From the NCBI GenBank assembly GCA_947627955.1, contig CANQXZ010000004.1:1-53211 (forward strand): 53,211 bases of DNA, read 5' to 3'. Position 1 is the stretch's first letter. The number at the start of each line of letters is the position of its first letter. Below, one piece after another: positions 1-53,211 of the stretch. A model generated the notes under the pieces. The model was not told where the DNA came from and ran no database searches. It saw only the letters and a list, made by a program, of their open reading frames with translations. The translations under genes were made by a program, and so were the position numbers. Origin of the DNA: an uncultured Clostridia bacterium (GTDB taxonomy: Bacteria; Bacillota; Clostridia; Christensenellales; Borkfalkiaceae).

Positions 1-430
1 AATAATGTTGAATTGCATTTAAAATCAATTCGTTTTCGGCTTCTCTGACGCCCGCCCGAACCGCTATCGCAATACCTTTAATATGCTTGCTTGATTTATA
101 TTTCAAGTTGGGATTTGTATCGCCGTAAGGCGTAGTCCTATCAAAAAGCGTTTTAAGTTGTGCGGGCACATCAGCCCACCAAGACGGTGCGGCAATAGCG
201 ACATAGTCGGAACTTAAAATATCCAAAACAATATCTTTTACGTCGTCTTTTTGCACACATTCGCCATCTGTATAACACGCCTTGCACCCAAGACAATAAT
301 TCATTTTTATTTCGCCTATATTATATTTCTTTATTGAAGCAGAGCCAATTCCCTTAATCAGCGTGTCAATAAGATATGAGCAACTGCCGTTATTTTTCGG
401 ACTGCCCACAATACAGGTAATTTTCAGCAT
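1..430 (-). CDS. NADPH-dependent FMN reductase / flavodoxin-fold protein (3' end beyond window)
   Basis: Translating the minus strand from the ATG at 430 gives an open frame that runs off the left edge, so the C-terminus is missing. The N-terminus reads MLKITCIVGSPKNNGSC, the FMN phosphate-binding loop of the NAD(P)H-dependent FMN reductase/flavodoxin-like family. A Cys pair follows (CLGCKACY), then an APSWWADVPAQLKTLFDR segment, which is the usual second flavin-contact region. A GAGAGG ribosome site lies 5-10 bases upstream. The product is probably a cytosolic flavin-dependent reductase acting on quinones, iron or azo compounds; the substrate cannot be told. The gene is visibly more AT-rich than the sugar genes next to it, so it may have a different history. 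Confidence 0.85.
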   Translation of the reverse strand, partial: MLKITCIVGSPKNNGSCSYLIDTLIKGIGSASIKKYNIGEIKMNYCLGCKACYTDGECVQKDDVKDIVLDILSSDYVAIAAPSWWADVPAQLKTLFDRTTPYGDTNPNLKYKSSKHIKGIAIAVRAGVREAENELILNAIQHY

Positions 431-458
431 AGTTTCCTCTCAAAAGTACATTTTATAT

Positions 459-486
459 ATGTTATCACACTTTTTCATTTTGTCAA
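459..486 (-). promoter_or_regulatory. Promoter of the flavodoxin-fold gene
   Basis: On the minus strand TTGACA (486-481) is followed after 16 bases by TAACAT (464-459), about 30 bases ahead of the ATG at 430. The rest of 431-654 shows no other supported feature. Confidence 0.55.
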
Positions 487-654
487 GACTAACACTTAAA
501 ATGGCACCGCGGCGGATGCTTGAATGAGAGCAACAAAAAGCACAGACCCGACCCGTCTCGGGTAAAAAATTGCTCCGCCATGAACAAAACAGGTCTCACA
601 ATGCAAGACAACGGCGATTGCCCTCCTTCACATAAAAACGCGTTATATATGTAC

Positions 655-705
655 AGCAAAAAGAGCCCGGACCGAACGCTTAAAAGCGCATGATACGGGC
701 TCTTT
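655..705 (-). terminator. Terminator of the sugar-transport operon
   Basis: AAAGAGCCCG (660-669) pairs with CGGGCTCTTT (696-705). Read on the minus strand the hairpin is followed by a run of T, 35 bases after the stop of the ABC ATPase gene. Confidence 0.8.
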
Positions 706-739
706 CGCTTTTGCCGCTGCGAGGAGCGGTTGCTGTTTA

Positions 740-2566
740 TTACAGAATGCGCACGGAGGGTTCGCAGAGATAGACTTCGGCTTGCGCAAAATCGGGCGCA
801 AACGCCGCGACGCCCTCTGCCGCCAAGGTCAAGCGCGTGCCGTCCGCCATGGAATAGTCGGCGAAGACCCTGCCGCAATAGTCCCTTACTCCCTGCGCGG
901 TCAGGGGCATGCCGCCCACGGTAAACGCCTTGGGGGAGAAACGCAGCTCGAAGTCCCTTTTGAACTTCTCCCTGCCCAGCGCCGCCGCCACCGCGCGGAA
1001 CAGCTCTTCGGGGCAGACGGTTTCGCCGCCGCCCGCAAGCAAAACGCGGTTGCCTTCGTCGTTCTTTTTGCGGGACAGTCTGCACCTTACGGCATTATAT
1101 TCGGGCACTGCCGGAACGATCTCGCCCTCCTTGCCGCACAGCGTGCACCGCGCAAAATCCACGCCTATCGCGCCGCCGAATTCCGCCGTTTCGCCATAGA
1201 CAAACACCCTCTTGCCGCCGGCGTCGAGCACGTACAGCGTACTCCCGCCAATCTCTTCCGAAGAGGTCAGCTTCGCGGGGAAGTCCCCGCCGAAACTTAT
1301 TGCGTCTACGGGTATCGACAGCGTGTATTCGCCGTCCCCGCACGCAAACGCCGCGGGGAGGTCAACGTCCGTCCCGAAAAGTTGCATTTTGCCGCCGCCT
1401 ATTACGGCTTTCGCGTTTAAGCGGCGGGGCACGCGGGGCAGAACGGACTGCTCCGTTTCGGCGTCGAACACGCTTATCGCCGCCATATTCACCGATATGC
1501 GTATCTTATCGCCCTGAGTTACGCCGCAGCCCGAGGGCGCGCGTATGATGACGTCGGCAGAGGCGGAACCTGCGCCGTCTTCGTCACTGCCGAATGAGGC
1601 GTAAACATAGCTCTCCACGCCCAGATCCTCGACGTGGACGACCTTGCAGTCGGCGCAGAACGGGAAGGCTTCGGGGTCTATCGACATATACTCGGGGCGG
1701 ATGCCGAACACGACTTTTCTTCCGTCGAAATACCTGTCCTCCGCCTTCATGAATATCTCTTCGGGCACGCTCATCTCAACGGCAGTATTGTCGAAAGACA
1801 CCTTTACGTTGCCGCCGTCCCTTACGAGCCTGCCCTCTATGAAGCTCATCTGCGGGGTGCCTATAAAGCCCGCGACAAATTTATTGCAGGGGTAATTGTA
1901 CAGATTGTTGGGGGCGTCTATCTGTTGTATGCAGCCGTCCTTCATGACCACTATCCTCGTGCCCATAGTCATGGCTTCAACCTGATCGTGGGTGACGTAA
2001 ATGAAGGTCGTTTTGAGTTTTTCGTGCAGTTTGGCTATTTCGGCGCGCATCTGCGTCCTCAGCTTCGCGTCGAGGTTGGAAAGGGGCTCGTCCAGAAGGA
2101 ACACTTTCGGCTCGCGCACGATAGCCCTGCCCAACGCCACTCTCTGGCGCTGTCCGCCGGACAGCGCTTTCGGCTTTCTTTCCAGATATTCCGTTATGCC
2201 GAGGATCTCCGCCGCCTCGCGCACCCTGCGGTCTATCTCTTCCTTAGAGAACTTCCGCAGTTTCAGCCCGAAAGCCATGTTGGCATAGACCGACATGTGC
2301 GGATACAGCGCATAGTTCTGGAACACCATGGCGACGTCCCTGTCCTTGGGCTCGGCGTCGTTGACCTGTTCGCCGCCGATGAACAGTTTGCCCGCGCTGA
2401 TGTCCTCGAGCCCGGCTATCATCCTGAGCGTTGTGGACTTGCCGCACCCCGACGGTCCGACAAACACAATGAATTCCTTGTCTCGGATATCCATGGTGAA
2501 GTCGTTCACCGCCTTCACCCCGCCGGGATAAACCTTATACACGTGTTCCAATTTTACTTCTGCCAT
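740..2566 (-). CDS. Sugar ABC transporter ATPase, MsmX/UgpC type, with an unusual C-terminal extension
   Basis: This is the ATPase that would power the two permeases of this operon. Walker A GPSGCGKST is at residues 37-45, the signature LSGGQ at 135-139, Walker B VFLLDE at 155-160 and the switch His at 193. A TOBE region ending in SVNMAAISVFDAE follows near residue 365. Family members normally stop there, at about 360-380 residues. This one continues to 608 residues with about 240 further residues of unrecognised sequence, possibly a second beta-rich sensor domain. An AGGAGG-like site (GGGAGG) sits 6 bases before the ATG. It is the last gene of the operon, 26 bases after hexokinase. The ATPase role is certain by family; the extension has no assigned function. 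Confidence 0.93.
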   Translation of the reverse strand: MAEVKLEHVYKVYPGGVKAVNDFTMDIRDKEFIVFVGPSGCGKSTTLRMIAGLEDISAGKLFIGGEQVNDAEPKDRDVAMVFQNYALYPHMSVYANMAFGLKLRKFSKEEIDRRVREAAEILGITEYLERKPKALSGGQRQRVALGRAIVREPKVFLLDEPLSNLDAKLRTQMRAEIAKLHEKLKTTFIYVTHDQVEAMTMGTRIVVMKDGCIQQIDAPNNLYNYPCNKFVAGFIGTPQMSFIEGRLVRDGGNVKVSFDNTAVEMSVPEEIFMKAEDRYFDGRKVVFGIRPEYMSIDPEAFPFCADCKVVHVEDLGVESYVYASFGSDEDGAGSASADVIIRAPSGCGVTQGDKIRISVNMAAISVFDAETEQSVLPRVPRRLNAKAVIGGGKMQLFGTDVDLPAAFACGDGEYTLSIPVDAISFGGDFPAKLTSSEEIGGSTLYVLDAGGKRVFVYGETAEFGGAIGVDFARCTLCGKEGEIVPAVPEYNAVRCRLSRKKNDEGNRVLLAGGGETVCPEELFRAVAAALGREKFKRDFELRFSPKAFTVGGMPLTAQGVRDYCGRVFADYSMADGTRLTLAAEGVAAFAPDFAQAEVYLCEPSVRIL

Positions 2567-2592
2567 ATTTTCCTCCCTTACCCATCTTGAAA

Positions 2593-3861
2593 TTACGCTC
2601 TGCCAGAGACGGCGGCGGCGAGCGCGCCCGTGAGGTTGAGCTCTTCCCCGCCGATTATCTTGTATGAGATGCCCTTACGGGTCAGAATAGCGTGCAGATA
2701 TCTTTCGAAGCGGTCCCTGTACCCGTACAATTTGTAAAAAGTCGTGCCCTCGGCAACGATCGCCACCGTTTTGCCTGCGGGGACTTCCGACTTGATCGCC
2801 GCCGCTCCGTTGACGACCGCGCCCATGCGCGCCGCCCTGTCGATAAGCGCCGTCATTATGTCCTTTGCAGCCGTCTCGTCGTCTTCGCAGCCGAACGCGC
2901 CGCCGAATACGCCCTTTGCGCCTTTGAGATAGTCCGAAACTTCCCCGAGCCCGAATTCGGGCAGGGCGACGGGGCGCTGCATGACCCCCTCCCCTGCCGC
3001 CGCTTCGAGACTTATCCTTATAAGTCTTGCGAGATACTTCCCGCCCGAAGCCTTTTCGAACTTCTGGCTGCCGGGCTCTGCGGTTTCGCCCGCGACGGCG
3101 GCGTCGAAGTCGCCCGTGGGGAATTTATCGTAATTCCCGCACTCGGTATTCACGATCATCTTGCCTGTGAGGTCCTTGCAACCGCGCAGCTTTCTTATCT
3201 TAGAGGCGTCTTCGATATACGCGACGTTCGTGCCCGTGCCGTAGATATAGCCTATGTAAGCGGGGAATATTCCGCACGTCTGCGCCATTCCGCCCAGCAA
3301 AGTGGCTACCGCGTCGTTTAAAATGACTATCTTCCGCTCGGCGGGGTGATATTTTTGTACGGCGCGCAGAGTGCATTCCCCCACGCGCGTGCCCTTTATG
3401 CCGCGGGCTTTGAGCTCTTTGGGCGTATCGGCGACCATGCCGTCGAGCCCCGCGTCCATGTCCACGGGATAGGAAAAGCAGAATCCTATGTCGCCGCCGT
3501 GGGGCAAAAGTCTTGTTATGTTGCGCGCGATCCCGTCGTAGAACTCTTCCGCGCCCAGCTCCCTGTCCGAGGCGGGCATGGCTCTGTTTTCAAGATGCTC
3601 CATCACCATTCCGCCCGCCGCGTCGAAGTGGCAGAGCGCGCTTCTGAAATTCGTGCCGCCCGCGTCTATTACGATCGTCTTTTCGGACCGCTGCCCGAAC
3701 ACGGGGCTGTATGTCCCGAGATATGTGGGAAACATTTTCAGGCTTCCGCCGCCGCCCTCCAGACCGAGCCGCATTTCCTCTAAAAACCGCGTCGTGTAGG
3801 CGAATATGTTGATATCCTCGGGCGATTGCCTGTGTTTTTTTAAAAATTCCTGCACGGTCAT
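2593..3861 (-). CDS. Hexokinase (eukaryotic-type hexokinase fold)
   Basis: Predicted 422-residue ATP:hexose 6-phosphotransferase. The phosphate-1 motif VIDAGGTN is at residues 64-71. A sugar-binding FSYPVD segment, the catalytic-Asp region ILNDAVATLLGG, a phosphate-2 motif GTGTN and a VNTECGNY block follow. These resemble the hexokinase_1/_2 family rather than the ROK glucokinases. The frame stays open to 4008, but I chose the ATG at 3861: it overlaps the stop of the isomerase gene as ATGA, and a GGGGGA site precedes it by about 10 bases. Beside mannose-6-phosphate isomerase, the likely substrate is mannose, giving mannose-6-phosphate in the cytosol. Glucose or other hexoses are possible. Confidence 0.88.
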   Translation of the reverse strand: MTVQEFLKKHRQSPEDINIFAYTTRFLEEMRLGLEGGGGSLKMFPTYLGTYSPVFGQRSEKTIVIDAGGTNFRSALCHFDAAGGMVMEHLENRAMPASDRELGAEEFYDGIARNITRLLPHGGDIGFCFSYPVDMDAGLDGMVADTPKELKARGIKGTRVGECTLRAVQKYHPAERKIVILNDAVATLLGGMAQTCGIFPAYIGYIYGTGTNVAYIEDASKIRKLRGCKDLTGKMIVNTECGNYDKFPTGDFDAAVAGETAEPGSQKFEKASGGKYLARLIRISLEAAAGEGVMQRPVALPEFGLGEVSDYLKGAKGVFGGAFGCEDDETAAKDIMTALIDRAARMGAVVNGAAAIKSEVPAGKTVAIVAEGTTFYKLYGYRDRFERYLHAILTRKGISYKIIGGEELNLTGALAAAVSGRA

Positions 3862-4766
3862 AAGTTTATATCCCCCACGCAAGTCATGATGTATTTGCCT
3901 TTTCCCGTCAGCGCGGCGCGCTCTCCCGCAGACACGAACGCCGTGTCGCCCTTTGAGAGCTCCAGCCCGCCGAGCCGCACGCCGCCGTCCGTCACGGTGA
4001 GCGCGCAAAAGCTGTTATCGCTGCCCACGCTCATGTCCCCCGAAAGCGCATACGCCGTAAAGTACTTGCAGGAGAACAGCTTGCGCCCGCCGCGGACCGC
4101 CGCGGGCTCCGTCCTTGAAAAGTTCAGCACCATCCGCGCCTTGTCGAGGTGCAGTTCGCGCGGGTTGCCGTCCTTGTCCACCCTGCCGTAGTCGTATACC
4201 CTGTATGTGACCGAACTGTTCTGCTGTACTTCATATAGCGTCACCCCCGCGCCTATGGCGTGCACCGTGCCCGAGGGGATGAAATACGCTTCTCCCGGGG
4301 TCACCTCTATTTTATTGAGCAAATCGCACACGTTCCCGTCTTTTACGGCTTTGTCAAAGTCCACGGCGGTCAGATCGCGGTTGAATCCGAGATATATGCA
4401 TGCGCCCTTGTCCGCCGAAAGTATGTACCACATCTCGGTCTTTCCGGGACAGCCCTCGTACGCCATAGCGTATTCGTCGGACGGGTGGACCTGCACGGAC
4501 AGCGGCAGCGCGGCGTCTATTATCTTGTTGAGCACGGGAAAAACCCGGAACCCGTCGCAGTTTTTTCCCCAATCGGCGCGCGTTGCCACGTCCGCAAGCG
4601 GTTTGCCCGCGTGAACGCCGCCCTCTATAATGGACAGCCCCTGCGGGTGGAAGGAAAGTTCCCACGTTTCCGAAAGCATGTCGCCGCCCTGTTTATTCCA
4701 TTCGTCCTTCAATTTATGCCCGCCCCAGATGTAGCTTTTAACGGACGGTATCAACTTAACTATCAT
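3858..4766 (-). CDS. manA: Mannose-6-phosphate isomerase, class I
   Basis: A zinc enzyme that interconverts mannose-6-phosphate and fructose-6-phosphate. The 302-residue length suits the short bacterial type I form. The zinc ligands can be read: Q92 and H94 in VQVHP, E111 in GKTEMWY, and H169 in PSGTVHAIG. The YEVQQNSSVTYRVYDYGR block is also typical, and a small C-terminal cupin half follows. The gene overlaps the hexokinase start by 4 bases, so the two are translationally coupled and probably act in sequence on imported or GH38-released mannose. Confidence 0.95.
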   Translation of the reverse strand: MIVKLIPSVKSYIWGGHKLKDEWNKQGGDMLSETWELSFHPQGLSIIEGGVHAGKPLADVATRADWGKNCDGFRVFPVLNKIIDAALPLSVQVHPSDEYAMAYEGCPGKTEMWYILSADKGACIYLGFNRDLTAVDFDKAVKDGNVCDLLNKIEVTPGEAYFIPSGTVHAIGAGVTLYEVQQNSSVTYRVYDYGRVDKDGNPRELHLDKARMVLNFSRTEPAAVRGGRKLFSCKYFTAYALSGDMSVGSDNSFCALTVTDGGVRLGGLELSKGDTAFVSAGERAALTGKGKYIMTCVGDINL

Positions 4767-4778
4767 ATCAGAAAAATT

Positions 4779-5672
4779 TTATATCCCCGTTCGGGTAGTC
4801 TTTTCCCCGCCTGCGGGTGCGGCAGCTTCCAATCCTCTGCCTACGTACTCCTTGCCGAGCGCGGGGTTTATCGTCTTATCGAATACGCCGTGCGCGAAAC
4901 AGAACAGCCCGAGCGAGGCGAAACCTATATACAAAAACGTCAGTACCAGCACCGCCAGAAGATTGAACGGCGACGGTATCACCGCCGTAAGGACGTACGG
5001 CGCCGCCACAGCCGCGACGGCGGCAAGCGTAGGCAGAAATTTGCCGAACGCGAGGCGGACGGAATTTTTCACTATCTGCCACACGCCCGCCTTATACAGC
5101 GCAGTCTGCGTACAGTACCAGACCGTGAACGCCGACACGAGTATGAACTGCAACACGCCCACGGCGGTGAAGAACGCGCCGAGGAACCTGTTTTCAGCCG
5201 CCGAGTACAGCGCGGCAGTCAACCTTGCCCCGCCCGCGGACAGCCCGAACACGAGCCCCGCGAGCGCAAATCTGAGCCCGCATTCCTTTATGCCCCTAAA
5301 GAAGTCGCCCACCGTGCAGAACCTGCCCGTGGAGATGCGCATGGCGGCGTGGAACGCGCCCGCAAGCCCCGCAAAAAACAGCGCGGACAGCGGCACGGAG
5401 ACGAGCCCCGAGGTCAAAGCGCCGCTTATCTGCAGAGCCGCCAGCGAATCGGCGTATGCCGCAGAGGACGGATCGAGCGCCGCGGCGGCTTTTAAGAGGG
5501 AGTAGTTGGAAGCGAACGTCCAGAACAGCCACGGCAGGAAAAAGAGCGTGCCCAAAGCCCCGAATACGACGAGCTTGAAAAAGTATTCCCCCGAATAGTA
5601 GAAAAAGGATCTGAACCTTGTGCGGGGCAGGGGTTTATACCCTTGCGGACCGCCGAAACCGGCTTTTTCCAT
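4779..5672 (-). CDS. YesL/DUF624-like membrane protein
   Basis: 297 residues with about six hydrophobic segments. The N-terminus has a short basic stretch, then a long hydrophobic run with LPWLFWTF. The central block PLSALFFAGLAGAFHAA followed by GDFFRGIKE resembles the DUF624 (YesL) family. These integral membrane proteins of unknown function are often coded beside sugar ABC permeases in Firmicutes. It lies between permease and isomerase genes, 9 bases after the MalG-type gene, with a GGAGGGGG ribosome site. An accessory role in the transporter is inferred from context only. Confidence 0.65.
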   Translation of the reverse strand: MEKAGFGGPQGYKPLPRTRFRSFFYYSGEYFFKLVVFGALGTLFFLPWLFWTFASNYSLLKAAAALDPSSAAYADSLAALQISGALTSGLVSVPLSALFFAGLAGAFHAAMRISTGRFCTVGDFFRGIKECGLRFALAGLVFGLSAGGARLTAALYSAAENRFLGAFFTAVGVLQFILVSAFTVWYCTQTALYKAGVWQIVKNSVRLAFGKFLPTLAAVAAVAAPYVLTAVIPSPFNLLAVLVLTFLYIGFASLGLFCFAHGVFDKTINPALGKEYVGRGLEAAAPAGGEKTTRTGI

Positions 5673-5681
5673 AGCCCCCTC

Positions 5682-6539
5682 CTACTTCATTCCCGTCACC
5701 GAAAGCCCTTCCACGAACTGCTTCTGGCAACAGAGATAGATTATTATGACGGGCACGAGCGTGAATATCAGCGCCGCCGCCCTTAGAATGTTGTCCGCAA
5801 AGCCGCCGTAGTAGGAGGTGAATTCGGTCAGTTTGAGCTGTATGGTGAACAGGTCGGGGTCGCTGGTGACGACCATCGGCCAGAGGTAATCGTTCCACTG
5901 TGCGACGAAATTGAGTATGAAATATGTGGCGATGACCGGCATACTCATGGGCAGCACTATTTTGAAAAGTTTGGTGAGCTCGCCCGCGCCGTCTATATCC
6001 GCGCTCTCGAGCACGGCATTGGGGATACTGTTCATGAACGATATCACAAGGAATATGCCCGTTACGTTCACGAGCCCCGGAAGTATCAGCGCCGCATACG
6101 TGTTCAATAGCCCCATGTCGGAGATCAGCTTGTAGTTTGTGACCATCATGAGCTCGCCGGGAGCCATCATGGTTATAAGCAGGCACGCCTTTATCACCTT
6201 TTTGCCCGCAAAGTCCTTTTTGCCGACCACATACCCCACGAGCAACACGACGACCGCGCTCAGAAGCGTGTACCCGAGAGACACGATAAGGCTGTTCACC
6301 ACGCCCCGCCACAGGTCGACATGCTCTATCGCCTCGGCATAATTCGAAAAAGTCGCGGCGACGGGCCACCAATAGATCTTGCCCGACTCGGGCTGGAAAT
6401 CGAGAGGTTGCAGGGAAGTGACTATCTGTAACCAGAACGGGAATATCTGCAAAAAGGCTATGACAGAAAGCAGAACTATTATGCAGATATCGGGCGCGCG
6501 GGAACGCTTTTTGCGCCTGTTTAAGAGCAACTCACTCAT
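5682..6539 (-). CDS. Sugar ABC transporter permease, MalG type
   Basis: A 285-residue inner-membrane permease with about six transmembrane segments. The cytoplasmic EAA loop that contacts the ATPase is at residues 178-199 (ESADIDGAGELTKLFKIVLP), with the conserved Gly. The N-terminal FPFWLQIVTSL and the QWNDYLWPMV element are typical of carbohydrate-uptake CUT1 MalG-like subunits. Its start overlaps the end of the MalF-type gene by 8 bases, so the pair is made together. Specificity cannot be read from the permease; the flanking mannose genes suggest a mannose-containing oligosaccharide. Confidence 0.93.
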   Translation of the reverse strand: MSELLLNRRKKRSRAPDICIIVLLSVIAFLQIFPFWLQIVTSLQPLDFQPESGKIYWWPVAATFSNYAEAIEHVDLWRGVVNSLIVSLGYTLLSAVVVLLVGYVVGKKDFAGKKVIKACLLITMMAPGELMMVTNYKLISDMGLLNTYAALILPGLVNVTGIFLVISFMNSIPNAVLESADIDGAGELTKLFKIVLPMSMPVIATYFILNFVAQWNDYLWPMVVTSDPDLFTIQLKLTEFTSYYGGFADNILRAAALIFTLVPVIIIYLCCQKQFVEGLSVTGMK

Positions 6540-7458
6540 AGTCCTCCCCCTTGCCCGTGAACTTCATCTGCACTACGCCGAGGATCAAAATCACTATGAG
6601 CATGATGACGCCTATCGCGCAGGCATAGCCCATCTCGTAACCCGTGATGCCCTTGTTGTACAGATACAGCATTATAGTCACCGTGCTGTCGAACGGTCCG
6701 CCCGCGCCGTCTACGCTGACCAACTGCATGGGCGCCATGATCTTCATGTTGCCCACAATGGAGATGAGCAGGTTATATGTCAGCGCGCTCTTTATGAGCG
6801 GAACGTATACGTGCCAGAGTATCTTGAAGTTGGACTTGGTTTCGAGCCGCGCCGCCTCCACATACGACTTGGGCACGCCCATAAACGCCACGTAATATAT
6901 CATCATCTGCGTGGAAAAGCCCAAAAGCGTGGGCAATATCATTAGTGTGAACAGCGCAATATTGGGGTCGTTATACCACCCCAACGGATTTCCGCCCATC
7001 GCTATTATGATAGAGTTCAGCACCCCGCTGTCGCCCGGGTTGAAGATTATCTTCGTTATCTCCGACCCGATAACGGCGGACACAAGCGTCGGCCAGAACA
7101 AGAGAGCCAGAAATATCTTGCTGCCCTTGGTGAGCCTGAATATCAGAAATGCGACCAAAAGCCCGATGACGTTGTTTGCAAGCGTCATTACGACCGTCCA
7201 GATCATGGTGTTTGCGAACGCCTTGCCGAAAGTCTCGTCGGAAAACAGCCGCACGTAGTTCTGGAAGCCGTATTCGGAGATCTGCGATTCGTCGAACCTT
7301 AAATCGGTAAACGAAAAGTAAATTGCCCTTATGAAGGCGAACAGGAAAAACACTCCCCACCAGATTATCGGCAGAGACAGCATGAGATACGCCGTTATGT
7401 TCCTTCTCGCCTTGCGGCCTATCAGCCGCTTGCCTTTTACGCTTTTCATATTTTCCAC
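6532..7458 (-). CDS. Sugar ABC transporter permease, MalF type
   Basis: A 308-residue permease and first gene of the six-gene uptake/catabolism operon. It has a basic N-terminus, six hydrophobic segments and an EAA loop at residues 201-220 (EAARLETKSNFKILWHVYVP). The FWPTLVSAVIGSEITKIIF segment is usual in CUT1 MalF/UgpA-like subunits. Its partner is the MalG-type protein encoded immediately downstream. The operon promoter and two LacI-type operators lie in the 270 bases upstream. The matching solute-binding protein is not in this operon but is encoded at 24011-25258 with the same operator sequence. Confidence 0.93.
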   Translation of the reverse strand: MENMKSVKGKRLIGRKARRNITAYLMLSLPIIWWGVFFLFAFIRAIYFSFTDLRFDESQISEYGFQNYVRLFSDETFGKAFANTMIWTVVMTLANNVIGLLVAFLIFRLTKGSKIFLALLFWPTLVSAVIGSEITKIIFNPGDSGVLNSIIIAMGGNPLGWYNDPNIALFTLMILPTLLGFSTQMMIYYVAFMGVPKSYVEAARLETKSNFKILWHVYVPLIKSALTYNLLISIVGNMKIMAPMQLVSVDGAGGPFDSTVTIMLYLYNKGITGYEMGYACAIGVIMLIVILILGVVQMKFTGKGEDYE

Positions 7459-7531
7459 CCTCGCCCCGCAAGGCGCGCCCGCCCCGTCGGTTATTCCCCA
7501 ACGCCGCCGAACGCATGCCCGTGCGCCGCAA

Positions 7532-7543
7532 AAAACCGTTTTT
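7532..7543. promoter_or_regulatory. LacI-type operator, distal site of the permease operon
   Basis: AAAACCGTTTTT, inside a longer GCAAAAAACCG...TTTGC context. It is centred 64 bases from the promoter-proximal copy at 7596-7607, a spacing that would allow looping between two repressor dimers. Confidence 0.7.
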
Positions 7544-7595
7544 TTGCAGATGTTTTTAAAAAACGGCAGCGCGCCATTTCAACAAAAAGACGCAA

Positions 7596-7607
7596 AAAAC
7601 CGTTTTT
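7596..7607. promoter_or_regulatory. LacI-type operator, proximal site of the permease operon
   Basis: AAAACCGTTTTT starts 4 bases downstream of the permease -10 box, over the transcription start. The same 12-base pattern (AAAAnCGnTTTT) recurs at 10220, 10352, 25275 and 25333. Confidence 0.8.
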
Positions 7608-7611
7608 CTAT

Positions 7612-7640
7612 ATTCTATCACAGCATTATCGGGTTGTCAA
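7612..7640 (-). promoter_or_regulatory. Promoter of the permease operon
   Basis: Minus-strand TTGACA (7640-7635), 17-base spacer, TAGAAT (7617-7612). A near-consensus promoter with an operator directly after it, the layout of a strong promoter held off by a repressor. Confidence 0.8.
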
Positions 7641-7667
7641 TAGCCTCGGGGGGATTTTTTTATTTAT

Positions 7668-7702
7668 TTTATAAAGCGGCGGAGCCGAAATGGCTCCGCC
7701 GC
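7668..7702 (-). terminator. Terminator after the LacI gene
   Basis: GCGGCGGAGCC (7676-7686) pairs with GGCTCCGCCGC (7692-7702). On the minus strand an AT-rich tract follows. It lies 25 bases after the LacI stop and separates that unit from the permease promoter. Confidence 0.75.
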
Positions 7703-7727
7703 GCGCTTTTACCTCTGAAATTTTGCG

Positions 7728-8738
7728 TCAATCGTTTTCGACGACTCTTCTTGTGGACATGTTGTGGATTATGCGGTTCTCTAAAAGAACGCTCTCCTTT
7801 TTGAAGCCGTTTTCTATCTCGGAGATCAGCAGCTGCACCGCCCTTCTGCCGAAGACGTCGTAGTTCTGCTCTGCGTAGCTCAGCGACGGCGTAAAAGTAT
7901 CGGAGGGCAGCGAAGTGCCCAGCGCGAACACGGCTATGTCCTTGCCCACTTCGAGCCCCCTTGCGGCAGCCGCGGCGTAGACGCCGCTCGCCACGAGCCC
8001 GTTAGCCGTAATTATCACCGCGTCCTTTCTGAGCACTTGCAGCGCAAACTTTTCGCCGTCGGTCTTGGAGCCCGTGAGGCTCTCGAACACCCTCCCCGAA
8101 GTGTCTATGCCGTTGCGCGCGCACGCCTCTTCAAAGCCCGCTTCCCTGTCCTGTGAAATGGTCATTCGGCTGTCGCTGTTTATGAGGTATATATCCTTGC
8201 CGTACGCCTTTATCAGCGATTCGGTGACGGTCTTTACCATATTCAGGTTGTCTATATCCACGTAGTTTATGTCGTGCTCTCCGCCCGGTCTGCCCAAAAC
8301 GACGCAGCTCACCCGCTCCGACTCCATGTGTTTGAGGCGCTCGTCGTACACGAACGGGCTCATGATAAGGGCGCCGTCTATGGGCGCCATGCCCTGCCGC
8401 AGCGTATTTATGAGTTTGACCCTGTCCGAATTATAGTATAAAAGCAGCGAATAGCCGAAATGGGAAGCCTCTTTAAGGCAGGAAACTATCAGCTGGCGGT
8501 AGAAAGGTCTCTCTATGTCCTCCGTGCTTTCAATGAGCAGGGCTATGATATTGGACCTGCGGCTTGAAAGCCCCGAGGCGTAGAAGTCGGGATGGAAATC
8601 CAGCTCGTTGCAGGCGTCGAGGACCTTTTTGCGCAGCTCGTCGCTGACGAACTTTCTGCCCGTGAGCACGTTGGAAACGGTCGACTTGGCGACGCCCGCC
8701 CTCTCGGCTACGTCGGTGATCTTTGCTACCTTTTTCAT
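7728..8738 (-). CDS. LacI-family transcriptional regulator of the mannose-glycan locus
   Basis: A 336-residue repressor. The N-terminal helix-turn-helix (residues about 6-26, DVAERAGVAKSTVSN) is followed by the hinge helix region and a periplasmic-binding-protein-like sensor domain. The ATG at 8738 overlaps the stop of the upstream GxGYxYP gene as ATGA, so the repressor is translationally coupled to a gene whose promoter carries its presumed operator. That is autoregulation in effect. The palindrome AAAAnCGnTTTT with its central CG, a hallmark of LacI-family sites, recurs at five promoter regions in the window and is the obvious target. The inducer is probably a mannose-containing sugar or its phosphate; this is inference. 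Confidence 0.93.
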   Translation of the reverse strand: MKKVAKITDVAERAGVAKSTVSNVLTGRKFVSDELRKKVLDACNELDFHPDFYASGLSSRRSNIIALLIESTEDIERPFYRQLIVSCLKEASHFGYSLLLYYNSDRVKLINTLRQGMAPIDGALIMSPFVYDERLKHMESERVSCVVLGRPGGEHDINYVDIDNLNMVKTVTESLIKAYGKDIYLINSDSRMTISQDREAGFEEACARNGIDTSGRVFESLTGSKTDGEKFALQVLRKDAVIITANGLVASGVYAAAAARGLEVGKDIAVFALGTSLPSDTFTPSLSYAEQNYDVFGRRAVQLLISEIENGFKKESVLLENRIIHNMSTRRVVEND

Positions 8739-10204
8739 CTTTTTACATTCCTTTTTATCATTCCGATCAGTTCGTCGGCATATACGAGCTCGATATGCCC
8801 GCCGAGCAGGGACACAAAGCGGTCAACGTTTTCCATACTCATGGTCCACGGGTGAATGTTGATGACCGAATATCCCTCCGCATGCGCGGGGTCCGCTTTC
8901 ATGGCGTTGACTTTCGCCGCAAACTGTTCTATCCACTCTCTATCGCACGCGCCCTGCCTGCCGCTCTCGTGCCACATCGTGAAGCGCACAGACACGAACG
9001 GCTTATCGTCCGACCAGAATATCCTGCCGCGCCCGCTCGAATATCTGTCGGGATCCAATTCCCATATTCCGCCGTATATATTATCATGCTTAGAATAAAA
9101 ATGCAATCTTTTATTCAGATCTTTGCAATTTTCTACATCCTTTATGTTGTCGAGGAGGGTGACGACGTTCAGCCCGCAGTCCTCCATTCCCTCCGCGGTC
9201 ATGCGGGTAAACTCCTCCAGATGCTCCATGGGATACGACATGCTGTTGGCATACCCTATCCCCGAGACCCCGCACACGAAGTAGTCATGCTTGTTCCCCG
9301 AATATATCCTCTTCGCCGCCGCGGGGCAGAGCCTTGCGAGCGAGGGCGCGAAGGTCCAGCTCATCTTATAGTCCGCGCCGCTCCTTTGCCGCTGCCCGTA
9401 GAGGCTCGTGGTGGAAAAGTCGCGTTCCAGCCACTGCACGTTGTCGCCGTCGCTGACGACTATCGCCGCGTAGTGCTTGCCCCCGGCTACGGGCGCGGGC
9501 TTTGCCCTCTGCGAAAGTTTGCCCTTTGTGACCCCGAAATAGCTGTGGTTCAAAGACCAATCGCACGGCACGGCATAGTCGCCGTAGGCGGAAATGTCCT
9601 TTATGAACGCGATCTCGTCGTCATTCCAGCCGTAGACGGGTATATTTCTGTCCGCATACTCCAAAACTTCCCTGCGGAACGCCCTGTCCTCCGCGCTCTC
9701 GCCCGTGTATATGCACGCCCAGCGGTTGGCGATGGGAAAATCGTACAGCCGGATATGAAAATTGCCTTCCCTTACGACCTGATGCACGACAGCCGTCTTT
9801 GAGAGCCTGTCCTTTACCCTGTTCCACACCGCGCGCTGCGCGGCTGCGGGCGTGCCGCCGACTTCGGCAAGGTCGCCCACCGTCTCTATCCCCGCCGCGT
9901 TTACCTTATTTATAAGCGCGCGCGGGACGCACAGCACGTCGTAAGCGGCAGCAAGCGTTGCCGCCATATTCACGGACACGTCGGTGCAGGAAAGGTCGTA
10001 TACGACCGCGCCCGAAAACTTGCCGGCATATGTTCCGATAAGCCCGTAAACGTCCGCATACTCCCCCTCTTCGCCGAGATAGGAAAGGTAGTTGTCGGCG
10101 TCGACGAATATCTTTACGCCCTTCCTCGCCAGCACGCCCTGCAAAAAGAGCGCAAGCGCCTTCTCCCCGTCGGAAAGTTTACCGAAATCGATCAAATGCA
10201 CCAC
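8735..10204 (-). CDS. GxGYxYP-family protein, cytosolic form
   Basis: About 489 residues. The family's central block can be read: SDGDNVQW, then KMSWTFAPSLARLCP, then a degenerate GIGYANSMSYP motif. The family is linked to carbohydrate loci and is thought to be a glycoside-hydrolase-like TIM barrel; its chemistry is not established. There is no signal peptide, in contrast to the 751-residue lipoprotein homologue at 21583-23838. The frame is open to a TTG at 10219, but that TTG is part of the ribosome site: GGAGG at 10218-10214 lies 8 bases before the GTG at 10204, which I take as the start. It is first in a unit with the LacI gene. Confidence 0.82.
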   Translation of the reverse strand: MVHLIDFGKLSDGEKALALFLQGVLARKGVKIFVDADNYLSYLGEEGEYADVYGLIGTYAGKFSGAVVYDLSCTDVSVNMAATLAAAYDVLCVPRALINKVNAAGIETVGDLAEVGGTPAAAQRAVWNRVKDRLSKTAVVHQVVREGNFHIRLYDFPIANRWACIYTGESAEDRAFRREVLEYADRNIPVYGWNDDEIAFIKDISAYGDYAVPCDWSLNHSYFGVTKGKLSQRAKPAPVAGGKHYAAIVVSDGDNVQWLERDFSTTSLYGQRQRSGADYKMSWTFAPSLARLCPAAAKRIYSGNKHDYFVCGVSGIGYANSMSYPMEHLEEFTRMTAEGMEDCGLNVVTLLDNIKDVENCKDLNKRLHFYSKHDNIYGGIWELDPDRYSSGRGRIFWSDDKPFVSVRFTMWHESGRQGACDREWIEQFAAKVNAMKADPAHAEGYSVINIHPWTMSMENVDRFVSLLGGHIELVYADELIGMIKRNVKR

Positions 10205-10219
10205 TTGCCCGTCCTCCAA

Positions 10220-10231
10220 AAAATCGGTTTT
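10220..10231. promoter_or_regulatory. LacI-type operator before the GxGYxYP-lacI unit
   Basis: AAAATCGGTTTT, the reverse complement of the site at 10352-10363. It lies 11 bases downstream of the minus-strand -10 box and touches the ribosome site. Confidence 0.78.
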
Positions 10232-10242
10232 CTATAAATTTC

Positions 10243-10271
10243 ATTATAGCACGCGTCCCGTCGCATGTAAA
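10243..10271 (-). promoter_or_regulatory. Promoter of the GxGYxYP-lacI unit
   Basis: Minus-strand TTTACA (10271-10266), 17-base spacer, TATAAT (10248-10243). Confidence 0.78.
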
Positions 10272-10314
10272 GAGTTTTTTGCAAAATTTTGTAATAAAAA
10301 TTTTTATATTTCGC

Positions 10315-10343
10315 TTTACAAAAATGCAAAAATATAGTATATT
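10315..10343 (+). promoter_or_regulatory. Promoter of the GH38-HAD unit
   Basis: TTTACA (10315-10320), 17-base spacer, TATATT (10338-10343). Back to back with the minus-strand promoter at 10243-10271. Confidence 0.75.
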
Positions 10344-10351
10344 AGTTAAAG

Positions 10352-10363
10352 AAAACCGATTTT
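10352..10363. promoter_or_regulatory. LacI-type operator before the GH38 gene
   Basis: AAAACCGATTTT, 8 bases after the -10 box and overlapping the 5' leader just before the GAGG ribosome site of the mannosidase gene. Confidence 0.78.
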
Positions 10364-10376
10364 TTGAGGTAAAATC

Positions 10377-13211
10377 ATGAAAAAAATTCACTTGATCAAC
10401 GGAACCCACTGGGACAGGGAATGGCGGCACACCGCCGAGCAGAGCAAACTGAGGCTCGGCGACCTTCTGGACAACATTTTGAACCTCCTCGAGAGCAAGC
10501 CGCAGTACTCGTATTTTTGCGTGGACGGCGGCACGATCGTGCTTGAAGACTATCTCTCCATCCGCCCCGAAAACAGGCAGCGCATAATCGACCTTGTCAA
10601 GGCGGGCAGGCTCTTCGTGGTGAATTGGTATACCTTGCCCGAGACCAACACCGTTGCTCCCGAGTCGCTCGTGAGGAACCTTCTGCACGGGCACAAGATG
10701 GCGGAAGAGTTCGGCGGGGGGATGAAATCGGGATACACCGCCACGAGCTACGGACAGCCCTCGCAGCTGCCCCAGCTCTATAAGAATTTCGGGCTGAACG
10801 ACGCCATATTTTACCGCGGCACAAACAAGCATATTCTGACCCCGCTGTTCGTGTGGGAGGGCGCCGACGGCACGCAGATAGACACCCTTCGTACCTTCGA
10901 CGAGGTCACGCGCACGAATTGGTTTTTCTACGTACACGGCCCCGCCGTTCTTGGCAAGGGCGAAAAGGACCTGACCTACACCTACGACAAGTCGCAGCGC
11001 CCCACGCACATGGCGGATATGAAGTCCTACGAAAAGGCTTTCACGCTCCTGCACGAGGACTTTGACTACATACACGACGAGTCCACCTTAAAGAAGGCTT
11101 TGGACCGCCTTTTGGCGCAGGCGGAGCCCTACTCCATAGGCACGCACATCCTCGCGCTCAACATGGAGGACAACGACGAGCCGTACCGCTATCTGCCCGA
11201 GCTCATTGCCGATATGAACAAGATATATCCCGACGTGGAGATCGTGCAGGACTCTTTGGACAGCTACATGGAAGCCATAAAGTCGGAAAAAGGCTACAAA
11301 AAAGCCGTGCACCACGGCGAACTCCGCTACACCACGATGGAGTACAACAACTTCAATGCGCTGCTGGGCGCGACCCACTCCTCGCGCATAAAAATAAAGC
11401 TCTTGAACGACGACTGCGAAAACAATCTTCTGAACTTTGCCGAACCCCTCTCCGCCTATGCGGCGGCGTACGGCAAGGAATATCCCCGCACCAACCTCGA
11501 CAGGGCGTGGGAGGCGCTTTTGAAGTGCCACGCGCACGACTCCATCTGCGGCGCGGCGGTAGACCGCGCGCACGAGGACATGCTGTATAACTTCTCGCTC
11601 GCCAAGACGGTCGCGGAGGAGTGCTGCAACAGGGGGGCGATAAACCTGTTCGGTCAGATAGACACGGCAGGCAAATTCCACGAAAACGACCACACACTGA
11701 CCCTCTTCAACACCTTGCCGTTCGACAGGGACGAGATCGCCGAGGTCGTGATAGACACTCCCCGCACCTCTTCTGGCAAGGTGGATATAGGCGTGGACGG
11801 CGCGGCGCAGGGCGGCGATTTTTACGACATAGTAGACGAAAACGGCAACAAAGCCGAGTACTGCGAGCTCTCGCGCGACGATATCTCCATAGGCGTGGAG
11901 CGCGAAATGGACACAAAAGCCATCAAGTTCAACGCCAACAGAAAGCGCATACTCCTCCGCGCGCAGGTCCCGCAGAACGGATATAAGACCTACGCTTTGA
12001 GGTTCCGCGAGCCCGAGTTCGCATTCCGGCCCGAGATAGGCGAAAACCGCAAACTCATAGCCCGCGACGGCGGCACGCTCGAAAACGAATATCTGAAAAT
12101 AGAGATAAACCCCAACGGCACGTTCGACATGACCGACAAGACCTCCGGGCGCGTAATGAAGAAACTGATGTACTACACCGACGACGGCGAAGTGGGCAGC
12201 GCGCACATAACGCAGCAGCCCAAGCGCAACTTCACCTGCACCTCTTTGGGGGTGCAAGCCACGATAACGCTTATGGAGAGCAACGTTCTCCGCGGGGTGT
12301 TCGCGGTGGAGACGGCGTTTGCGATCCCCGCCGCCGCCACGGTGGACGGCAACGACCGCACGAGGGAGCGGCAGGAGCTGAAAATACGCACCTTCCTCAC
12401 GTTGGAAAAGGGCGCAAAATATCTGAAAGTGCGCACCGTGCTTTTTAACGAGGCGCGCGACCACAAGCTGTGCGTGAACTTCCCCACGGGGCTTGAAAGG
12501 GCGGATTGGGTGGACTGCGAGAGCGCGTGGGATATCGCCCACCGCACCGTAAAGCACAGGGAGCACAAGGACAACTTCGAGGCGTTCCCCGCATACCAGC
12601 CCATGCAGAACTTCGTGGACCTCTCCGACGGCGAAAACGGCTTTGCCGTGCTCACCAAGGGGCTCAGGGAATACGAAGTGGCAGACGACGCCGAGCGCAC
12701 GATAAAAATTACGCTTATCCGCACCCAAAGGGCGTATATGACAGCCAACTCCAAGATGAACGTGTACGAGCTTGACAAGTACACGGGTCAGCACTGCTTC
12801 GGCAAAACAGAATACGAGTTCGCGCTCTATCCCCACCGCGGCGACTACCGCGCCGCCGACGTGCTGCACGCCGCCTACGCCCATAAAGCCGCCTTCAAGG
12901 CGGTGCAGGGCGTGCCTTACGGGGGCGTTCTTCCCCCCACGGCAAGTTTTATCGCCTTCGATAAGCCCGAATACATCATGACTTCCGCCGTAAAGCAATC
13001 GGAGGACAAGAGCGGCATAACCGTAAGGATATGGAACATTACGGGCGACGACGTGGAGATCGCGGCTACAACTGCTCTGCCGCTGCAGGGCGTAAAGCGC
13101 GTGAGAATGGACGAAAAGTTTATATCGGATACCGACTTCGACGGCAAAAAGTTCACCTTTAAGCTGGGACCGCACAAGATAGAAAGTTTTATATTGGAAT
13201 TTAAAAAATAA
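10377..13211 (+). CDS. Glycoside hydrolase family 38 alpha-mannosidase homologue with a substituted nucleophile site
   Basis: A 944-residue protein with the GH38 layout: N-terminal alpha/beta barrel, a helical middle (about 265-400) and a beta-rich C-terminal half. There is no signal peptide, so it should act in the cytosol on imported mannosides. Zinc-ligand positions H11 and D13 are seen in THWDREW, and H387 in CHAHDSICG. The segment that normally reads (W/Y)xxDxFG, carrying the Asp that is both nucleophile and zinc ligand, reads GYTATSYGQPSQLPQ here. Thr123 stands in the Asp place. The neighbours (hexokinase, ManA, ABC importer) fit mannoside breakdown. Either this is a GH38 subclade with changed chemistry or the protein is no hydrolase; the family assignment itself is firm. 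Confidence 0.9.
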   Translation: MKKIHLINGTHWDREWRHTAEQSKLRLGDLLDNILNLLESKPQYSYFCVDGGTIVLEDYLSIRPENRQRIIDLVKAGRLFVVNWYTLPETNTVAPESLVRNLLHGHKMAEEFGGGMKSGYTATSYGQPSQLPQLYKNFGLNDAIFYRGTNKHILTPLFVWEGADGTQIDTLRTFDEVTRTNWFFYVHGPAVLGKGEKDLTYTYDKSQRPTHMADMKSYEKAFTLLHEDFDYIHDESTLKKALDRLLAQAEPYSIGTHILALNMEDNDEPYRYLPELIADMNKIYPDVEIVQDSLDSYMEAIKSEKGYKKAVHHGELRYTTMEYNNFNALLGATHSSRIKIKLLNDDCENNLLNFAEPLSAYAAAYGKEYPRTNLDRAWEALLKCHAHDSICGAAVDRAHEDMLYNFSLAKTVAEECCNRGAINLFGQIDTAGKFHENDHTLTLFNTLPFDRDEIAEVVIDTPRTSSGKVDIGVDGAAQGGDFYDIVDENGNKAEYCELSRDDISIGVEREMDTKAIKFNANRKRILLRAQVPQNGYKTYALRFREPEFAFRPEIGENRKLIARDGGTLENEYLKIEINPNGTFDMTDKTSGRVMKKLMYYTDDGEVGSAHITQQPKRNFTCTSLGVQATITLMESNVLRGVFAVETAFAIPAAATVDGNDRTRERQELKIRTFLTLEKGAKYLKVRTVLFNEARDHKLCVNFPTGLERADWVDCESAWDIAHRTVKHREHKDNFEAFPAYQPMQNFVDLSDGENGFAVLTKGLREYEVADDAERTIKITLIRTQRAYMTANSKMNVYELDKYTGQHCFGKTEYEFALYPHRGDYRAADVLHAAYAHKAAFKAVQGVPYGGVLPPTASFIAFDKPEYIMTSAVKQSEDKSGITVRIWNITGDDVEIAATTALPLQGVKRVRMDEKFISDTDFDGKKFTFKLGPHKIESFILEFKK

Positions 13212-13213
13212 TC

Positions 13214-14203
13214 ATGGAATTCGAAATCAAAGATCTGGGCACGTTCCGCGAAGATTGCGGACTTGTAAAGTTGGAAGTTTGCAGCGACGGCTATTTTAAG
13301 ACGGGCAAAGACGGCGTGACCGCCATATACGCCACGGGCGACAAAAAGGTGGAGTTTATCTGCTTTAAGGACAGAACGCTCGCCTACGTGCTCTCGGCGG
13401 TGGGCTTCCCCGCGTACTATCCCGTGAAGAAGACGGAGCTCAAAAAGCCGATAAAAGCCGTTCTGATGGACCTCGACGGCACGAGCGTAAAGAGCGAGGA
13501 GTTCTGGATATGGATAATCCAGAAGACTACCGCCTCCCTTCTCGGCGACGAAAATTTCCGTCTGGAAGAGAGCGATCTGCCCTACGTTTCGGGGCACTCG
13601 GTGACCGAACACCTCAAATACTGCATAGACAAGTACTGCCCCGAAAAGTCGCTGGAAGAGGCGCGCGCATACTACTTTGAACACACCCACAGGGAAATGG
13701 ACGAAATCATGCAGGGGCGGGGCAAAAAGGGCGCGTTTACGCCCTCCCCCCACCTGAAAGAATTTTTGCTCGGACTTAAAGAGCTCGGGATAAAGATCGG
13801 GCTTGTGACGAGCGGACTTTACGAAAAGGCGTGGCCCGAGATAACCTCGGCGTTCGACACCCTTCAGATGGGCAAGCCCGAGGACTTCTACGACTGCTCC
13901 ATTTCGGCGGGATTCCCGCTTAAAAAGGGCGGCGTGGGGACTTTGGGGGAGCTGTCCCCCAAACCGCACCCGTGGCTGTACGCCGAGACGGCGGCAGTGG
14001 GGCTGAACATGCAGGAAGCCTGTCATGTGCTGGGCATAGAGGACAGCGGCGCGGGCGTGTGCTCGATACGCCTTGCGGGCTACTATGTGATAGGCTTCGG
14101 CGGCGGCAATATAGAGGAGAGCGGCACGCGCGCCCTCTGCGACAAGTACTGCGACAACTTCGGCGAAATACTCGCCTTTATAAGGGAATTCAACGCAAAT
14201 TGA
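13214..14203 (+). CDS. HAD-superfamily phosphatase/phosphomutase
   Basis: 329 residues. An N-terminal stretch of about 78 residues without a recognised fold precedes the HAD core. Motif I is DLDGT with nucleophile D86 and acid/base D88, motif II is LVTSG, the motif III lysine is in PKPHPWLY, and motif IV is IEDSGAG. The helical cap lies between motifs I and II, as in beta-phosphoglucomutase/sugar-phosphatase types. It starts 2 bases after the GH38 stop with no strong ribosome site of its own, so it is probably coupled to that gene. A sugar phosphate is the likely substrate; which one is unknown. Confidence 0.85.
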   Translation: MEFEIKDLGTFREDCGLVKLEVCSDGYFKTGKDGVTAIYATGDKKVEFICFKDRTLAYVLSAVGFPAYYPVKKTELKKPIKAVLMDLDGTSVKSEEFWIWIIQKTTASLLGDENFRLEESDLPYVSGHSVTEHLKYCIDKYCPEKSLEEARAYYFEHTHREMDEIMQGRGKKGAFTPSPHLKEFLLGLKELGIKIGLVTSGLYEKAWPEITSAFDTLQMGKPEDFYDCSISAGFPLKKGGVGTLGELSPKPHPWLYAETAAVGLNMQEACHVLGIEDSGAGVCSIRLAGYYVIGFGGGNIEESGTRALCDKYCDNFGEILAFIREFNAN

Positions 14204-14231
14204 TCTCCGATTTTAAACAATAAAAGTAAAA

Positions 14232-14266
14232 AAATTACGCCGGCCCGAAGGTCGGCGCAATTTTTT
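14232..14266 (+). terminator. Terminator after the GH38-HAD unit
   Basis: CGCCGGCC (14238-14245) pairs with GGTCGGCG (14250-14257), tetraloop CGAA, followed by CAATTTTTT. Confidence 0.8.
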
Positions 14267-14309
14267 ATTGCAATAAGGAGAAAATGAAAGTGGTCGATGT
14301 TTTTCAACT

Positions 14310-14338
14310 GCGGCGGCGCGGCGCGCCGCCGCAATTTT
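14310..14338 (+). terminator. Second GC-rich terminator hairpin
   Basis: GCGGCGGCGC (14310-14319) pairs exactly with GCGCCGCCGC (14323-14332), followed by AATTTTT. It may back up the first terminator. A short ATG frame at 14284 runs through it and is not credible as a gene. Confidence 0.6.
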
Positions 14339-14390
14339 TATTAAATCGGAGAAAAATGATGTGTTGTCAAAATTGTCAAAAGCCTTTGCG

Positions 14391-14414
14391 GCTGCGGCGG
14401 CATGCCGCCGCAGC
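14391..14414. terminator. Perfect 24-bp palindrome between converging genes
   Basis: GCTGCGGCGG, CATG, CCGCCGCAGC. It stands 15 bases after the stop of the giant lipoprotein gene (minus strand) and also faces plus-strand readthrough, with CGCCTTTTTTT on the plus side. Probably a bidirectional terminator. Confidence 0.6.
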
Positions 14415-14429
14415 GCGTTTCGCCTTTTT

Positions 14430-17400
14430 TTAGGTTACGGTTATCTTCATGTTCAGGTCGGCATAGCGTTCCTGACCGTCTATCTGCGCCTTGCCGCGTA
14501 TTACAAACTCATATGTGCCCGCCTCGGTGAACGTATGCGTCCATGTGCCGTTAGCCGCGTCTATAGTGCCGTATTCGGTGGTAACCTGTCCGTCCTTCAT
14601 GATTTCAAACGTGTACTTAGTCTTGTCGGTGTCGCGGTTTGTATTGTGCTCTACCTTTTCCGTGCAGTTGCCTTCGCCCGCCTTTACGCAATAGAACATC
14701 GAGTAAATTGCAAGAGTGATAGACGAATTTGCCTTTACGGATTTTGCACCCGTGTTGTTGTCGTATCTCACGGTGTTGTCCCAAACTTCGGAGCGGAGAT
14801 ATACGCCCGACGGTGCATCGTAGCCGCTGGTAACTTCAAGCCATGTGTCTTGCTCGCTTGCGCGTACAAGTACTATATAAGTCAATCTGTATCCTTCATA
14901 GGTTGAGCGGTTGTTTGTCTTTGTTCCGTGCCAGCCGCCTCTCTCCTGCGCGGTGTACCACTCCATGTCGAAGTCGTTGCCGTCCGAGCTGTCGCCGTAT
15001 GCGCCGGGAGCCAGCCAACGCCAGTTGTCTGAAGAACCGTCGGGTTTTACGGACGAGTACAGTATGCGGTAGCTTGCGTTGCCCTTTACGAAGAACGTTC
15101 CGTCATAGCCCGCAATCTGTTTGGGAGAATTAACCGTGAAGAACAGCGCGGAAGTCGTGTCCTTGTTGCCCTCTATGCCCTTTATGTCGAGCTTAACGGT
15201 CTTGTCGTCCTTTTGCGAGAACGTCACGCTGTCGTCGTTGGTCACAAGCGAGAATTCGGCGTTTTCAATCTTTATATTGCCGTTGGAGCCGATATTGCCG
15301 ATATTCCCGCTGCCGCCGAGCTCTTCCGCCGTTATAACGCGCATGCCTGCAAAGCAGAGGAAGTCGCCCGCTTTATAATAAGAATCGGTTGAAGGTACCA
15401 AATCTTTTACGGTTACGGTAAACGTTTCGGGAGTGGCAATGTTGAGGTCCTTTATGAGGGTAAGGTCTATTACGTGCATAAGCCATACCGTATTTAAGTT
15501 GATATTGGAAGTAGCTGCCTTTGTGCCTATGCCCATGCCCGCGCCGTACTTGGGTGCGCCCGCCTTGTTGCCGTCGTAAAGGACATATTCCTTTTGGTCC
15601 TTGTCGGTAAGGCTCACATATACCTGAGGGTGATTCTTGCCCTTGTAGTAGAAATACAGGTAAGGATGATCTTCCGTTGCGGGGATATTTATAGTCTGCG
15701 TTGCAGATACTCCATCGCCGTCCGTCAGGGTGACAACTTCGCCCGCCTTGAACGTTTTACCGCTTATGGTCGTTTCGCCGTCGCTTACCGTCGCCTTTTC
15801 GCCGCCGCTTACGAATATGCCCCTTACGGAAACTTTTGCCGTGAGCACAGCCGACTGTCCGCCGCCCGTCGCCTTAACTTGCAACAGGTTCACGCCGCCG
15901 TTTTTGAAGGTTACGGTGAGCTTGGAGCCGCTGAATGACGCGCCCTCGAAATCTGCCGCATTTTCAAGCGAGTATTCGAGATCTCCGTCGCCTTCGTAAG
16001 TGAACAGCCCGTTAAAGTCGAGTTCGGTCTGCGTGCCGACGATTATGTCGAAGTCCTCCTGCTCGTATTCGCCCGTCGCCTCTACAAGCCCCTTGATACT
16101 TATCGTGAATTCGAGGCGGGCAGACTTTTTACCGAAAGGAGTCATTTCCGTCTCGGCGGTGATCGTCACGGTTATGTCGCCGCTGGTCTCGGGTTTATAA
16201 GTCCATACGCCGTCTGCGATCGTGCCGACGTCTGCCGACCATGAAGCTATGTCGTAGCCCGTGGTGTTGGTGAGGAGCGAGGTGAAGTCCTGCGTAAACT
16301 GCAAGTCATCGGACAGCATCTGACCGTTCCAGGGAACTTCGAATTCGCCGAACGACAGCTCGCCTTCGACCGATATGGTCACGGCTATGCTGACCGTGGC
16401 TGCGTCCTTTGTTGCCTTTACGGTGAAGGTGTACTTTCCGCTCTCGGCAGGGGTGAAGGTGTACAAGCCCGCTTCGGTTATCGCGCCGCAGTTTTCGCCC
16501 TCGAGAGAGAAGGTCGCAGAGCCGGCTCCGGCAAAGCCGAGGTAGCGGTTGAAGTCTATCGTAAGCGGGGTATCCTTTGTCGCCTTTAAGCTGAGGCTTT
16601 CGGCGAGCCTGCACGAACCTTCGGCATACTTGGTGTCGCATACTTCGAGATAGGTGTCCTGCTCGCTTGCGCGGACCATCACGAATATGGTCAGCTGGGT
16701 GTTTATAAGCGAGTTGCTGCCGTTATAGTATACCAGCATTCCACCCTCTTTTGCCGTCAGCCAGCCGTTGTAGCGAGCTTCGTCTGCGCCCTTATCCGCA
16801 GCCGAGTAGGTGTTCGCGTTGCCGAGTTCATAGCAGAACGGGAACATCCTTGTTACTTGGTTTGATTCCACCGCAGTATTTTTGGTGTATATCGCGCCGA
16901 GCATTATCCTGTACTCTGCGTTGCCCTTTACCCAGAACCTGAGCGCGCCGCCCGCGTTTATGCCCGTGGTCACGTAGTATGTGTTGTATGCGCCGAATAC
17001 CGTGTCTTCGCCGTGTTCCGCGTTGCCCTTTACGTCAAGGCGCAGCGTGTTGCCGTTGACCGACATGGTGTTTTCAGCGTCGTCGTACATTGCCGTCCAG
17101 CTTCCGCCGTCCGTCATATCCATGGAGTTGAGGTACGCCTTGGGAACTACCGCAACGTTGGCTATGGAGAATTCCTTGTTTGCGCCTGAAGCTACATTTT
17201 CAAACACGAACGTGAGCTCTTCGCCCATGGGGTCGAAATACTTGTTGAGCTCGAAGGCGAGTATCTGGTAAGAGAGAACGTTGTCGGGAGCGCTGCTCTT
17301 TACGCCGAGACCGCTGTCGGAGCCGTTGCTCGCGTCATTCTTGTAGAGGTATGCAATCAGATCTTCGCCGCGGTAAACGTGTATGCGCACCTTGATGTCG

Positions 17401-20060
17401 TTCTTGCCCGCGTACAGCAGGGTGAGAACGGGATCGGCGGACTTTGAGGGAACCTTTAACGTGGTCTCTATGCCGCCCCTGTTTTTAAGCGTGGCTTGCT
17501 CGCCCGCGGTGACCTTGGTCTTGCCTATCGTGAGCTCTTCCTGATTTACCGTCACGTCGTCGGACTCGGACTTTGTCCACTTTTTGAGTTCTGCCTTTAC
17601 GCAGAGCTCTATGTCGAGCACGGCGTCCTCGTCGTTTGCGGCGTCGTGCGCGGTGATCTCCACGGGTATCATGCCGCCCTTGTCAGGCGTGAACGTGAGT
17701 ATGCCGCTGCTTGAATCGATGGAACCGAGCCCTTCCGCGGAATAGGTGAGGGTCGCCTCTTCCTTGGGATGGAAGTACTTGCTGAAATCTATCGTGTACT
17801 CCGTGCCCAGATCGTAGACGTCCGTCCCGTCGTACTTGTCGACGCCTATATTGCCGTTGAACTTGACGGTGAACTCTATCGTCCTTACGTCCGCGCCGTG
17901 GTGCACTTCCACTTTCACGTCGTAAGAGCCGCCCTTTGTGGGTTTGAACGTGTATGCGCCCGAACTTTCGTCTATCTCGCCGTACTTTTCGTTCACCGAA
18001 TAGGTCACGGGAGTTTCCGTGGAATTTTTAACGTATTCGGAGAAGTCTACCGAGAGCGTTTCGCCGAGGTTATATTCCGTCTTTTCGGGCTCGTACGGCT
18101 CAACGACCAATCTCGCCTGAGCCGCCAAAGTTACGGCGATCTCGTCGGAGTACTGCGCCGCGGAGCACTTGACCGTGAAGGACTTTTCGCCTGCCGTGTC
18201 GAGGTTAGCCGTCCATTCGCCCGTGGTGGGGTTGATGGAGCCGGGCGCGCCCTCGCCGAGCGTGTAGGTCTGCACGAACGTGTTTACGCCGTTGAATACG
18301 CTGTAGAAATTCTTGCTGAAATCGTAGGTTATATCCTCAAACGTGTTCTTCGAGCCGAGGTCTACATTCGACTTGGAGGCGTAAACGCCCTCGCCGCCCG
18401 TCGTGACGTCGATATACGCGTCCTCTTCGGAAGCGCACATGAACACTGCCACCGCAACATGCATGTTGCCCACGGAAGCCGAACCGGGATACCACAGCAC
18501 GTCGCCGTGCTCGTCCGCCTGCTGCCAGCCCAAATCGCCCTTGGACGTTTCGCTGTTGTTATAGTAGCCGCCCGGACGGAGATATTCGAACGCCGCCACA
18601 GTGGCGCGCTCGACCTTGCCCGCGTTGTTTGCGTCTACCGCAAAGGCGTATAACCTGTACTTGCCCGTGCCCGTCACGGTTATCTTATAGTTTGTAAGGG
18701 TAGACCCGCCGTTATCCAAAAGCACAGCCGCGACGACCGCGTCCGTTGAGGTCACTTCCTCGCCCGTGCCCTTTGCGGAGAGCTTTATGCCCTTTTCGGT
18801 CTTTTCCACCTTGTTGTTTTCGGAGTTGAGAAGGGGCGTCCATACGCCGTTAGAGGCCTCTATCGTGCCTGCCGCGGTCTTGGCTGCCACGTTGACAGCC
18901 GCATAGCTTGCGGAAGTGTCCGCGCTGCCGCCCATATCGACTTTCAGCGCCGTTCCGTCGCCGATCGCCTCGCCGTTTATAACGCCGTCCTTGTAGCCGT
19001 CCGCAAAGCGGAACTTGACAAGTTTTTCCTCGTCCAGCTTGAAGAATCTGTTGAGGTCGAACGCATAGGGCTGCCAGCCGATCTCCGTGTTGAGACCCGT
19101 ATCGACGCCCATGCCCTGTCCTTTTCCGCCCGACTTCGCCATGAAGCCGTTATAGAGGACAGCCAGAAGTTCTTCCGATTCCGCGTCGTAGGCGTACAGC
19201 ATGGGCGCAGGCGCGCCGTTGCTGCCGGGGCACACGCCCTTATACATGAACGTGAGCACGGGTTCCGCCTCTTTTGCGGGGACGAGCAGAGTAGTCTCGG
19301 CATAGTCGCCCGCCCTGCCGCTTATCGTCGCTTCTTCGCCCGCCTTTACGGTGTAGTCCGAAATGGTCAGCTCTTCGGCGTTTATCACGACTTTTTCGCT
19401 TTCGGAAGGGGCAAAGCCGCCCGTTACCGTGACGTACAGATCCAGCGCGCCGCTCTCGTCGCCGCTCGTCGCGGTGATGCGGGGGCTCAGAACGCCGACT
19501 TTATCCGCCGTGTACGTCCACACGCCGTTTGCGATATTGCCGAAACTTGCGGTGTAGGCGAGTTCGCCCACGTCCGCGTCCTTGTCGAACAGGGGCTTTA
19601 CGTCTACCGATATCTCGTCGCCGCTGCGGTACTGTTCGGTCTGCCTGAACGGTATACCGCGTATCTTGGCTACGGCGGTTATCGTGAGCTTGAACGAAAG
19701 AGTATCGGAAATGAGCTCTTCGCCCTCGCCGACGCTCGCCGTTATACTGACGTCGGTCTCCCCCGCCTTGTCGGGCGTCCACGTCCACTGCCCGCTCGAC
19801 GTGATAGAGCCGGGCGTTGCCGTGAAGGCGAGCGCCTTGCCCGTGGTGTTGGTGAACAGTTGCTTGAAGTTCAAGGAGATCTGCTGCCCCACGAAGTATT
19901 CTTCGGTCTGGGTGAACGTCCCTGCCTTGATCTCGCCCGTTGTCTGCTGGCTGCCCGACGGATCCTGCGGCGGCGCCGTTTGCTCCGGCGCGCATGCCGA
20001 CGCCACGGATATGCCGAATGCCATGGATAATCCGAGCGCGAGTAGTTTGAATCTCTTCAT
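14430..20060 (-). CDS. Giant cell-surface lipoprotein with Ig-like and carbohydrate-binding-like repeats
   Basis: 1,876 residues. The N-terminus has a lipoprotein signal with lipobox VASAC (Cys23), then a Pro/Gln/Ser linker. The rest is built from recurring modules. Short Ig/cadherin-like beta domains end in G.WT(W/Y)(T/K)P.. and are seen at least seven times. Jelly-roll-like units of the type AGE..T(I/L)...LYF(Y)YKG start near residues 225, 835 and 1420. Each of these is followed by a unit containing the phrase (V/M)RASEQDT(W/Y)LEV or a variant. No catalytic motif was found. It probably displays sugar-binding domains at the surface to feed the transporter. A GGGAGG site precedes the ATG. It is last in a unit after the metallophosphoesterase, 22 bases downstream. 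Confidence 0.85.
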   Translation of the reverse strand: MKRFKLLALGLSMAFGISVASACAPEQTAPPQDPSGSQQTTGEIKAGTFTQTEEYFVGQQISLNFKQLFTNTTGKALAFTATPGSITSSGQWTWTPDKAGETDVSITASVGEGEELISDTLSFKLTITAVAKIRGIPFRQTEQYRSGDEISVDVKPLFDKDADVGELAYTASFGNIANGVWTYTADKVGVLSPRITATSGDESGALDLYVTVTGGFAPSESEKVVINAEELTISDYTVKAGEEATISGRAGDYAETTLLVPAKEAEPVLTFMYKGVCPGSNGAPAPMLYAYDAESEELLAVLYNGFMAKSGGKGQGMGVDTGLNTEIGWQPYAFDLNRFFKLDEEKLVKFRFADGYKDGVINGEAIGDGTALKVDMGGSADTSASYAAVNVAAKTAAGTIEASNGVWTPLLNSENNKVEKTEKGIKLSAKGTGEEVTSTDAVVAAVLLDNGGSTLTNYKITVTGTGKYRLYAFAVDANNAGKVERATVAAFEYLRPGGYYNNSETSKGDLGWQQADEHGDVLWYPGSASVGNMHVAVAVFMCASEEDAYIDVTTGGEGVYASKSNVDLGSKNTFEDITYDFSKNFYSVFNGVNTFVQTYTLGEGAPGSINPTTGEWTANLDTAGEKSFTVKCSAAQYSDEIAVTLAAQARLVVEPYEPEKTEYNLGETLSVDFSEYVKNSTETPVTYSVNEKYGEIDESSGAYTFKPTKGGSYDVKVEVHHGADVRTIEFTVKFNGNIGVDKYDGTDVYDLGTEYTIDFSKYFHPKEEATLTYSAEGLGSIDSSSGILTFTPDKGGMIPVEITAHDAANDEDAVLDIELCVKAELKKWTKSESDDVTVNQEELTIGKTKVTAGEQATLKNRGGIETTLKVPSKSADPVLTLLYAGKNDIKVRIHVYRGEDLIAYLYKNDASNGSDSGLGVKSSAPDNVLSYQILAFELNKYFDPMGEELTFVFENVASGANKEFSIANVAVVPKAYLNSMDMTDGGSWTAMYDDAENTMSVNGNTLRLDVKGNAEHGEDTVFGAYNTYYVTTGINAGGALRFWVKGNAEYRIMLGAIYTKNTAVESNQVTRMFPFCYELGNANTYSAADKGADEARYNGWLTAKEGGMLVYYNGSNSLINTQLTIFVMVRASEQDTYLEVCDTKYAEGSCRLAESLSLKATKDTPLTIDFNRYLGFAGAGSATFSLEGENCGAITEAGLYTFTPAESGKYTFTVKATKDAATVSIAVTISVEGELSFGEFEVPWNGQMLSDDLQFTQDFTSLLTNTTGYDIASWSADVGTIADGVWTYKPETSGDITVTITAETEMTPFGKKSARLEFTISIKGLVEATGEYEQEDFDIIVGTQTELDFNGLFTYEGDGDLEYSLENAADFEGASFSGSKLTVTFKNGGVNLLQVKATGGGQSAVLTAKVSVRGIFVSGGEKATVSDGETTISGKTFKAGEVVTLTDGDGVSATQTINIPATEDHPYLYFYYKGKNHPQVYVSLTDKDQKEYVLYDGNKAGAPKYGAGMGIGTKAATSNINLNTVWLMHVIDLTLIKDLNIATPETFTVTVKDLVPSTDSYYKAGDFLCFAGMRVITAEELGGSGNIGNIGSNGNIKIENAEFSLVTNDDSVTFSQKDDKTVKLDIKGIEGNKDTTSALFFTVNSPKQIAGYDGTFFVKGNASYRILYSSVKPDGSSDNWRWLAPGAYGDSSDGNDFDMEWYTAQERGGWHGTKTNNRSTYEGYRLTYIVLVRASEQDTWLEVTSGYDAPSGVYLRSEVWDNTVRYDNNTGAKSVKANSSITLAIYSMFYCVKAGEGNCTEKVEHNTNRDTDKTKYTFEIMKDGQVTTEYGTIDAANGTWTHTFTEAGTYEFVIRGKAQIDGQERYADLNMKITVT

Positions 20061-20082
20061 CTTTTCCTCCCTAAGATTTTTT

Positions 20083-21582
20083 CTAAATCGTTATGGTTAT
20101 TTCAAGCGGCTGACTCTCTGCAAACCAGACGTCTACCGCGTAAACCCTGATGTCGTACGTCTTGCCCTTCTCGTAGTCCTCGGCTATGAAGTCCACGGGG
20201 TTGACCATCTCGTCGCCGTTCTTATAGAAGTGGTAGAAGGGCGACAGCCAATACAGCTGCGTAAGCGTTTCCGACCCCGAGATGTTGGATTCGAGCCTGT
20301 AAAGATAGATCATGTCGTCGTCCTTTGCGGCGGGAATGGAGAACTTGACGCGGGAATCGTCCAGCTTGGTCACTTCCAGCTCCGACCCGTCCTTAAAGTA
20401 GGGCGCGGAGTTGTTCTTGACGCGGTATTCCCTGCTGTAAGGGATGAGGTGCGACAGATCGTCCTGCGGGGCGGGGATAACGCAGGGCTGCTTTATGAGC
20501 GAGCCCTTGCCGCCGTCGGCGTTGCCGTCTATCCTCAGAACGCGCACGTTGTTGTTTTCGTCCACCTGCAGAAGAAGGCAGCTGCACGTGGTGTTGTCCA
20601 CGCTCGTCCCGTACGCCTTCAGATTGCTTATGCTGGTGTTTTCCTCGTTTTCATATACGAGGTTTATGCCCTCGTTGTGCACGCTGCCCGGGGTTAAGGA
20701 GGTGAAGTCCTCCTGCATGATGAACCGCTCGTCCTGAATCACGTTGTGCACGTGACCTGCTATATACACACACTGCGGGAAGTTGCGCATTATCTCCCCG
20801 ATATCCTTGTCGTACCACGTCTCTATGGAGCTGCGCAGCGTAGTGCCGTATTCGGGGGCGTGCCCGAGGACGAATATGGGCTTGTTGGGGTCCTTGGAGG
20901 TTATATCCACAAGCGTTTCGAGCACCCACTGCTTCGTCTCTTCGGTATAGCCGTCCGGTTTCCAATAATATGTGGCGTTGCAGCCTATGAAGTGGAAGCC
21001 GTTTACCACCGCATGGCGGCAGCCGTTGGGACCTTCGTCCACGTCGTTTTTGAAGTAGTTTTCGCCGAGTTTCTCCTTGAAGAGCCCGGGAACTTTCGCC
21101 ATTTCGGTGACGTTGGTGTACTGCGGGTCGTTATCGTGATTGCCGAGGCAGTATATGACCGACGTCTCGGGCACGTTCACCGCCTCTTCCACCGCGTTTT
21201 TGAACTGCACTATGTCGGGCTGGCTCGCCCCCTCTCCGTAGCGGTTAACGGGGTCCCTGTCCGTCCTGTTGGTTATGTCGCCCGACACGGTTATCGCGTC
21301 GAGATATCCGCCCGCGTACTCTTTGGCGAGGTTTATCGCCTTTGTGAGCCTCTGCTTGCGCGGCTCGCTGCCCCACTGCTGGTGGGTGTCCGCAAACGCC
21401 GCGAAGGACAGCACTATCTTGTCCTCGTCGAACTCCGTCTTCTCGTTGGTTATCCACTGCTGCGGGGTGTAGTCGGAGGGATCGGGCAGGGTCGGCGCCT
21501 TTTCGGGCGCGCAGCCCGCAAACAGCGCAAGCGACATCACCGCCGCCGAAGCCAAAGCAACAATTTTCTTAATGCCTTTCAT
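20083..21582 (-). CDS. Secreted metallophosphoesterase lipoprotein
   Basis: 499 residues, lipobox LFAGC (Cys24). All calcineurin-like metal motifs are present: D65 and H67 in ADTH, GD at 101-102, GNHD at 147-150, GHAPE, and GHVHN. This is the usual order for a binuclear metal phosphoesterase. A beta-rich C-terminal domain of about 130 residues follows and may bind substrate. The gene directly abuts the preceding GxGYxYP gene (TAA then ATG with no gap), so the two are co-translated. An outside-facing phosphoesterase in a mannose locus could strip phosphate from phosphomannans or other phosphorylated glycans; this is inference. Confidence 0.9.
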   Translation of the reverse strand: MKGIKKIVALASAAVMSLALFAGCAPEKAPTLPDPSDYTPQQWITNEKTEFDEDKIVLSFAAFADTHQQWGSEPRKQRLTKAINLAKEYAGGYLDAITVSGDITNRTDRDPVNRYGEGASQPDIVQFKNAVEEAVNVPETSVIYCLGNHDNDPQYTNVTEMAKVPGLFKEKLGENYFKNDVDEGPNGCRHAVVNGFHFIGCNATYYWKPDGYTEETKQWVLETLVDITSKDPNKPIFVLGHAPEYGTTLRSSIETWYDKDIGEIMRNFPQCVYIAGHVHNVIQDERFIMQEDFTSLTPGSVHNEGINLVYENEENTSISNLKAYGTSVDNTTCSCLLLQVDENNNVRVLRIDGNADGGKGSLIKQPCVIPAPQDDLSHLIPYSREYRVKNNSAPYFKDGSELEVTKLDDSRVKFSIPAAKDDDMIYLYRLESNISGSETLTQLYWLSPFYHFYKNGDEMVNPVDFIAEDYEKGKTYDIRVYAVDVWFAESQPLEITITI

Positions 21583-23838
21583 TTACTCATCCCCCTGTGC
21601 GGCGGTTATTTTAATACTGTCCACATAGACGAGCTCGCCGCTGCCCTCGCCGTTGTCGTCCTGTTCTATCGTGATTATCACGCGCTTGCCTTTAAGCGAG
21701 GATATGTCGAACGTGAACTCCCCGTCGTTGTCCTCGGTGATAAGGAAGTATCCGAATTGGTCCAGACTGCCCTCCCCGCCGAAGCCGTCCGCAAGGTTCA
21801 GCTTTACCACGTTGCCGTCGCCGTCTTCGTATATGGCGCGTATGCGCACGTTGGTATCGGCTTTGTCGCCCGCGTACATATTTATCGTGAGCAGGTCGTC
21901 GCCCTCGCCGAATTCAAACATGTTGTACATCCAGCTGTTGGGCATGGGGTCCAGACCGTCGCCCATATCGGAGCCGTCCAGCTTTATGCAGTTGTTGTGC
22001 TCGGCGACCCATGCGGCGGCGTCGTATTCGTTGCTGCCGTGACCCGTTTCGAACCCGCCGAAGTCCACGAGGTTGTTGAAGTTGAACGTGCGGGTCTCCG
22101 TCGCCTGCTTGTCCTTTATGTCCTTCCATATGAGCTGGTCGGAATCTATCGCGCACAGCTGTATGCCCTCTTTTGCGACGTCGTCGAGAGCGTACACGTC
22201 CCTATGCTTTACGTTCTCTTTGACCATCTCTATCATTTCGCCTACGGTGACGAGCTGCACGTGGCTGTCGAGTTTGTCCACGAACCGCGCGATGCAGTCC
22301 ATCGTGCCTATCGACCACGCGTGGGCGACGACGACCGTGTAGCCCTCTATCGTGGTGTAGTCGCGCTTATAGGCGTTGATGCGCTGGGCAACGCGCTCGG
22401 TGTAGCCGTAGTAATCGTTGTCCGCGCTGCCGTTGGCGCGCCAGAGGGTCTCTCTCGCCGTTATAAACGGCTTGTCGCCCGCCCAATAGACGCTGCCCGC
22501 GCCCTCGATGTATTTGTTCCCGACAGACCATATGCCGCCCTTGATCTGCTCCTGTCCGCCGAACGACGCCAGCGCGCTCTCGTTGACGAACGAGTCGATA
22601 AAGTTCACGTATTCCAGATCCCCGCGCTTCATGTATTCGGCGGTCATGGCGGCGTATTCACTGAGTTTGTCCTCGTTGTAGTCGCTGATATTCACATATC
22701 CCAGACCGCCGGGACCGCTTATGAATTGGTCCTTTGCCGTCGCTTCGGAGTAGACTTTCTGCATTATCGTGGGCGCGATATCGCTGAGCGAGGGGCTTAT
22801 ACCCCACGTCATCTTGAAGTCGCCGCGATAGGGAGAGCCGAAGAACGAACGGTTCGTGATGAAGTTGCGCTGTATCCACTGCACGTTGTCGCCGTCGGAC
22901 ATGACTATCGCGACATAGTGCTTGCCCGCTTCGGGAGTTATTTTTTCCTGCGTGAAGTTGACCTGTTCGGCTTCGCCTTCCTGCTTTGCCGCCGAGAAGA
23001 AGGACAGATTAGTGCTCCAGTCGGCGGGAACGGTTATCTTGCTGCGCAGCGAGTTCGCCGCGACAAAGTTCGTCTCACTGGTGGTCCAGCCGAAGACGGG
23101 CGCGTTGTCGTCCGCCCAGCTCAAAATCTCCTGATTTATGGAAAGATCCGTGTCGTAGTCGGAATAGTAGCAGAGCGCCTTGCCCGCGATAGCGTAGTCC
23201 CTCAGCTCCGAGCGGTCGGGCGATTGGTGCACAAGATAGGATCTGTTCAGCGCGCCCTTGTACTTTTCGAACACCGAGCGCGTCGTATATTCGCGGGCGT
23301 CGTCGCCGAGCACGAATCCGCGGCTCTTTGCAAGGAGCTCTATCGAGGTGTCCACCATTACGTATTTTTCAACGGCGGCTATCGTGGCGGCGTGGTTTAT
23401 GGACAGATCGTACACCTCGCCCGAGCTGTAAGGCGAACTGTACAGCACGTACTTCATGTCCGTTATCTCGCCCGCGAACATGGAGAGCATCTTCCACGCA
23501 TTGTTCACGTAGACCACCTCGACGTTCTGCTTTTCGGCGAAGTCGTCGAGCCACAGCTTGGTGTTCCCGTTTTCGTTGGCGGAATCGAGGTCCTCTATGA
23601 AGATGGTCGCGCGCTTTTGCGCCACTATGCCCTGAAGAGAGACTATCATCTCCCTCTCCGCACGCGACATCTTGTCCTCTTTTATCACGTATACCTTGGA
23701 CGCCACGCCTTCGGGCTTGAAGAACACGTGATCCCCGTCGTCCTTCGCCGCGCAGCCGCCGAAAAGCGCCGCCGCGGCAGCTATGGCGGCGACAGTCACC
23801 GCGATAAGAGCAGCCAATAAAAATTTTCTCTTAGTCAT
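21583..23838 (-). CDS. GxGYxYP-family lipoprotein
   Basis: 751 residues, lipobox LFGGC (Cys29). The core shares the order of motifs with the cytosolic homologue at 8735-10204: a start region with SLQGIVAQK, then SDGDNVQW, then KMTWGISPSLSDIAP, then GPGGLGYVNISDY in place of the family's GxGYxYP. About 150 extra C-terminal residues look like a beta-sandwich carbohydrate-binding module (FDISSLKGKRVIITIEQDD and the surrounding strands). Having an exported and an intracellular version in one regulon suggests the same step is done on both sides of the membrane. The family's activity is not established. Confidence 0.82.
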   Translation of the reverse strand: MTKRKFLLAALIAVTVAAIAAAAALFGGCAAKDDGDHVFFKPEGVASKVYVIKEDKMSRAEREMIVSLQGIVAQKRATIFIEDLDSANENGNTKLWLDDFAEKQNVEVVYVNNAWKMLSMFAGEITDMKYVLYSSPYSSGEVYDLSINHAATIAAVEKYVMVDTSIELLAKSRGFVLGDDAREYTTRSVFEKYKGALNRSYLVHQSPDRSELRDYAIAGKALCYYSDYDTDLSINQEILSWADDNAPVFGWTTSETNFVAANSLRSKITVPADWSTNLSFFSAAKQEGEAEQVNFTQEKITPEAGKHYVAIVMSDGDNVQWIQRNFITNRSFFGSPYRGDFKMTWGISPSLSDIAPTIMQKVYSEATAKDQFISGPGGLGYVNISDYNEDKLSEYAAMTAEYMKRGDLEYVNFIDSFVNESALASFGGQEQIKGGIWSVGNKYIEGAGSVYWAGDKPFITARETLWRANGSADNDYYGYTERVAQRINAYKRDYTTIEGYTVVVAHAWSIGTMDCIARFVDKLDSHVQLVTVGEMIEMVKENVKHRDVYALDDVAKEGIQLCAIDSDQLIWKDIKDKQATETRTFNFNNLVDFGGFETGHGSNEYDAAAWVAEHNNCIKLDGSDMGDGLDPMPNSWMYNMFEFGEGDDLLTINMYAGDKADTNVRIRAIYEDGDGNVVKLNLADGFGGEGSLDQFGYFLITEDNDGEFTFDISSLKGKRVIITIEQDDNGEGSGELVYVDSIKITAAQGDE

Positions 23839-23887
23839 TTTTCCCGTCCTTGATTTTATTTTAAGGAGCGACCCGCACTTTATTCAG

Positions 23888-23899
23888 AAAAACGTTTTT
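23888..23899. promoter_or_regulatory. Probable LacI-type operator before the GxGYxYP lipoprotein
   Basis: AAAAACGTTTTT within a fully symmetric GAAAAACG...TTTTTC. It fits AAAAnCGnTTTT. It lies 50 bases ahead of the ATG at 23838. No convincing -35/-10 pair is visible near it. Confidence 0.55.
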
Positions 23900-23937
23900 C
23901 TCTTAAAAAATGAGAGCCGCTCCGTTATCGGATAAGT

Positions 23938-23975
23938 TTATTTGTGTTGCCCCCGCCGGGGGGCAACACAAACAG
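23938..23975 (-). terminator. Terminator/attenuator after the solute-binding protein gene
   Basis: TTTGTGTTGCCCCC (23941-23954) pairs with GGGGGCAACACAAA (23959-23972). Its tail on the minus strand is AT-rich but has few T residues, so partial readthrough into the GxGYxYP lipoprotein unit is likely. Confidence 0.6.
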
Positions 23976-24010
23976 AAGCGCTCCTGTTTGCGAAATTTTC
24001 CGCTCTGCGC

Positions 24011-25258
24011 TTACTTATATAACCTATCCAATGCGCTCTGAACTTTGGCGTTGTACTTTGCGGTCACCGCCGAGAAATCCGACGTGCTGCCCGTGACAAC
24101 TTCCCTAAGCATATTTATGATCGCCTGTTCCATATCCGGCCACACGGGGGTAGCGGGTCTGGGGGTGACTTTGCGCAGCTGGGAAGCGAAAACTTTCAGC
24201 GCCGCATCGCCCGTATAGTAGCTGTCCGAAAGCGCCTCGTTAGTCACGGGGAACAGGTTTTTGGCTTTGTTGAATTTGAGCTGGACGTCTTTATTTGTGG
24301 AAAGATGCTCCGCAAGCGCGAGCGCGGCTTCCTTATTCCTCGTCTTTTCGGGTATGCAGAGGGAATAGAGCCCGAGCCCTGAATAGTTGGGCAGAGAGGC
24401 GTCTATTGTAACCATTTCGGCAAAGGCGCAGTCGAACTTTTTGGCGGCGCCCGTCACGTTGGAGAGCGACCAGCTGCCCATCTCGCAGAACGCCACGCCG
24501 CCCGTGTAGAATTTATCCTCTTCGTAGGCGTTGGTGTTTGCGTAATTTGCAAGCTCTTTCCAGTTTGCGAGCGCCTTTTTAACGCCCTCGTTGTCGAAGG
24601 TGACGGTCTTGCCGTCCGCGGACATCATGGATCCGCCGTTCCTCGAAACGTAGGAGGCAAAGGGCATGGCGGCAAAGCTGTTCATGGGTTGCGCAAACGC
24701 CGTCTTGCCCGCATCTTTTATCTTCTTGCAGGCGGCGATGAGCTCTTCGAACGTCTCGGGTATGTCGGCTTCGCCCGTGCCGTCCACCACGCCGCAATCC
24801 TTCAATATCTTGGGGTTGACCATGAGCACTACGGTGTTTGCGGACATCGGCAGGGCGTACACGTTCCCGTTGTACGAATTGGCGTTGTACAGGGCTTCGG
24901 GATACTTTGCCTTCAGCCCGTCGGAAACGTTTTCGGAAAGGTTCAGAAGCTGGTTGCTCTGGGCGAGCGCCTGCACGTAGACGTGGTCGATTATGGCGAC
25001 GTCGGGACGGGTCTTGTCGTCCTGAAGAGCCATCTTGTAGGCGTCGAACGCGTCCATATCCTTGTAGGCGACCTTGACTTCCAGATCGGGATAGTCGGCT
25101 TTGAAGTCCTCGAGCACGTCGTCTATGATCTGGCGGTAATCCCTGCCGCTCGGCCACCAGATGAGAAGCCCGTCCGTTCCCTTATTGCAGCCCGCCGCGC
25201 CTATTGCTATGGCGCACGCGAACAGCAGCATGAGTATCATCGAAGTAAATTTTTTCAT
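24011..25258 (-). CDS. Sugar-binding lipoprotein of the ABC transporter
   Basis: A 415-residue family 1 extracellular solute-binding protein. Lipobox GAAGC with Cys20 counted from this start anchors it outside the membrane. The N-terminal ligand-domain phrase (LLIWWPSGRDYRQIIDDVLE) and a late block (PVTNEALSDSYY) are typical of the CUT1 group. The frame extends to a GTG at 25270, but that GTG and the next codons are the GGGAGG ribosome site itself, so the ATG at 25258 is the start. It supplies the MalFG/ATPase system coded at 740-7458 and shares its operator sequence. Confidence 0.92.
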   Translation of the reverse strand: MKKFTSMILMLLFACAIAIGAAGCNKGTDGLLIWWPSGRDYRQIIDDVLEDFKADYPDLEVKVAYKDMDAFDAYKMALQDDKTRPDVAIIDHVYVQALAQSNQLLNLSENVSDGLKAKYPEALYNANSYNGNVYALPMSANTVVLMVNPKILKDCGVVDGTGEADIPETFEELIAACKKIKDAGKTAFAQPMNSFAAMPFASYVSRNGGSMMSADGKTVTFDNEGVKKALANWKELANYANTNAYEEDKFYTGGVAFCEMGSWSLSNVTGAAKKFDCAFAEMVTIDASLPNYSGLGLYSLCIPEKTRNKEAALALAEHLSTNKDVQLKFNKAKNLFPVTNEALSDSYYTGDAALKVFASQLRKVTPRPATPVWPDMEQAIINMLREVVTGSTSDFSAVTAKYNAKVQSALDRLYK

Positions 25259-25274
25259 CTTTCCTCCCACAGAA

Positions 25275-25286
25275 AAAACCGTTTTT
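25275..25286. promoter_or_regulatory. LacI-type operator, distal site of the binding-protein gene
   Basis: AAAACCGTTTTT, 5' leader position, centred 58 bases from the proximal copy at 25333-25344. Confidence 0.7.
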
Positions 25287-25332
25287 TTGATTATTTTTTA
25301 ATAAACGGCTCGCCTGCAAGGGAAAATTGCAG

Positions 25333-25344
25333 AAAACCGTTTTT
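25333..25344. promoter_or_regulatory. LacI-type operator, proximal site of the binding-protein gene
   Basis: AAAACCGTTTTT, 4 bases downstream of the -10 box, the same placement as at the permease promoter. Confidence 0.8.
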
Positions 25345-25348
25345 CTTG

Positions 25349-25377
25349 ATTATAACACCAAACCCCCGATTTGTCAA
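25349..25377 (-). promoter_or_regulatory. Promoter of the binding-protein gene
   Basis: Minus-strand TTGACA (25377-25372), 17-base spacer, TATAAT (25354-25349): full consensus in both boxes. Confidence 0.85.
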
Positions 25378-25486
25378 GAGCAAAATAAATAAAATTTTTC
25401 AAAAGCCCTCCGCGGCGGTCTCAAAGCGCGCCTCCCCCTCCCCCGCGCCATTCGCGGAAGAAAAATATTTAAAGCGCGCCAAATCC

Positions 25487-25515
25487 TTGACTTAAACGTA
25501 CTTATTTGCTAAAAT
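25487..25515 (+). promoter_or_regulatory. Promoter of the DUF4143 ATPase gene
   Basis: TTGACT (25487-25492), 17-base spacer, TAAAAT (25510-25515). An imperfect inverted repeat, AAACGTACTT and AAGTACGGTTT, lies across and just after it and could be a regulator site. Confidence 0.65.
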
Positions 25516-25556
25516 TATAAAAAAGTACGGTTTAGACCGCATTTTCGGAGAATATT

Positions 25557-26816
25557 ATGAAACTTTATAGAAGAGAACTGTATTTAAAGCGCATGCGCGG
25601 CTTTTACGACAACGCGGAACTTATCAAGGTGATTTCCGGCGTCAGAAGGTGCGGAAAATCCTCCCTGATGCAGACGGTCATAGAGGAACTGAACGAGCGG
25701 TCTGTTCCGAAAGAAAATATAATATATCTCAATCTGGATAAGCGCCCCTATAAAAGAGTAAAAGACGCCGACGCTTTGGAGAGCGTGATAGACAAGCGCT
25801 CCTCAGGGGTCGCAGGCTTGAAATATCTGTTCATTGACGAGATCCAGAACGTCGATCGCTTCGAGGAAGTTATAAACGCTTTCCGCGAGGAGGGCGACTA
25901 TTCCGTGTTTATCACGGGCAGCAACAGCTATCTTTTGTCGGGCGAACTCGCGACAAAGCTCACGGGGAGATATCTGGAATTCAGGCTCTCCACCCTTTCT
26001 TTCTATGAATATATAGAAATGAAAAAGTTTTACGGCAAGCCCATCGCAGACAGAGTTGAAGCCGAACTCAACAATTATATTTTGGAGGGCGGGTTCCCGC
26101 TCACAGTATCGCTCGACGCCTTTGAGGAAAAGAGATTTTACGTTAAAAACGTGGTCGCCGAGATCTTTGAAAAGGACATAAAAAAGAACAAACGCATAAA
26201 AAACAAGGAGCTTTTCAATAAGATCCAGACCTATATAATCAACAATTTCGGCTCCACGACGTCCGTTTCGTCGTTGTGCGATTATCTGACAAAGACTTCC
26301 GAAAGCACGGTGAGAAAACAGACCGTGTATAACTATCTGGATATATTGGAAAACGCAAGGATAATAAACAGGTGCCGCAGATTTGATTTAAAGAGCAAAA
26401 AGTCGCTGAACGGCGGCGAAAAGTTCTATCTGTCCGACCTGAGTTTCTATTTTCTGAACAACGTGGACAACAAGATAAACTACGGTCCCGTGCTTGAAAA
26501 TATCGTGTACAACTACGCGGCGAGTGCGGGGTATGAAATAAGCATAGGCAAGATCGGAGATCTGGAAGTTGATTTTATTTTGAGGGATATGGATCTTAAT
26601 TATTCCTACGTGCAGGTCGCGCGCTATATCGATAACGGAAATACGGACGCGCGGACGGGCAGGAATATCACCGAAGAACGCGAATACAGACCTCTGGAAA
26701 CCATCAGGGACAACTATCCGAAATACTTGCTGACGCTGGACAGCTTATTGCAAAAGCGCAACGGCATAATTCATGAAAACATCATTGATTTTATGCTCGG
26801 CAACAAAAGATTCTGA
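25557..26816 (+). CDS. AAA-type ATPase with DUF4143 domain
   Basis: 419 residues. Walker A GVRRCGKSS is at residues 28-36, Walker B YLFIDEIQ near 90, and a sensor-like FITGSNS follows. The C-terminal half has the DUF4143 layout with a winged-helix-like part, ending in a segment with GDLEVDFILRD that resembles a decayed restriction-endonuclease-like fold. Such proteins are common and numerous in gut Firmicutes and Bacteroidetes; their function is not known. The gene stands alone, with its own promoter and a terminator hairpin 45 bases after the stop. It has no link to the mannose genes. Confidence 0.88.
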   Translation: MKLYRRELYLKRMRGFYDNAELIKVISGVRRCGKSSLMQTVIEELNERSVPKENIIYLNLDKRPYKRVKDADALESVIDKRSSGVAGLKYLFIDEIQNVDRFEEVINAFREEGDYSVFITGSNSYLLSGELATKLTGRYLEFRLSTLSFYEYIEMKKFYGKPIADRVEAELNNYILEGGFPLTVSLDAFEEKRFYVKNVVAEIFEKDIKKNKRIKNKELFNKIQTYIINNFGSTTSVSSLCDYLTKTSESTVRKQTVYNYLDILENARIINRCRRFDLKSKKSLNGGEKFYLSDLSFYFLNNVDNKINYGPVLENIVYNYAASAGYEISIGKIGDLEVDFILRDMDLNYSYVQVARYIDNGNTDARTGRNITEEREYRPLETIRDNYPKYLLTLDSLLQKRNGIIHENIIDFMLGNKRF

Positions 26817-26861
26817 TCCGCGGCGGGGAGGGGGAGAATTCTGCGGTTCGGATATTTTTTG

Positions 26862-26903
26862 AAAGCGGCGGGGGACAGGCATTTGCCTGTCCCCCGCCGC
26901 TTT
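26862..26903. terminator. Bidirectional terminator
   Basis: A perfect 20-base-arm hairpin whose outer bases are AAAGCGG and CCGCTTT, with a TT-centred loop. It lies between the converging ATPase and XRE genes. Confidence 0.8.
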
Positions 26904-26930
26904 GAATCGGGCGTTTTCCCTTTGTCCCTC

Positions 26931-27143
26931 TCAATATATTTCCGTTATGCCGAGAAAATAATCGGCGGAAACGTTGAAAGCCAGCGCCATCCTTTTCAGA
27001 TAGTCGTACCCCGGCTTGGCTTTCCCCTTCATCCACTCGCTCACCTGGCTCGGCTTTATATCTATCCTGCGGGCAAATTCACTTTGCGTCAGAGAATTTT
27101 CGCTTAAAAATTCCTCTAAAATCGTGCTGAATTCCGTCTTCAC
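26931..27143 (-). CDS. Small XRE-family DNA-binding protein
   Basis: 70 residues, almost entirely one helix-turn-helix: LTQSEFARRIDIKPSQVSEW at about residues 18-37, followed by the usual FNVSADYFLG. This is the Cro/C1 type. Its divergent upstream region holds two copies of TAGAATTTTCTA over a near-perfect plus-strand promoter, so it probably represses that promoter and perhaps its own. No toxin-like partner is encoded next to it. Confidence 0.88.
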   Translation of the reverse strand: MKTEFSTILEEFLSENSLTQSEFARRIDIKPSQVSEWMKGKAKPGYDYLKRMALAFNVSADYFLGITEIY

Positions 27144-27155
27144 AAAAATATTATA

Positions 27156-27167
27156 TAGAATTTTCTA
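27156..27167. promoter_or_regulatory. Probable XRE operator 1
   Basis: TAGAA-TT-TTCTA, 12 bases after the XRE start codon on the upstream side. The identical sequence is at 27185-27196, 29 bases away centre to centre. Confidence 0.65.
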
Positions 27168-27175
27168 TAAATCAT

Positions 27176-27204
27176 TTGACATTGTAGAATTTTCTATATA
27201 TAAT
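27176..27204 (+). promoter_or_regulatory. Consensus promoter under XRE control
   Basis: TTGACA (27176-27181), 17-base spacer, TATAAT (27199-27204). The second TAGAATTTTCTA lies inside the spacer. It points away from the XRE gene into the long leader before the gene at 27591. Confidence 0.8.
27185..27196. promoter_or_regulatory. Probable XRE operator 2
   Basis: A second TAGAA-TT-TTCTA, wholly within the -35/-10 spacer of the plus-strand promoter, so a bound protein would block polymerase. Confidence 0.7.
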
Positions 27205-27285
27205 CATATATATAATGCTTGAAAATAAGTTAAATTATGTATTACTCGGAAACGGGATTTATAAATTTATACATTTATAAATTGT

Positions 27286-27384
27286 CCGCGACGGGAAAAT
27301 CCGGCGTTTCGGGGCTGAAAATTGCCCTCACCGCCGAAAAACGCCCGTAAGCAAGGCGGTTTCGGAGCCGCCAAGGAGAGCCCC
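27286..27384 (+). other. Structured leader segment, no gene, family not recognised
   Basis: Several nested pairings can be drawn. GGCGTTTCGG (27303-27312) pairs with CCGAAAAACGCC (27334-27345). GGCGG (27355-27359) pairs with CCGCC (27368-27372). GGGGCT (27311-27316) can reach AGCCCC (27379-27384). An A-rich tract follows. A further helix, AGGCAGGT (27497-27504) with ACTTGCCT (27550-27557), stands just before the next gene. No known riboswitch class was recognised. Only very short ATG frames exist here. Confidence 0.4.
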
Positions 27385-27590
27385 AAAAAAATAAAAATAA
27401 AAAAATAAAAAAAAATTTCAAAAATTCTGTAACAAAATTACTGTTCGTCACGTCTTTATAATCAAAGAGCGATTTTAAGCGACTTCGGGTTACCCCAGGC
27501 AGGTACTGCGCTTGAATATCTCATGCGGGACGCGATATGCGGGTTCGGGACTTGCCTGTACGGATAGTAATTTTTAAGGAGGATTTTACA

Positions 27591-29927
27591 ATGTTAAAAT
27601 CTCAGAATTTGAAACAGCGTGTCTTTGCCATTGTAATTTCGTTACTTATGGCAATCGGCATAACCGCGTCCGCGGGTCCTGCCGTACTTTTCGCGAACGC
27701 CGCCACGGGCGACATCGTCGGCGTAGGCGATACCGAATACGCCGAACTGACAATCACGAACGGCGGAACGGATAGCGCTACGGTCGGCGAGGACGTCAGG
27801 GAAGGTCAATACTTCCTGTATGCAAAGGTGACAGATCCCCTGTTTACGGGTTCCCAGACGGAGGGATATTACAGCATATCCCTTCAGGTCACGGCAGGCT
27901 CGGGCGAAGAGGCATACACCGAATATCTCACCTATAACGATATGTTGGGCATGTATTTCGCCAATCTGTCGGCTGTCGCCCCCGGAGAAGAACTCGTTTT
28001 CCGTGCGGATTATCCCGAGTCGGTACATACAGGGGCGATAACCGTGCAGGCGTATCTCGGCGGACTTGCCCTCGGCGAGTTCAACGATTACGATCTCGGC
28101 AATGTGACGCTTCCCGCAGACGTCGAATTGCAGATTTCCGCCGGCGAACACCTCATTTCGGTTTCTCCCTATATCTATGAAGAAGTCGAAGGCTTCGACC
28201 CGACGTATACCGTAGAAGTAAACGGCGCGGCGGTAACGCTCGCTCCCGATTCGGATTCCGGCTATACCTATACGGGCGTTATAACGGTCGGAGGGACGAC
28301 CACCGTCACCATTTCGGGCGAAAACGCGGGCGACTACCCCGTGGACGTGAGGATATACAACTATGTCGCGCCCACGGAACTGAAGCTGGATGAAGCCATA
28401 GAAATGACGTACGGCGAAGTGAACTTCTACTCGCTCCGCGCAACGGCTACGGGCTTCCAGAAGTTCACCGCCACCGCAGTCGCCGAAAACGAAGCCGGCG
28501 AAGAAGTCGCCGTCGACGCTATATTCTCGCTTGCGTCGAAGAGCTCGGCTACCGCGATAACGAGTACAAATTATCCCCAACTCGACTATCCCGTTTACCT
28601 CGAAGAGGGTCATACCTACTACTTCGAGATCTCCTATGCGGGCATAAGCGGCGCGGATATAGACGATCCCGCGGCAGGTCAGACGATCCCCGATACCGTT
28701 AAAGCCACTTTCTCGCTCGGCATGTGGGAGGGCGTCGACGTAGTGCGCGACGAAATACTCTATATCCCCGTATCCCCGACGGAACGCTACACGGCAAGCG
28801 TATCGGGCTTCAGCGGCGCATATGATATAAGCGTAGCCGCATTCCCCGAAGATTTCGACTTTGCGGCAGACGCGCTTGCGCTGCACGTAATAAAGGGCGA
28901 AACCGAGGAGACCTATACCCTTCAGCTCGAAGCGGACGCCGAGACAGGCATTTCGGGCGATTTCAGGGCGACAGTAGATCTGGAATCGGCTACCGGCTTA
29001 TACGTGACGTGGAGAGAGAACGCCGTTGTAGGGCTCGTTGTGGAGTACACCCCGATAGTGGGCGAAATAACCGTGGGAACGGCTCTCACGATAACTATGC
29101 CTGCCGGCAGAAACGGACAGTACTATATTTATTCCGGCTTGACGGCGGGGCAAACCTATCAGATAACGCTGACGGGCGGCAACGGACGTATCGAAATATC
29201 CAGCCCCAACGGCGTAGCTGTTCCCGAGGGCAGAAATTTCGGCTTGTTCACCGTTGATTATCCCGACTATTTCTTCCTGACCGTACAAAACTATGACGAA
29301 ACGGCGCCCGCAACCGTTACCGTCACAGTTGAAGAGGCAAACGTCACCGATACCCTTACGCTCAATACCGCAACTGCGGTCGATCTTTCGGGCGGACAGT
29401 CCCGCGCGTACAGCATTGACCTCGAAGACGGCGTTTACGTCCTGCATATCGGCGGCGGAAACGGCAAAGTATACGCCCGCACTTCCGACGGCGCAATAGT
29501 TGACGAAGGCAACCAGAACAGGAGCGGATATCTGTACGTTTCGATATACGATACGGAAACGACTACCAAGACCGTAAACATTATATTCGACAACGCAGAT
29601 GCCGCCGCAACGCAGGTTACGGTAGTAGTGACAAAATTCGGCGGAGGACTCCCGCTTAACGCCGAAAATGAAATTACCTTATCTGCCGAAGCCCCTTACA
29701 TAGCGTATTCCATGGATCTGGAAGCCGGCGATTACTATATCGCTCTTTCCGGCGAGCTTAGTGTGAAAATAACGTACGGCGACACGGTAATAGTTGAAAG
29801 TGATTTTGACTATGGAGAATTTACCGTAAGCGGTGAAACAGGCAGTTCTACCGAAGTAATATTGTTATTCTATTACAGCGGAAATGCCGAAATACATTTT
29901 AGTGCTTTTATAAGTACTTTATCATAA
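27591..29927 (+). CDS. Large secreted repeat protein of unknown function
   Basis: 778 residues. The frame opens earlier (27537), but AAGGAGG precedes the ATG at 27591 and a typical SpI signal peptide starts there, with basic residues, a hydrophobic core and a likely cut near FANAA. There is no lipobox and no visible LPxTG or C-terminal membrane anchor, so it may be released or held by other contacts. The body is acidic, rich in Thr, Val, Gly and Tyr, and consists of several beta-sandwich-like units of about 100-130 residues. Recurring phrases such as AYSIDLEDGVYVLHI, AYSMDLEAGDYYIAL and GQYYIYSGLTAGQTYQITL resemble bacterial pre-peptidase C-terminal domains. No enzyme motif was seen. Confidence 0.8.
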   Translation: MLKSQNLKQRVFAIVISLLMAIGITASAGPAVLFANAATGDIVGVGDTEYAELTITNGGTDSATVGEDVREGQYFLYAKVTDPLFTGSQTEGYYSISLQVTAGSGEEAYTEYLTYNDMLGMYFANLSAVAPGEELVFRADYPESVHTGAITVQAYLGGLALGEFNDYDLGNVTLPADVELQISAGEHLISVSPYIYEEVEGFDPTYTVEVNGAAVTLAPDSDSGYTYTGVITVGGTTTVTISGENAGDYPVDVRIYNYVAPTELKLDEAIEMTYGEVNFYSLRATATGFQKFTATAVAENEAGEEVAVDAIFSLASKSSATAITSTNYPQLDYPVYLEEGHTYYFEISYAGISGADIDDPAAGQTIPDTVKATFSLGMWEGVDVVRDEILYIPVSPTERYTASVSGFSGAYDISVAAFPEDFDFAADALALHVIKGETEETYTLQLEADAETGISGDFRATVDLESATGLYVTWRENAVVGLVVEYTPIVGEITVGTALTITMPAGRNGQYYIYSGLTAGQTYQITLTGGNGRIEISSPNGVAVPEGRNFGLFTVDYPDYFFLTVQNYDETAPATVTVTVEEANVTDTLTLNTATAVDLSGGQSRAYSIDLEDGVYVLHIGGGNGKVYARTSDGAIVDEGNQNRSGYLYVSIYDTETTTKTVNIIFDNADAAATQVTVVVTKFGGGLPLNAENEITLSAEAPYIAYSMDLEAGDYYIALSGELSVKITYGDTVIVESDFDYGEFTVSGETGSSTEVILLFYYSGNAEIHFSAFISTLS

Positions 29928-29942
29928 TGTAACATATTGCCA

Positions 29943-29968
29943 CCCCGCGCCGCCGAGGCGGCGCGGGG
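29943..29968 (+). terminator. GC-rich hairpin between two surface-protein genes
   Basis: CCCCGCGCCGC and GCGGCGCGGGG around a CGAG loop. There is no T tract, so it is more an attenuator or mRNA stabiliser than a full stop. Confidence 0.45.
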
Positions 29969-30010
29969 CAGGTAAATTATCAGAACAATAAATTTATAGG
30001 AGCTAATAAT

Positions 30011-31279
30011 ATGAAACTCAAAAACAAAATCGCCGCGTTGGCAGTGTGTGCAACTCTTGCGGCAGGCAGTGTGTTCGGCTTTGCCGCCTGCGACGCGGAT
30101 AACGGCGGCTCCGCCGCAGGGGACGCGGATATCCGCGAAGTATACTCCCTCTATGTGGCGAGCGCGGAAGAGGCGGGCAATGACCCCTTGACATATGAAG
30201 AGTGGCTTGAATCGATAAAAGGCGCAAAGGGCGACGACGGCATAACTCCCCATATCGGCGACGACGGCTATTGGTGGGTAGGCTCCAAAAAGACCGACGT
30301 TAAGGCGCAGGGTGAAAACGGCGAAAACGCCATAACACCCCATATAGGCGCGAACGGCAATTGGTTCATAGGCGAAGAGGACACTCACGTTCCCGCCACG
30401 GGTCCGAAAGGCACGGACGGCAACAACGGCGCAAACGGCACCTCCTTCCGCCACGGTCACGGCAAACCCGCGGCGGATCTGGGAATAGCGGGCGATCTCT
30501 ATCTCGACATAGACGAATGGGACGTATACGAAAAGACGGAAAGCGGCTGGAGTGAAGAACCCATCGGAAATATAAAGGGCGAAAAAGGCGACAAGGGCGA
30601 CCCCGGCACGGGCGGCACAGCCGAGCCTGCGGAAATCACGGTAGACATTACCGCGGGCGGACAGCAGGAAATTTCCGTAGCCGGTTTATCTGCCGGAACA
30701 CATTTGATAATAATGGATTTAGGCGACGTAACATTGGCAAGCAGCTCTTCAATAAGAGTGCAGGTTGGCGAAGGATATCCTTCTGAAATAGTTAAAAGCG
30801 AAGCCCGCAGCACGGAATCAGGCAAAAATATATATTATGGATATCTCGTTGTACCTGAAGCCGCAACCACAGCGACCGTTTCGGCAATAGGCGAAGACGT
30901 TAAAGCAACCGTAACATTTGAGGATTATGCAGCTCCTACTCTCGAAGTCGGCAAAGCCATAGAAGTTCCCATAAATGCGAAAGACACGGCGGAAGGGAAC
31001 ATAATTAAATTCAAATTGGCAAGCGGTCTTTCCGGAAAATACTCATTTCAGATAACCTATTCAAGTCAAAGCTCTAAATCCACCGGTACATATTTTGTTA
31101 AGAAAACTGGAAAATCAAGATTAGCGAGTCTTACAAGAGCATGGGATGTTACTATAAGTGAAGCCGATTACGAAACCGACGGCGATACGTTTGTATATCT
31201 GATTTTAATGGGTATGAATGTGTCTTCCGAAAATCTTCAATTTACTATTCCCGTTACACTGACCATAACTGCGGCGTAA
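30011..31279 (+). CDS. Collagen-like lipoprotein, copy 1
   Basis: 422 residues with lipobox GFAAC (Cys27). An N-terminal motif DIREVYSLYVASAEE, then LTYEEWLESIKG, leads into broken Gly-x-y collagen-like repeats. The last run is KGEKGDKGDPG. A C-terminal beta-rich head domain of about 210 residues follows. The homologue at 39528-40796 has the same length and the same block order. The two extra ITPHIG(D/A)(D/N)G units here are a frequent companion of such repeats in gut Firmicutes. It is probably a trimeric surface stalk whose partner is unknown. Its next gene (31708) is also a homologue of the gene following copy 2, so the pair is duplicated. Confidence 0.85.
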   Translation: MKLKNKIAALAVCATLAAGSVFGFAACDADNGGSAAGDADIREVYSLYVASAEEAGNDPLTYEEWLESIKGAKGDDGITPHIGDDGYWWVGSKKTDVKAQGENGENAITPHIGANGNWFIGEEDTHVPATGPKGTDGNNGANGTSFRHGHGKPAADLGIAGDLYLDIDEWDVYEKTESGWSEEPIGNIKGEKGDKGDPGTGGTAEPAEITVDITAGGQQEISVAGLSAGTHLIIMDLGDVTLASSSSIRVQVGEGYPSEIVKSEARSTESGKNIYYGYLVVPEAATTATVSAIGEDVKATVTFEDYAAPTLEVGKAIEVPINAKDTAEGNIIKFKLASGLSGKYSFQITYSSQSSKSTGTYFVKKTGKSRLASLTRAWDVTISEADYETDGDTFVYLILMGMNVSSENLQFTIPVTLTITAA

Positions 31280-31314
31280 TATATCATACACCGTTTACAA
31301 TTTTCTGTCTTTAC

Positions 31315-31350
31315 ATGGCTCCCCTTATTTTATTATAAGTGGAGCCATAA
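31315..31350 (+). terminator. Weak terminator after collagen-like copy 1
   Basis: ATGGCTCC (31315-31322) pairs with GGAGCCAT (31341-31348) over an AT-rich loop, then TAAATTA. Confidence 0.45.
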
Positions 31351-31364
31351 ATTACAGGCAGCTT

Positions 31365-31680
31365 CCGCATAATTTTCGTGAACTTCTCTACGTTGCAAGC
31401 AGGGTTTCCCTGCGCAGCCTTCTCACACGGCGCAAGGAACAACGCCGTGTTCGGTCACCGTTCGTGCGAGACATATGCACTCACTCATCTCGCGCGGCAA
31501 AACAGCGCACTGTGCTGTTTTGAGAAGTCCGCGCTCGTCAGCATTTGCGAAAACTTTCGCCTGAGCGGTGTGAATTGCCGCCATTATATAAAATGTGCGC
31601 CCTTATTTATGGCGGCAAGAGCGGCAGAGCCGCTCAACTCACGGAAAATTATGCGGGCGGCTTCCGCATAATTTTCGTGA
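31365..31680. repeat. MITE-like element with inverted ends plus an extra end copy
   Basis: CCGCATAATTTTCGTGA at 31365-31381 recurs inverted (one mismatch) at 31639-31656 and then again in direct orientation at 31664-31680. The roughly 290 bases between the inverted ends hold no credible gene. They contain several small dyads such as CACGGCG and CGCCGTG. The right-hand inverted and direct copies together form a strong 16-base-pair hairpin (31640-31680). It lies between the two genes of surface cassette 1. In cassette 2 the corresponding gap is only 26 bases, so this looks like an insertion. Confidence 0.55.
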
Positions 31681-31707
31681 AAATAAACCCTTTTAAGGAG
31701 ATAAACC

Positions 31708-33654
31708 ATGAAAAAATTTTTTATTACAATACTTGCGGCGCTTTGCGTTATTGCAGGGCTCGCAGGGGTGATCGGCTGTGATTCCGGCAGCGGCAAAACC
31801 TACTCGATAGCGGTATCCTGCGGAGAGGGCGGCACGTACACGCTCTCCCACGACAGCCCCGTACAGGAAAATTGCGAGGTAACGCTGACCGCCGTTCCCG
31901 AATACGGCTATGCCGCCGACAGCCTTACGATAAACGGGCAGGCAGCCGAATTCACGGATAACGAATACACGTTTACGGTGCAGTCCGACGTGACCGCAGA
32001 AATAACCTTTAAAAAACTGCCCATGTGCGATCTGACCGTGACCTGCGGCGAAAACGGCGATTACAGCATAGAGCACGAGGGCAAAGTGGTTGTGGGCTCC
32101 GACATAATCCTCACTCCCCTGCCCGACAACGGCTACGAAGTGGATAAAGTGTACTTAAACGGCATGAGGGTAAACCCCGTCGGGGGCATATACATATTGA
32201 CCGTCACCGAAGACTCGGCGGTGGACATAACCTTCAAGGCGCATATCCACAGCTACGGCAATTGGGAGATAACCGCGCCCACGCTCACGGGCGGCGGAAC
32301 AGCCGTGCGCACCTGCCCCAACTGTTCCGAGCAGGCGGACGGGCACACCGAAACGGTTGCCCTCCCTCCCCTTACGGATAAGGGATACAGCGTTGACGAA
32401 GTAGTCCCCTCCACCTGCGAAAGCGCGGGCAATGGCGATTACAGCATAGAGATAAACGGCGTGACGTTTACCTTCGCGGGCGAGATCGCCAAAAAGGCGC
32501 ACAGCTATCAGTTTACCATACGCGAATATCCCACCAAGAACTACGGCGGCGTTGCGGCAGGCACGTGCACGCAGTGCGGCGAGGGCGCTTCGGGGCACAC
32601 CATAACCGTAGATCTGCCCACCGACGACGGAACGGCTTATACGGTGACGGGCAACACGGCTACCTGCACCGTCAGTGGCAGGGCGAATTACTCCGTAACC
32701 GTGAACGGCTATGAGATAAGTTTCTCCATGGAGACGGACCCCCTCGGGCACGACTTTTCAAACGGCACGGGCAAGTGCAGCAGGTGCTCCGAGGCGGAAG
32801 GCGTGTTCGACAGCAGGTTTATCGGCACGTGGAAGACGGACGGACTTCCCGAAAGAACGCTTATCATAGGCGGCAATTCCGTATCGCTGAACGGCGCGGC
32901 GAGCCTTTCCGTCTCCGAGGGAGAACGTACTGACGGGGGCGAGCAGACCTTTACGTTCACCATAGGCGAAACCGATTACACGATAGTCGCCTACGAGGGC
33001 AGATACAACAATACCACGCGCTACTACGTTCTGGAAGTTTCCTATCTGCACCCGGAAACGAACCTGCGGCTGGCGAGCCAATATTTCAAGAGCGACTACC
33101 CCATTCCCGCATTCCCCGAAGAAGTAGAGGGGCGCTGGGCGGCAGGCGACAACATAATCTCCATCACGGGCAAGACTTTGAGGTTCAACGAGGAGCTGGC
33201 TGTGATAAAGAGCTATGTTCCCTCCGCCAACGGCTTCACTTTAACGTTCAACGACGCTTCCGAGGAGGACGTACTGTCCGCCCACGCCGCGGATAAAGAG
33301 GACTTCACGCTCAAATACACCAAAAATAACGATACGCTTGTGCTGATAAACAACGCGGACAATTCCCAAACCGTGTGCGAAATAGATACCTCGCTGGATA
33401 AGGTGCTTATCCCCGAGGGTTGCGACGGCACATACGTCTCCGACGACGGCGAATACACGATAGTCGTGGACAAAGAGGGGCGCCTGAGCTTCAACGGAGT
33501 GAGATACGCCCTCGACAATATCGGGTATTATCAATACTCCTTCGTGGTCGACAACATAGCGTACCGTATATCTATCTATTACAACCAGACGGCAATGACC
33601 TTAAACTGCGCCGCGCTGGCGATAGAAAACGTCAAGCTGACCAAATTGACCTGA
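31708..33654 (+). CDS. Repeat lipoprotein with Cys-x-x-Cys modules, cassette copy 1
   Basis: 648 residues, lipobox GVIGC (Cys24), AAGGAG ribosome site. Two N-terminal repeats begin V.CGE.G.Y(T/S)(L/I) and resemble the bacterial repeat domain found in many Firmicutes surface proteins. A central region has three Cys-pair modules (CPNC, CTQC, CSRC), each with His/Gly nearby (HSYGNW, SGHT, HDFSNGTGKCSRC), which suggests zinc-knuckle-like folds. The C-terminal half contains lipocalin-like strands such as GTWKTDGLPERTLIIGG and GTYVSDDGEYTIVVD. The homologue at 37513-39501 keeps the first repeats and the C-terminal part but lacks the Cys-pair modules. The ligand is unknown. Confidence 0.8.
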   Translation: MKKFFITILAALCVIAGLAGVIGCDSGSGKTYSIAVSCGEGGTYTLSHDSPVQENCEVTLTAVPEYGYAADSLTINGQAAEFTDNEYTFTVQSDVTAEITFKKLPMCDLTVTCGENGDYSIEHEGKVVVGSDIILTPLPDNGYEVDKVYLNGMRVNPVGGIYILTVTEDSAVDITFKAHIHSYGNWEITAPTLTGGGTAVRTCPNCSEQADGHTETVALPPLTDKGYSVDEVVPSTCESAGNGDYSIEINGVTFTFAGEIAKKAHSYQFTIREYPTKNYGGVAAGTCTQCGEGASGHTITVDLPTDDGTAYTVTGNTATCTVSGRANYSVTVNGYEISFSMETDPLGHDFSNGTGKCSRCSEAEGVFDSRFIGTWKTDGLPERTLIIGGNSVSLNGAASLSVSEGERTDGGEQTFTFTIGETDYTIVAYEGRYNNTTRYYVLEVSYLHPETNLRLASQYFKSDYPIPAFPEEVEGRWAAGDNIISITGKTLRFNEELAVIKSYVPSANGFTLTFNDASEEDVLSAHAADKEDFTLKYTKNNDTLVLINNADNSQTVCEIDTSLDKVLIPEGCDGTYVSDDGEYTIVVDKEGRLSFNGVRYALDNIGYYQYSFVVDNIAYRISIYYNQTAMTLNCAALAIENVKLTKLT

Positions 33655-33697
33655 CGGCATACCCGAAAAAGCGCGGCGCGCGCTGAGTTCTCTTCTA

Positions 33698-33772
33698 CCC
33701 TTCCCGCCTCCTCCCCAACTGCTTGCGGTTGTCCTGCAACCGTATGCGGCTCTTCGGCGGGAAGGGCTTTTT
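33698..33772 (+). terminator. Terminator of surface cassette 1
   Basis: CCCTTCCCGCC (33698-33708) pairs with GGCGGGAAGGG (33756-33766), followed by CTTTTT. A second stem, CGGTTG with CAACCG, is nested within. Confidence 0.75.
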
Positions 33773-33819
33773 GCGCCCTTTGAGAAGACATGCTTATACG
33801 CCCCACCGCAGATTATAGG

Positions 33820-36800
33820 CTATTGCTCAGTGTCGCCGTCGGGCGGATCCGTTTCGATTTTTGTATTCTTCAACTTTTGTATCAATTCTTTATACTCTTC
33901 GGGATACAACCTGGAAAAATAGTAGCGCCCTATATCCGACAGAGAACGCGCATAGACCGAATCGGGATCTTCGGCATAGAGCTCCCTCCATGCATCAAAG
34001 ATCATTTGCCCGCGATCTTCCGAATATTTTTCGGGCACGAGCCACTTCCCCAGCCTGCCCAAGAACTCCCTCCGCTCGCCGTCGTCGGTTCCGTCCGCCG
34101 AGTCGAGCATTTTTATATACACCGCGGGAGAGAAATAATTCAAAAAGTTATAACCGTCCAATATTTTCAGATATTTGAGAATATCTTCATGGCCCAGATC
34201 TTGCCCGAAAAGCAGATCTATGGCGCTGATATGCGGGATCTTTTCGTATTCGCAAATAGAGCAGATAAACGGCTCGTCGCTTACAACGGCGTAATTTTCA
34301 TTGCTCTTGGCGAGCCCCAGCAAGTACCGCTCCGAACTGAGGTGTTCCTGTATGAAAAAATCGTTCATCCCGGAACTTTTGCTCTTATACGGCGACGACT
34401 CTATATCCCTTATCTTGCCGATACGGTCCATCAGATTTCCGTAAAAATTCACCGCGCCTTTCCTATAATTTTTGTCATAGTCCATTCTGTATATCTGTCC
34501 GTTTTCCGATTGCAGCGTGCCCACAAACGCATCGTTTTGCAGTTCGTTTAAAATGGAAGAAAACATAGACAAGATATCCGACTTGGATTGCTTTGCCATG
34601 ACGAGCCGCCCGTCGTCGATATCTTTCAGCGCGCCGATCGCAGCGAGGGTGCATATGGCGTCGGTGGACAAAATGAAGTACTCGCCGCAGCCGCGCCCGC
34701 CGTTATTTAGTTTCATTTTATTGCCCGATATTATGTGTCCCCACGCGGTATAATATTTTGTCCCGAGCTGCCTTGCCAATATGCTTACGGGCAAAATGCC
34801 CCTCGACTTATTGAAAATTTCAAACAACTCGTCCTGCCCCTTTTTTCTGTCCTCGACGATCTTCGTTATTTCCCTTATGGCGTCGGCGGGGCTCTCGCCC
34901 GCGATCAGGGTCACGCTCCCGCTTTTCAAAAAGGAGGCTAACGCCTCGTCATATAGTTTTTTGGAGAAAGAGGAGATATTCTTTACCTTGTAGGAGCGCC
35001 CCAGATACTCTATGTCGTCGCCGACCTCGGACAATTTCCACGATAAGTATTTATAGTCGCCGTCGCTCACGGGCTCACATCCGACGATTTCGCCGCACGC
35101 GGCGCCGTCTGTCAGATCGGCTCTCAAAAGCGCGACCCGCTTCGTCTCTTCCCCGTTTTCCAGCTCGAAAATTTTTCCGAACCCGAACTTGTCCTTGTCG
35201 GCATGCCCGAGATATACAGAAGCCAATCTGTGAAGCGCTTCCGTCTTCTGCGGGTCGATCAGAAGCGAACGTATAAGGTACTTCTTTTCCGCTTCGGTAT
35301 CGTTATTTGCCGCGTAAAATGCCGCGGTAATATATTGCAGGTCAGCGTCGCATACAGCCGCGGCTTTTTCGACATATCCGTCTATCGCGCGTTCGTTGCA
35401 GTAGTATTTGATCTGCAACAGTTCGAGCAGGATGCTGTTTCCGGGATCTATGGCATACTCCTTTTCATAGTACTTCTTCGCCTCGGCGATATGCCCCAAT
35501 CTGTACAAGATAACAGCGACGGTCCGATAGAACCCCTTTTCGCAAAAGCCGTCTTTTTCAAGCTGCTTCAAAAATCCGATACAGCGTTCATAATTTTCCT
35601 CGCTGTCATTGCCGCACAGCGCGACGACGGTAATGTAGCGGAGCCCGTTGTCCTGCAAGTCAAAAAACAGGCTTCCCAGCTCCTCCCACTCCCCATATTT
35701 TTGCAGCGCGGATATGTATGATCCGATGGCGTCGTAATCCATTTCGTCCTTGCGGTCCTTTAAAAACTGCAGATATCCGCGTCCCTCGCCGCCGTCCGCG
35801 TAATTCGCCGCCATGGCGTTCCACATTACGTCGTTTGAGTATATATCCCTATATCCGAGGAGTATACGGTATTTCTCCCCGTCGGGCAAGTCAGAGCCTT
35901 TGAGCCGCAGGAACAGAAACAGCGAATTTTTTCCGAGAAGATACCTGTGTTCATCCAGATAACCGGCTCTCGTTTTGCCGTCCGCGCTCCGCAAGACCAT
36001 AATGAGCTCCTGCTCGTCGGCAAGCTCCCCGTCGCCGCCGAGATATTCTTCGGGCGCGCGCAGCTTGTGATAAATGCAGTAGTATTTGTAAACCGTACTG
36101 AACCTTTTGTCCTCTTTAATGTACGCGGGGCACTGCCCGTAGAGCGCGTCGAACTCCTCCCTGTCGCGTACACAATAATTAAGGCAGCTCAGGCGGATAA
36201 ATGCCTGCCATCTTTTGTCCAGACGGCTCAGTTTGTCGGCGCACCCCTTCAAAAAGATATAGTCCGCGCTTATATGCATGTCTTTTACGTAATATCTTGC
36301 ATTTACGACTTCGCAAAATACCCTCCACGCGCTTGCCCTTACTTTGAACAAAAACTCCCCCTCGTACAGCGCGAACTCTTCCCCGTCCGATTTTTTGGGC
36401 AGGAAAGGGATCTCGCTGTCTACGATAAACGAACTCAACAGTTTCGCCGCCGTTTTGCCGTCGTTTATCATGTAGTCTTTATACTCATCCTTTTTATCCT
36501 CGGGACACAGAAGTGTGGAGCGCACGCTGTCGCCCAGCACCGCCTCCGCCCACTTTTTCAGTTCCGCGTCCGCGCAACGGGGGAGGAGCTCCTTCAAGCC
36601 CTCCTTTATGTTGAGCGACACCAGAACTTTGGCGACATGCCCGCACTGCTCGTCCGTCGCCGCTTTAAGATACTGCCCCATGCAAAGCGGTATTGCGCCG
36701 ATATTGCAATAGCAGTTATAGTAAATTTCGTACCTGAGGAGCAATTCGTCCTGCGAGTTGTATTTTTTGTGATTTTTTATGAGCAATATCAGAGTATCGT

Positions 36801-37227
36801 ACTGCCCCTCTTTTATCAGCGCGTCGAAGATGCTCTCCAACGTCTTTTTGTCGGACAGCTCTTCCTGCCTGTATTCGTATTCCTTCAACCTGTCGGCGGC
36901 TTCCCTTTCGGCTTCATCCTTCCAGCGGCGTAAAAGCTCCGCGGGATACGCCTTTTCGTCCGCGTCGATAATTCTGGCATGGTTGGAACACATCCACACG
37001 CAGTTGTCGGCGGACTTCCTCTCCTCCGCCGTCATATTCGGATCGTATCTCGGACCATTGGGCGAAGCCGCATAGATATGGCAACCTATCCCCACGTTGG
37101 AGGTCTTTGAACTGTCGCCGTACTTGGGACCTATCGTCGCCATTCCGCAGCCCTTGAAACAACACCTGTACGCCACTCTCTTTGCGACCGAATCTATCGT
37201 CTTTCGGGTAAAATCATCCCTTGCCAT
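33820..37227 (-). CDS. Multidomain HNH-TPR-GreAB-C-PIN-like protein, probable conflict/defence effector
   Basis: 1,135 residues, no signal peptide. N-terminal HNH-type nuclease-like domain: C22/C23/C27, GCHIYAASPNGPRYD with H50, and MCSNH with C80 and H83. The middle (about 110-700) is helical TPR-like repeats, for example YRLGHIAEAKKYYEKEYAIDP. Near residues 725-760 EVGDDIEYLGRSYKVKNI resembles the GreA/GreB C-terminal domain. About 835-1010 looks like a PIN RNase fold: acidic residues in ILSTDAICTLAA and VVSDEPF, and then AIDLLF. The TPR-GreAB-C-PIN order is known from predicted bacterial conflict proteins; an HNH domain in front is notable. It is a lone gene with its own promoter, between two copies of a surface cassette. 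Domain calls after the HNH are by eye. Confidence 0.75.
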   Translation of the reverse strand: MARDDFTRKTIDSVAKRVAYRCCFKGCGMATIGPKYGDSSKTSNVGIGCHIYAASPNGPRYDPNMTAEERKSADNCVWMCSNHARIIDADEKAYPAELLRRWKDEAEREAADRLKEYEYRQEELSDKKTLESIFDALIKEGQYDTLILLIKNHKKYNSQDELLLRYEIYYNCYCNIGAIPLCMGQYLKAATDEQCGHVAKVLVSLNIKEGLKELLPRCADAELKKWAEAVLGDSVRSTLLCPEDKKDEYKDYMINDGKTAAKLLSSFIVDSEIPFLPKKSDGEEFALYEGEFLFKVRASAWRVFCEVVNARYYVKDMHISADYIFLKGCADKLSRLDKRWQAFIRLSCLNYCVRDREEFDALYGQCPAYIKEDKRFSTVYKYYCIYHKLRAPEEYLGGDGELADEQELIMVLRSADGKTRAGYLDEHRYLLGKNSLFLFLRLKGSDLPDGEKYRILLGYRDIYSNDVMWNAMAANYADGGEGRGYLQFLKDRKDEMDYDAIGSYISALQKYGEWEELGSLFFDLQDNGLRYITVVALCGNDSEENYERCIGFLKQLEKDGFCEKGFYRTVAVILYRLGHIAEAKKYYEKEYAIDPGNSILLELLQIKYYCNERAIDGYVEKAAAVCDADLQYITAAFYAANNDTEAEKKYLIRSLLIDPQKTEALHRLASVYLGHADKDKFGFGKIFELENGEETKRVALLRADLTDGAACGEIVGCEPVSDGDYKYLSWKLSEVGDDIEYLGRSYKVKNISSFSKKLYDEALASFLKSGSVTLIAGESPADAIREITKIVEDRKKGQDELFEIFNKSRGILPVSILARQLGTKYYTAWGHIISGNKMKLNNGGRGCGEYFILSTDAICTLAAIGALKDIDDGRLVMAKQSKSDILSMFSSILNELQNDAFVGTLQSENGQIYRMDYDKNYRKGAVNFYGNLMDRIGKIRDIESSPYKSKSSGMNDFFIQEHLSSERYLLGLAKSNENYAVVSDEPFICSICEYEKIPHISAIDLLFGQDLGHEDILKYLKILDGYNFLNYFSPAVYIKMLDSADGTDDGERREFLGRLGKWLVPEKYSEDRGQMIFDAWRELYAEDPDSVYARSLSDIGRYYFSRLYPEEYKELIQKLKNTKIETDPPDGDTEQ

Positions 37228-37260
37228 ACTTCTCCCCCGCTCTTATATCGCAGTATAATA

Positions 37261-37289
37261 ATTATAGCTCGTAACGCCCTTTCAATCAA
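37261..37289 (-). promoter_or_regulatory. Promoter of the HNH-TPR-PIN gene
   Basis: Minus-strand TTGATT (37289-37284), 17-base spacer, TATAAT (37266-37261), about 34 bases ahead of the start codon. Confidence 0.7.
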
Positions 37290-37300
37290 GACTTTCACGC

Positions 37301-37345
37301 AAAAAAATCCCCTCGCCCGCATGCACCAAAATACGGGAGAGGGGA
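37301..37345 (-). terminator. Second terminator of surface cassette 2
   Basis: TCCCCTCGCCCG (37308-37319) pairs with CGGGAGAGGGGA (37334-37345). On the minus strand it is followed by seven T residues. It isolates the HNH-TPR-PIN gene from upstream transcription. Confidence 0.8.
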
Positions 37346-37405
37346 CCATGCAAAGAATGTGTGAGCTGTTTTATCTGCCGCCGCGGAACATGGTTCGGGC
37401 GGGGT

Positions 37406-37439
37406 CTTTTTTTGCAGCCGCCGCAAACGCGGCGGCTGC
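37406..37439 (-). terminator. First terminator of surface cassette 2
   Basis: GCAGCCGCCGC (37414-37424) pairs with GCGGCGGCTGC (37429-37439), with seven A residues next to it on the plus strand that give a T run on the minus strand. Confidence 0.8.
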
Positions 37440-37512
37440 CGCTGTATCAGATTTACTCAAAGCGCGGTAGACGCGCCGTTTATGTCGGATTTGCGCAAAG
37501 CGCGGGCAAATG

Positions 37513-39501
37513 TCAGGCAGACTGCTTGAATGTCACGCGGATGCCGAAAGTGCTGTCAAAGTCGCGGTAGTTTTCGATAAGTCTATCGGTCACGGCTATC
37601 GTCCGCCTGTATGTCGTCACGGGTCCGTTTAAGGAAACATATACCTTTGTCCACCCGCCCGAAACGGTGCGGCTTTCATAGGTATCTATGATATACCCCG
37701 CGTCCGCCGTTATCGTGACGGTCACGGTGACGCCCGCGGTGTAGCCGTCCTGCCCTTCTGCAACGTCCGGGGTTATGGTGTAGCTGCCGCCGACGCCGCC
37801 GATTATCTCCACCGAGACCTTTACATAGGGCTCCTTATAATCCGAGGCGTAGAGCTGAACTCCCTCGTCGGAAGAGTTGCGGCGCACCCATACGCGCATG
37901 CCGAGCCCCGCGTCTGTCACAAAGTCCGCGGTCGCCTCGTTTGCGCCGTACTGCATGGTAAGGCTGTTCTTCATTTGCCCGAACTTATCCGTGGGGCGGA
38001 ATACTACGTTCTCGAACCAGCTCGAGCCCGAGTTCGTGCTGTACTTTGCCGTGCCGTCCTCGTTGACGACGAGGATATTCGCCCCGTCCTTTGAGGTGTA
38101 CGTGCCCGCATATTGGGGAATGAGCACGGGGTCCAAGCCCACGACCCTGTTGTAGTAGACGACATTCTCGTTGCCGTTTGAAGAGGTGTACGCATAGGCG
38201 AGGTTCGCGCCCTGTTTATACAGCGTGAACTCGTTGCCGCCTACCCCCATCATGTGGAGCCTGCCGAGCTCCTCGTCATAGCTCATGACTATCGCCCTGC
38301 TTGTGCCCCTTAAAAAGTTGTCCTCGGTGATGGTTATCGCCGGCTCATTTCCGTCCAGAACGTCCCACTCGCCGACAAAGGTCGCGGGGAAGGAATATGT
38401 GTAGTAGTCCACGCCGTCTTTGAGGTAGTACGCCGTCGTAGTGGTGTGGTCCGCAAGGTCCTCGAAGGAGATGGTGAAGAGGTACTTCCCCTCGCGGAGC
38501 AGGCGGTAGGAAGCCGTGTACTCCGTGCTGTCGCCCTCGTCGTCCGTATAGGTGAAGGTGAGAACCCCTTCGCTCTCGGCTACGACGCACTCCTTGCCCT
38601 CGAAGGTCACGGAATCCTGCCCCACCGTTAAGTCCTCGCCCACGGCGCCGCTCTCTATATAGGGCTTCCATAGCCCCATAAGCTCGGCGGGGAACACGCT
38701 GCCCATCTCCACGAAGGAGATCTCCACCGCTGTGTGCTTATCCGCCGTGAAAGTGCAGCTTAAACCCGTGAGGGGCGTCTCCGCGCCGTTTATCAGCACT
38801 TTGCCCACGCGGTAGCCCTCCTCGGGGGAGACCGTCAGGGTGACGAGCGTGCCGTTGAGATAGCTCGGTCCCTCGGGGGAGAGGGAATAGCTTCCGCCCT
38901 CGCCGCAGGTCACCGAGACCCTCTTATAGCGGGTGTCCTCGGCGTGGATATCTATCACGGTAGCCTTTTCCACCGTGAACGCGTAGGTGTTGTCGCTTTT
39001 CAGCTCCACCGCCGCGCCGTTCACCAAAACGCCGTTTAAAAGGTAGTTCTCCCCGACGGTCACCGCCAGAGTGACCTCCGTCCCCTCGTAGTACTCCGAG
39101 CGGTTGGGGGAGAGCTTGTAGCTTGCCCCCTCGTCGCAGTTGACCGTGACTTTGTGCGCGGCGAGGGCTGCAAAGGAGATATCCACCTGCGTATCCCCCG
39201 CAAGGGTGAACGCGCACTTGTTTTCCGCAACCGCCGCAGCCGCGCCGTTTACCTTTACTTCGCCCGCGCGGTAGCCGCTGTAAGGCGTTAAGGTGAGGGT
39301 CACCTCGTCCCCCACGCGGTAGGGCGAAGAGGGAGAGAGGGAATAAGTTCCGCCCTCGCCGCAGGTCACCTCCACCTCGCAGAGCTTTGCAGAGCTTGCG
39401 GGCGGGTCCGTTTGGGGAGTTTCGCCCCCTCCGCTGCAAGCCGTCAGCGCAAGGGAAAGGCTTACGGCGAGCGCAAGTATTATCGCAAATATCTTTTTCA
39501 T
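37513..39501 (-). CDS. Gly-Glu-Gly-Gly repeat lipoprotein, cassette copy 2
   Basis: 662 residues, lipobox ALTAC (Cys22). Three N-terminal repeats of about 75 residues contain (V/N)(T/C)CGEGG(T/S)YSLSP or a close variant, then GYR.GEVKVNG or similar and a Val/Ile-Asp-Ile-(S/H) end. A further copy near the C-terminus reads VSVEIIGGVGGSYTITP. Between them is a region with lipocalin-like strands (GLWKPYIESGAVGEDL, GTYTSKDGANILVVNEDG) matching the second half of the 648-residue homologue. It lies 26 bases downstream of collagen-like copy 2, so both should be transcribed from the invertible promoter at 40921-40949. Confidence 0.82.
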   Translation of the reverse strand: MKKIFAIILALAVSLSLALTACSGGGETPQTDPPASSAKLCEVEVTCGEGGTYSLSPSSPYRVGDEVTLTLTPYSGYRAGEVKVNGAAAAVAENKCAFTLAGDTQVDISFAALAAHKVTVNCDEGASYKLSPNRSEYYEGTEVTLAVTVGENYLLNGVLVNGAAVELKSDNTYAFTVEKATVIDIHAEDTRYKRVSVTCGEGGSYSLSPEGPSYLNGTLVTLTVSPEEGYRVGKVLINGAETPLTGLSCTFTADKHTAVEISFVEMGSVFPAELMGLWKPYIESGAVGEDLTVGQDSVTFEGKECVVAESEGVLTFTYTDDEGDSTEYTASYRLLREGKYLFTISFEDLADHTTTTAYYLKDGVDYYTYSFPATFVGEWDVLDGNEPAITITEDNFLRGTSRAIVMSYDEELGRLHMMGVGGNEFTLYKQGANLAYAYTSSNGNENVVYYNRVVGLDPVLIPQYAGTYTSKDGANILVVNEDGTAKYSTNSGSSWFENVVFRPTDKFGQMKNSLTMQYGANEATADFVTDAGLGMRVWVRRNSSDEGVQLYASDYKEPYVKVSVEIIGGVGGSYTITPDVAEGQDGYTAGVTVTVTITADAGYIIDTYESRTVSGGWTKVYVSLNGPVTTYRRTIAVTDRLIENYRDFDSTFGIRVTFKQSA

Positions 39502-39527
39502 GATTCAGTTCTCCGAAAAGTTCCCCC

Positions 39528-40796
39528 TTATTCTTCCGCAGGGGTGAGAGATATGGTTAAAGCAGAAATATTTTTACCTCTATCACTACCCGTTACCATT
39601 GCTGCCGATCGAATATACATTTCCGTATCTTCGCCTGTAAATTGAATGGTGGTATCCGGGAAACTTATTACGCCGTCAGCATATTTTGCAACAACCGACA
39701 CTTGCTGAGTACCAACACAGACATACAATATAACATTTATTAGCTCCGGCAAAGTATCAAATTTTAATGTATACTTCGCATTTCCAATGGAAGGGTCAAG
39801 ATGAAATTTTATCACATCTTCGTCCGGCACTAAATTTTTGTGAGCATTTACGGGAATGACTATCTTCGAACCGTCGCCTTTGAGGGTGGGAGCTTCCCAC
39901 TTTTCAAAGGAGATAGTTGCATTTATATCGTCTAATTCTGCCGCGAATGTCACATTGATATCCTCTGCCGTAACGACAAGATAACCGAGGAGCACATTAT
40001 GTCCAGGCGTTCCCAAGGATTCTTCCGGGGTAAAATTACAATGTATTTCCGAAACATAAGCATAAAATCTACCGCCGTCATATTGAGCTGCTAAGCCGGT
40101 GGGCGGAGTAGGCGGGGTATAAGTTGCAGAACCGACGTCGGCTTTCATGACATACACGCCGGGGTCGGCTATGACTTCCGCGGGGAGAGATACTTCCTGC
40201 GAGCTTCCCGCCGTTACGGACACGGTGACGGTAGGCGCGCCCTCGGGCAGAGGGGAGCCGCTTCCGCCCGAACCTGCGCCGGGGTCGCCCTTATCTCCCT
40301 TGTCGCCTTTATCACCTTTTTCGCCTTTATCGCCTTTGACGCCCTGTTCGCCCTGAGGTCCCTTTAAGCTGCCGATGGGTTCGGAGCTCCAGCCCTCCAG
40401 AGTCTTTTCATACAGATCGCCCGTCAGAACGTCCAAATAGAGGTCGCCGACCTTGCCTGCCGAGGCGTTCGGCGCGCCGTTGCCGTGCAAAAAGCTGCTA
40501 CCGTCCGCGCCGCTGTCGCCCTTATCTCCCTTGTCGCCGTCGTCGCCCTTGTCGCCCTGCGGTCCCTGAGGTCCCTGCGCGCCCTGCGGGCCCTTTACCG
40601 ATTGGAGCCACTCCTCGTAGGTGAGGGGCTCTTCGCCGTTTTCCTCGGCATAAGCCACGTAGAGGGAATACACTTCGCGGATATCGGAGCTGCCCGCGGG
40701 ATCTTTGCCGTTATCGCATGCGGCAAAGCCGAACGCGGAACCTAAGGCGAGGGCTGCGCCCACGCAGAATACTGCCAACTTTTTCAACGCTTTCAT
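39528..40796 (-). CDS. Collagen-like lipoprotein, copy 2, behind the invertible promoter
   Basis: 422 residues, lipobox GFAAC (Cys27). It shares the DIREVYSLYVAYAEE and LTYEEWLQSVKG blocks with copy 1 and has cleaner Gly-x-y runs: a GPQGAQGPQGPQG run and two KGDKGDKGD-type runs on either side of a short HGNGAPNASAGKVGDLYLD insert. A beta-rich C-terminal head of about 210 residues follows. AAGGAG lies 9 bases ahead of the ATG. Transcription should come from the promoter inside the inverted-repeat segment upstream, so the stalk is probably made by only part of the population. Confidence 0.85.
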   Translation of the reverse strand: MKALKKLAVFCVGAALALGSAFGFAACDNGKDPAGSSDIREVYSLYVAYAEENGEEPLTYEEWLQSVKGPQGAQGPQGPQGDKGDDGDKGDKGDSGADGSSFLHGNGAPNASAGKVGDLYLDVLTGDLYEKTLEGWSSEPIGSLKGPQGEQGVKGDKGEKGDKGDKGDKGDPGAGSGGSGSPLPEGAPTVTVSVTAGSSQEVSLPAEVIADPGVYVMKADVGSATYTPPTPPTGLAAQYDGGRFYAYVSEIHCNFTPEESLGTPGHNVLLGYLVVTAEDINVTFAAELDDINATISFEKWEAPTLKGDGSKIVIPVNAHKNLVPDEDVIKFHLDPSIGNAKYTLKFDTLPELINVILYVCVGTQQVSVVAKYADGVISFPDTTIQFTGEDTEMYIRSAAMVTGSDRGKNISALTISLTPAEE

Positions 40797-40870
40797 TGTC
40801 TTTTTTTACTCCTTGCATAAAATTTATAAATGTATAAAATTGTGCCGAGCCGCTGTTAATTTTTTTCACC

Positions 40871-40900
40871 AAACTTCATGGAAAAATATTATCTATGAAG
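40871..40900 (+). repeat. Left inverted repeat of the invertible segment
   Basis: 30 bases, 29 of which match the reverse complement of 41030-41059. It has the form of a tyrosine-recombinase core site: arm AAACTTCATGGA, 9-base spacer AAAATATTA, then an imperfect opposite arm. Confidence 0.85.
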
Positions 40901-40920
40901 AATTTCAGCGACTTACAATT

Positions 40921-40949
40921 ATAATAGGCCGTTTTTATGAATATGTCAA
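40921..40949 (-). promoter_or_regulatory. Promoter inside the invertible segment
   Basis: Minus-strand TTGACA (40949-40944), 17-base spacer, TATTAT (40926-40921). An overlapping TATAAT at 40923-40918 is an alternative. The leader would cross the left repeat before reaching the ribosome site of the collagen-like gene. Confidence 0.8.
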
Positions 40950-41029
40950 ACAATATTTTTATAATTATAACATATTTTTTAACTTTTTTTTGTGAATTTT
41001 CCAAAATGCGGCAAAAAATCCGAAAAAAA

Positions 41030-41059
41030 CTTCATGGATAATATTTTTCCATGAAGTTT
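41030..41059 (-). repeat. Right inverted repeat of the invertible segment
   Basis: Opposite orientation to 40871-40900. In this copy both 12-base arms are perfect (AAACTTCATGGA and TCCATGAAGTTT, 41027-41059) around the 9-base spacer TAATATTTT, the complement of the left spacer. Confidence 0.85.
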
Positions 41060-41112
41060 TGGCAGGGAGGATAAGGCTCCCCGCCGACTTATTTTTTTTG
41101 CCGTTTTTTGGT

Positions 41113-41154
41113 GGGCGGCGGGGCGGGATCCTTTGCCCCGCCGCCCCTTTTTTT
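41113..41154 (+). terminator. Plus-oriented terminator between switch and recombinase gene
   Basis: GGGCGGCGGGGC (41113-41124) pairs with GCCCCGCCGCCC (41135-41146), then CTTTTTTT. No plus-strand gene precedes it, so its natural job would be to stop transcripts from the switch when inverted. Confidence 0.75.
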
Positions 41155-41246
41155 GCGCTGTTTGCCCCCGATTTTTTGCGCACGCGCGGCTTTTTTGCCT
41201 TGTTTTTTGTCTTTTTTGCTCTTTTTTGTGCTGTTTTCGCCCGCTG

Positions 41247-42155
41247 CTAATACATGGTCTTGCCGAGCTTGTTCATCATGGCGCGCTTGTGCTCGAGCAT
41301 GCTGTGCACGTAGCGGCGCAAGGTTATGTTGGGGTTGCTGTGCCCCAAAAGTTCGGAAAGGGTCTTTATATCCATGCCGCACTCCAATGCGCGGGTCGCG
41401 AAGGTGTGCCTCAGCGCATGGAACCCGCGGTGAGGAAGCCCCAACTTTTTAAGCAGCAGGGTGAACGTCATCTGATAGGAGCGCACGGAGACGAGCCTGC
41501 CGTCCCTGCCGCAGACGAGGTATTCGCTCTTGCTAACGCTCTCAGCCGCCCTCAGGCGGGGCAGAAGCTGTTTGGGCAGGGGAATAACGCGCAGGGAGGA
41601 GCTCGTTTTGGGCAGCTCTATTATCTTTTTGTACTCCCCGCCCGACCAGCAGTCGCGGCAGGTCTTGCACACGGTGAGCGTGCCCGCGACGAAGTCGAAA
41701 TCGCTCCACCGCAGCGCCATCAGCTCGCCGATGCGCAGCCCCGTATACAGGCAGAGCATTATGCCGAAATACTTTTGGTTGCGGCTGCCGAAGATATACT
41801 TTTCCAGCCGCCTCTGCTCGATATAGGAGAAGCTCTCCACGAGTTTTTCCGTGGCGCGCGGAAAGGGCAGCTCGCCCTCGAAGTCGTTCGTGACAAAACC
41901 GCGCGTTCTTGCTTCCTTAAAGGAGCGCTTTATTATGGAAAGGGCGGTTTTTACCGTGCTTGTGGAATAGCGCTCGGCGAGGCGGGCTATAAACAGCTGC
42001 ACCACCTCTACGGTTATCTCGCCGAGTTCCATCTGTCCTATCGCGGGGACTATCTGCCCGGACAACAAGGTGCCGTAGCGATAATAAGTTGAGTCCTTAA
42101 CGGAGGGGCGGACGTTTGTGTGCATCCAGATCTTTGACCATTCAGAGTACTTCAT
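41247..42155 (-). CDS. Tyrosine recombinase, probable switch invertase
   Basis: 302 residues. An N-terminal SAM-like core-binding domain (about 1-95) is followed by the catalytic domain with all expected residues: R141 in TGLRIGEL, K183 in LPKTSSS, H246 and R249 in HALRHTFA, H272 in LGHS, and nucleophile Y282 in RRYVHS. The length and layout fit integrase/Xer-type enzymes. There is no excisionase, no phage gene and no tRNA target nearby. A candidate substrate, the inverted core sites at 40871 and 41030, lies just downstream of its stop codon. AAGGAG precedes the ATG. I infer that it inverts the segment; a role elsewhere in the genome cannot be excluded. Confidence 0.9.
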   Translation of the reverse strand: MKYSEWSKIWMHTNVRPSVKDSTYYRYGTLLSGQIVPAIGQMELGEITVEVVQLFIARLAERYSTSTVKTALSIIKRSFKEARTRGFVTNDFEGELPFPRATEKLVESFSYIEQRRLEKYIFGSRNQKYFGIMLCLYTGLRIGELMALRWSDFDFVAGTLTVCKTCRDCWSGGEYKKIIELPKTSSSLRVIPLPKQLLPRLRAAESVSKSEYLVCGRDGRLVSVRSYQMTFTLLLKKLGLPHRGFHALRHTFATRALECGMDIKTLSELLGHSNPNITLRRYVHSMLEHKRAMMNKLGKTMY

Positions 42156-42381
42156 ATCTTTCTCCTTTATTTATGTATTTCCCCGCGCGAGCGGGATAGG
42201 GGGCAAATTCAACTTTTTTTTGTTTAGATCGCGCTTTTTGCGCGGGCGCGCGTACGCACGGGCGCGCTCTGCGCGCGGTTTACTTAATTATTCTGTTTCC
42301 TTTGCGGATTTTTCCGCCGCCGAAGCCGGGGCGGAGCTTAAAAGAGGCGTGAAAATTTTCGGGGTTTTCGGCGAAATGTAT

Positions 42382-42437
42382 AAAAAAACCCGCTGCGGCG
42401 GAGAGCCGACCTTTTCAGGGCTCGCCGCCGCAGCGGG
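42382..42437 (-). terminator. Second terminator after the LRR lipoprotein gene
   Basis: CCCGCTGCGGCGG (42389-42401) pairs with CCGCCGCAGCGGG (42425-42437). On the minus strand it ends in seven T residues. The remaining bases 42156-42381, before the recombinase gene, hold only GC-rich dyads and no credible gene. Confidence 0.75.
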
Positions 42438-42487
42438 GACGCAGACGATTTATTTTAACTGTGCTTCAGATTTGACTATAAAGTAAA

Positions 42488-42523
42488 GGGGCGGCGGGCG
42501 CCCTATTTTGCGCCCGCCGCCCC
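42488..42523 (-). terminator. First terminator after the LRR lipoprotein gene
   Basis: GGGGCGGCGGGCG (42488-42500) pairs with CGCCCGCCGCCCC (42511-42523), followed on the minus strand by TTTACTTTATA. Confidence 0.75.
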
Positions 42524-42547
42524 GATGTGATCTGAGACTGAAAAATA

Positions 42548-44908
42548 TCACCCCTGCCAATTGCGCGCCCAATAATAATCTCCCGTTATTCTGCGGGCGT
42601 TGGTGGAAGGGTTGTCTGTGGAAACAGCCTCCGCGCCCGTCATATCTTCATACGTGGAGGTTTGCCACCCGTCTTGGGCGACGAAGGTCACGCTTGTCAA
42701 AGGGTTATCTTTGAAAGCCTTGCTGCCTATATATTTTACGCTCGCAGGTATAGTGAGCTCTTTGAGTTTATTCTGCCGGAACGCATAACGTCCTATATAC
42801 ACGAGGGTAGAGGGCAGCTCTACATCTTCCAGCGCACCAAACGCGCCGTCGCTTATGCCCTTGAGACCTTCGGGCAGCGAGACGTGTTTCACGCCATAGA
42901 GAGAGTTATCGGCTACCGATACGGTACCCGGTCTTACGGTATAGTTTTCGAGCGCACCGTCAGTTTCGTTGCGCTTTATGAGATAATTGCCGAGATACAG
43001 CCCGTCCGCCTTCCAATTGGACTGGTCCTTATAGAACGCGGTGCCGTTGAACGCGCCTTCGCCTATGTTATACACGCCGTTGCCCATCTTTATAGTGGCG
43101 AGCGCGCTGCAATTTTCGAAGACGTAGCTGTCGATAAAGCGCACGTTTTCGGGGATATCTATGGATTTCAGCTTTGAGCACTCGCCGAACGCCCAACTGC
43201 GCATAGATTGCAGTCCCCTGCCGAGCGACACGTTTTCAAGCGACGAACACCCGTAAAAGAGCCTTGCGGGAATGGTCTGCACCTTGTCGCCTATTCTGAC
43301 CGTGTGGACGCGGCAATCGTCGAAAAACGAAGTCCGATAGTCCGTATTCACGATTTTTATTGCGTTGTAGTTCACCGTCTCTATTCCCGAGCAGCCGAAA
43401 AAGGTCCCGGGGGTCATGGAGGTAACTCCCTCGGGTATGGTGACGGACGTTATCCCCGTGCAGTTGGTGAACACATAATTTTCGAGCGCGGTAACGCCAT
43501 CGGGTATCGTCACGCTGCCGCTTATCGCGGGGGGAACGCCGATTATGCGGGTCAGGGCTTTGTTGCAGAGCATGTTGCTGTATGCCGCAAAGTTGGCGTT
43601 CGCCTCTTCAACGGTGACCTCGCCTATTTGGCTGCCCGAAAAGAACGCGGGGTTAATGCTCTCCACGTCCGCGCCGATATGCACGCTTTTAAGGCGCTGG
43701 CATCCGCTGAACCACCCGGAATTGGTCGTGACGTTCATATTCCAATCCACCTTGGCGAGCATGCCGCAGTCCGAAAACGCCCCGACTGTCACGTCGCGGT
43801 AATTTTCAACGGTGAATTCCGTCGCGGCGGTGGGGACCTTTGCAAGTTCCGAGTCTATGCGGTCGATAAGTTCGCCCTTTTCGCCCACGGTATAGTTGAC
43901 GTTGCGCGGATCCACGGAAAATCTCTCCGCCCGCGTGCCGCTGAACGCCGAAGTTATTTTCTTTACGCTTCTTCCGAGCGGGATCTCCTCGCCGAGATAG
44001 CCGTAGTACATCCTGTCCAAAGTTTCCAAAGAGCAGTCTCCCCACTCTATCTTCGCCGTGCAGCCCCCGAACGCGCCCTCGCCCACGAAGTCAAGACCGT
44101 CGGCAAGGCGTATACCCGTGAGGGAAGTACAGTCCTCGAACGCGCCCGGCGCAACGCTGACTACGCGCATACCCCAGAAGGAGTTGGGAATGACTACGTC
44201 CTTATCCGTTGCCGCGCCCATACCCATGACCCGCAAACGGGCGCTCTTGTACCAATAGCCGCCTCCGCCCTCGGGCTCTATATCGAGCCCCGCCGTGGCG
44301 TGGTAGCCGAATGCCTCGGCAACGACGAGGGCTTCTTCCGGATCCTGCCCCTCGCCGTAGAAGGACATTGCCAAGCCGCCGAGCCCCTCCTTTTCGAAGG
44401 TGAACTTGAACACGATGCGGTAGGACTTTTCCTCTTCCGCTTCGACGGGCACGGTATACGAGGTGGTGATAGTCTCGCCGTAGTACTCCGTCCCGTAGCT
44501 TATCTTGCTCGTTGCGGCTTCCTCGACGGTGAAATCCATCACGGGCGCGAGCTCACCCGAAGCGCTGTCGTAGTACATGGTGCTGACGTAAAAGGCGTTG
44601 TAAAAGGATTCCGCCCCGAGCTGCAAAAAGGAGGATATCGTGAAGTCCACGACGATAAAGTAGTCCTTGCCCTGCTCGAAGTCCATCATGGCGTACAGCT
44701 TGCTGTCGTCGATATTGCCCGCGGGGCACTCCTCCTCGCTGGTGTAGGCTATCTGATAGCTTATGTCGTCGTTGTAGATCTTGACTTCGGGCGGCAGATA
44801 CTCCGTCTGCGGAGTTCCGCCCTTGGGCGAGGGACCGCAGGCGGCAAGCGCCGCAGTGCAGCACGCCGCCGAGAGAACGGATAGCGCGAGAACCATAAAC
44901 TTTTTCAT
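42548..44908 (-). CDS. BspA-like leucine-rich repeat lipoprotein
   Basis: 786 residues, lipobox LAAC (Cys24). The first about 215 residues are a beta-rich region with no assigned fold. The rest is LRR_5-type (BspA/Treponema) repeats of about 23 residues, with phrases such as FEDCTSLTGIRLADGLDFVG, VFTNCTGITSVTIPEGVTSM and FKDNPLTSVTF. Such proteins mediate adhesion in several host-associated bacteria; the target here is unknown. The upstream region has a candidate -10 (TATAAT at 45008-45003) next to a direct repeat of AGTGCTAAAA. Two terminators follow the gene. Confidence 0.88.
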   Translation of the reverse strand: MKKFMVLALSVLSAACCTAALAACGPSPKGGTPQTEYLPPEVKIYNDDISYQIAYTSEEECPAGNIDDSKLYAMMDFEQGKDYFIVVDFTISSFLQLGAESFYNAFYVSTMYYDSASGELAPVMDFTVEEAATSKISYGTEYYGETITTSYTVPVEAEEEKSYRIVFKFTFEKEGLGGLAMSFYGEGQDPEEALVVAEAFGYHATAGLDIEPEGGGGYWYKSARLRVMGMGAATDKDVVIPNSFWGMRVVSVAPGAFEDCTSLTGIRLADGLDFVGEGAFGGCTAKIEWGDCSLETLDRMYYGYLGEEIPLGRSVKKITSAFSGTRAERFSVDPRNVNYTVGEKGELIDRIDSELAKVPTAATEFTVENYRDVTVGAFSDCGMLAKVDWNMNVTTNSGWFSGCQRLKSVHIGADVESINPAFFSGSQIGEVTVEEANANFAAYSNMLCNKALTRIIGVPPAISGSVTIPDGVTALENYVFTNCTGITSVTIPEGVTSMTPGTFFGCSGIETVNYNAIKIVNTDYRTSFFDDCRVHTVRIGDKVQTIPARLFYGCSSLENVSLGRGLQSMRSWAFGECSKLKSIDIPENVRFIDSYVFENCSALATIKMGNGVYNIGEGAFNGTAFYKDQSNWKADGLYLGNYLIKRNETDGALENYTVRPGTVSVADNSLYGVKHVSLPEGLKGISDGAFGALEDVELPSTLVYIGRYAFRQNKLKELTIPASVKYIGSKAFKDNPLTSVTFVAQDGWQTSTYEDMTGAEAVSTDNPSTNARRITGDYYWARNWQG

Positions 44909-45002
44909 TAAACCCTCCTTCGGGCGGGATAGCCCGTTCGGCTGTTTTGTGTCTTTATGTCTGTATGTCAGGCAAGCGGGACGTTTTTGCCCCGTTTTTT
45001 CT

Positions 45003-45037
45003 ATTATAAAACATGAAGTGCTAAAATAGTGCTAAAA
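45003..45037 (-). promoter_or_regulatory. Candidate promoter with an 11-bp direct repeat
   Basis: AGTGCTAAAA occurs at 45017-45026 and again at 45028-45037 (plus strand), one helical turn apart, directly upstream of a minus-strand TATAAT (45008-45003) before the LRR gene. The repeats cover the expected -35 place, so an activator site is possible. The remainder of 44909-45172 holds a GC-rich dyad (45133-45170) and no gene. Confidence 0.4.
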
Positions 45038-45172
45038 AAATGGGGTTTTTTTATAAAAATCAGTAATTTTTATGCACGGGGAGCCCCCAAAAGCCCCTTA
45101 CCGACCCTTTAAAGTGCGATTTTTTGCTTTTCGCCCGCGCCCGCAAACGGGGCGCCTTGCGGGCGCGGGCAT

Positions 45173-45213
45173 AAAAAAAGGGCGGCGGGAGCCGAATTCG
45201 GCTCCCGCCGCCC
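45173..45213 (-). terminator. Terminator of the redox operon
   Basis: A perfect 34-base palindrome centred on GAATTC (45180-45213), with outer arms GGGCGGCGG and CCGCCGCCC. On the minus strand it is followed by seven T residues, 24 bases after the aldo/keto reductase stop. Confidence 0.85.
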
Positions 45214-45237
45214 GTTGCATGTGAACGCTTAGCCGCC

Positions 45238-46365
45238 TTATCTTTCTTCAAGCAACGCCGCGCACTCTTTCAGATGTTTTGTAATGGGCAGGTGCTGGGG
45301 GCAAGCCCTCTCGCACTGCTTACAGCCTATGCAGGAAGAGGCGAGCCCGCCGCTTGCCGTCGCCTGTTTATAGGCTTCTATCGCCTGCGCCGTCTGCCCG
45401 TTGCCGATATGCCTGTTCGCCGCCGAGAAGATGGCGGGGATATCAATCTTTTGCGGACAGCCGCCCACGCAGTAATGACAAGCCGTGCAGGGGATCGTGG
45501 AGGAGTTGCCCATAATGCGCTGCGCCTTGCGGATGATCTCCTGCTCGTCGTCGTTGAGGGGCTGGAAATCCTTCATAAATGAAATGTTGTCCCGCATCTG
45601 CGCCGTGTTCGACATTCCCGAAAGGACGGTCATAACGCCGTCGAGCGAGGCGGCAAAACGTATCGCCCAGCTCGCAAAGGAAGCGTTGGGGTTATAGTCC
45701 TTGAACAGCTTTTGCACCTCTTTGGGCGGGTTTGCGAGCGCGCCGCCCTTCACGGGCTCCATTATGACGACGGGCTTTCCATGCTTTCTCGCCACCTCGT
45801 AATTGCCCCGCGACGTCACCGACGGGTTTTCCCAATCGGCGTAGTTGATCTGAAGCTGGATAAAGTCCACTTCGGGGTGGGCAGTCAACAATTTATCCAA
45901 AAGTACGGGGTCGGCGTGATAGGAAAAGCCGAACCGATGAATAAGCCCCTTTGCCTTTTGCTCCTTTACAAAATCCCAGATATGATATTTGTCGTACTTC
46001 GTGTAGTTGTTCGCCATGAGGGCGTGGAGAAGATAGAAGTCGAAATATCCCGCGCCCGTGCGCTCTAAACTCTTATAGAATTGGCTCTTCGCCGCCTGCT
46101 CGCTGCCCGCCATCATGAAGGCGTTGAGCTTGGTCGTCAGAGTGTATCTGTCGCGGGGATAGCGGTCGACGAGCGCTTTTTTGATATCCTCCTCGCTCGT
46201 GCCGTACACAAACGCCGTGTCGAAATATGTAAATCCCGCCTCCAAGAACAGGTCGACCATCTCCTTGACCTGCTCTATGTCGGTGCTGCCGCCCTTTGTG
46301 GGAAGCCGCATCAAGCCGAAGCCGAGTTTTTTTATTTCCCTGCCGAAAAATTCGCTGTTCAACAT
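45238..46365 (-). CDS. Aldo/keto reductase with two [4Fe-4S]-type cysteine clusters
   Basis: 375 residues. The aldo/keto reductase barrel has the catalytic tetrad D49, Y54, K79 and H114. A C-terminal ferredoxin-like part follows with C293/C296/C299/C303 and C345/C348/C351/C355, each in a CxxCxxCxxxCP motif. This is the common anaerobic form of the family, thought to pass electrons between NADPH or ferredoxin and carbonyl substrates. It is the last gene of the MarR-led operon, 3 bases after the ECF component gene. The substrate is unknown; its neighbours suggest quinone or electrophile handling. Confidence 0.93.
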   Translation of the reverse strand: MLNSEFFGREIKKLGFGLMRLPTKGGSTDIEQVKEMVDLFLEAGFTYFDTAFVYGTSEEDIKKALVDRYPRDRYTLTTKLNAFMMAGSEQAAKSQFYKSLERTGAGYFDFYLLHALMANNYTKYDKYHIWDFVKEQKAKGLIHRFGFSYHADPVLLDKLLTAHPEVDFIQLQINYADWENPSVTSRGNYEVARKHGKPVVIMEPVKGGALANPPKEVQKLFKDYNPNASFASWAIRFAASLDGVMTVLSGMSNTAQMRDNISFMKDFQPLNDDEQEIIRKAQRIMGNSSTIPCTACHYCVGGCPQKIDIPAIFSAANRHIGNGQTAQAIEAYKQATASGGLASSCIGCKQCERACPQHLPITKHLKECAALLEER

Positions 46366-46368
46366 AGG

Positions 46369-46935
46369 TTACTCCTTTCCGTCGTCCTTGCGTATGAGTT
46401 TTGAAAGCAAAATCACGACAAGGGGAACTGCTATGAGCTGGATATACAGCCCTACGATTCCCGTCTGCACGGAAGCTATGAGCTCCGAAAAGGCTCTGCC
46501 CGCGATAAGGTTATAGACGACGTAGACGGCTCTCCCCGAAACCTGCGCGAGCGCCACCACGGGGAAGGCGATAAAGGAATTCTTTTCTATCTTCTTTGCG
46601 AACAAGCCGCAGATAACGCCGTAGAGGGCGAGTTCCAAAATCATATAGGGAAGGCGCGAAGCCGTGGGCATGACCGACGACAAAAAGAGGGTGGAAAAGC
46701 CGAAACTTATAACGGGCGACAACGCTCCGACGGCAAGCCCCCACTGCCAGCCCAAAAGACAGCCAGCAAGCAGCGCAGGCGCGTACATGGGCATATATAC
46801 GGCGGAAAATTCTTTCCCGAAGAAGTGCCCCAGCTGCGGCAGAGCCACCGCAAGCACAATGAGGAGTACGGAAACCGCGCCCTTTACGGAAAGGCGGATG
46901 CCCAATTTGTAACGTCTTAAAACTGCGTCCAACAT
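46369..46935 (-). CDS. ECF transporter S component
   Basis: 188 residues with about five to six transmembrane segments. The block YMPMYAPALLAGCLLGWQWGLAVG, then MILELALYGVICGLFAKK, is typical of ECF S components of the QueT-like or uncharacterised type. The frame is open to 47055, but the ATG at 46935 is the sensible start (GGAG site 11 bases upstream, clear of the flavodoxin gene). The A/A' ATPases and T subunit are not in this window, so it would share a genome-wide EcfAAT module. The vitamin or cofactor carried is unknown; in a flavin/quinone operon a redox cofactor precursor is plausible. Confidence 0.8.
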   Translation of the reverse strand: MLDAVLRRYKLGIRLSVKGAVSVLLIVLAVALPQLGHFFGKEFSAVYMPMYAPALLAGCLLGWQWGLAVGALSPVISFGFSTLFLSSVMPTASRLPYMILELALYGVICGLFAKKIEKNSFIAFPVVALAQVSGRAVYVVYNLIAGRAFSELIASVQTGIVGLYIQLIAVPLVVILLSKLIRKDDGKE

Positions 46936-46967
46936 ATTATAATTCTCCTTTTTTATTTTTATTGTAT

Positions 46968-47618
46968 TCAACTGCGGGCGAGCTGCAAGCCGTTTATCCA
47001 GCTTTGCACGGCGGACTTGGAATCGGACGGGGAGAACCGCCTGCCCGCCTTCCAATCGCCCGTGCCAGCCATCTCTTTAAGTTGCGTATCGCTGCTTCCT
47101 ATCCCCGAACCTGCCGAAGTGCAAAAAGGGATGACCGTCTTGCCCGTGAAGTCGTTGGCGGTTATAAAGCCGTTCAACACCCACGACGCGCCGCCCCACC
47201 AGATGGGATAGCCGACAAAGACCGCGTCATATTTTTCCCAATTTTCGGGCGTGGCGTTAACGAGCGGAACGTCTCTCAGGCTCGCGTCCGTATACTCTTT
47301 GTAAACGCGGCTATCGCTGTCGTAATATTTCAGATCGTCGGCGGTATAGGGCGTTTGCGGCACGAGCTCAAACGTCGTTCCCCCCGTAATATCCGCGATA
47401 TAACCTGCGATTTTTTCGGTATTGTTCGTCGCCGAAAAGTAGACTATCAAGACGTCGCCGAAATCCTGCCGCTCTTCGCCGCCGCTTCCGCCGCTCTCTT
47501 CTGTCTTGTCGGGCTCGGGCTCGCCGCCCGTTTTTTCCGCGCACGCCGAAAAGGCAAGGCAGAAACACATCAGCAGCGCCGCCGCCGTCAAAATAAATAA
47601 TTTTGCTGCTTTTTTCAT
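46968..47618 (-). CDS. Flavodoxin-domain lipoprotein
   Basis: 216 residues. Lipobox AFSAC (Cys26), a Glu/Gly/Ser linker, then a flavodoxin fold. The FMN phosphate loop is YFSATNNTEKIA; the second loop region has VGYPIWWGGASW and the third FCTSAGSGIGSS. Placing a flavodoxin outside the membrane on a lipid anchor is seen in several Clostridia and may serve extracellular electron transfer. It lies 10 bases downstream of the ABM gene within the operon. Confidence 0.9.
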   Translation of the reverse strand: MKKAAKLFILTAAALLMCFCLAFSACAEKTGGEPEPDKTEESGGSGGEERQDFGDVLIVYFSATNNTEKIAGYIADITGGTTFELVPQTPYTADDLKYYDSDSRVYKEYTDASLRDVPLVNATPENWEKYDAVFVGYPIWWGGASWVLNGFITANDFTGKTVIPFCTSAGSGIGSSDTQLKEMAGTGDWKAGRRFSPSDSKSAVQSWINGLQLARS

Positions 47619-47628
47619 TCTATCGCCC

Positions 47629-47922
47629 TTACTCTATCTCATTGAATTTCCGCACGCGCATTCTGAGGCGGTATTTGCCGCGGAGAGCGGCAATTTCCGC
47701 CATCTCCGGGCTCTTATGGTGAAGCTCGAGGGCTTCCTCGCTTTCCCAAGCGTCGATAAGGAGCACCGTTTCGGGGTCGTCCACGGGCAGAAAATATTCA
47801 TAGCGGAGATTGCCCTTTTCAGCGCGGACCCTGTCCACGAGCCCGCTCTTTTGCATCTCTTCCGCAAACTTTTTCGCGTTGCCGTCCGTGCCCGTGTAGT
47901 AAATGTTGACCGTTAAAGCCAT
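47629..47922 (-). CDS. Small antibiotic-biosynthesis-monooxygenase (ABM) domain protein
   Basis: 97 residues, the full length of a single ABM ferredoxin-like domain: an N-terminal strand, a FAEEM helix, the ETVLLIDAWESEEALELHHKSP core and a C-terminal strand. Small ABM proteins such as YgiN act on quinols or heme-like ligands without a bound cofactor, usually as dimers. Its place between the CMD-cupin and flavodoxin genes supports a quinone/electrophile function. Confidence 0.88.
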   Translation of the reverse strand: MALTVNIYYTGTDGNAKKFAEEMQKSGLVDRVRAEKGNLRYEYFLPVDDPETVLLIDAWESEEALELHHKSPEMAEIAALRGKYRLRMRVRKFNEIE

Positions 47923-47934
47923 GTTCCGCCCCCG

Positions 47935-48687
47935 TTACGGCAGTCTGTCGTATTCTTCGTCGGAGACGGGCTCTAACCACTCGTTAGAGGCGTTTTCGCC
48001 CGGGACTTCGATGGCGAGGTGGGAAAACCAGCTGTCCTTTGCCGCGCCGTGGAAGTGCTTTACGCCCGCGGGAATGTTGACGACGTCGCCGGGCTTCATC
48101 TCCACCGCCTCTTTGCCCCACTCTTTATACCAGCCGCGGCCCGCAACGCAGATAAGTATCTGCCCGCCGCCCTTTGCGGCATGGTGGATATGCCAATTAT
48201 TGCGGCAGCGCGGCTCGAACGTGACGTTGAAGATACCGACCTGTTCTTTGGAAAGGGGCGCAAGATAGCTTTTTCCGCTGAAATACTGTTTGAAACCGTC
48301 GTTGGGCGCGCCGACGGGGAAAATCATCGCGTTTTCGTGCGCCGCCATTGCCGTTTCGGCGGTCTCTTCCGCCCATACTTCCTTAGCCATGTTGAAAACC
48401 GCCCACGCCTTGGGCCAGCCCGCGTAAAACGCCACGTGCGTGACTGCGGCGGCGATCTCCTTTTTGGTCACCCCCGCTCTTTTTGCGTTCTCCAAATGGT
48501 ATTTGAGAGAGCTGTCGGTTATGCCCGAAGCCATCAGCGCGACTACCGTTATGACGCACCTCGTCTTGTGGTCCAAATCGTGGTTGTTCCAATTCTCGCC
48601 GAAGAGAATATCGTCGTTATAGTGCGCGAATTCGGGGGCGAATTCCCCGAGCGCCTTTCTCCCCGCGTCCTGTGTTATCTTCTTCAT
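47935..48687 (-). CDS. Carboxymuconolactone decarboxylase-like/cupin fusion protein
   Basis: 250 residues. The first half (about 1-110) is a CMD/AhpD-like helical domain with ENWNNHDLDHKTRCVITV and the closing HVAFYAGWPKAWAVF block. Cys is present in the HKTRC segment, but the AhpD CxxC pair is absent. The second half (about 140-235) is a cupin with HIHHAAKGGGQILIC and PAGVKHFHGA metal-ligand motifs. The fusion is widespread and usually annotated only as a CMD family protein; a role in detoxifying oxidised or aromatic compounds is inferred. The ribosome site GGGAGGAG is inside the end of the preceding gene. Confidence 0.9.
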   Translation of the reverse strand: MKKITQDAGRKALGEFAPEFAHYNDDILFGENWNNHDLDHKTRCVITVVALMASGITDSSLKYHLENAKRAGVTKKEIAAAVTHVAFYAGWPKAWAVFNMAKEVWAEETAETAMAAHENAMIFPVGAPNDGFKQYFSGKSYLAPLSKEQVGIFNVTFEPRCRNNWHIHHAAKGGGQILICVAGRGWYKEWGKEAVEMKPGDVVNIPAGVKHFHGAAKDSWFSHLAIEVPGENASNEWLEPVSDEEYDRLP

Positions 48688-48688
48688 T

Positions 48689-48889
48689 TTAACTCCTCCC
48701 TTTGATGTTGTTGTTCATAAAAGTTCTGCACCCGCCCAACGTTTCGCCCGTTTTCAAAAAGGTGTAGTTCGGCATCTCGAATAAGACGGGCTTGAATTTT
48801 TCATAGTCGGGCTTGCCGTCTGCAACCGCTCCCACCACCATGACGGGAGTGGGATAAAATGCAAATATATTTCCGATATTCTTTTTCAT
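48689..48889 (-). pseudogene. Flavin-reductase-like gene collapsed by an internal deletion
   Basis: 66 residues in frame. The first about 28 (MKKNIGNIFAFYPTPVMVVG, then ADGKP) match the beginning of the flavin reductase-like FMN-binding family. The rest (KFKPVLFEMPNYTFLKTGETLG) looks like the usual end of that family. The central about 120 residues that bind FMN are missing, and the gap is too short to hide them in another frame. It overlaps the MarR stop as ATGA and still carries the ribosome site of the next gene, so translation through it may be kept for coupling. A real small protein cannot be excluded. Confidence 0.6.
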
Positions 48890-49338
48890 GACTTGCCTCC
48901 TGCGCTCTCTTCTGTTGCGGCGATCCTCTGCATTTTCGCCGCCAGATTTTGCAAAGCGTCAAGAAGGGCTTCGGGGGCTTTTATCTCAGAGTAAATTTCC
49001 TTCTCCCTCTTATATAGGTCGGATAAAATTCCGTCGGCGTACGCCTTGCCGCTTTCGGTCAAAGATACGAGCAATTCCCGCCGCTTCCCCTTGATCTGTG
49101 AGAGCGCGATATAGTTTTTGCTCTCCAGATCCTTGATAATGGTGTTCGCCGTGCTCCGCGGGATAGCCCACTCGTCGCAGATCTGCTTTTGGCTGTGCCG
49201 CCCGCCGTCGTTCAAGGCGTAGAGGATCCAGAGCAGATTCGGCGAACCGAGATCGCAACTCTTGCCGTATTCCTCATACGCGCCGTCGATTTGATATACG
49301 AGCTTCCCGAGCCTGTAAAAAAATTCTCTTCCGTCCAT
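48886..49338 (-). CDS. MarR-family regulator of the redox operon
   Basis: 150 residues with a winged helix-turn-helix (HSQKQICDEWAIPRSTANTII at about 53-73, then the wing with KGKRRELLVSLTESG). The frame is open to 49401, but the promoter (-35 at 49401-49396, -10 at 49378-49373) lies inside that extension. The transcript would therefore start after it, and the ATG at 49338 with AAGGG 8 bases upstream is the start. First gene of a seven-gene unit. An inverted repeat, TCGTAT and ATACGA, over its own -10 suggests autorepression relieved by an oxidant, quinone or phenolic. Confidence 0.9.
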   Translation of the reverse strand: MDGREFFYRLGKLVYQIDGAYEEYGKSCDLGSPNLLWILYALNDGGRHSQKQICDEWAIPRSTANTIIKDLESKNYIALSQIKGKRRELLVSLTESGKAYADGILSDLYKREKEIYSEIKAPEALLDALQNLAAKMQRIAATEESAGGKS

Positions 49339-49362
49339 ACTGTATACCCTTGAAATTCCGTT

Positions 49363-49384
49363 TCGTATTTTAACTATAATACGA
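49363..49384. promoter_or_regulatory. Probable MarR operator
   Basis: TCGTAT (49363-49368) and ATACGA (49379-49384) with a 10-base spacer, overlapping the -10 box. The arm size and spacing suit a MarR dimer. Confidence 0.6.
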
Positions 49385-49401
49385 TTTGGGATTTCTGTCA
49401 A
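49373..49401 (-). promoter_or_regulatory. Promoter of the redox operon
   Basis: Minus-strand TTGACA (49401-49396), 17-base spacer, TATAGT (49378-49373). Confidence 0.8.
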
Positions 49402-49584
49402 GCAAACGCGCGCCCTTTTTGCGGTTTTTTTGTCCGTTCCGCGGAGAAAAGTTGCGCCCTATCCCAAAACCCCGACCTCCCCGACGGAGGTTATGGGGGA
49501 GGCCGGAGCCGGAGCAAATTCCTCTTTTTCCCAAACGGCAAAGAGGGACAGTGTGAAAGAAGTCATAAGCGCGGTTTTAGTATT

Positions 49585-50922
49585 TCAGTCGTCCGAACAG
49601 GTTATCTCAATGTCAGCCTTTCCGTAATCCCAATTGGCAGCCTTTTCCATCTCGTCCCACGCGCTTCTCGTCCCCAAAAAGATAATTTCGGTCACGCCGC
49701 TATCACGGAGAAGATAGCTTCCTATACTCGTAACATTTGCGGGGAGCGTTAAAGTTTTAAGCGCGGCAGTTCCGGCAAAAGCGCGGTTGCCGACAGTCGC
49801 GAGCAGGCTTCCCTCCTCAAAAGTCACCGAGGCAAGAGCCGAACAATCGCTGAAAGCATAGTTTTTAAGTTCGGTCACAGCCGCCGGAATGGTAACGGAG
49901 GTAAGTTTTTCGCAGCCCGTAAAGGCGTTCACGCCTATCGACTTTATAGTAGAGGGCAGGGACACGCTCACTATATTTTTGTAGCGGAAAGCCCTGTCCG
50001 CGATCCCGACGACATCTCTTGTCCCGTCCGTTCCCGCATAGGTTTCGGGTATGCGGATATCCGCTTCCTGACCTGCGCCCGTCACGACGTAGCCGCCGAG
50101 GGTTCGGTCATATCTGTATGTAAGGCTCTCCGTGGGGGCGCTTGCGCCGACTTCTTCCCAATGGGCGTAGACGGTGATATCCCCCCTCACTCTGTCATTC
50201 CAACGCCACTCTTCGCCGCCCGTAGGCGCGGTGTACCAACCGACAAAGTTATATCCCTCCCTTGTGGGCGAGTCGGGGTTGCGGGCGGAAGTATCGGGCG
50301 AAACGTACTGCTCGGGGATAGCGCTTCCGCCCTGCGTATCGAACGTAACGGTGTACACCGTACCCCAGACGGCATAAAGGGTGATATCCTCCGTAATTTT
50401 GCGAGAGGTGAAAAGGAAGCGTTCGCCGTCTGTTTCTTCCGACCAATACAGGAAGTAGGAACCTTTCTTTTCGGGGCGGCTCGGCTGCCTTGCGTATCCG
50501 CCGTCGGCGACCTGCTGCTTTTCAACGTCGCTTCCCCCACGGCTGTCGAAAGTCACGGTGTGATAGTCGCTCCAAACAGCGTACAGGGTGATATCCCCCG
50601 TTATTTTGTGCGCACTGAAAAGGAAACGTTCGCCCTCGGCTTCATCCGACCAATACAAAAATACTTTGCCGTCTTTTTCGGGCTCGTCGGGCGGTGTCGC
50701 ATAATCGCCGTCCAAAATGCTTTGGCTTTCGACCGCGCTGCCGCCACAGCTGTCGAAAGTCACGGTGTGATATTCTCCCGTGCTTTCGCTTTCCTCTGTC
50801 TGACTGCCATTTCCGCCGCCCGCGTTGCCGCCGCCCGCGTTGTCCGCGCCGCAAGCGGTAAGCGCAAGGCAAATCCCGAGCACTATCGCCAAAAGAACGG
50901 ATAAAATTCTGAACCTTTTCAC
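49585..50922 (-). CDS. InlB-repeat/LRR surface lipoprotein
   Basis: 445 residues, lipobox ALTAC (Cys24), then a Gly/Asn and Ser/Glu linker. Three InlB B-type (Listeria-Bacteroides) repeats of about 75 residues follow, each from TVTFD(S/T).GGS to ITLYAVW or ITVYAHW. The C-terminal about 150 residues hold four or so LRR_5 repeats (FTGCEKLTSVTIPAAVTEL, FSDCSALASVTFEEGSL). Probably a surface adhesin or binding protein. Its promoter is divergent to that of the LysR gene. The bases 49402-49584 after the MarR promoter hold a small GC-rich dyad and no gene. Confidence 0.87.
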   Translation of the reverse strand: MKRFRILSVLLAIVLGICLALTACGADNAGGGNAGGGNGSQTEESESTGEYHTVTFDSCGGSAVESQSILDGDYATPPDEPEKDGKVFLYWSDEAEGERFLFSAHKITGDITLYAVWSDYHTVTFDSRGGSDVEKQQVADGGYARQPSRPEKKGSYFLYWSEETDGERFLFTSRKITEDITLYAVWGTVYTVTFDTQGGSAIPEQYVSPDTSARNPDSPTREGYNFVGWYTAPTGGEEWRWNDRVRGDITVYAHWEEVGASAPTESLTYRYDRTLGGYVVTGAGQEADIRIPETYAGTDGTRDVVGIADRAFRYKNIVSVSLPSTIKSIGVNAFTGCEKLTSVTIPAAVTELKNYAFSDCSALASVTFEEGSLLATVGNRAFAGTAALKTLTLPANVTSIGSYLLRDSGVTEIIFLGTRSAWDEMEKAANWDYGKADIEITCSDD

Positions 50923-51047
50923 AGTGAACCTCCTTAAAAAGGCACAGCGCCGCCGCTTTTTATAAGCAGGCAGCGCAAATAAATACAGACGTCTGTAAGA
51001 AGCGCGCTTGTCGTCCTTTGCGCAGCCCTTTTACGTATTCTGCCTTT

Positions 51048-51077
51048 ATTATACACCGCTATGCGGCAGATTGTAAA
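51048..51077 (-). promoter_or_regulatory. Promoter of the InlB/LRR lipoprotein gene
   Basis: Minus-strand TTTACA (51077-51072), 18-base spacer, TATAAT (51053-51048). Confidence 0.65.
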
Positions 51078-51117
51078 ATACCTATTTTGCAATGCGCTAT
51101 AACCTGCACGCATACTG

Positions 51118-51146
51118 TTGACAAGAACGCCCCGCCATGGTATATT
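51118..51146 (+). promoter_or_regulatory. Promoter of the LysR gene
   Basis: TTGACA (51118-51123), 17-base spacer, TATATT (51141-51146). The two divergent -35 boxes are about 40 bases apart, leaving room for a shared LysR site. Confidence 0.75.
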
Positions 51147-51219
51147 TAGAATACGATCCGATCGGCGCAAGTAAAACCGCGGGGCAAGCAACCGCCCGCA
51201 ATTTCGTAAAGGAGAACAA

Positions 51220-52062
51220 ATGGAAATCAGTCAACTCGAACAGTTTGCAACGATAGTAAAATGCGGAACGCTTTCAAAGGCGGCGGAAGAGCTGTTCATA
51301 TCCCAGCCCGCGCTCACCCGTTCCATGCAGAAGTTGGAGCAGGAGCTGGGCGTAGAGCTGTTTTCGCACGGTAAAAACAAGGTCGAACTGAACGAAAACG
51401 GCAAGTTCGCCTATTCGCTCGCCCAAAACGTGCTGCGCGACATGCAAAATCTTAAAGAACAGGTGCGCCAATTCGACAGGAGCCGCCGCACGATCTCGGT
51501 CGGTTCGTGCGCGCCCGCGCCGCTTTGGGAGATTATGCCGACCCTGACCTCGCTCTACCCCGAAAAGCGGCTCGTATCCGAAATAAAGAGCGAAACGGAG
51601 CTTATAGAAGGTCTTGTATCGGGCGCATACCAGATGATAATCACCAATGGACGTTATGAAAATGCCGACACGTGTTCGGTTTTTGCGGGGAGCGAAGCGC
51701 TGCTTGTAAACATTCCGAGGCTCCACCCGCTCGCAAACATTAAGGGCGGAGTGCATTTTGCGGACATTGAAAAGTACTCCGTACTCCTCTACACCAGAAC
51801 GGGCGTTTGGGAGGACATCGTCCGCCGCGAGATGCCCGCCGCGCACATAATCATGCAGGACGACAGGGACAGTTTCGAGGCGTTGAAGCGCGAGAGCGCG
51901 CTCCTCTCCTTTTCCACCGAGCTTTCGATAAGGCAGTTCGGCAATGTGGACGAAGCCATTGTTCTGCCCGTTTTGGACGACTCCGCGAAGATAGATTTTT
52001 ACTGCCACGTCTTAAAAAAGAACAAGCAAATTTTAAGCGAATTTTTAGAGCGTTATAACTGA
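51220..52062 (+). CDS. LysR-family transcriptional regulator
   Basis: 280 residues. The N-terminal winged helix-turn-helix (FATIVKCGTLSKAAEELFIS, then QPALTRSMQKLEQELGVELF) is typical, followed by the two-lobe effector-binding domain. It is slightly short against the usual 290-300. AAAGGAGAA precedes the ATG. It is divergent from the InlB/LRR lipoprotein gene, its likeliest target in the window, since LysR proteins often regulate the gene facing away from them. The effector is unknown. Confidence 0.92.
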   Translation: MEISQLEQFATIVKCGTLSKAAEELFISQPALTRSMQKLEQELGVELFSHGKNKVELNENGKFAYSLAQNVLRDMQNLKEQVRQFDRSRRTISVGSCAPAPLWEIMPTLTSLYPEKRLVSEIKSETELIEGLVSGAYQMIITNGRYENADTCSVFAGSEALLVNIPRLHPLANIKGGVHFADIEKYSVLLYTRTGVWEDIVRREMPAAHIIMQDDRDSFEALKRESALLSFSTELSIRQFGNVDEAIVLPVLDDSAKIDFYCHVLKKNKQILSEFLERYN

Positions 52063-52106
52063 AAGCAATAATAGACTGATAAAAACTTGACAAATAACAT
52101 GGGAGC

Positions 52107-52130
52107 GCGCGGACGAAATTTCGTCCGCGC
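52107..52130. terminator. Perfect palindrome, copy 1, beside the toxin gene
   Basis: A 24-base palindrome with arm GCGCGGACGAAA and its exact complement, followed by CGCAAATTTT. Located between the converging LysR and Doc genes, it can end transcription from both sides. The same 24 bases recur at 52857-52880. Confidence 0.7.
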
Positions 52131-52157
52131 CGCAAATTTTAACGCCTGACAGCCTGT

Positions 52158-52538
52158 TTATAAGACCTCATGCTCCCTTATCCAAGCAAGCAACTCTTCG
52201 TATTTCATCTCTCCCTTTGCGAGTTCGAGCCCGATTTTCACGAGTTCGTCGTCTGTGGCTTCCATCATAATCCCGTTGACTTCAAGGAAAGTCAGCAGAA
52301 CGTAAATGCCTATTCTCTTATTTCCGTCTAAAAACGCGTGGTTAGAAACGAGCCCGACGCACAGCCTCGCGGCTTTTTCTTCCTTCGTGGGGAAAAGCTC
52401 TTTGCCGTCAAATGTCGCATAGCATGCTTCGAGCGCCGACTCCAAAAGCCCCATATCGCGGATCCCGTCCGCGCCGCCCGTCTGTTCTATGAGCAGACGG
52501 TGTAATAACATCACCTTTTCCTTGCTGAATCTGATCAT
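52158..52538 (-). CDS. doc: Doc-type toxin (Fic superfamily) of a toxin-antitoxin pair
   Basis: 126 residues with the Fic/Doc fold. The core motif HAFLDGNKRIG is at 67-77, with catalytic H67, D71, N73, K74 and R75. The Lys in place of the second Gly of AMP-transferring Fic proteins places it with Doc, which phosphorylates and blocks EF-Tu. GGADGIRDMGLLESAL near the N-terminus is also a Doc hallmark. It overlaps the antitoxin stop as ATGA. Nothing suggests inactivation. Confidence 0.92.
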   Translation of the reverse strand: MIRFSKEKVMLLHRLLIEQTGGADGIRDMGLLESALEACYATFDGKELFPTKEEKAARLCVGLVSNHAFLDGNKRIGIYVLLTFLEVNGIMMEATDDELVKIGLELAKGEMKYEELLAWIREHEVL

Positions 52539-52777
52539 TTTGCAAGTTCCTCAAACGCCTTGCGATGTTTATCGAGAATACGACCGGCAACAACGTCTAT
52601 CTTTTCGTCGTCCGTCAAATCAAGAGCGGGATTGTCCGCAATATTTACGAGCATGTAGCGCGGCTTGTTGTTTTTGAAAATTACAACGCTGCCCTCCCTG
52701 TCTGCAATTCTTGCGGCGCGCGAAAAGTTCTGATTCGCTTCGGTTATGGAAAGCACCTGATTCGTATTTATCAACAT
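52535..52777 (-). CDS. phd: Phd/YefM-type antitoxin
   Basis: 80 residues. The N-terminal half is the Phd/YefM DNA-binding fold (LSITEANQNFSRAARIADREG, then VVIFKNNKPRYMLVN). The C-terminal tail would bind and mask the Doc active site. AGGTGA lies 5 bases before the ATG. It comes before the toxin and overlaps it by 4 bases, the normal order for this system. The promoter is just upstream and is probably autorepressed. Confidence 0.92.
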   Translation of the reverse strand: MLINTNQVLSITEANQNFSRAARIADREGSVVIFKNNKPRYMLVNIADNPALDLTDDEKIDVVAGRILDKHRKAFEELAK

Positions 52778-52794
52778 AATATCACCTCAAATTC

Positions 52795-52823
52795 ATTATA
52801 CACAAATTATAGCTAAAAATCAA
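52795..52823 (-). promoter_or_regulatory. Promoter of the phd-doc pair
   Basis: Minus-strand TTGATT (52823-52818), 17-base spacer, TATAAT (52800-52795). Confidence 0.7.
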
Positions 52824-52853
52824 CCTATTTTTGTAATTTAACGGACATAAGAT

Positions 52854-52883
52854 GCGGCGCGGACGAAATTTCGTCCGCGCCGC
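52854..52883. repeat. Perfect palindrome, copy 2, upstream of phd-doc
   Basis: 30 bases in all. The inner 24 are identical to 52107-52130, and three more pairs (GCG/CGC) extend it. It is followed by CTCTTTAAAAAA. Together the two copies bracket the toxin-antitoxin pair. Confidence 0.7.
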
Positions 52884-53026
52884 TCTTTAAAAAACCTAAA
52901 GGGGGATTATGTGATCGTTTTAATTTTTGCCGCCCAAAAATTATCTCCGCGCCTGCGCGCAAGTGCATAAATCAGCTTGAATATCCCGCATTTACGGAGT
53001 TGAGGGTGCGGAGATGCGAGGAGAAC

Positions 53027-53103
53027 AAGGCGCGCGAGCGCTGTCGCGGGGAGTGTACACAGAAGTACACGACCAAGACGGCGCGGAGCGCAACGCTGTT
53101 ATG
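53027..53103. repeat. Intergenic repeat unit, copy 1
   Basis: A 77-base unit repeated without change at 53135-53211, giving a 108-base period. It contains a small dyad GTGTAC-ACAGAA-GTACAC. Bases 52884-53026 before it hold no gene that I can support. Confidence 0.8.
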
Positions 53104-53134
53104 CGAAGCATATGCGCACCCTGCGGGAGCAATA

Positions 53135-53211
53135 AAGGCGCGCGAGCGCTGTCGCGGGGAGTGTACACAGAAGTACACGACCAAGACGGCGCGGAGCGCA
53201 ACGCTGTTATG
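53135..53211. repeat. Intergenic repeat unit, copy 2 (reaches window end)
   Basis: Identical to 53027-53103. The spacer between copies includes TATGCGCACCC. The array may continue beyond the window, so copy number is unknown. Confidence 0.8.

What the first reader, a model, noticed from the sequence alone, without database searches (positions are those of the whole stretch)
40871..41059. Invertible promoter controlling a surface lipoprotein cassette
Two 30-bp sequences in opposite orientation match at 29 of 30 bases. Each has the two-arm, 9-bp-spacer layout of a tyrosine recombinase core site, with identical asymmetric spacers. The interior is non-coding and carries TTGACA-17-TATTAT pointing at the collagen-like/repeat lipoprotein operon (40796 to 37513). 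A complete tyrosine recombinase gene starts within 200 bp of the right repeat. Together this is the anatomy of a phase-variable ON/OFF switch; the window shows the ON orientation.
Basis: partly seen in the sequence, partly recalled or inferred. Interest (0 to 1): 0.9.

Follow-up and report, generated by a model that had tools for sequence, protein, structure and literature searches.

The report
Invertible promoter switch for surface lipoproteins
A gut Clostridia bacterium carries a small DNA segment that a neighbouring recombinase most likely flips to turn a surface lipoprotein operon on or off; the same genome holds three more copies of the segment in the opposite state, which makes this a four-locus surface-variation system of a known general kind.

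Summary
Two 30-bp inverted sites (29/30) flank a segment with TTGACA-17-TATTAT aimed at a two-gene surface lipoprotein operon. An intact tyrosine recombinase gene ENDS (not starts) 188 bp from the right site.

(1) The genome holds exactly four such cassettes (8 sites), each before a paralogous lipoprotein gene. Relative to that gene, the window's interior is inverted compared with the other three: it matches them only when flipped (82-88 of 106-108 bases; direct = shuffle level), while gene-side flanks match directly. The assembly thus shows one ON and three OFF. (2) The recombinase belongs to a Clostridia family in which about half the genes have such a cassette just 3' of them (36/74 versus 1/77 on the 5' side). 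Across 49 cassettes, paired sites differ at 28% of arm bases but under 1% of 7-bp spacer bases. (3) For one relative, Pumilibacter muris and a near-identical MAG have identical flanks and the 124-bp interior exactly inverted.

Inversion of the window's own cassette within one strain is inferred, not seen: no reads were available. Master invertases with local and distant invertible promoters are known (B. fragilis Mpi, Tsr19), so this is a new member of a known kind.

The parts
40871..40900 (+). Left recombination site (gene-proximal), outer arm to inner arm; core ACTTCATGGAA-AAATATT-ATCTATGAAGA
   Evidence: 29/30 inverted match to the right site; one of 8 such sites in the genome
41030..41059 (-). 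Right recombination site (recombinase-proximal); core on - strand ACTTCATGGAA-AAATATT-ATCCATGAAGT
40901..41029 (.). Invertible interior, 129 bp, non-coding
   Evidence: Matches the interiors at C7, C55 and C32 only when inverted relative to the lipoprotein gene
40921..40949 (-). Promoter TTGACA-17-TATTAT, pointing at the lipoprotein operon (ON)
   Evidence: hexamers and spacing conserved in all four cassettes
39528..40796 (-). Collagen-like surface lipoprotein, 422 aa (lipobox FAAC), first gene of the switched operon
   Evidence: PF01391; N-terminal 80 columns 77-83% identical to the C7, C55 and C32 paralogues, the rest 26-35%
37513..39501 (-). Second operon gene, 662 aa lipoprotein with InlB-type repeats
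   Evidence: PF18998; paralogues second at C7 and C32
41247..42155 (-). Tyrosine recombinase, 302 aa, the likely invertase
   Evidence: PF00589 4e-28; Arg141, Lys164, His246, Arg249, His272, Tyr282 invariant
41059..41096 (+). Hairpin followed by T run just outside the right site; would stop transcription from the OFF orientation
   Evidence: -16.4 kcal/mol, z -2.96
41113..41154 (+). Strong intrinsic-terminator-like hairpin between cassette and recombinase gene, reading away from the cassette
   Evidence: 15-pair stem then CTTTTTTT; -33.7 kcal/mol for the stretch folded

Best explanation
40871-41059 is an invertible promoter cassette. The tyrosine recombinase encoded at 41247-42155 binds the two inverted sites and exchanges strands in their identical spacers, which flips the 129-bp interior with its single strong promoter. 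In the window the promoter points at the collagen-like lipoprotein operon (ON). In the other orientation it fires into terminator hairpins next to the recombinase gene (OFF). The same recombinase most likely also flips three further cassettes elsewhere in the genome (C7, C55, C32). Each lies before a paralogous lipoprotein gene with a conserved anchor and stalk base but a divergent distal part, and each is OFF in this assembly. The result would be a phase-variable repertoire of surface lipoproteins. Shown: anatomy, four cassettes, opposite orientations between paralogous loci, and an exact inversion of a sister module between two near-identical genomes. Inferred: inversion of this cassette today, that this recombinase does it, that it acts on the distant cassettes, and the effect on expression.
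For: Sites 29/30, above all shuffles. Exactly four site pairs in the genome, none for the reversed control pattern, spacer identical within each pair. Interior inverted relative to the gene between C4 and the other three (inverted 88/108, 88/108, 82/106; direct at shuffle level), while gene-side flanks match directly. Promoter conserved in all four. Recombinase family has a 3'-adjacent inverted-repeat cassette in 36/74 versus 1/77 on the 5' side (Fisher p 5e-13). In 49 cassettes partner sites differ at 303/1078 arm bases but 3/343 spacer bases, with 35 distinct spacers. Pumilibacter muris L132 versus MAG L131: flanks 200/200 and 150/150 identical, interior 124/124 identical only when inverted. 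Catalytic residues intact.
Against: No reads or second strain of this species, so switching of this very cassette is not seen. The cassette DNA is absent from the 36 congeners searched. About half of the related recombinases show no such repeat within 600 bp on the 3' side. The genome encodes two further members of the recombinase family and two other PF00589 proteins, so the actor is not proven. C7 and C55 have a weaker reverse promoter, so OFF may be leaky.
Confidence: 0.9

Rival explanations
1. The cassettes once inverted but are now fixed: the opposite orientation of the window's copy is an old difference between duplicated loci and no switching occurs today.
For: Only one genome of the species is held, so current switching is not observed.
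Against: The recombinase is intact with all catalytic residues. The interiors have diverged by about 19% between C4 and C7, yet the spacer is identical within every pair, as expected if sites of a pair still recombine. A sister module is found exactly inverted between near-identical genomes.
Confidence: 0.06
2. The inverted repeats are static: regulator-binding palindromes or transcription-attenuating hairpins, not recombination sites.
For: Each site is itself an imperfect palindrome and would form a hairpin in RNA; in some relatives (L108) it is followed by a T run.
Against: Interiors occur inverted between paralogous loci and between near-identical genomes; mismatches between partner sites avoid the spacer; the repeats sit beside recombinase genes on one side only.
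Confidence: 0.02
3. The cassettes invert, but a recombinase other than the adjacent one (C51, C1, or a Xer-type enzyme) acts on them, wholly or in part.
For: The genome encodes five proteins matching PF00589; C. difficile RecV acts far from its gene (PMC2784873).
Against: The C51 and C1 family members each have their own adjacent cassette with different sites that occur nowhere else in the genome; the window recombinase lies beside one of the four cassettes.
Confidence: 0.1
4. Inversion does not give a clean ON/OFF: both orientations transcribe the operon at different strengths, because a weaker promoter points the other way.
For: C7 and C55 contain TTGAAT-17-TATAAT in the direction of the gene in their present orientation (sequence).
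Against: That second promoter is not kept at C4 (3/6 at -35) or C32, whereas TTGACA-17-TATTAT is kept in all four.
Confidence: 0.15

Closest known systems
Bacteroides fragilis Tsr19/BF2766 local and distant invertible promoters
   Same: One tyrosine recombinase gene beside a local invertible promoter that also inverts a promoter elsewhere in the genome; targets are surface structures (PMC4747536).
   Different: Different phylum; one distant target rather than three; targets there are polysaccharide and outer-membrane genes, here paralogous collagen-like lipoprotein operons.
Bacteroides fragilis Mpi-controlled capsule promoters
   Same: One master invertase, many dispersed invertible promoters before alternative surface loci (PMC4747536).
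   Different: Mpi is a serine recombinase with 13 target regions; here a tyrosine recombinase with four cassettes.
Clostridia inverton group 139 with invertase group 35 (2025 hCom2 survey)
   Same: Clostridia invertons next to tyrosine-type recombinase genes; orientation changes were observed in culture (PMC11892184).
   Different: Sequences of that group were not available here, so identity with this recombinase family could not be tested.
Clostridioides difficile cwpV switch and RecV
   Same: Clostridial site-specific recombinase, inverted repeats around 195 bp, surface protein phase variation (PMC2784873).
   Different: The cwpV promoter lies outside the inverted segment and OFF works through a terminator; recV is not adjacent to cwpV. 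Here the promoter is inside and the recombinase gene adjacent.

Membership tests
Invertible promoter (inverton) | Inverted repeats flanking a short segment, beyond chance | tested here: met
   29/30; 25/26 versus at most 19/26 in shuffles
Invertible promoter (inverton) | Promoter inside the segment, directed at a flanking gene in one orientation | tested here: met
   TTGACA-17-TATTAT by consensus, conserved in four cassettes; activity not measured
Invertible promoter (inverton) | Both orientations occur | tested here: met
   Met between paralogous loci of the genome and between two near-identical genomes for a sister module
Invertible promoter (inverton) | Both orientations of this same cassette within one strain or sample | not testable with these tools
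   No reads and no second genome of the species
Tyrosine recombinase (invertase of this switch) | Catalytic Arg-Lys-His-Arg-His-Tyr set | tested here: met
   Invariant in the three paralogues; PF00589
Tyrosine recombinase (invertase of this switch) | Partner sites share an identical spacer between inverted arms | tested here: met
   0/7 differences in all four cassettes; 3/343 over 49 modules
Tyrosine recombinase (invertase of this switch) | The recombinase inverts the cassette | not testable with these tools
   Needs an experiment
Master invertase with dispersed targets (Tsr19/Mpi-like) | Several dispersed cassettes with the same sites | tested here: met
   Four pairs on four contigs
Master invertase with dispersed targets (Tsr19/Mpi-like) | One recombinase acts on all targets | not testable with these tools
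   Inferred from site similarity; the other two family members have different sites
C. difficile cwpV-type switch | Promoter outside the inverted segment | tested here: not met
   Best promoter lies inside

The most novel reading that the evidence does not exclude
The four cassettes form a coordinated surface-antigen repertoire run by one recombinase, in which one operon is ON while the others are OFF, built on a widespread and largely undescribed Clostridia family of self-contained recombinase-plus-invertible-promoter modules.
Probability: 0.2. Interest if true: 0.68.

Novelty: new member of a known kind. Interest (0 to 1): 0.52.

Why it matters
It extends multi-locus promoter inversion, best known in Bacteroides, to small-genome gut Clostridia, and gives a sequence rule (recombinase gene, inverted sites with an identical 7-bp spacer, promoter between them, surface gene) by which such switches can be found in uncultured genomes. 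The Pumilibacter muris module is in a named strain in which it could be tested.

Tried and rejected
Fixed operators or hairpins: rejected by the inverted interiors. Conservation of this cassette in congeners: none found. Extra copies of the C51 and C1 cassettes in the genome: none. Extra copies of the G006 cassette in G006: none. Inverted repeats at the other collagen-like lipoprotein genes (window near 30 kb, C15): none that resemble the switch. Viral origin: a scan of viral contigs with the recombinase profile gave one distant hit, 26% identity. A first site-centring script mis-set the coordinates of the window cassettes and its threshold; it was redone, where one of 49 modules (L134) is still mis-centred and supplies all three spacer mismatches.

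Full report
Observation. The two inverted sequences at 40871-40900 and 41030-41059 match at 29 of 30 bases, with an ungapped extension to 35 nt at 91%. Twenty dinucleotide shuffles of the neighbouring 700 bp gave at most 19/26 for the best arm pair; the real value is 25/26. The interior carries TTGACA-17-TATTAT on the - strand at 40949-40921, the strongest promoter-like site in the region. It points to two lipoprotein genes, 40796-39528 and 39501-37513. The first has a collagen-like repeat (PF01391) and the second InlB-type repeats (PF18998). The recombinase gene (41247-42155, - strand) has its 3' end, not its start, towards the cassette.

The genome. The window is contig C4 of a 1.65-Mb, 74-contig genome assembly. 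A pattern search of the whole genome found eight sites, forming exactly four inverted pairs, and no match for the reversed control pattern. The other three pairs lie at C7:46430-46593, C55:5774-5937 and C32:13960-14123. Each lies before a gene that begins with the same lipoprotein signal and stalk base: 77-83% identical to the window's over the first 80 alignment columns, 26-35% afterwards. C7 and C32 also have the second operon gene; C55 ends before it could be seen. The spacer is identical within each pair, although three versions occur among the four pairs.

Orientation. When the loci are aligned with the lipoprotein gene on the same side, the gene-proximal flanks match directly (65/73, 62/73 and 54/65). 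The window's interior matches the other three only when inverted (88/108, 88/108 and 82/106); the direct alignment scores no better than shuffled sequence. C7, C55 and C32 agree with each other in direct orientation. The promoter hexamers and the 17-bp spacing are conserved in all four. The assembly therefore shows the window ON and the other three OFF. C7 and C55 also contain TTGAAT-17-TATAAT in the opposite direction (read), so OFF may be leaky. Beyond the distal site of the window lie two hairpins followed by T runs (-16.4 and -33.7 kcal/mol) that would stop OFF transcription before the recombinase gene. C7 and C32 have a strong hairpin at the same place; at C55 the stretch folded gave no significant structure.

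The recombinase family. The window recombinase has all catalytic residues. Two paralogues in the genome (49-52% identical) each have their own adjacent inverted-repeat cassette with no further copies. In the genus, 22 of 61 genomes, the window's own included, have a relative at E below 1e-60. Among 80 relatives from named genomes, an inverted repeat of at least 21/26 lies within 600 bp on the 3' side in 36 of 74 and on the 5' side in 1 of 77 (Fisher p = 5e-13). The usual order is recombinase, site, about 90-170 bp with a promoter, site, then, in the modules examined, often a secreted protein or lipoprotein gene. Where a promoter scored at least 10.5, it pointed away from the recombinase in 7 loci and towards it in 22; some of these are near-duplicate genomes. 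For 49 modules with centred sites, the four of this genome included, the consensus is 11-bp arms around a 7-bp spacer. Partner sites differ at 303 of 1078 arm positions but only 3 of 343 spacer positions, with 35 different spacers; all three come from one mis-centred module. Choosing repeats by overall similarity does not dictate where mismatches fall, so this is good evidence for strand exchange in the spacer.

Direct evidence of inversion in the family. Locus L131 (an uncultured MAG, CAMUKG010000004.1) and L132 (Pumilibacter muris CLA-AA-M08, NZ_CALPCN010000005.1; family Pumilibacteraceae) have identical recombinase 3' ends (200/200) and gene-side flanks (150/150). Their 124-bp interiors are identical only after inversion. 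A lipoprotein-like gene follows. Further pairs in opposite orientation are L153/L169 and L166/L201; others share orientation.

Known systems. B. fragilis Tsr19/BF2766, a tyrosine recombinase that flips a local and a distant promoter (PMC4747536), is the closest functional analogue. Mpi is the serine-recombinase counterpart with more targets. A 2025 survey links a Clostridia inverton group (139) to a tyrosine recombinase group (35) and saw orientation shifts in culture (PMC11892184); it may be the same family, which could not be tested here. The C. difficile cwpV switch differs because its promoter lies outside the segment (PMC2784873). The finding is therefore a new member of a known kind.

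Limits. No reads, no second strain of this species and no expression data were available. The assignment of the three distant cassettes to this recombinase is inferred from site similarity.

Noticed in passing
L023 (G000:C51) 2570-2795: The cassette next to the C51 recombinase has a third copy of its site (2771-2795) outside the segment, reminiscent of the extra repeats reported for B. fragilis Tsr19.
   Followed up: partly
window 30011-31354 (+): Another collagen-like lipoprotein (43-57% identical in two stretches) without inverted repeats upstream, so the family also has members outside the switch.
   Followed up: partly
window 42548-44908 (-): A BspA-type leucine-rich-repeat lipoprotein lies just upstream of the recombinase gene; a similar truncated lipoprotein gene lies at the end of C55 (L017:2-967).
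   Followed up: no
L108 (G074:C14) 3693-3882: Both recombination sites read as a hairpin followed by a T run, so the site itself may attenuate transcription.
   Followed up: no
window 33820-37227 (-): A 1135-aa protein with weak TPR matches, downstream of the switched operon with a 285-bp gap; function unclear.
   Followed up: no
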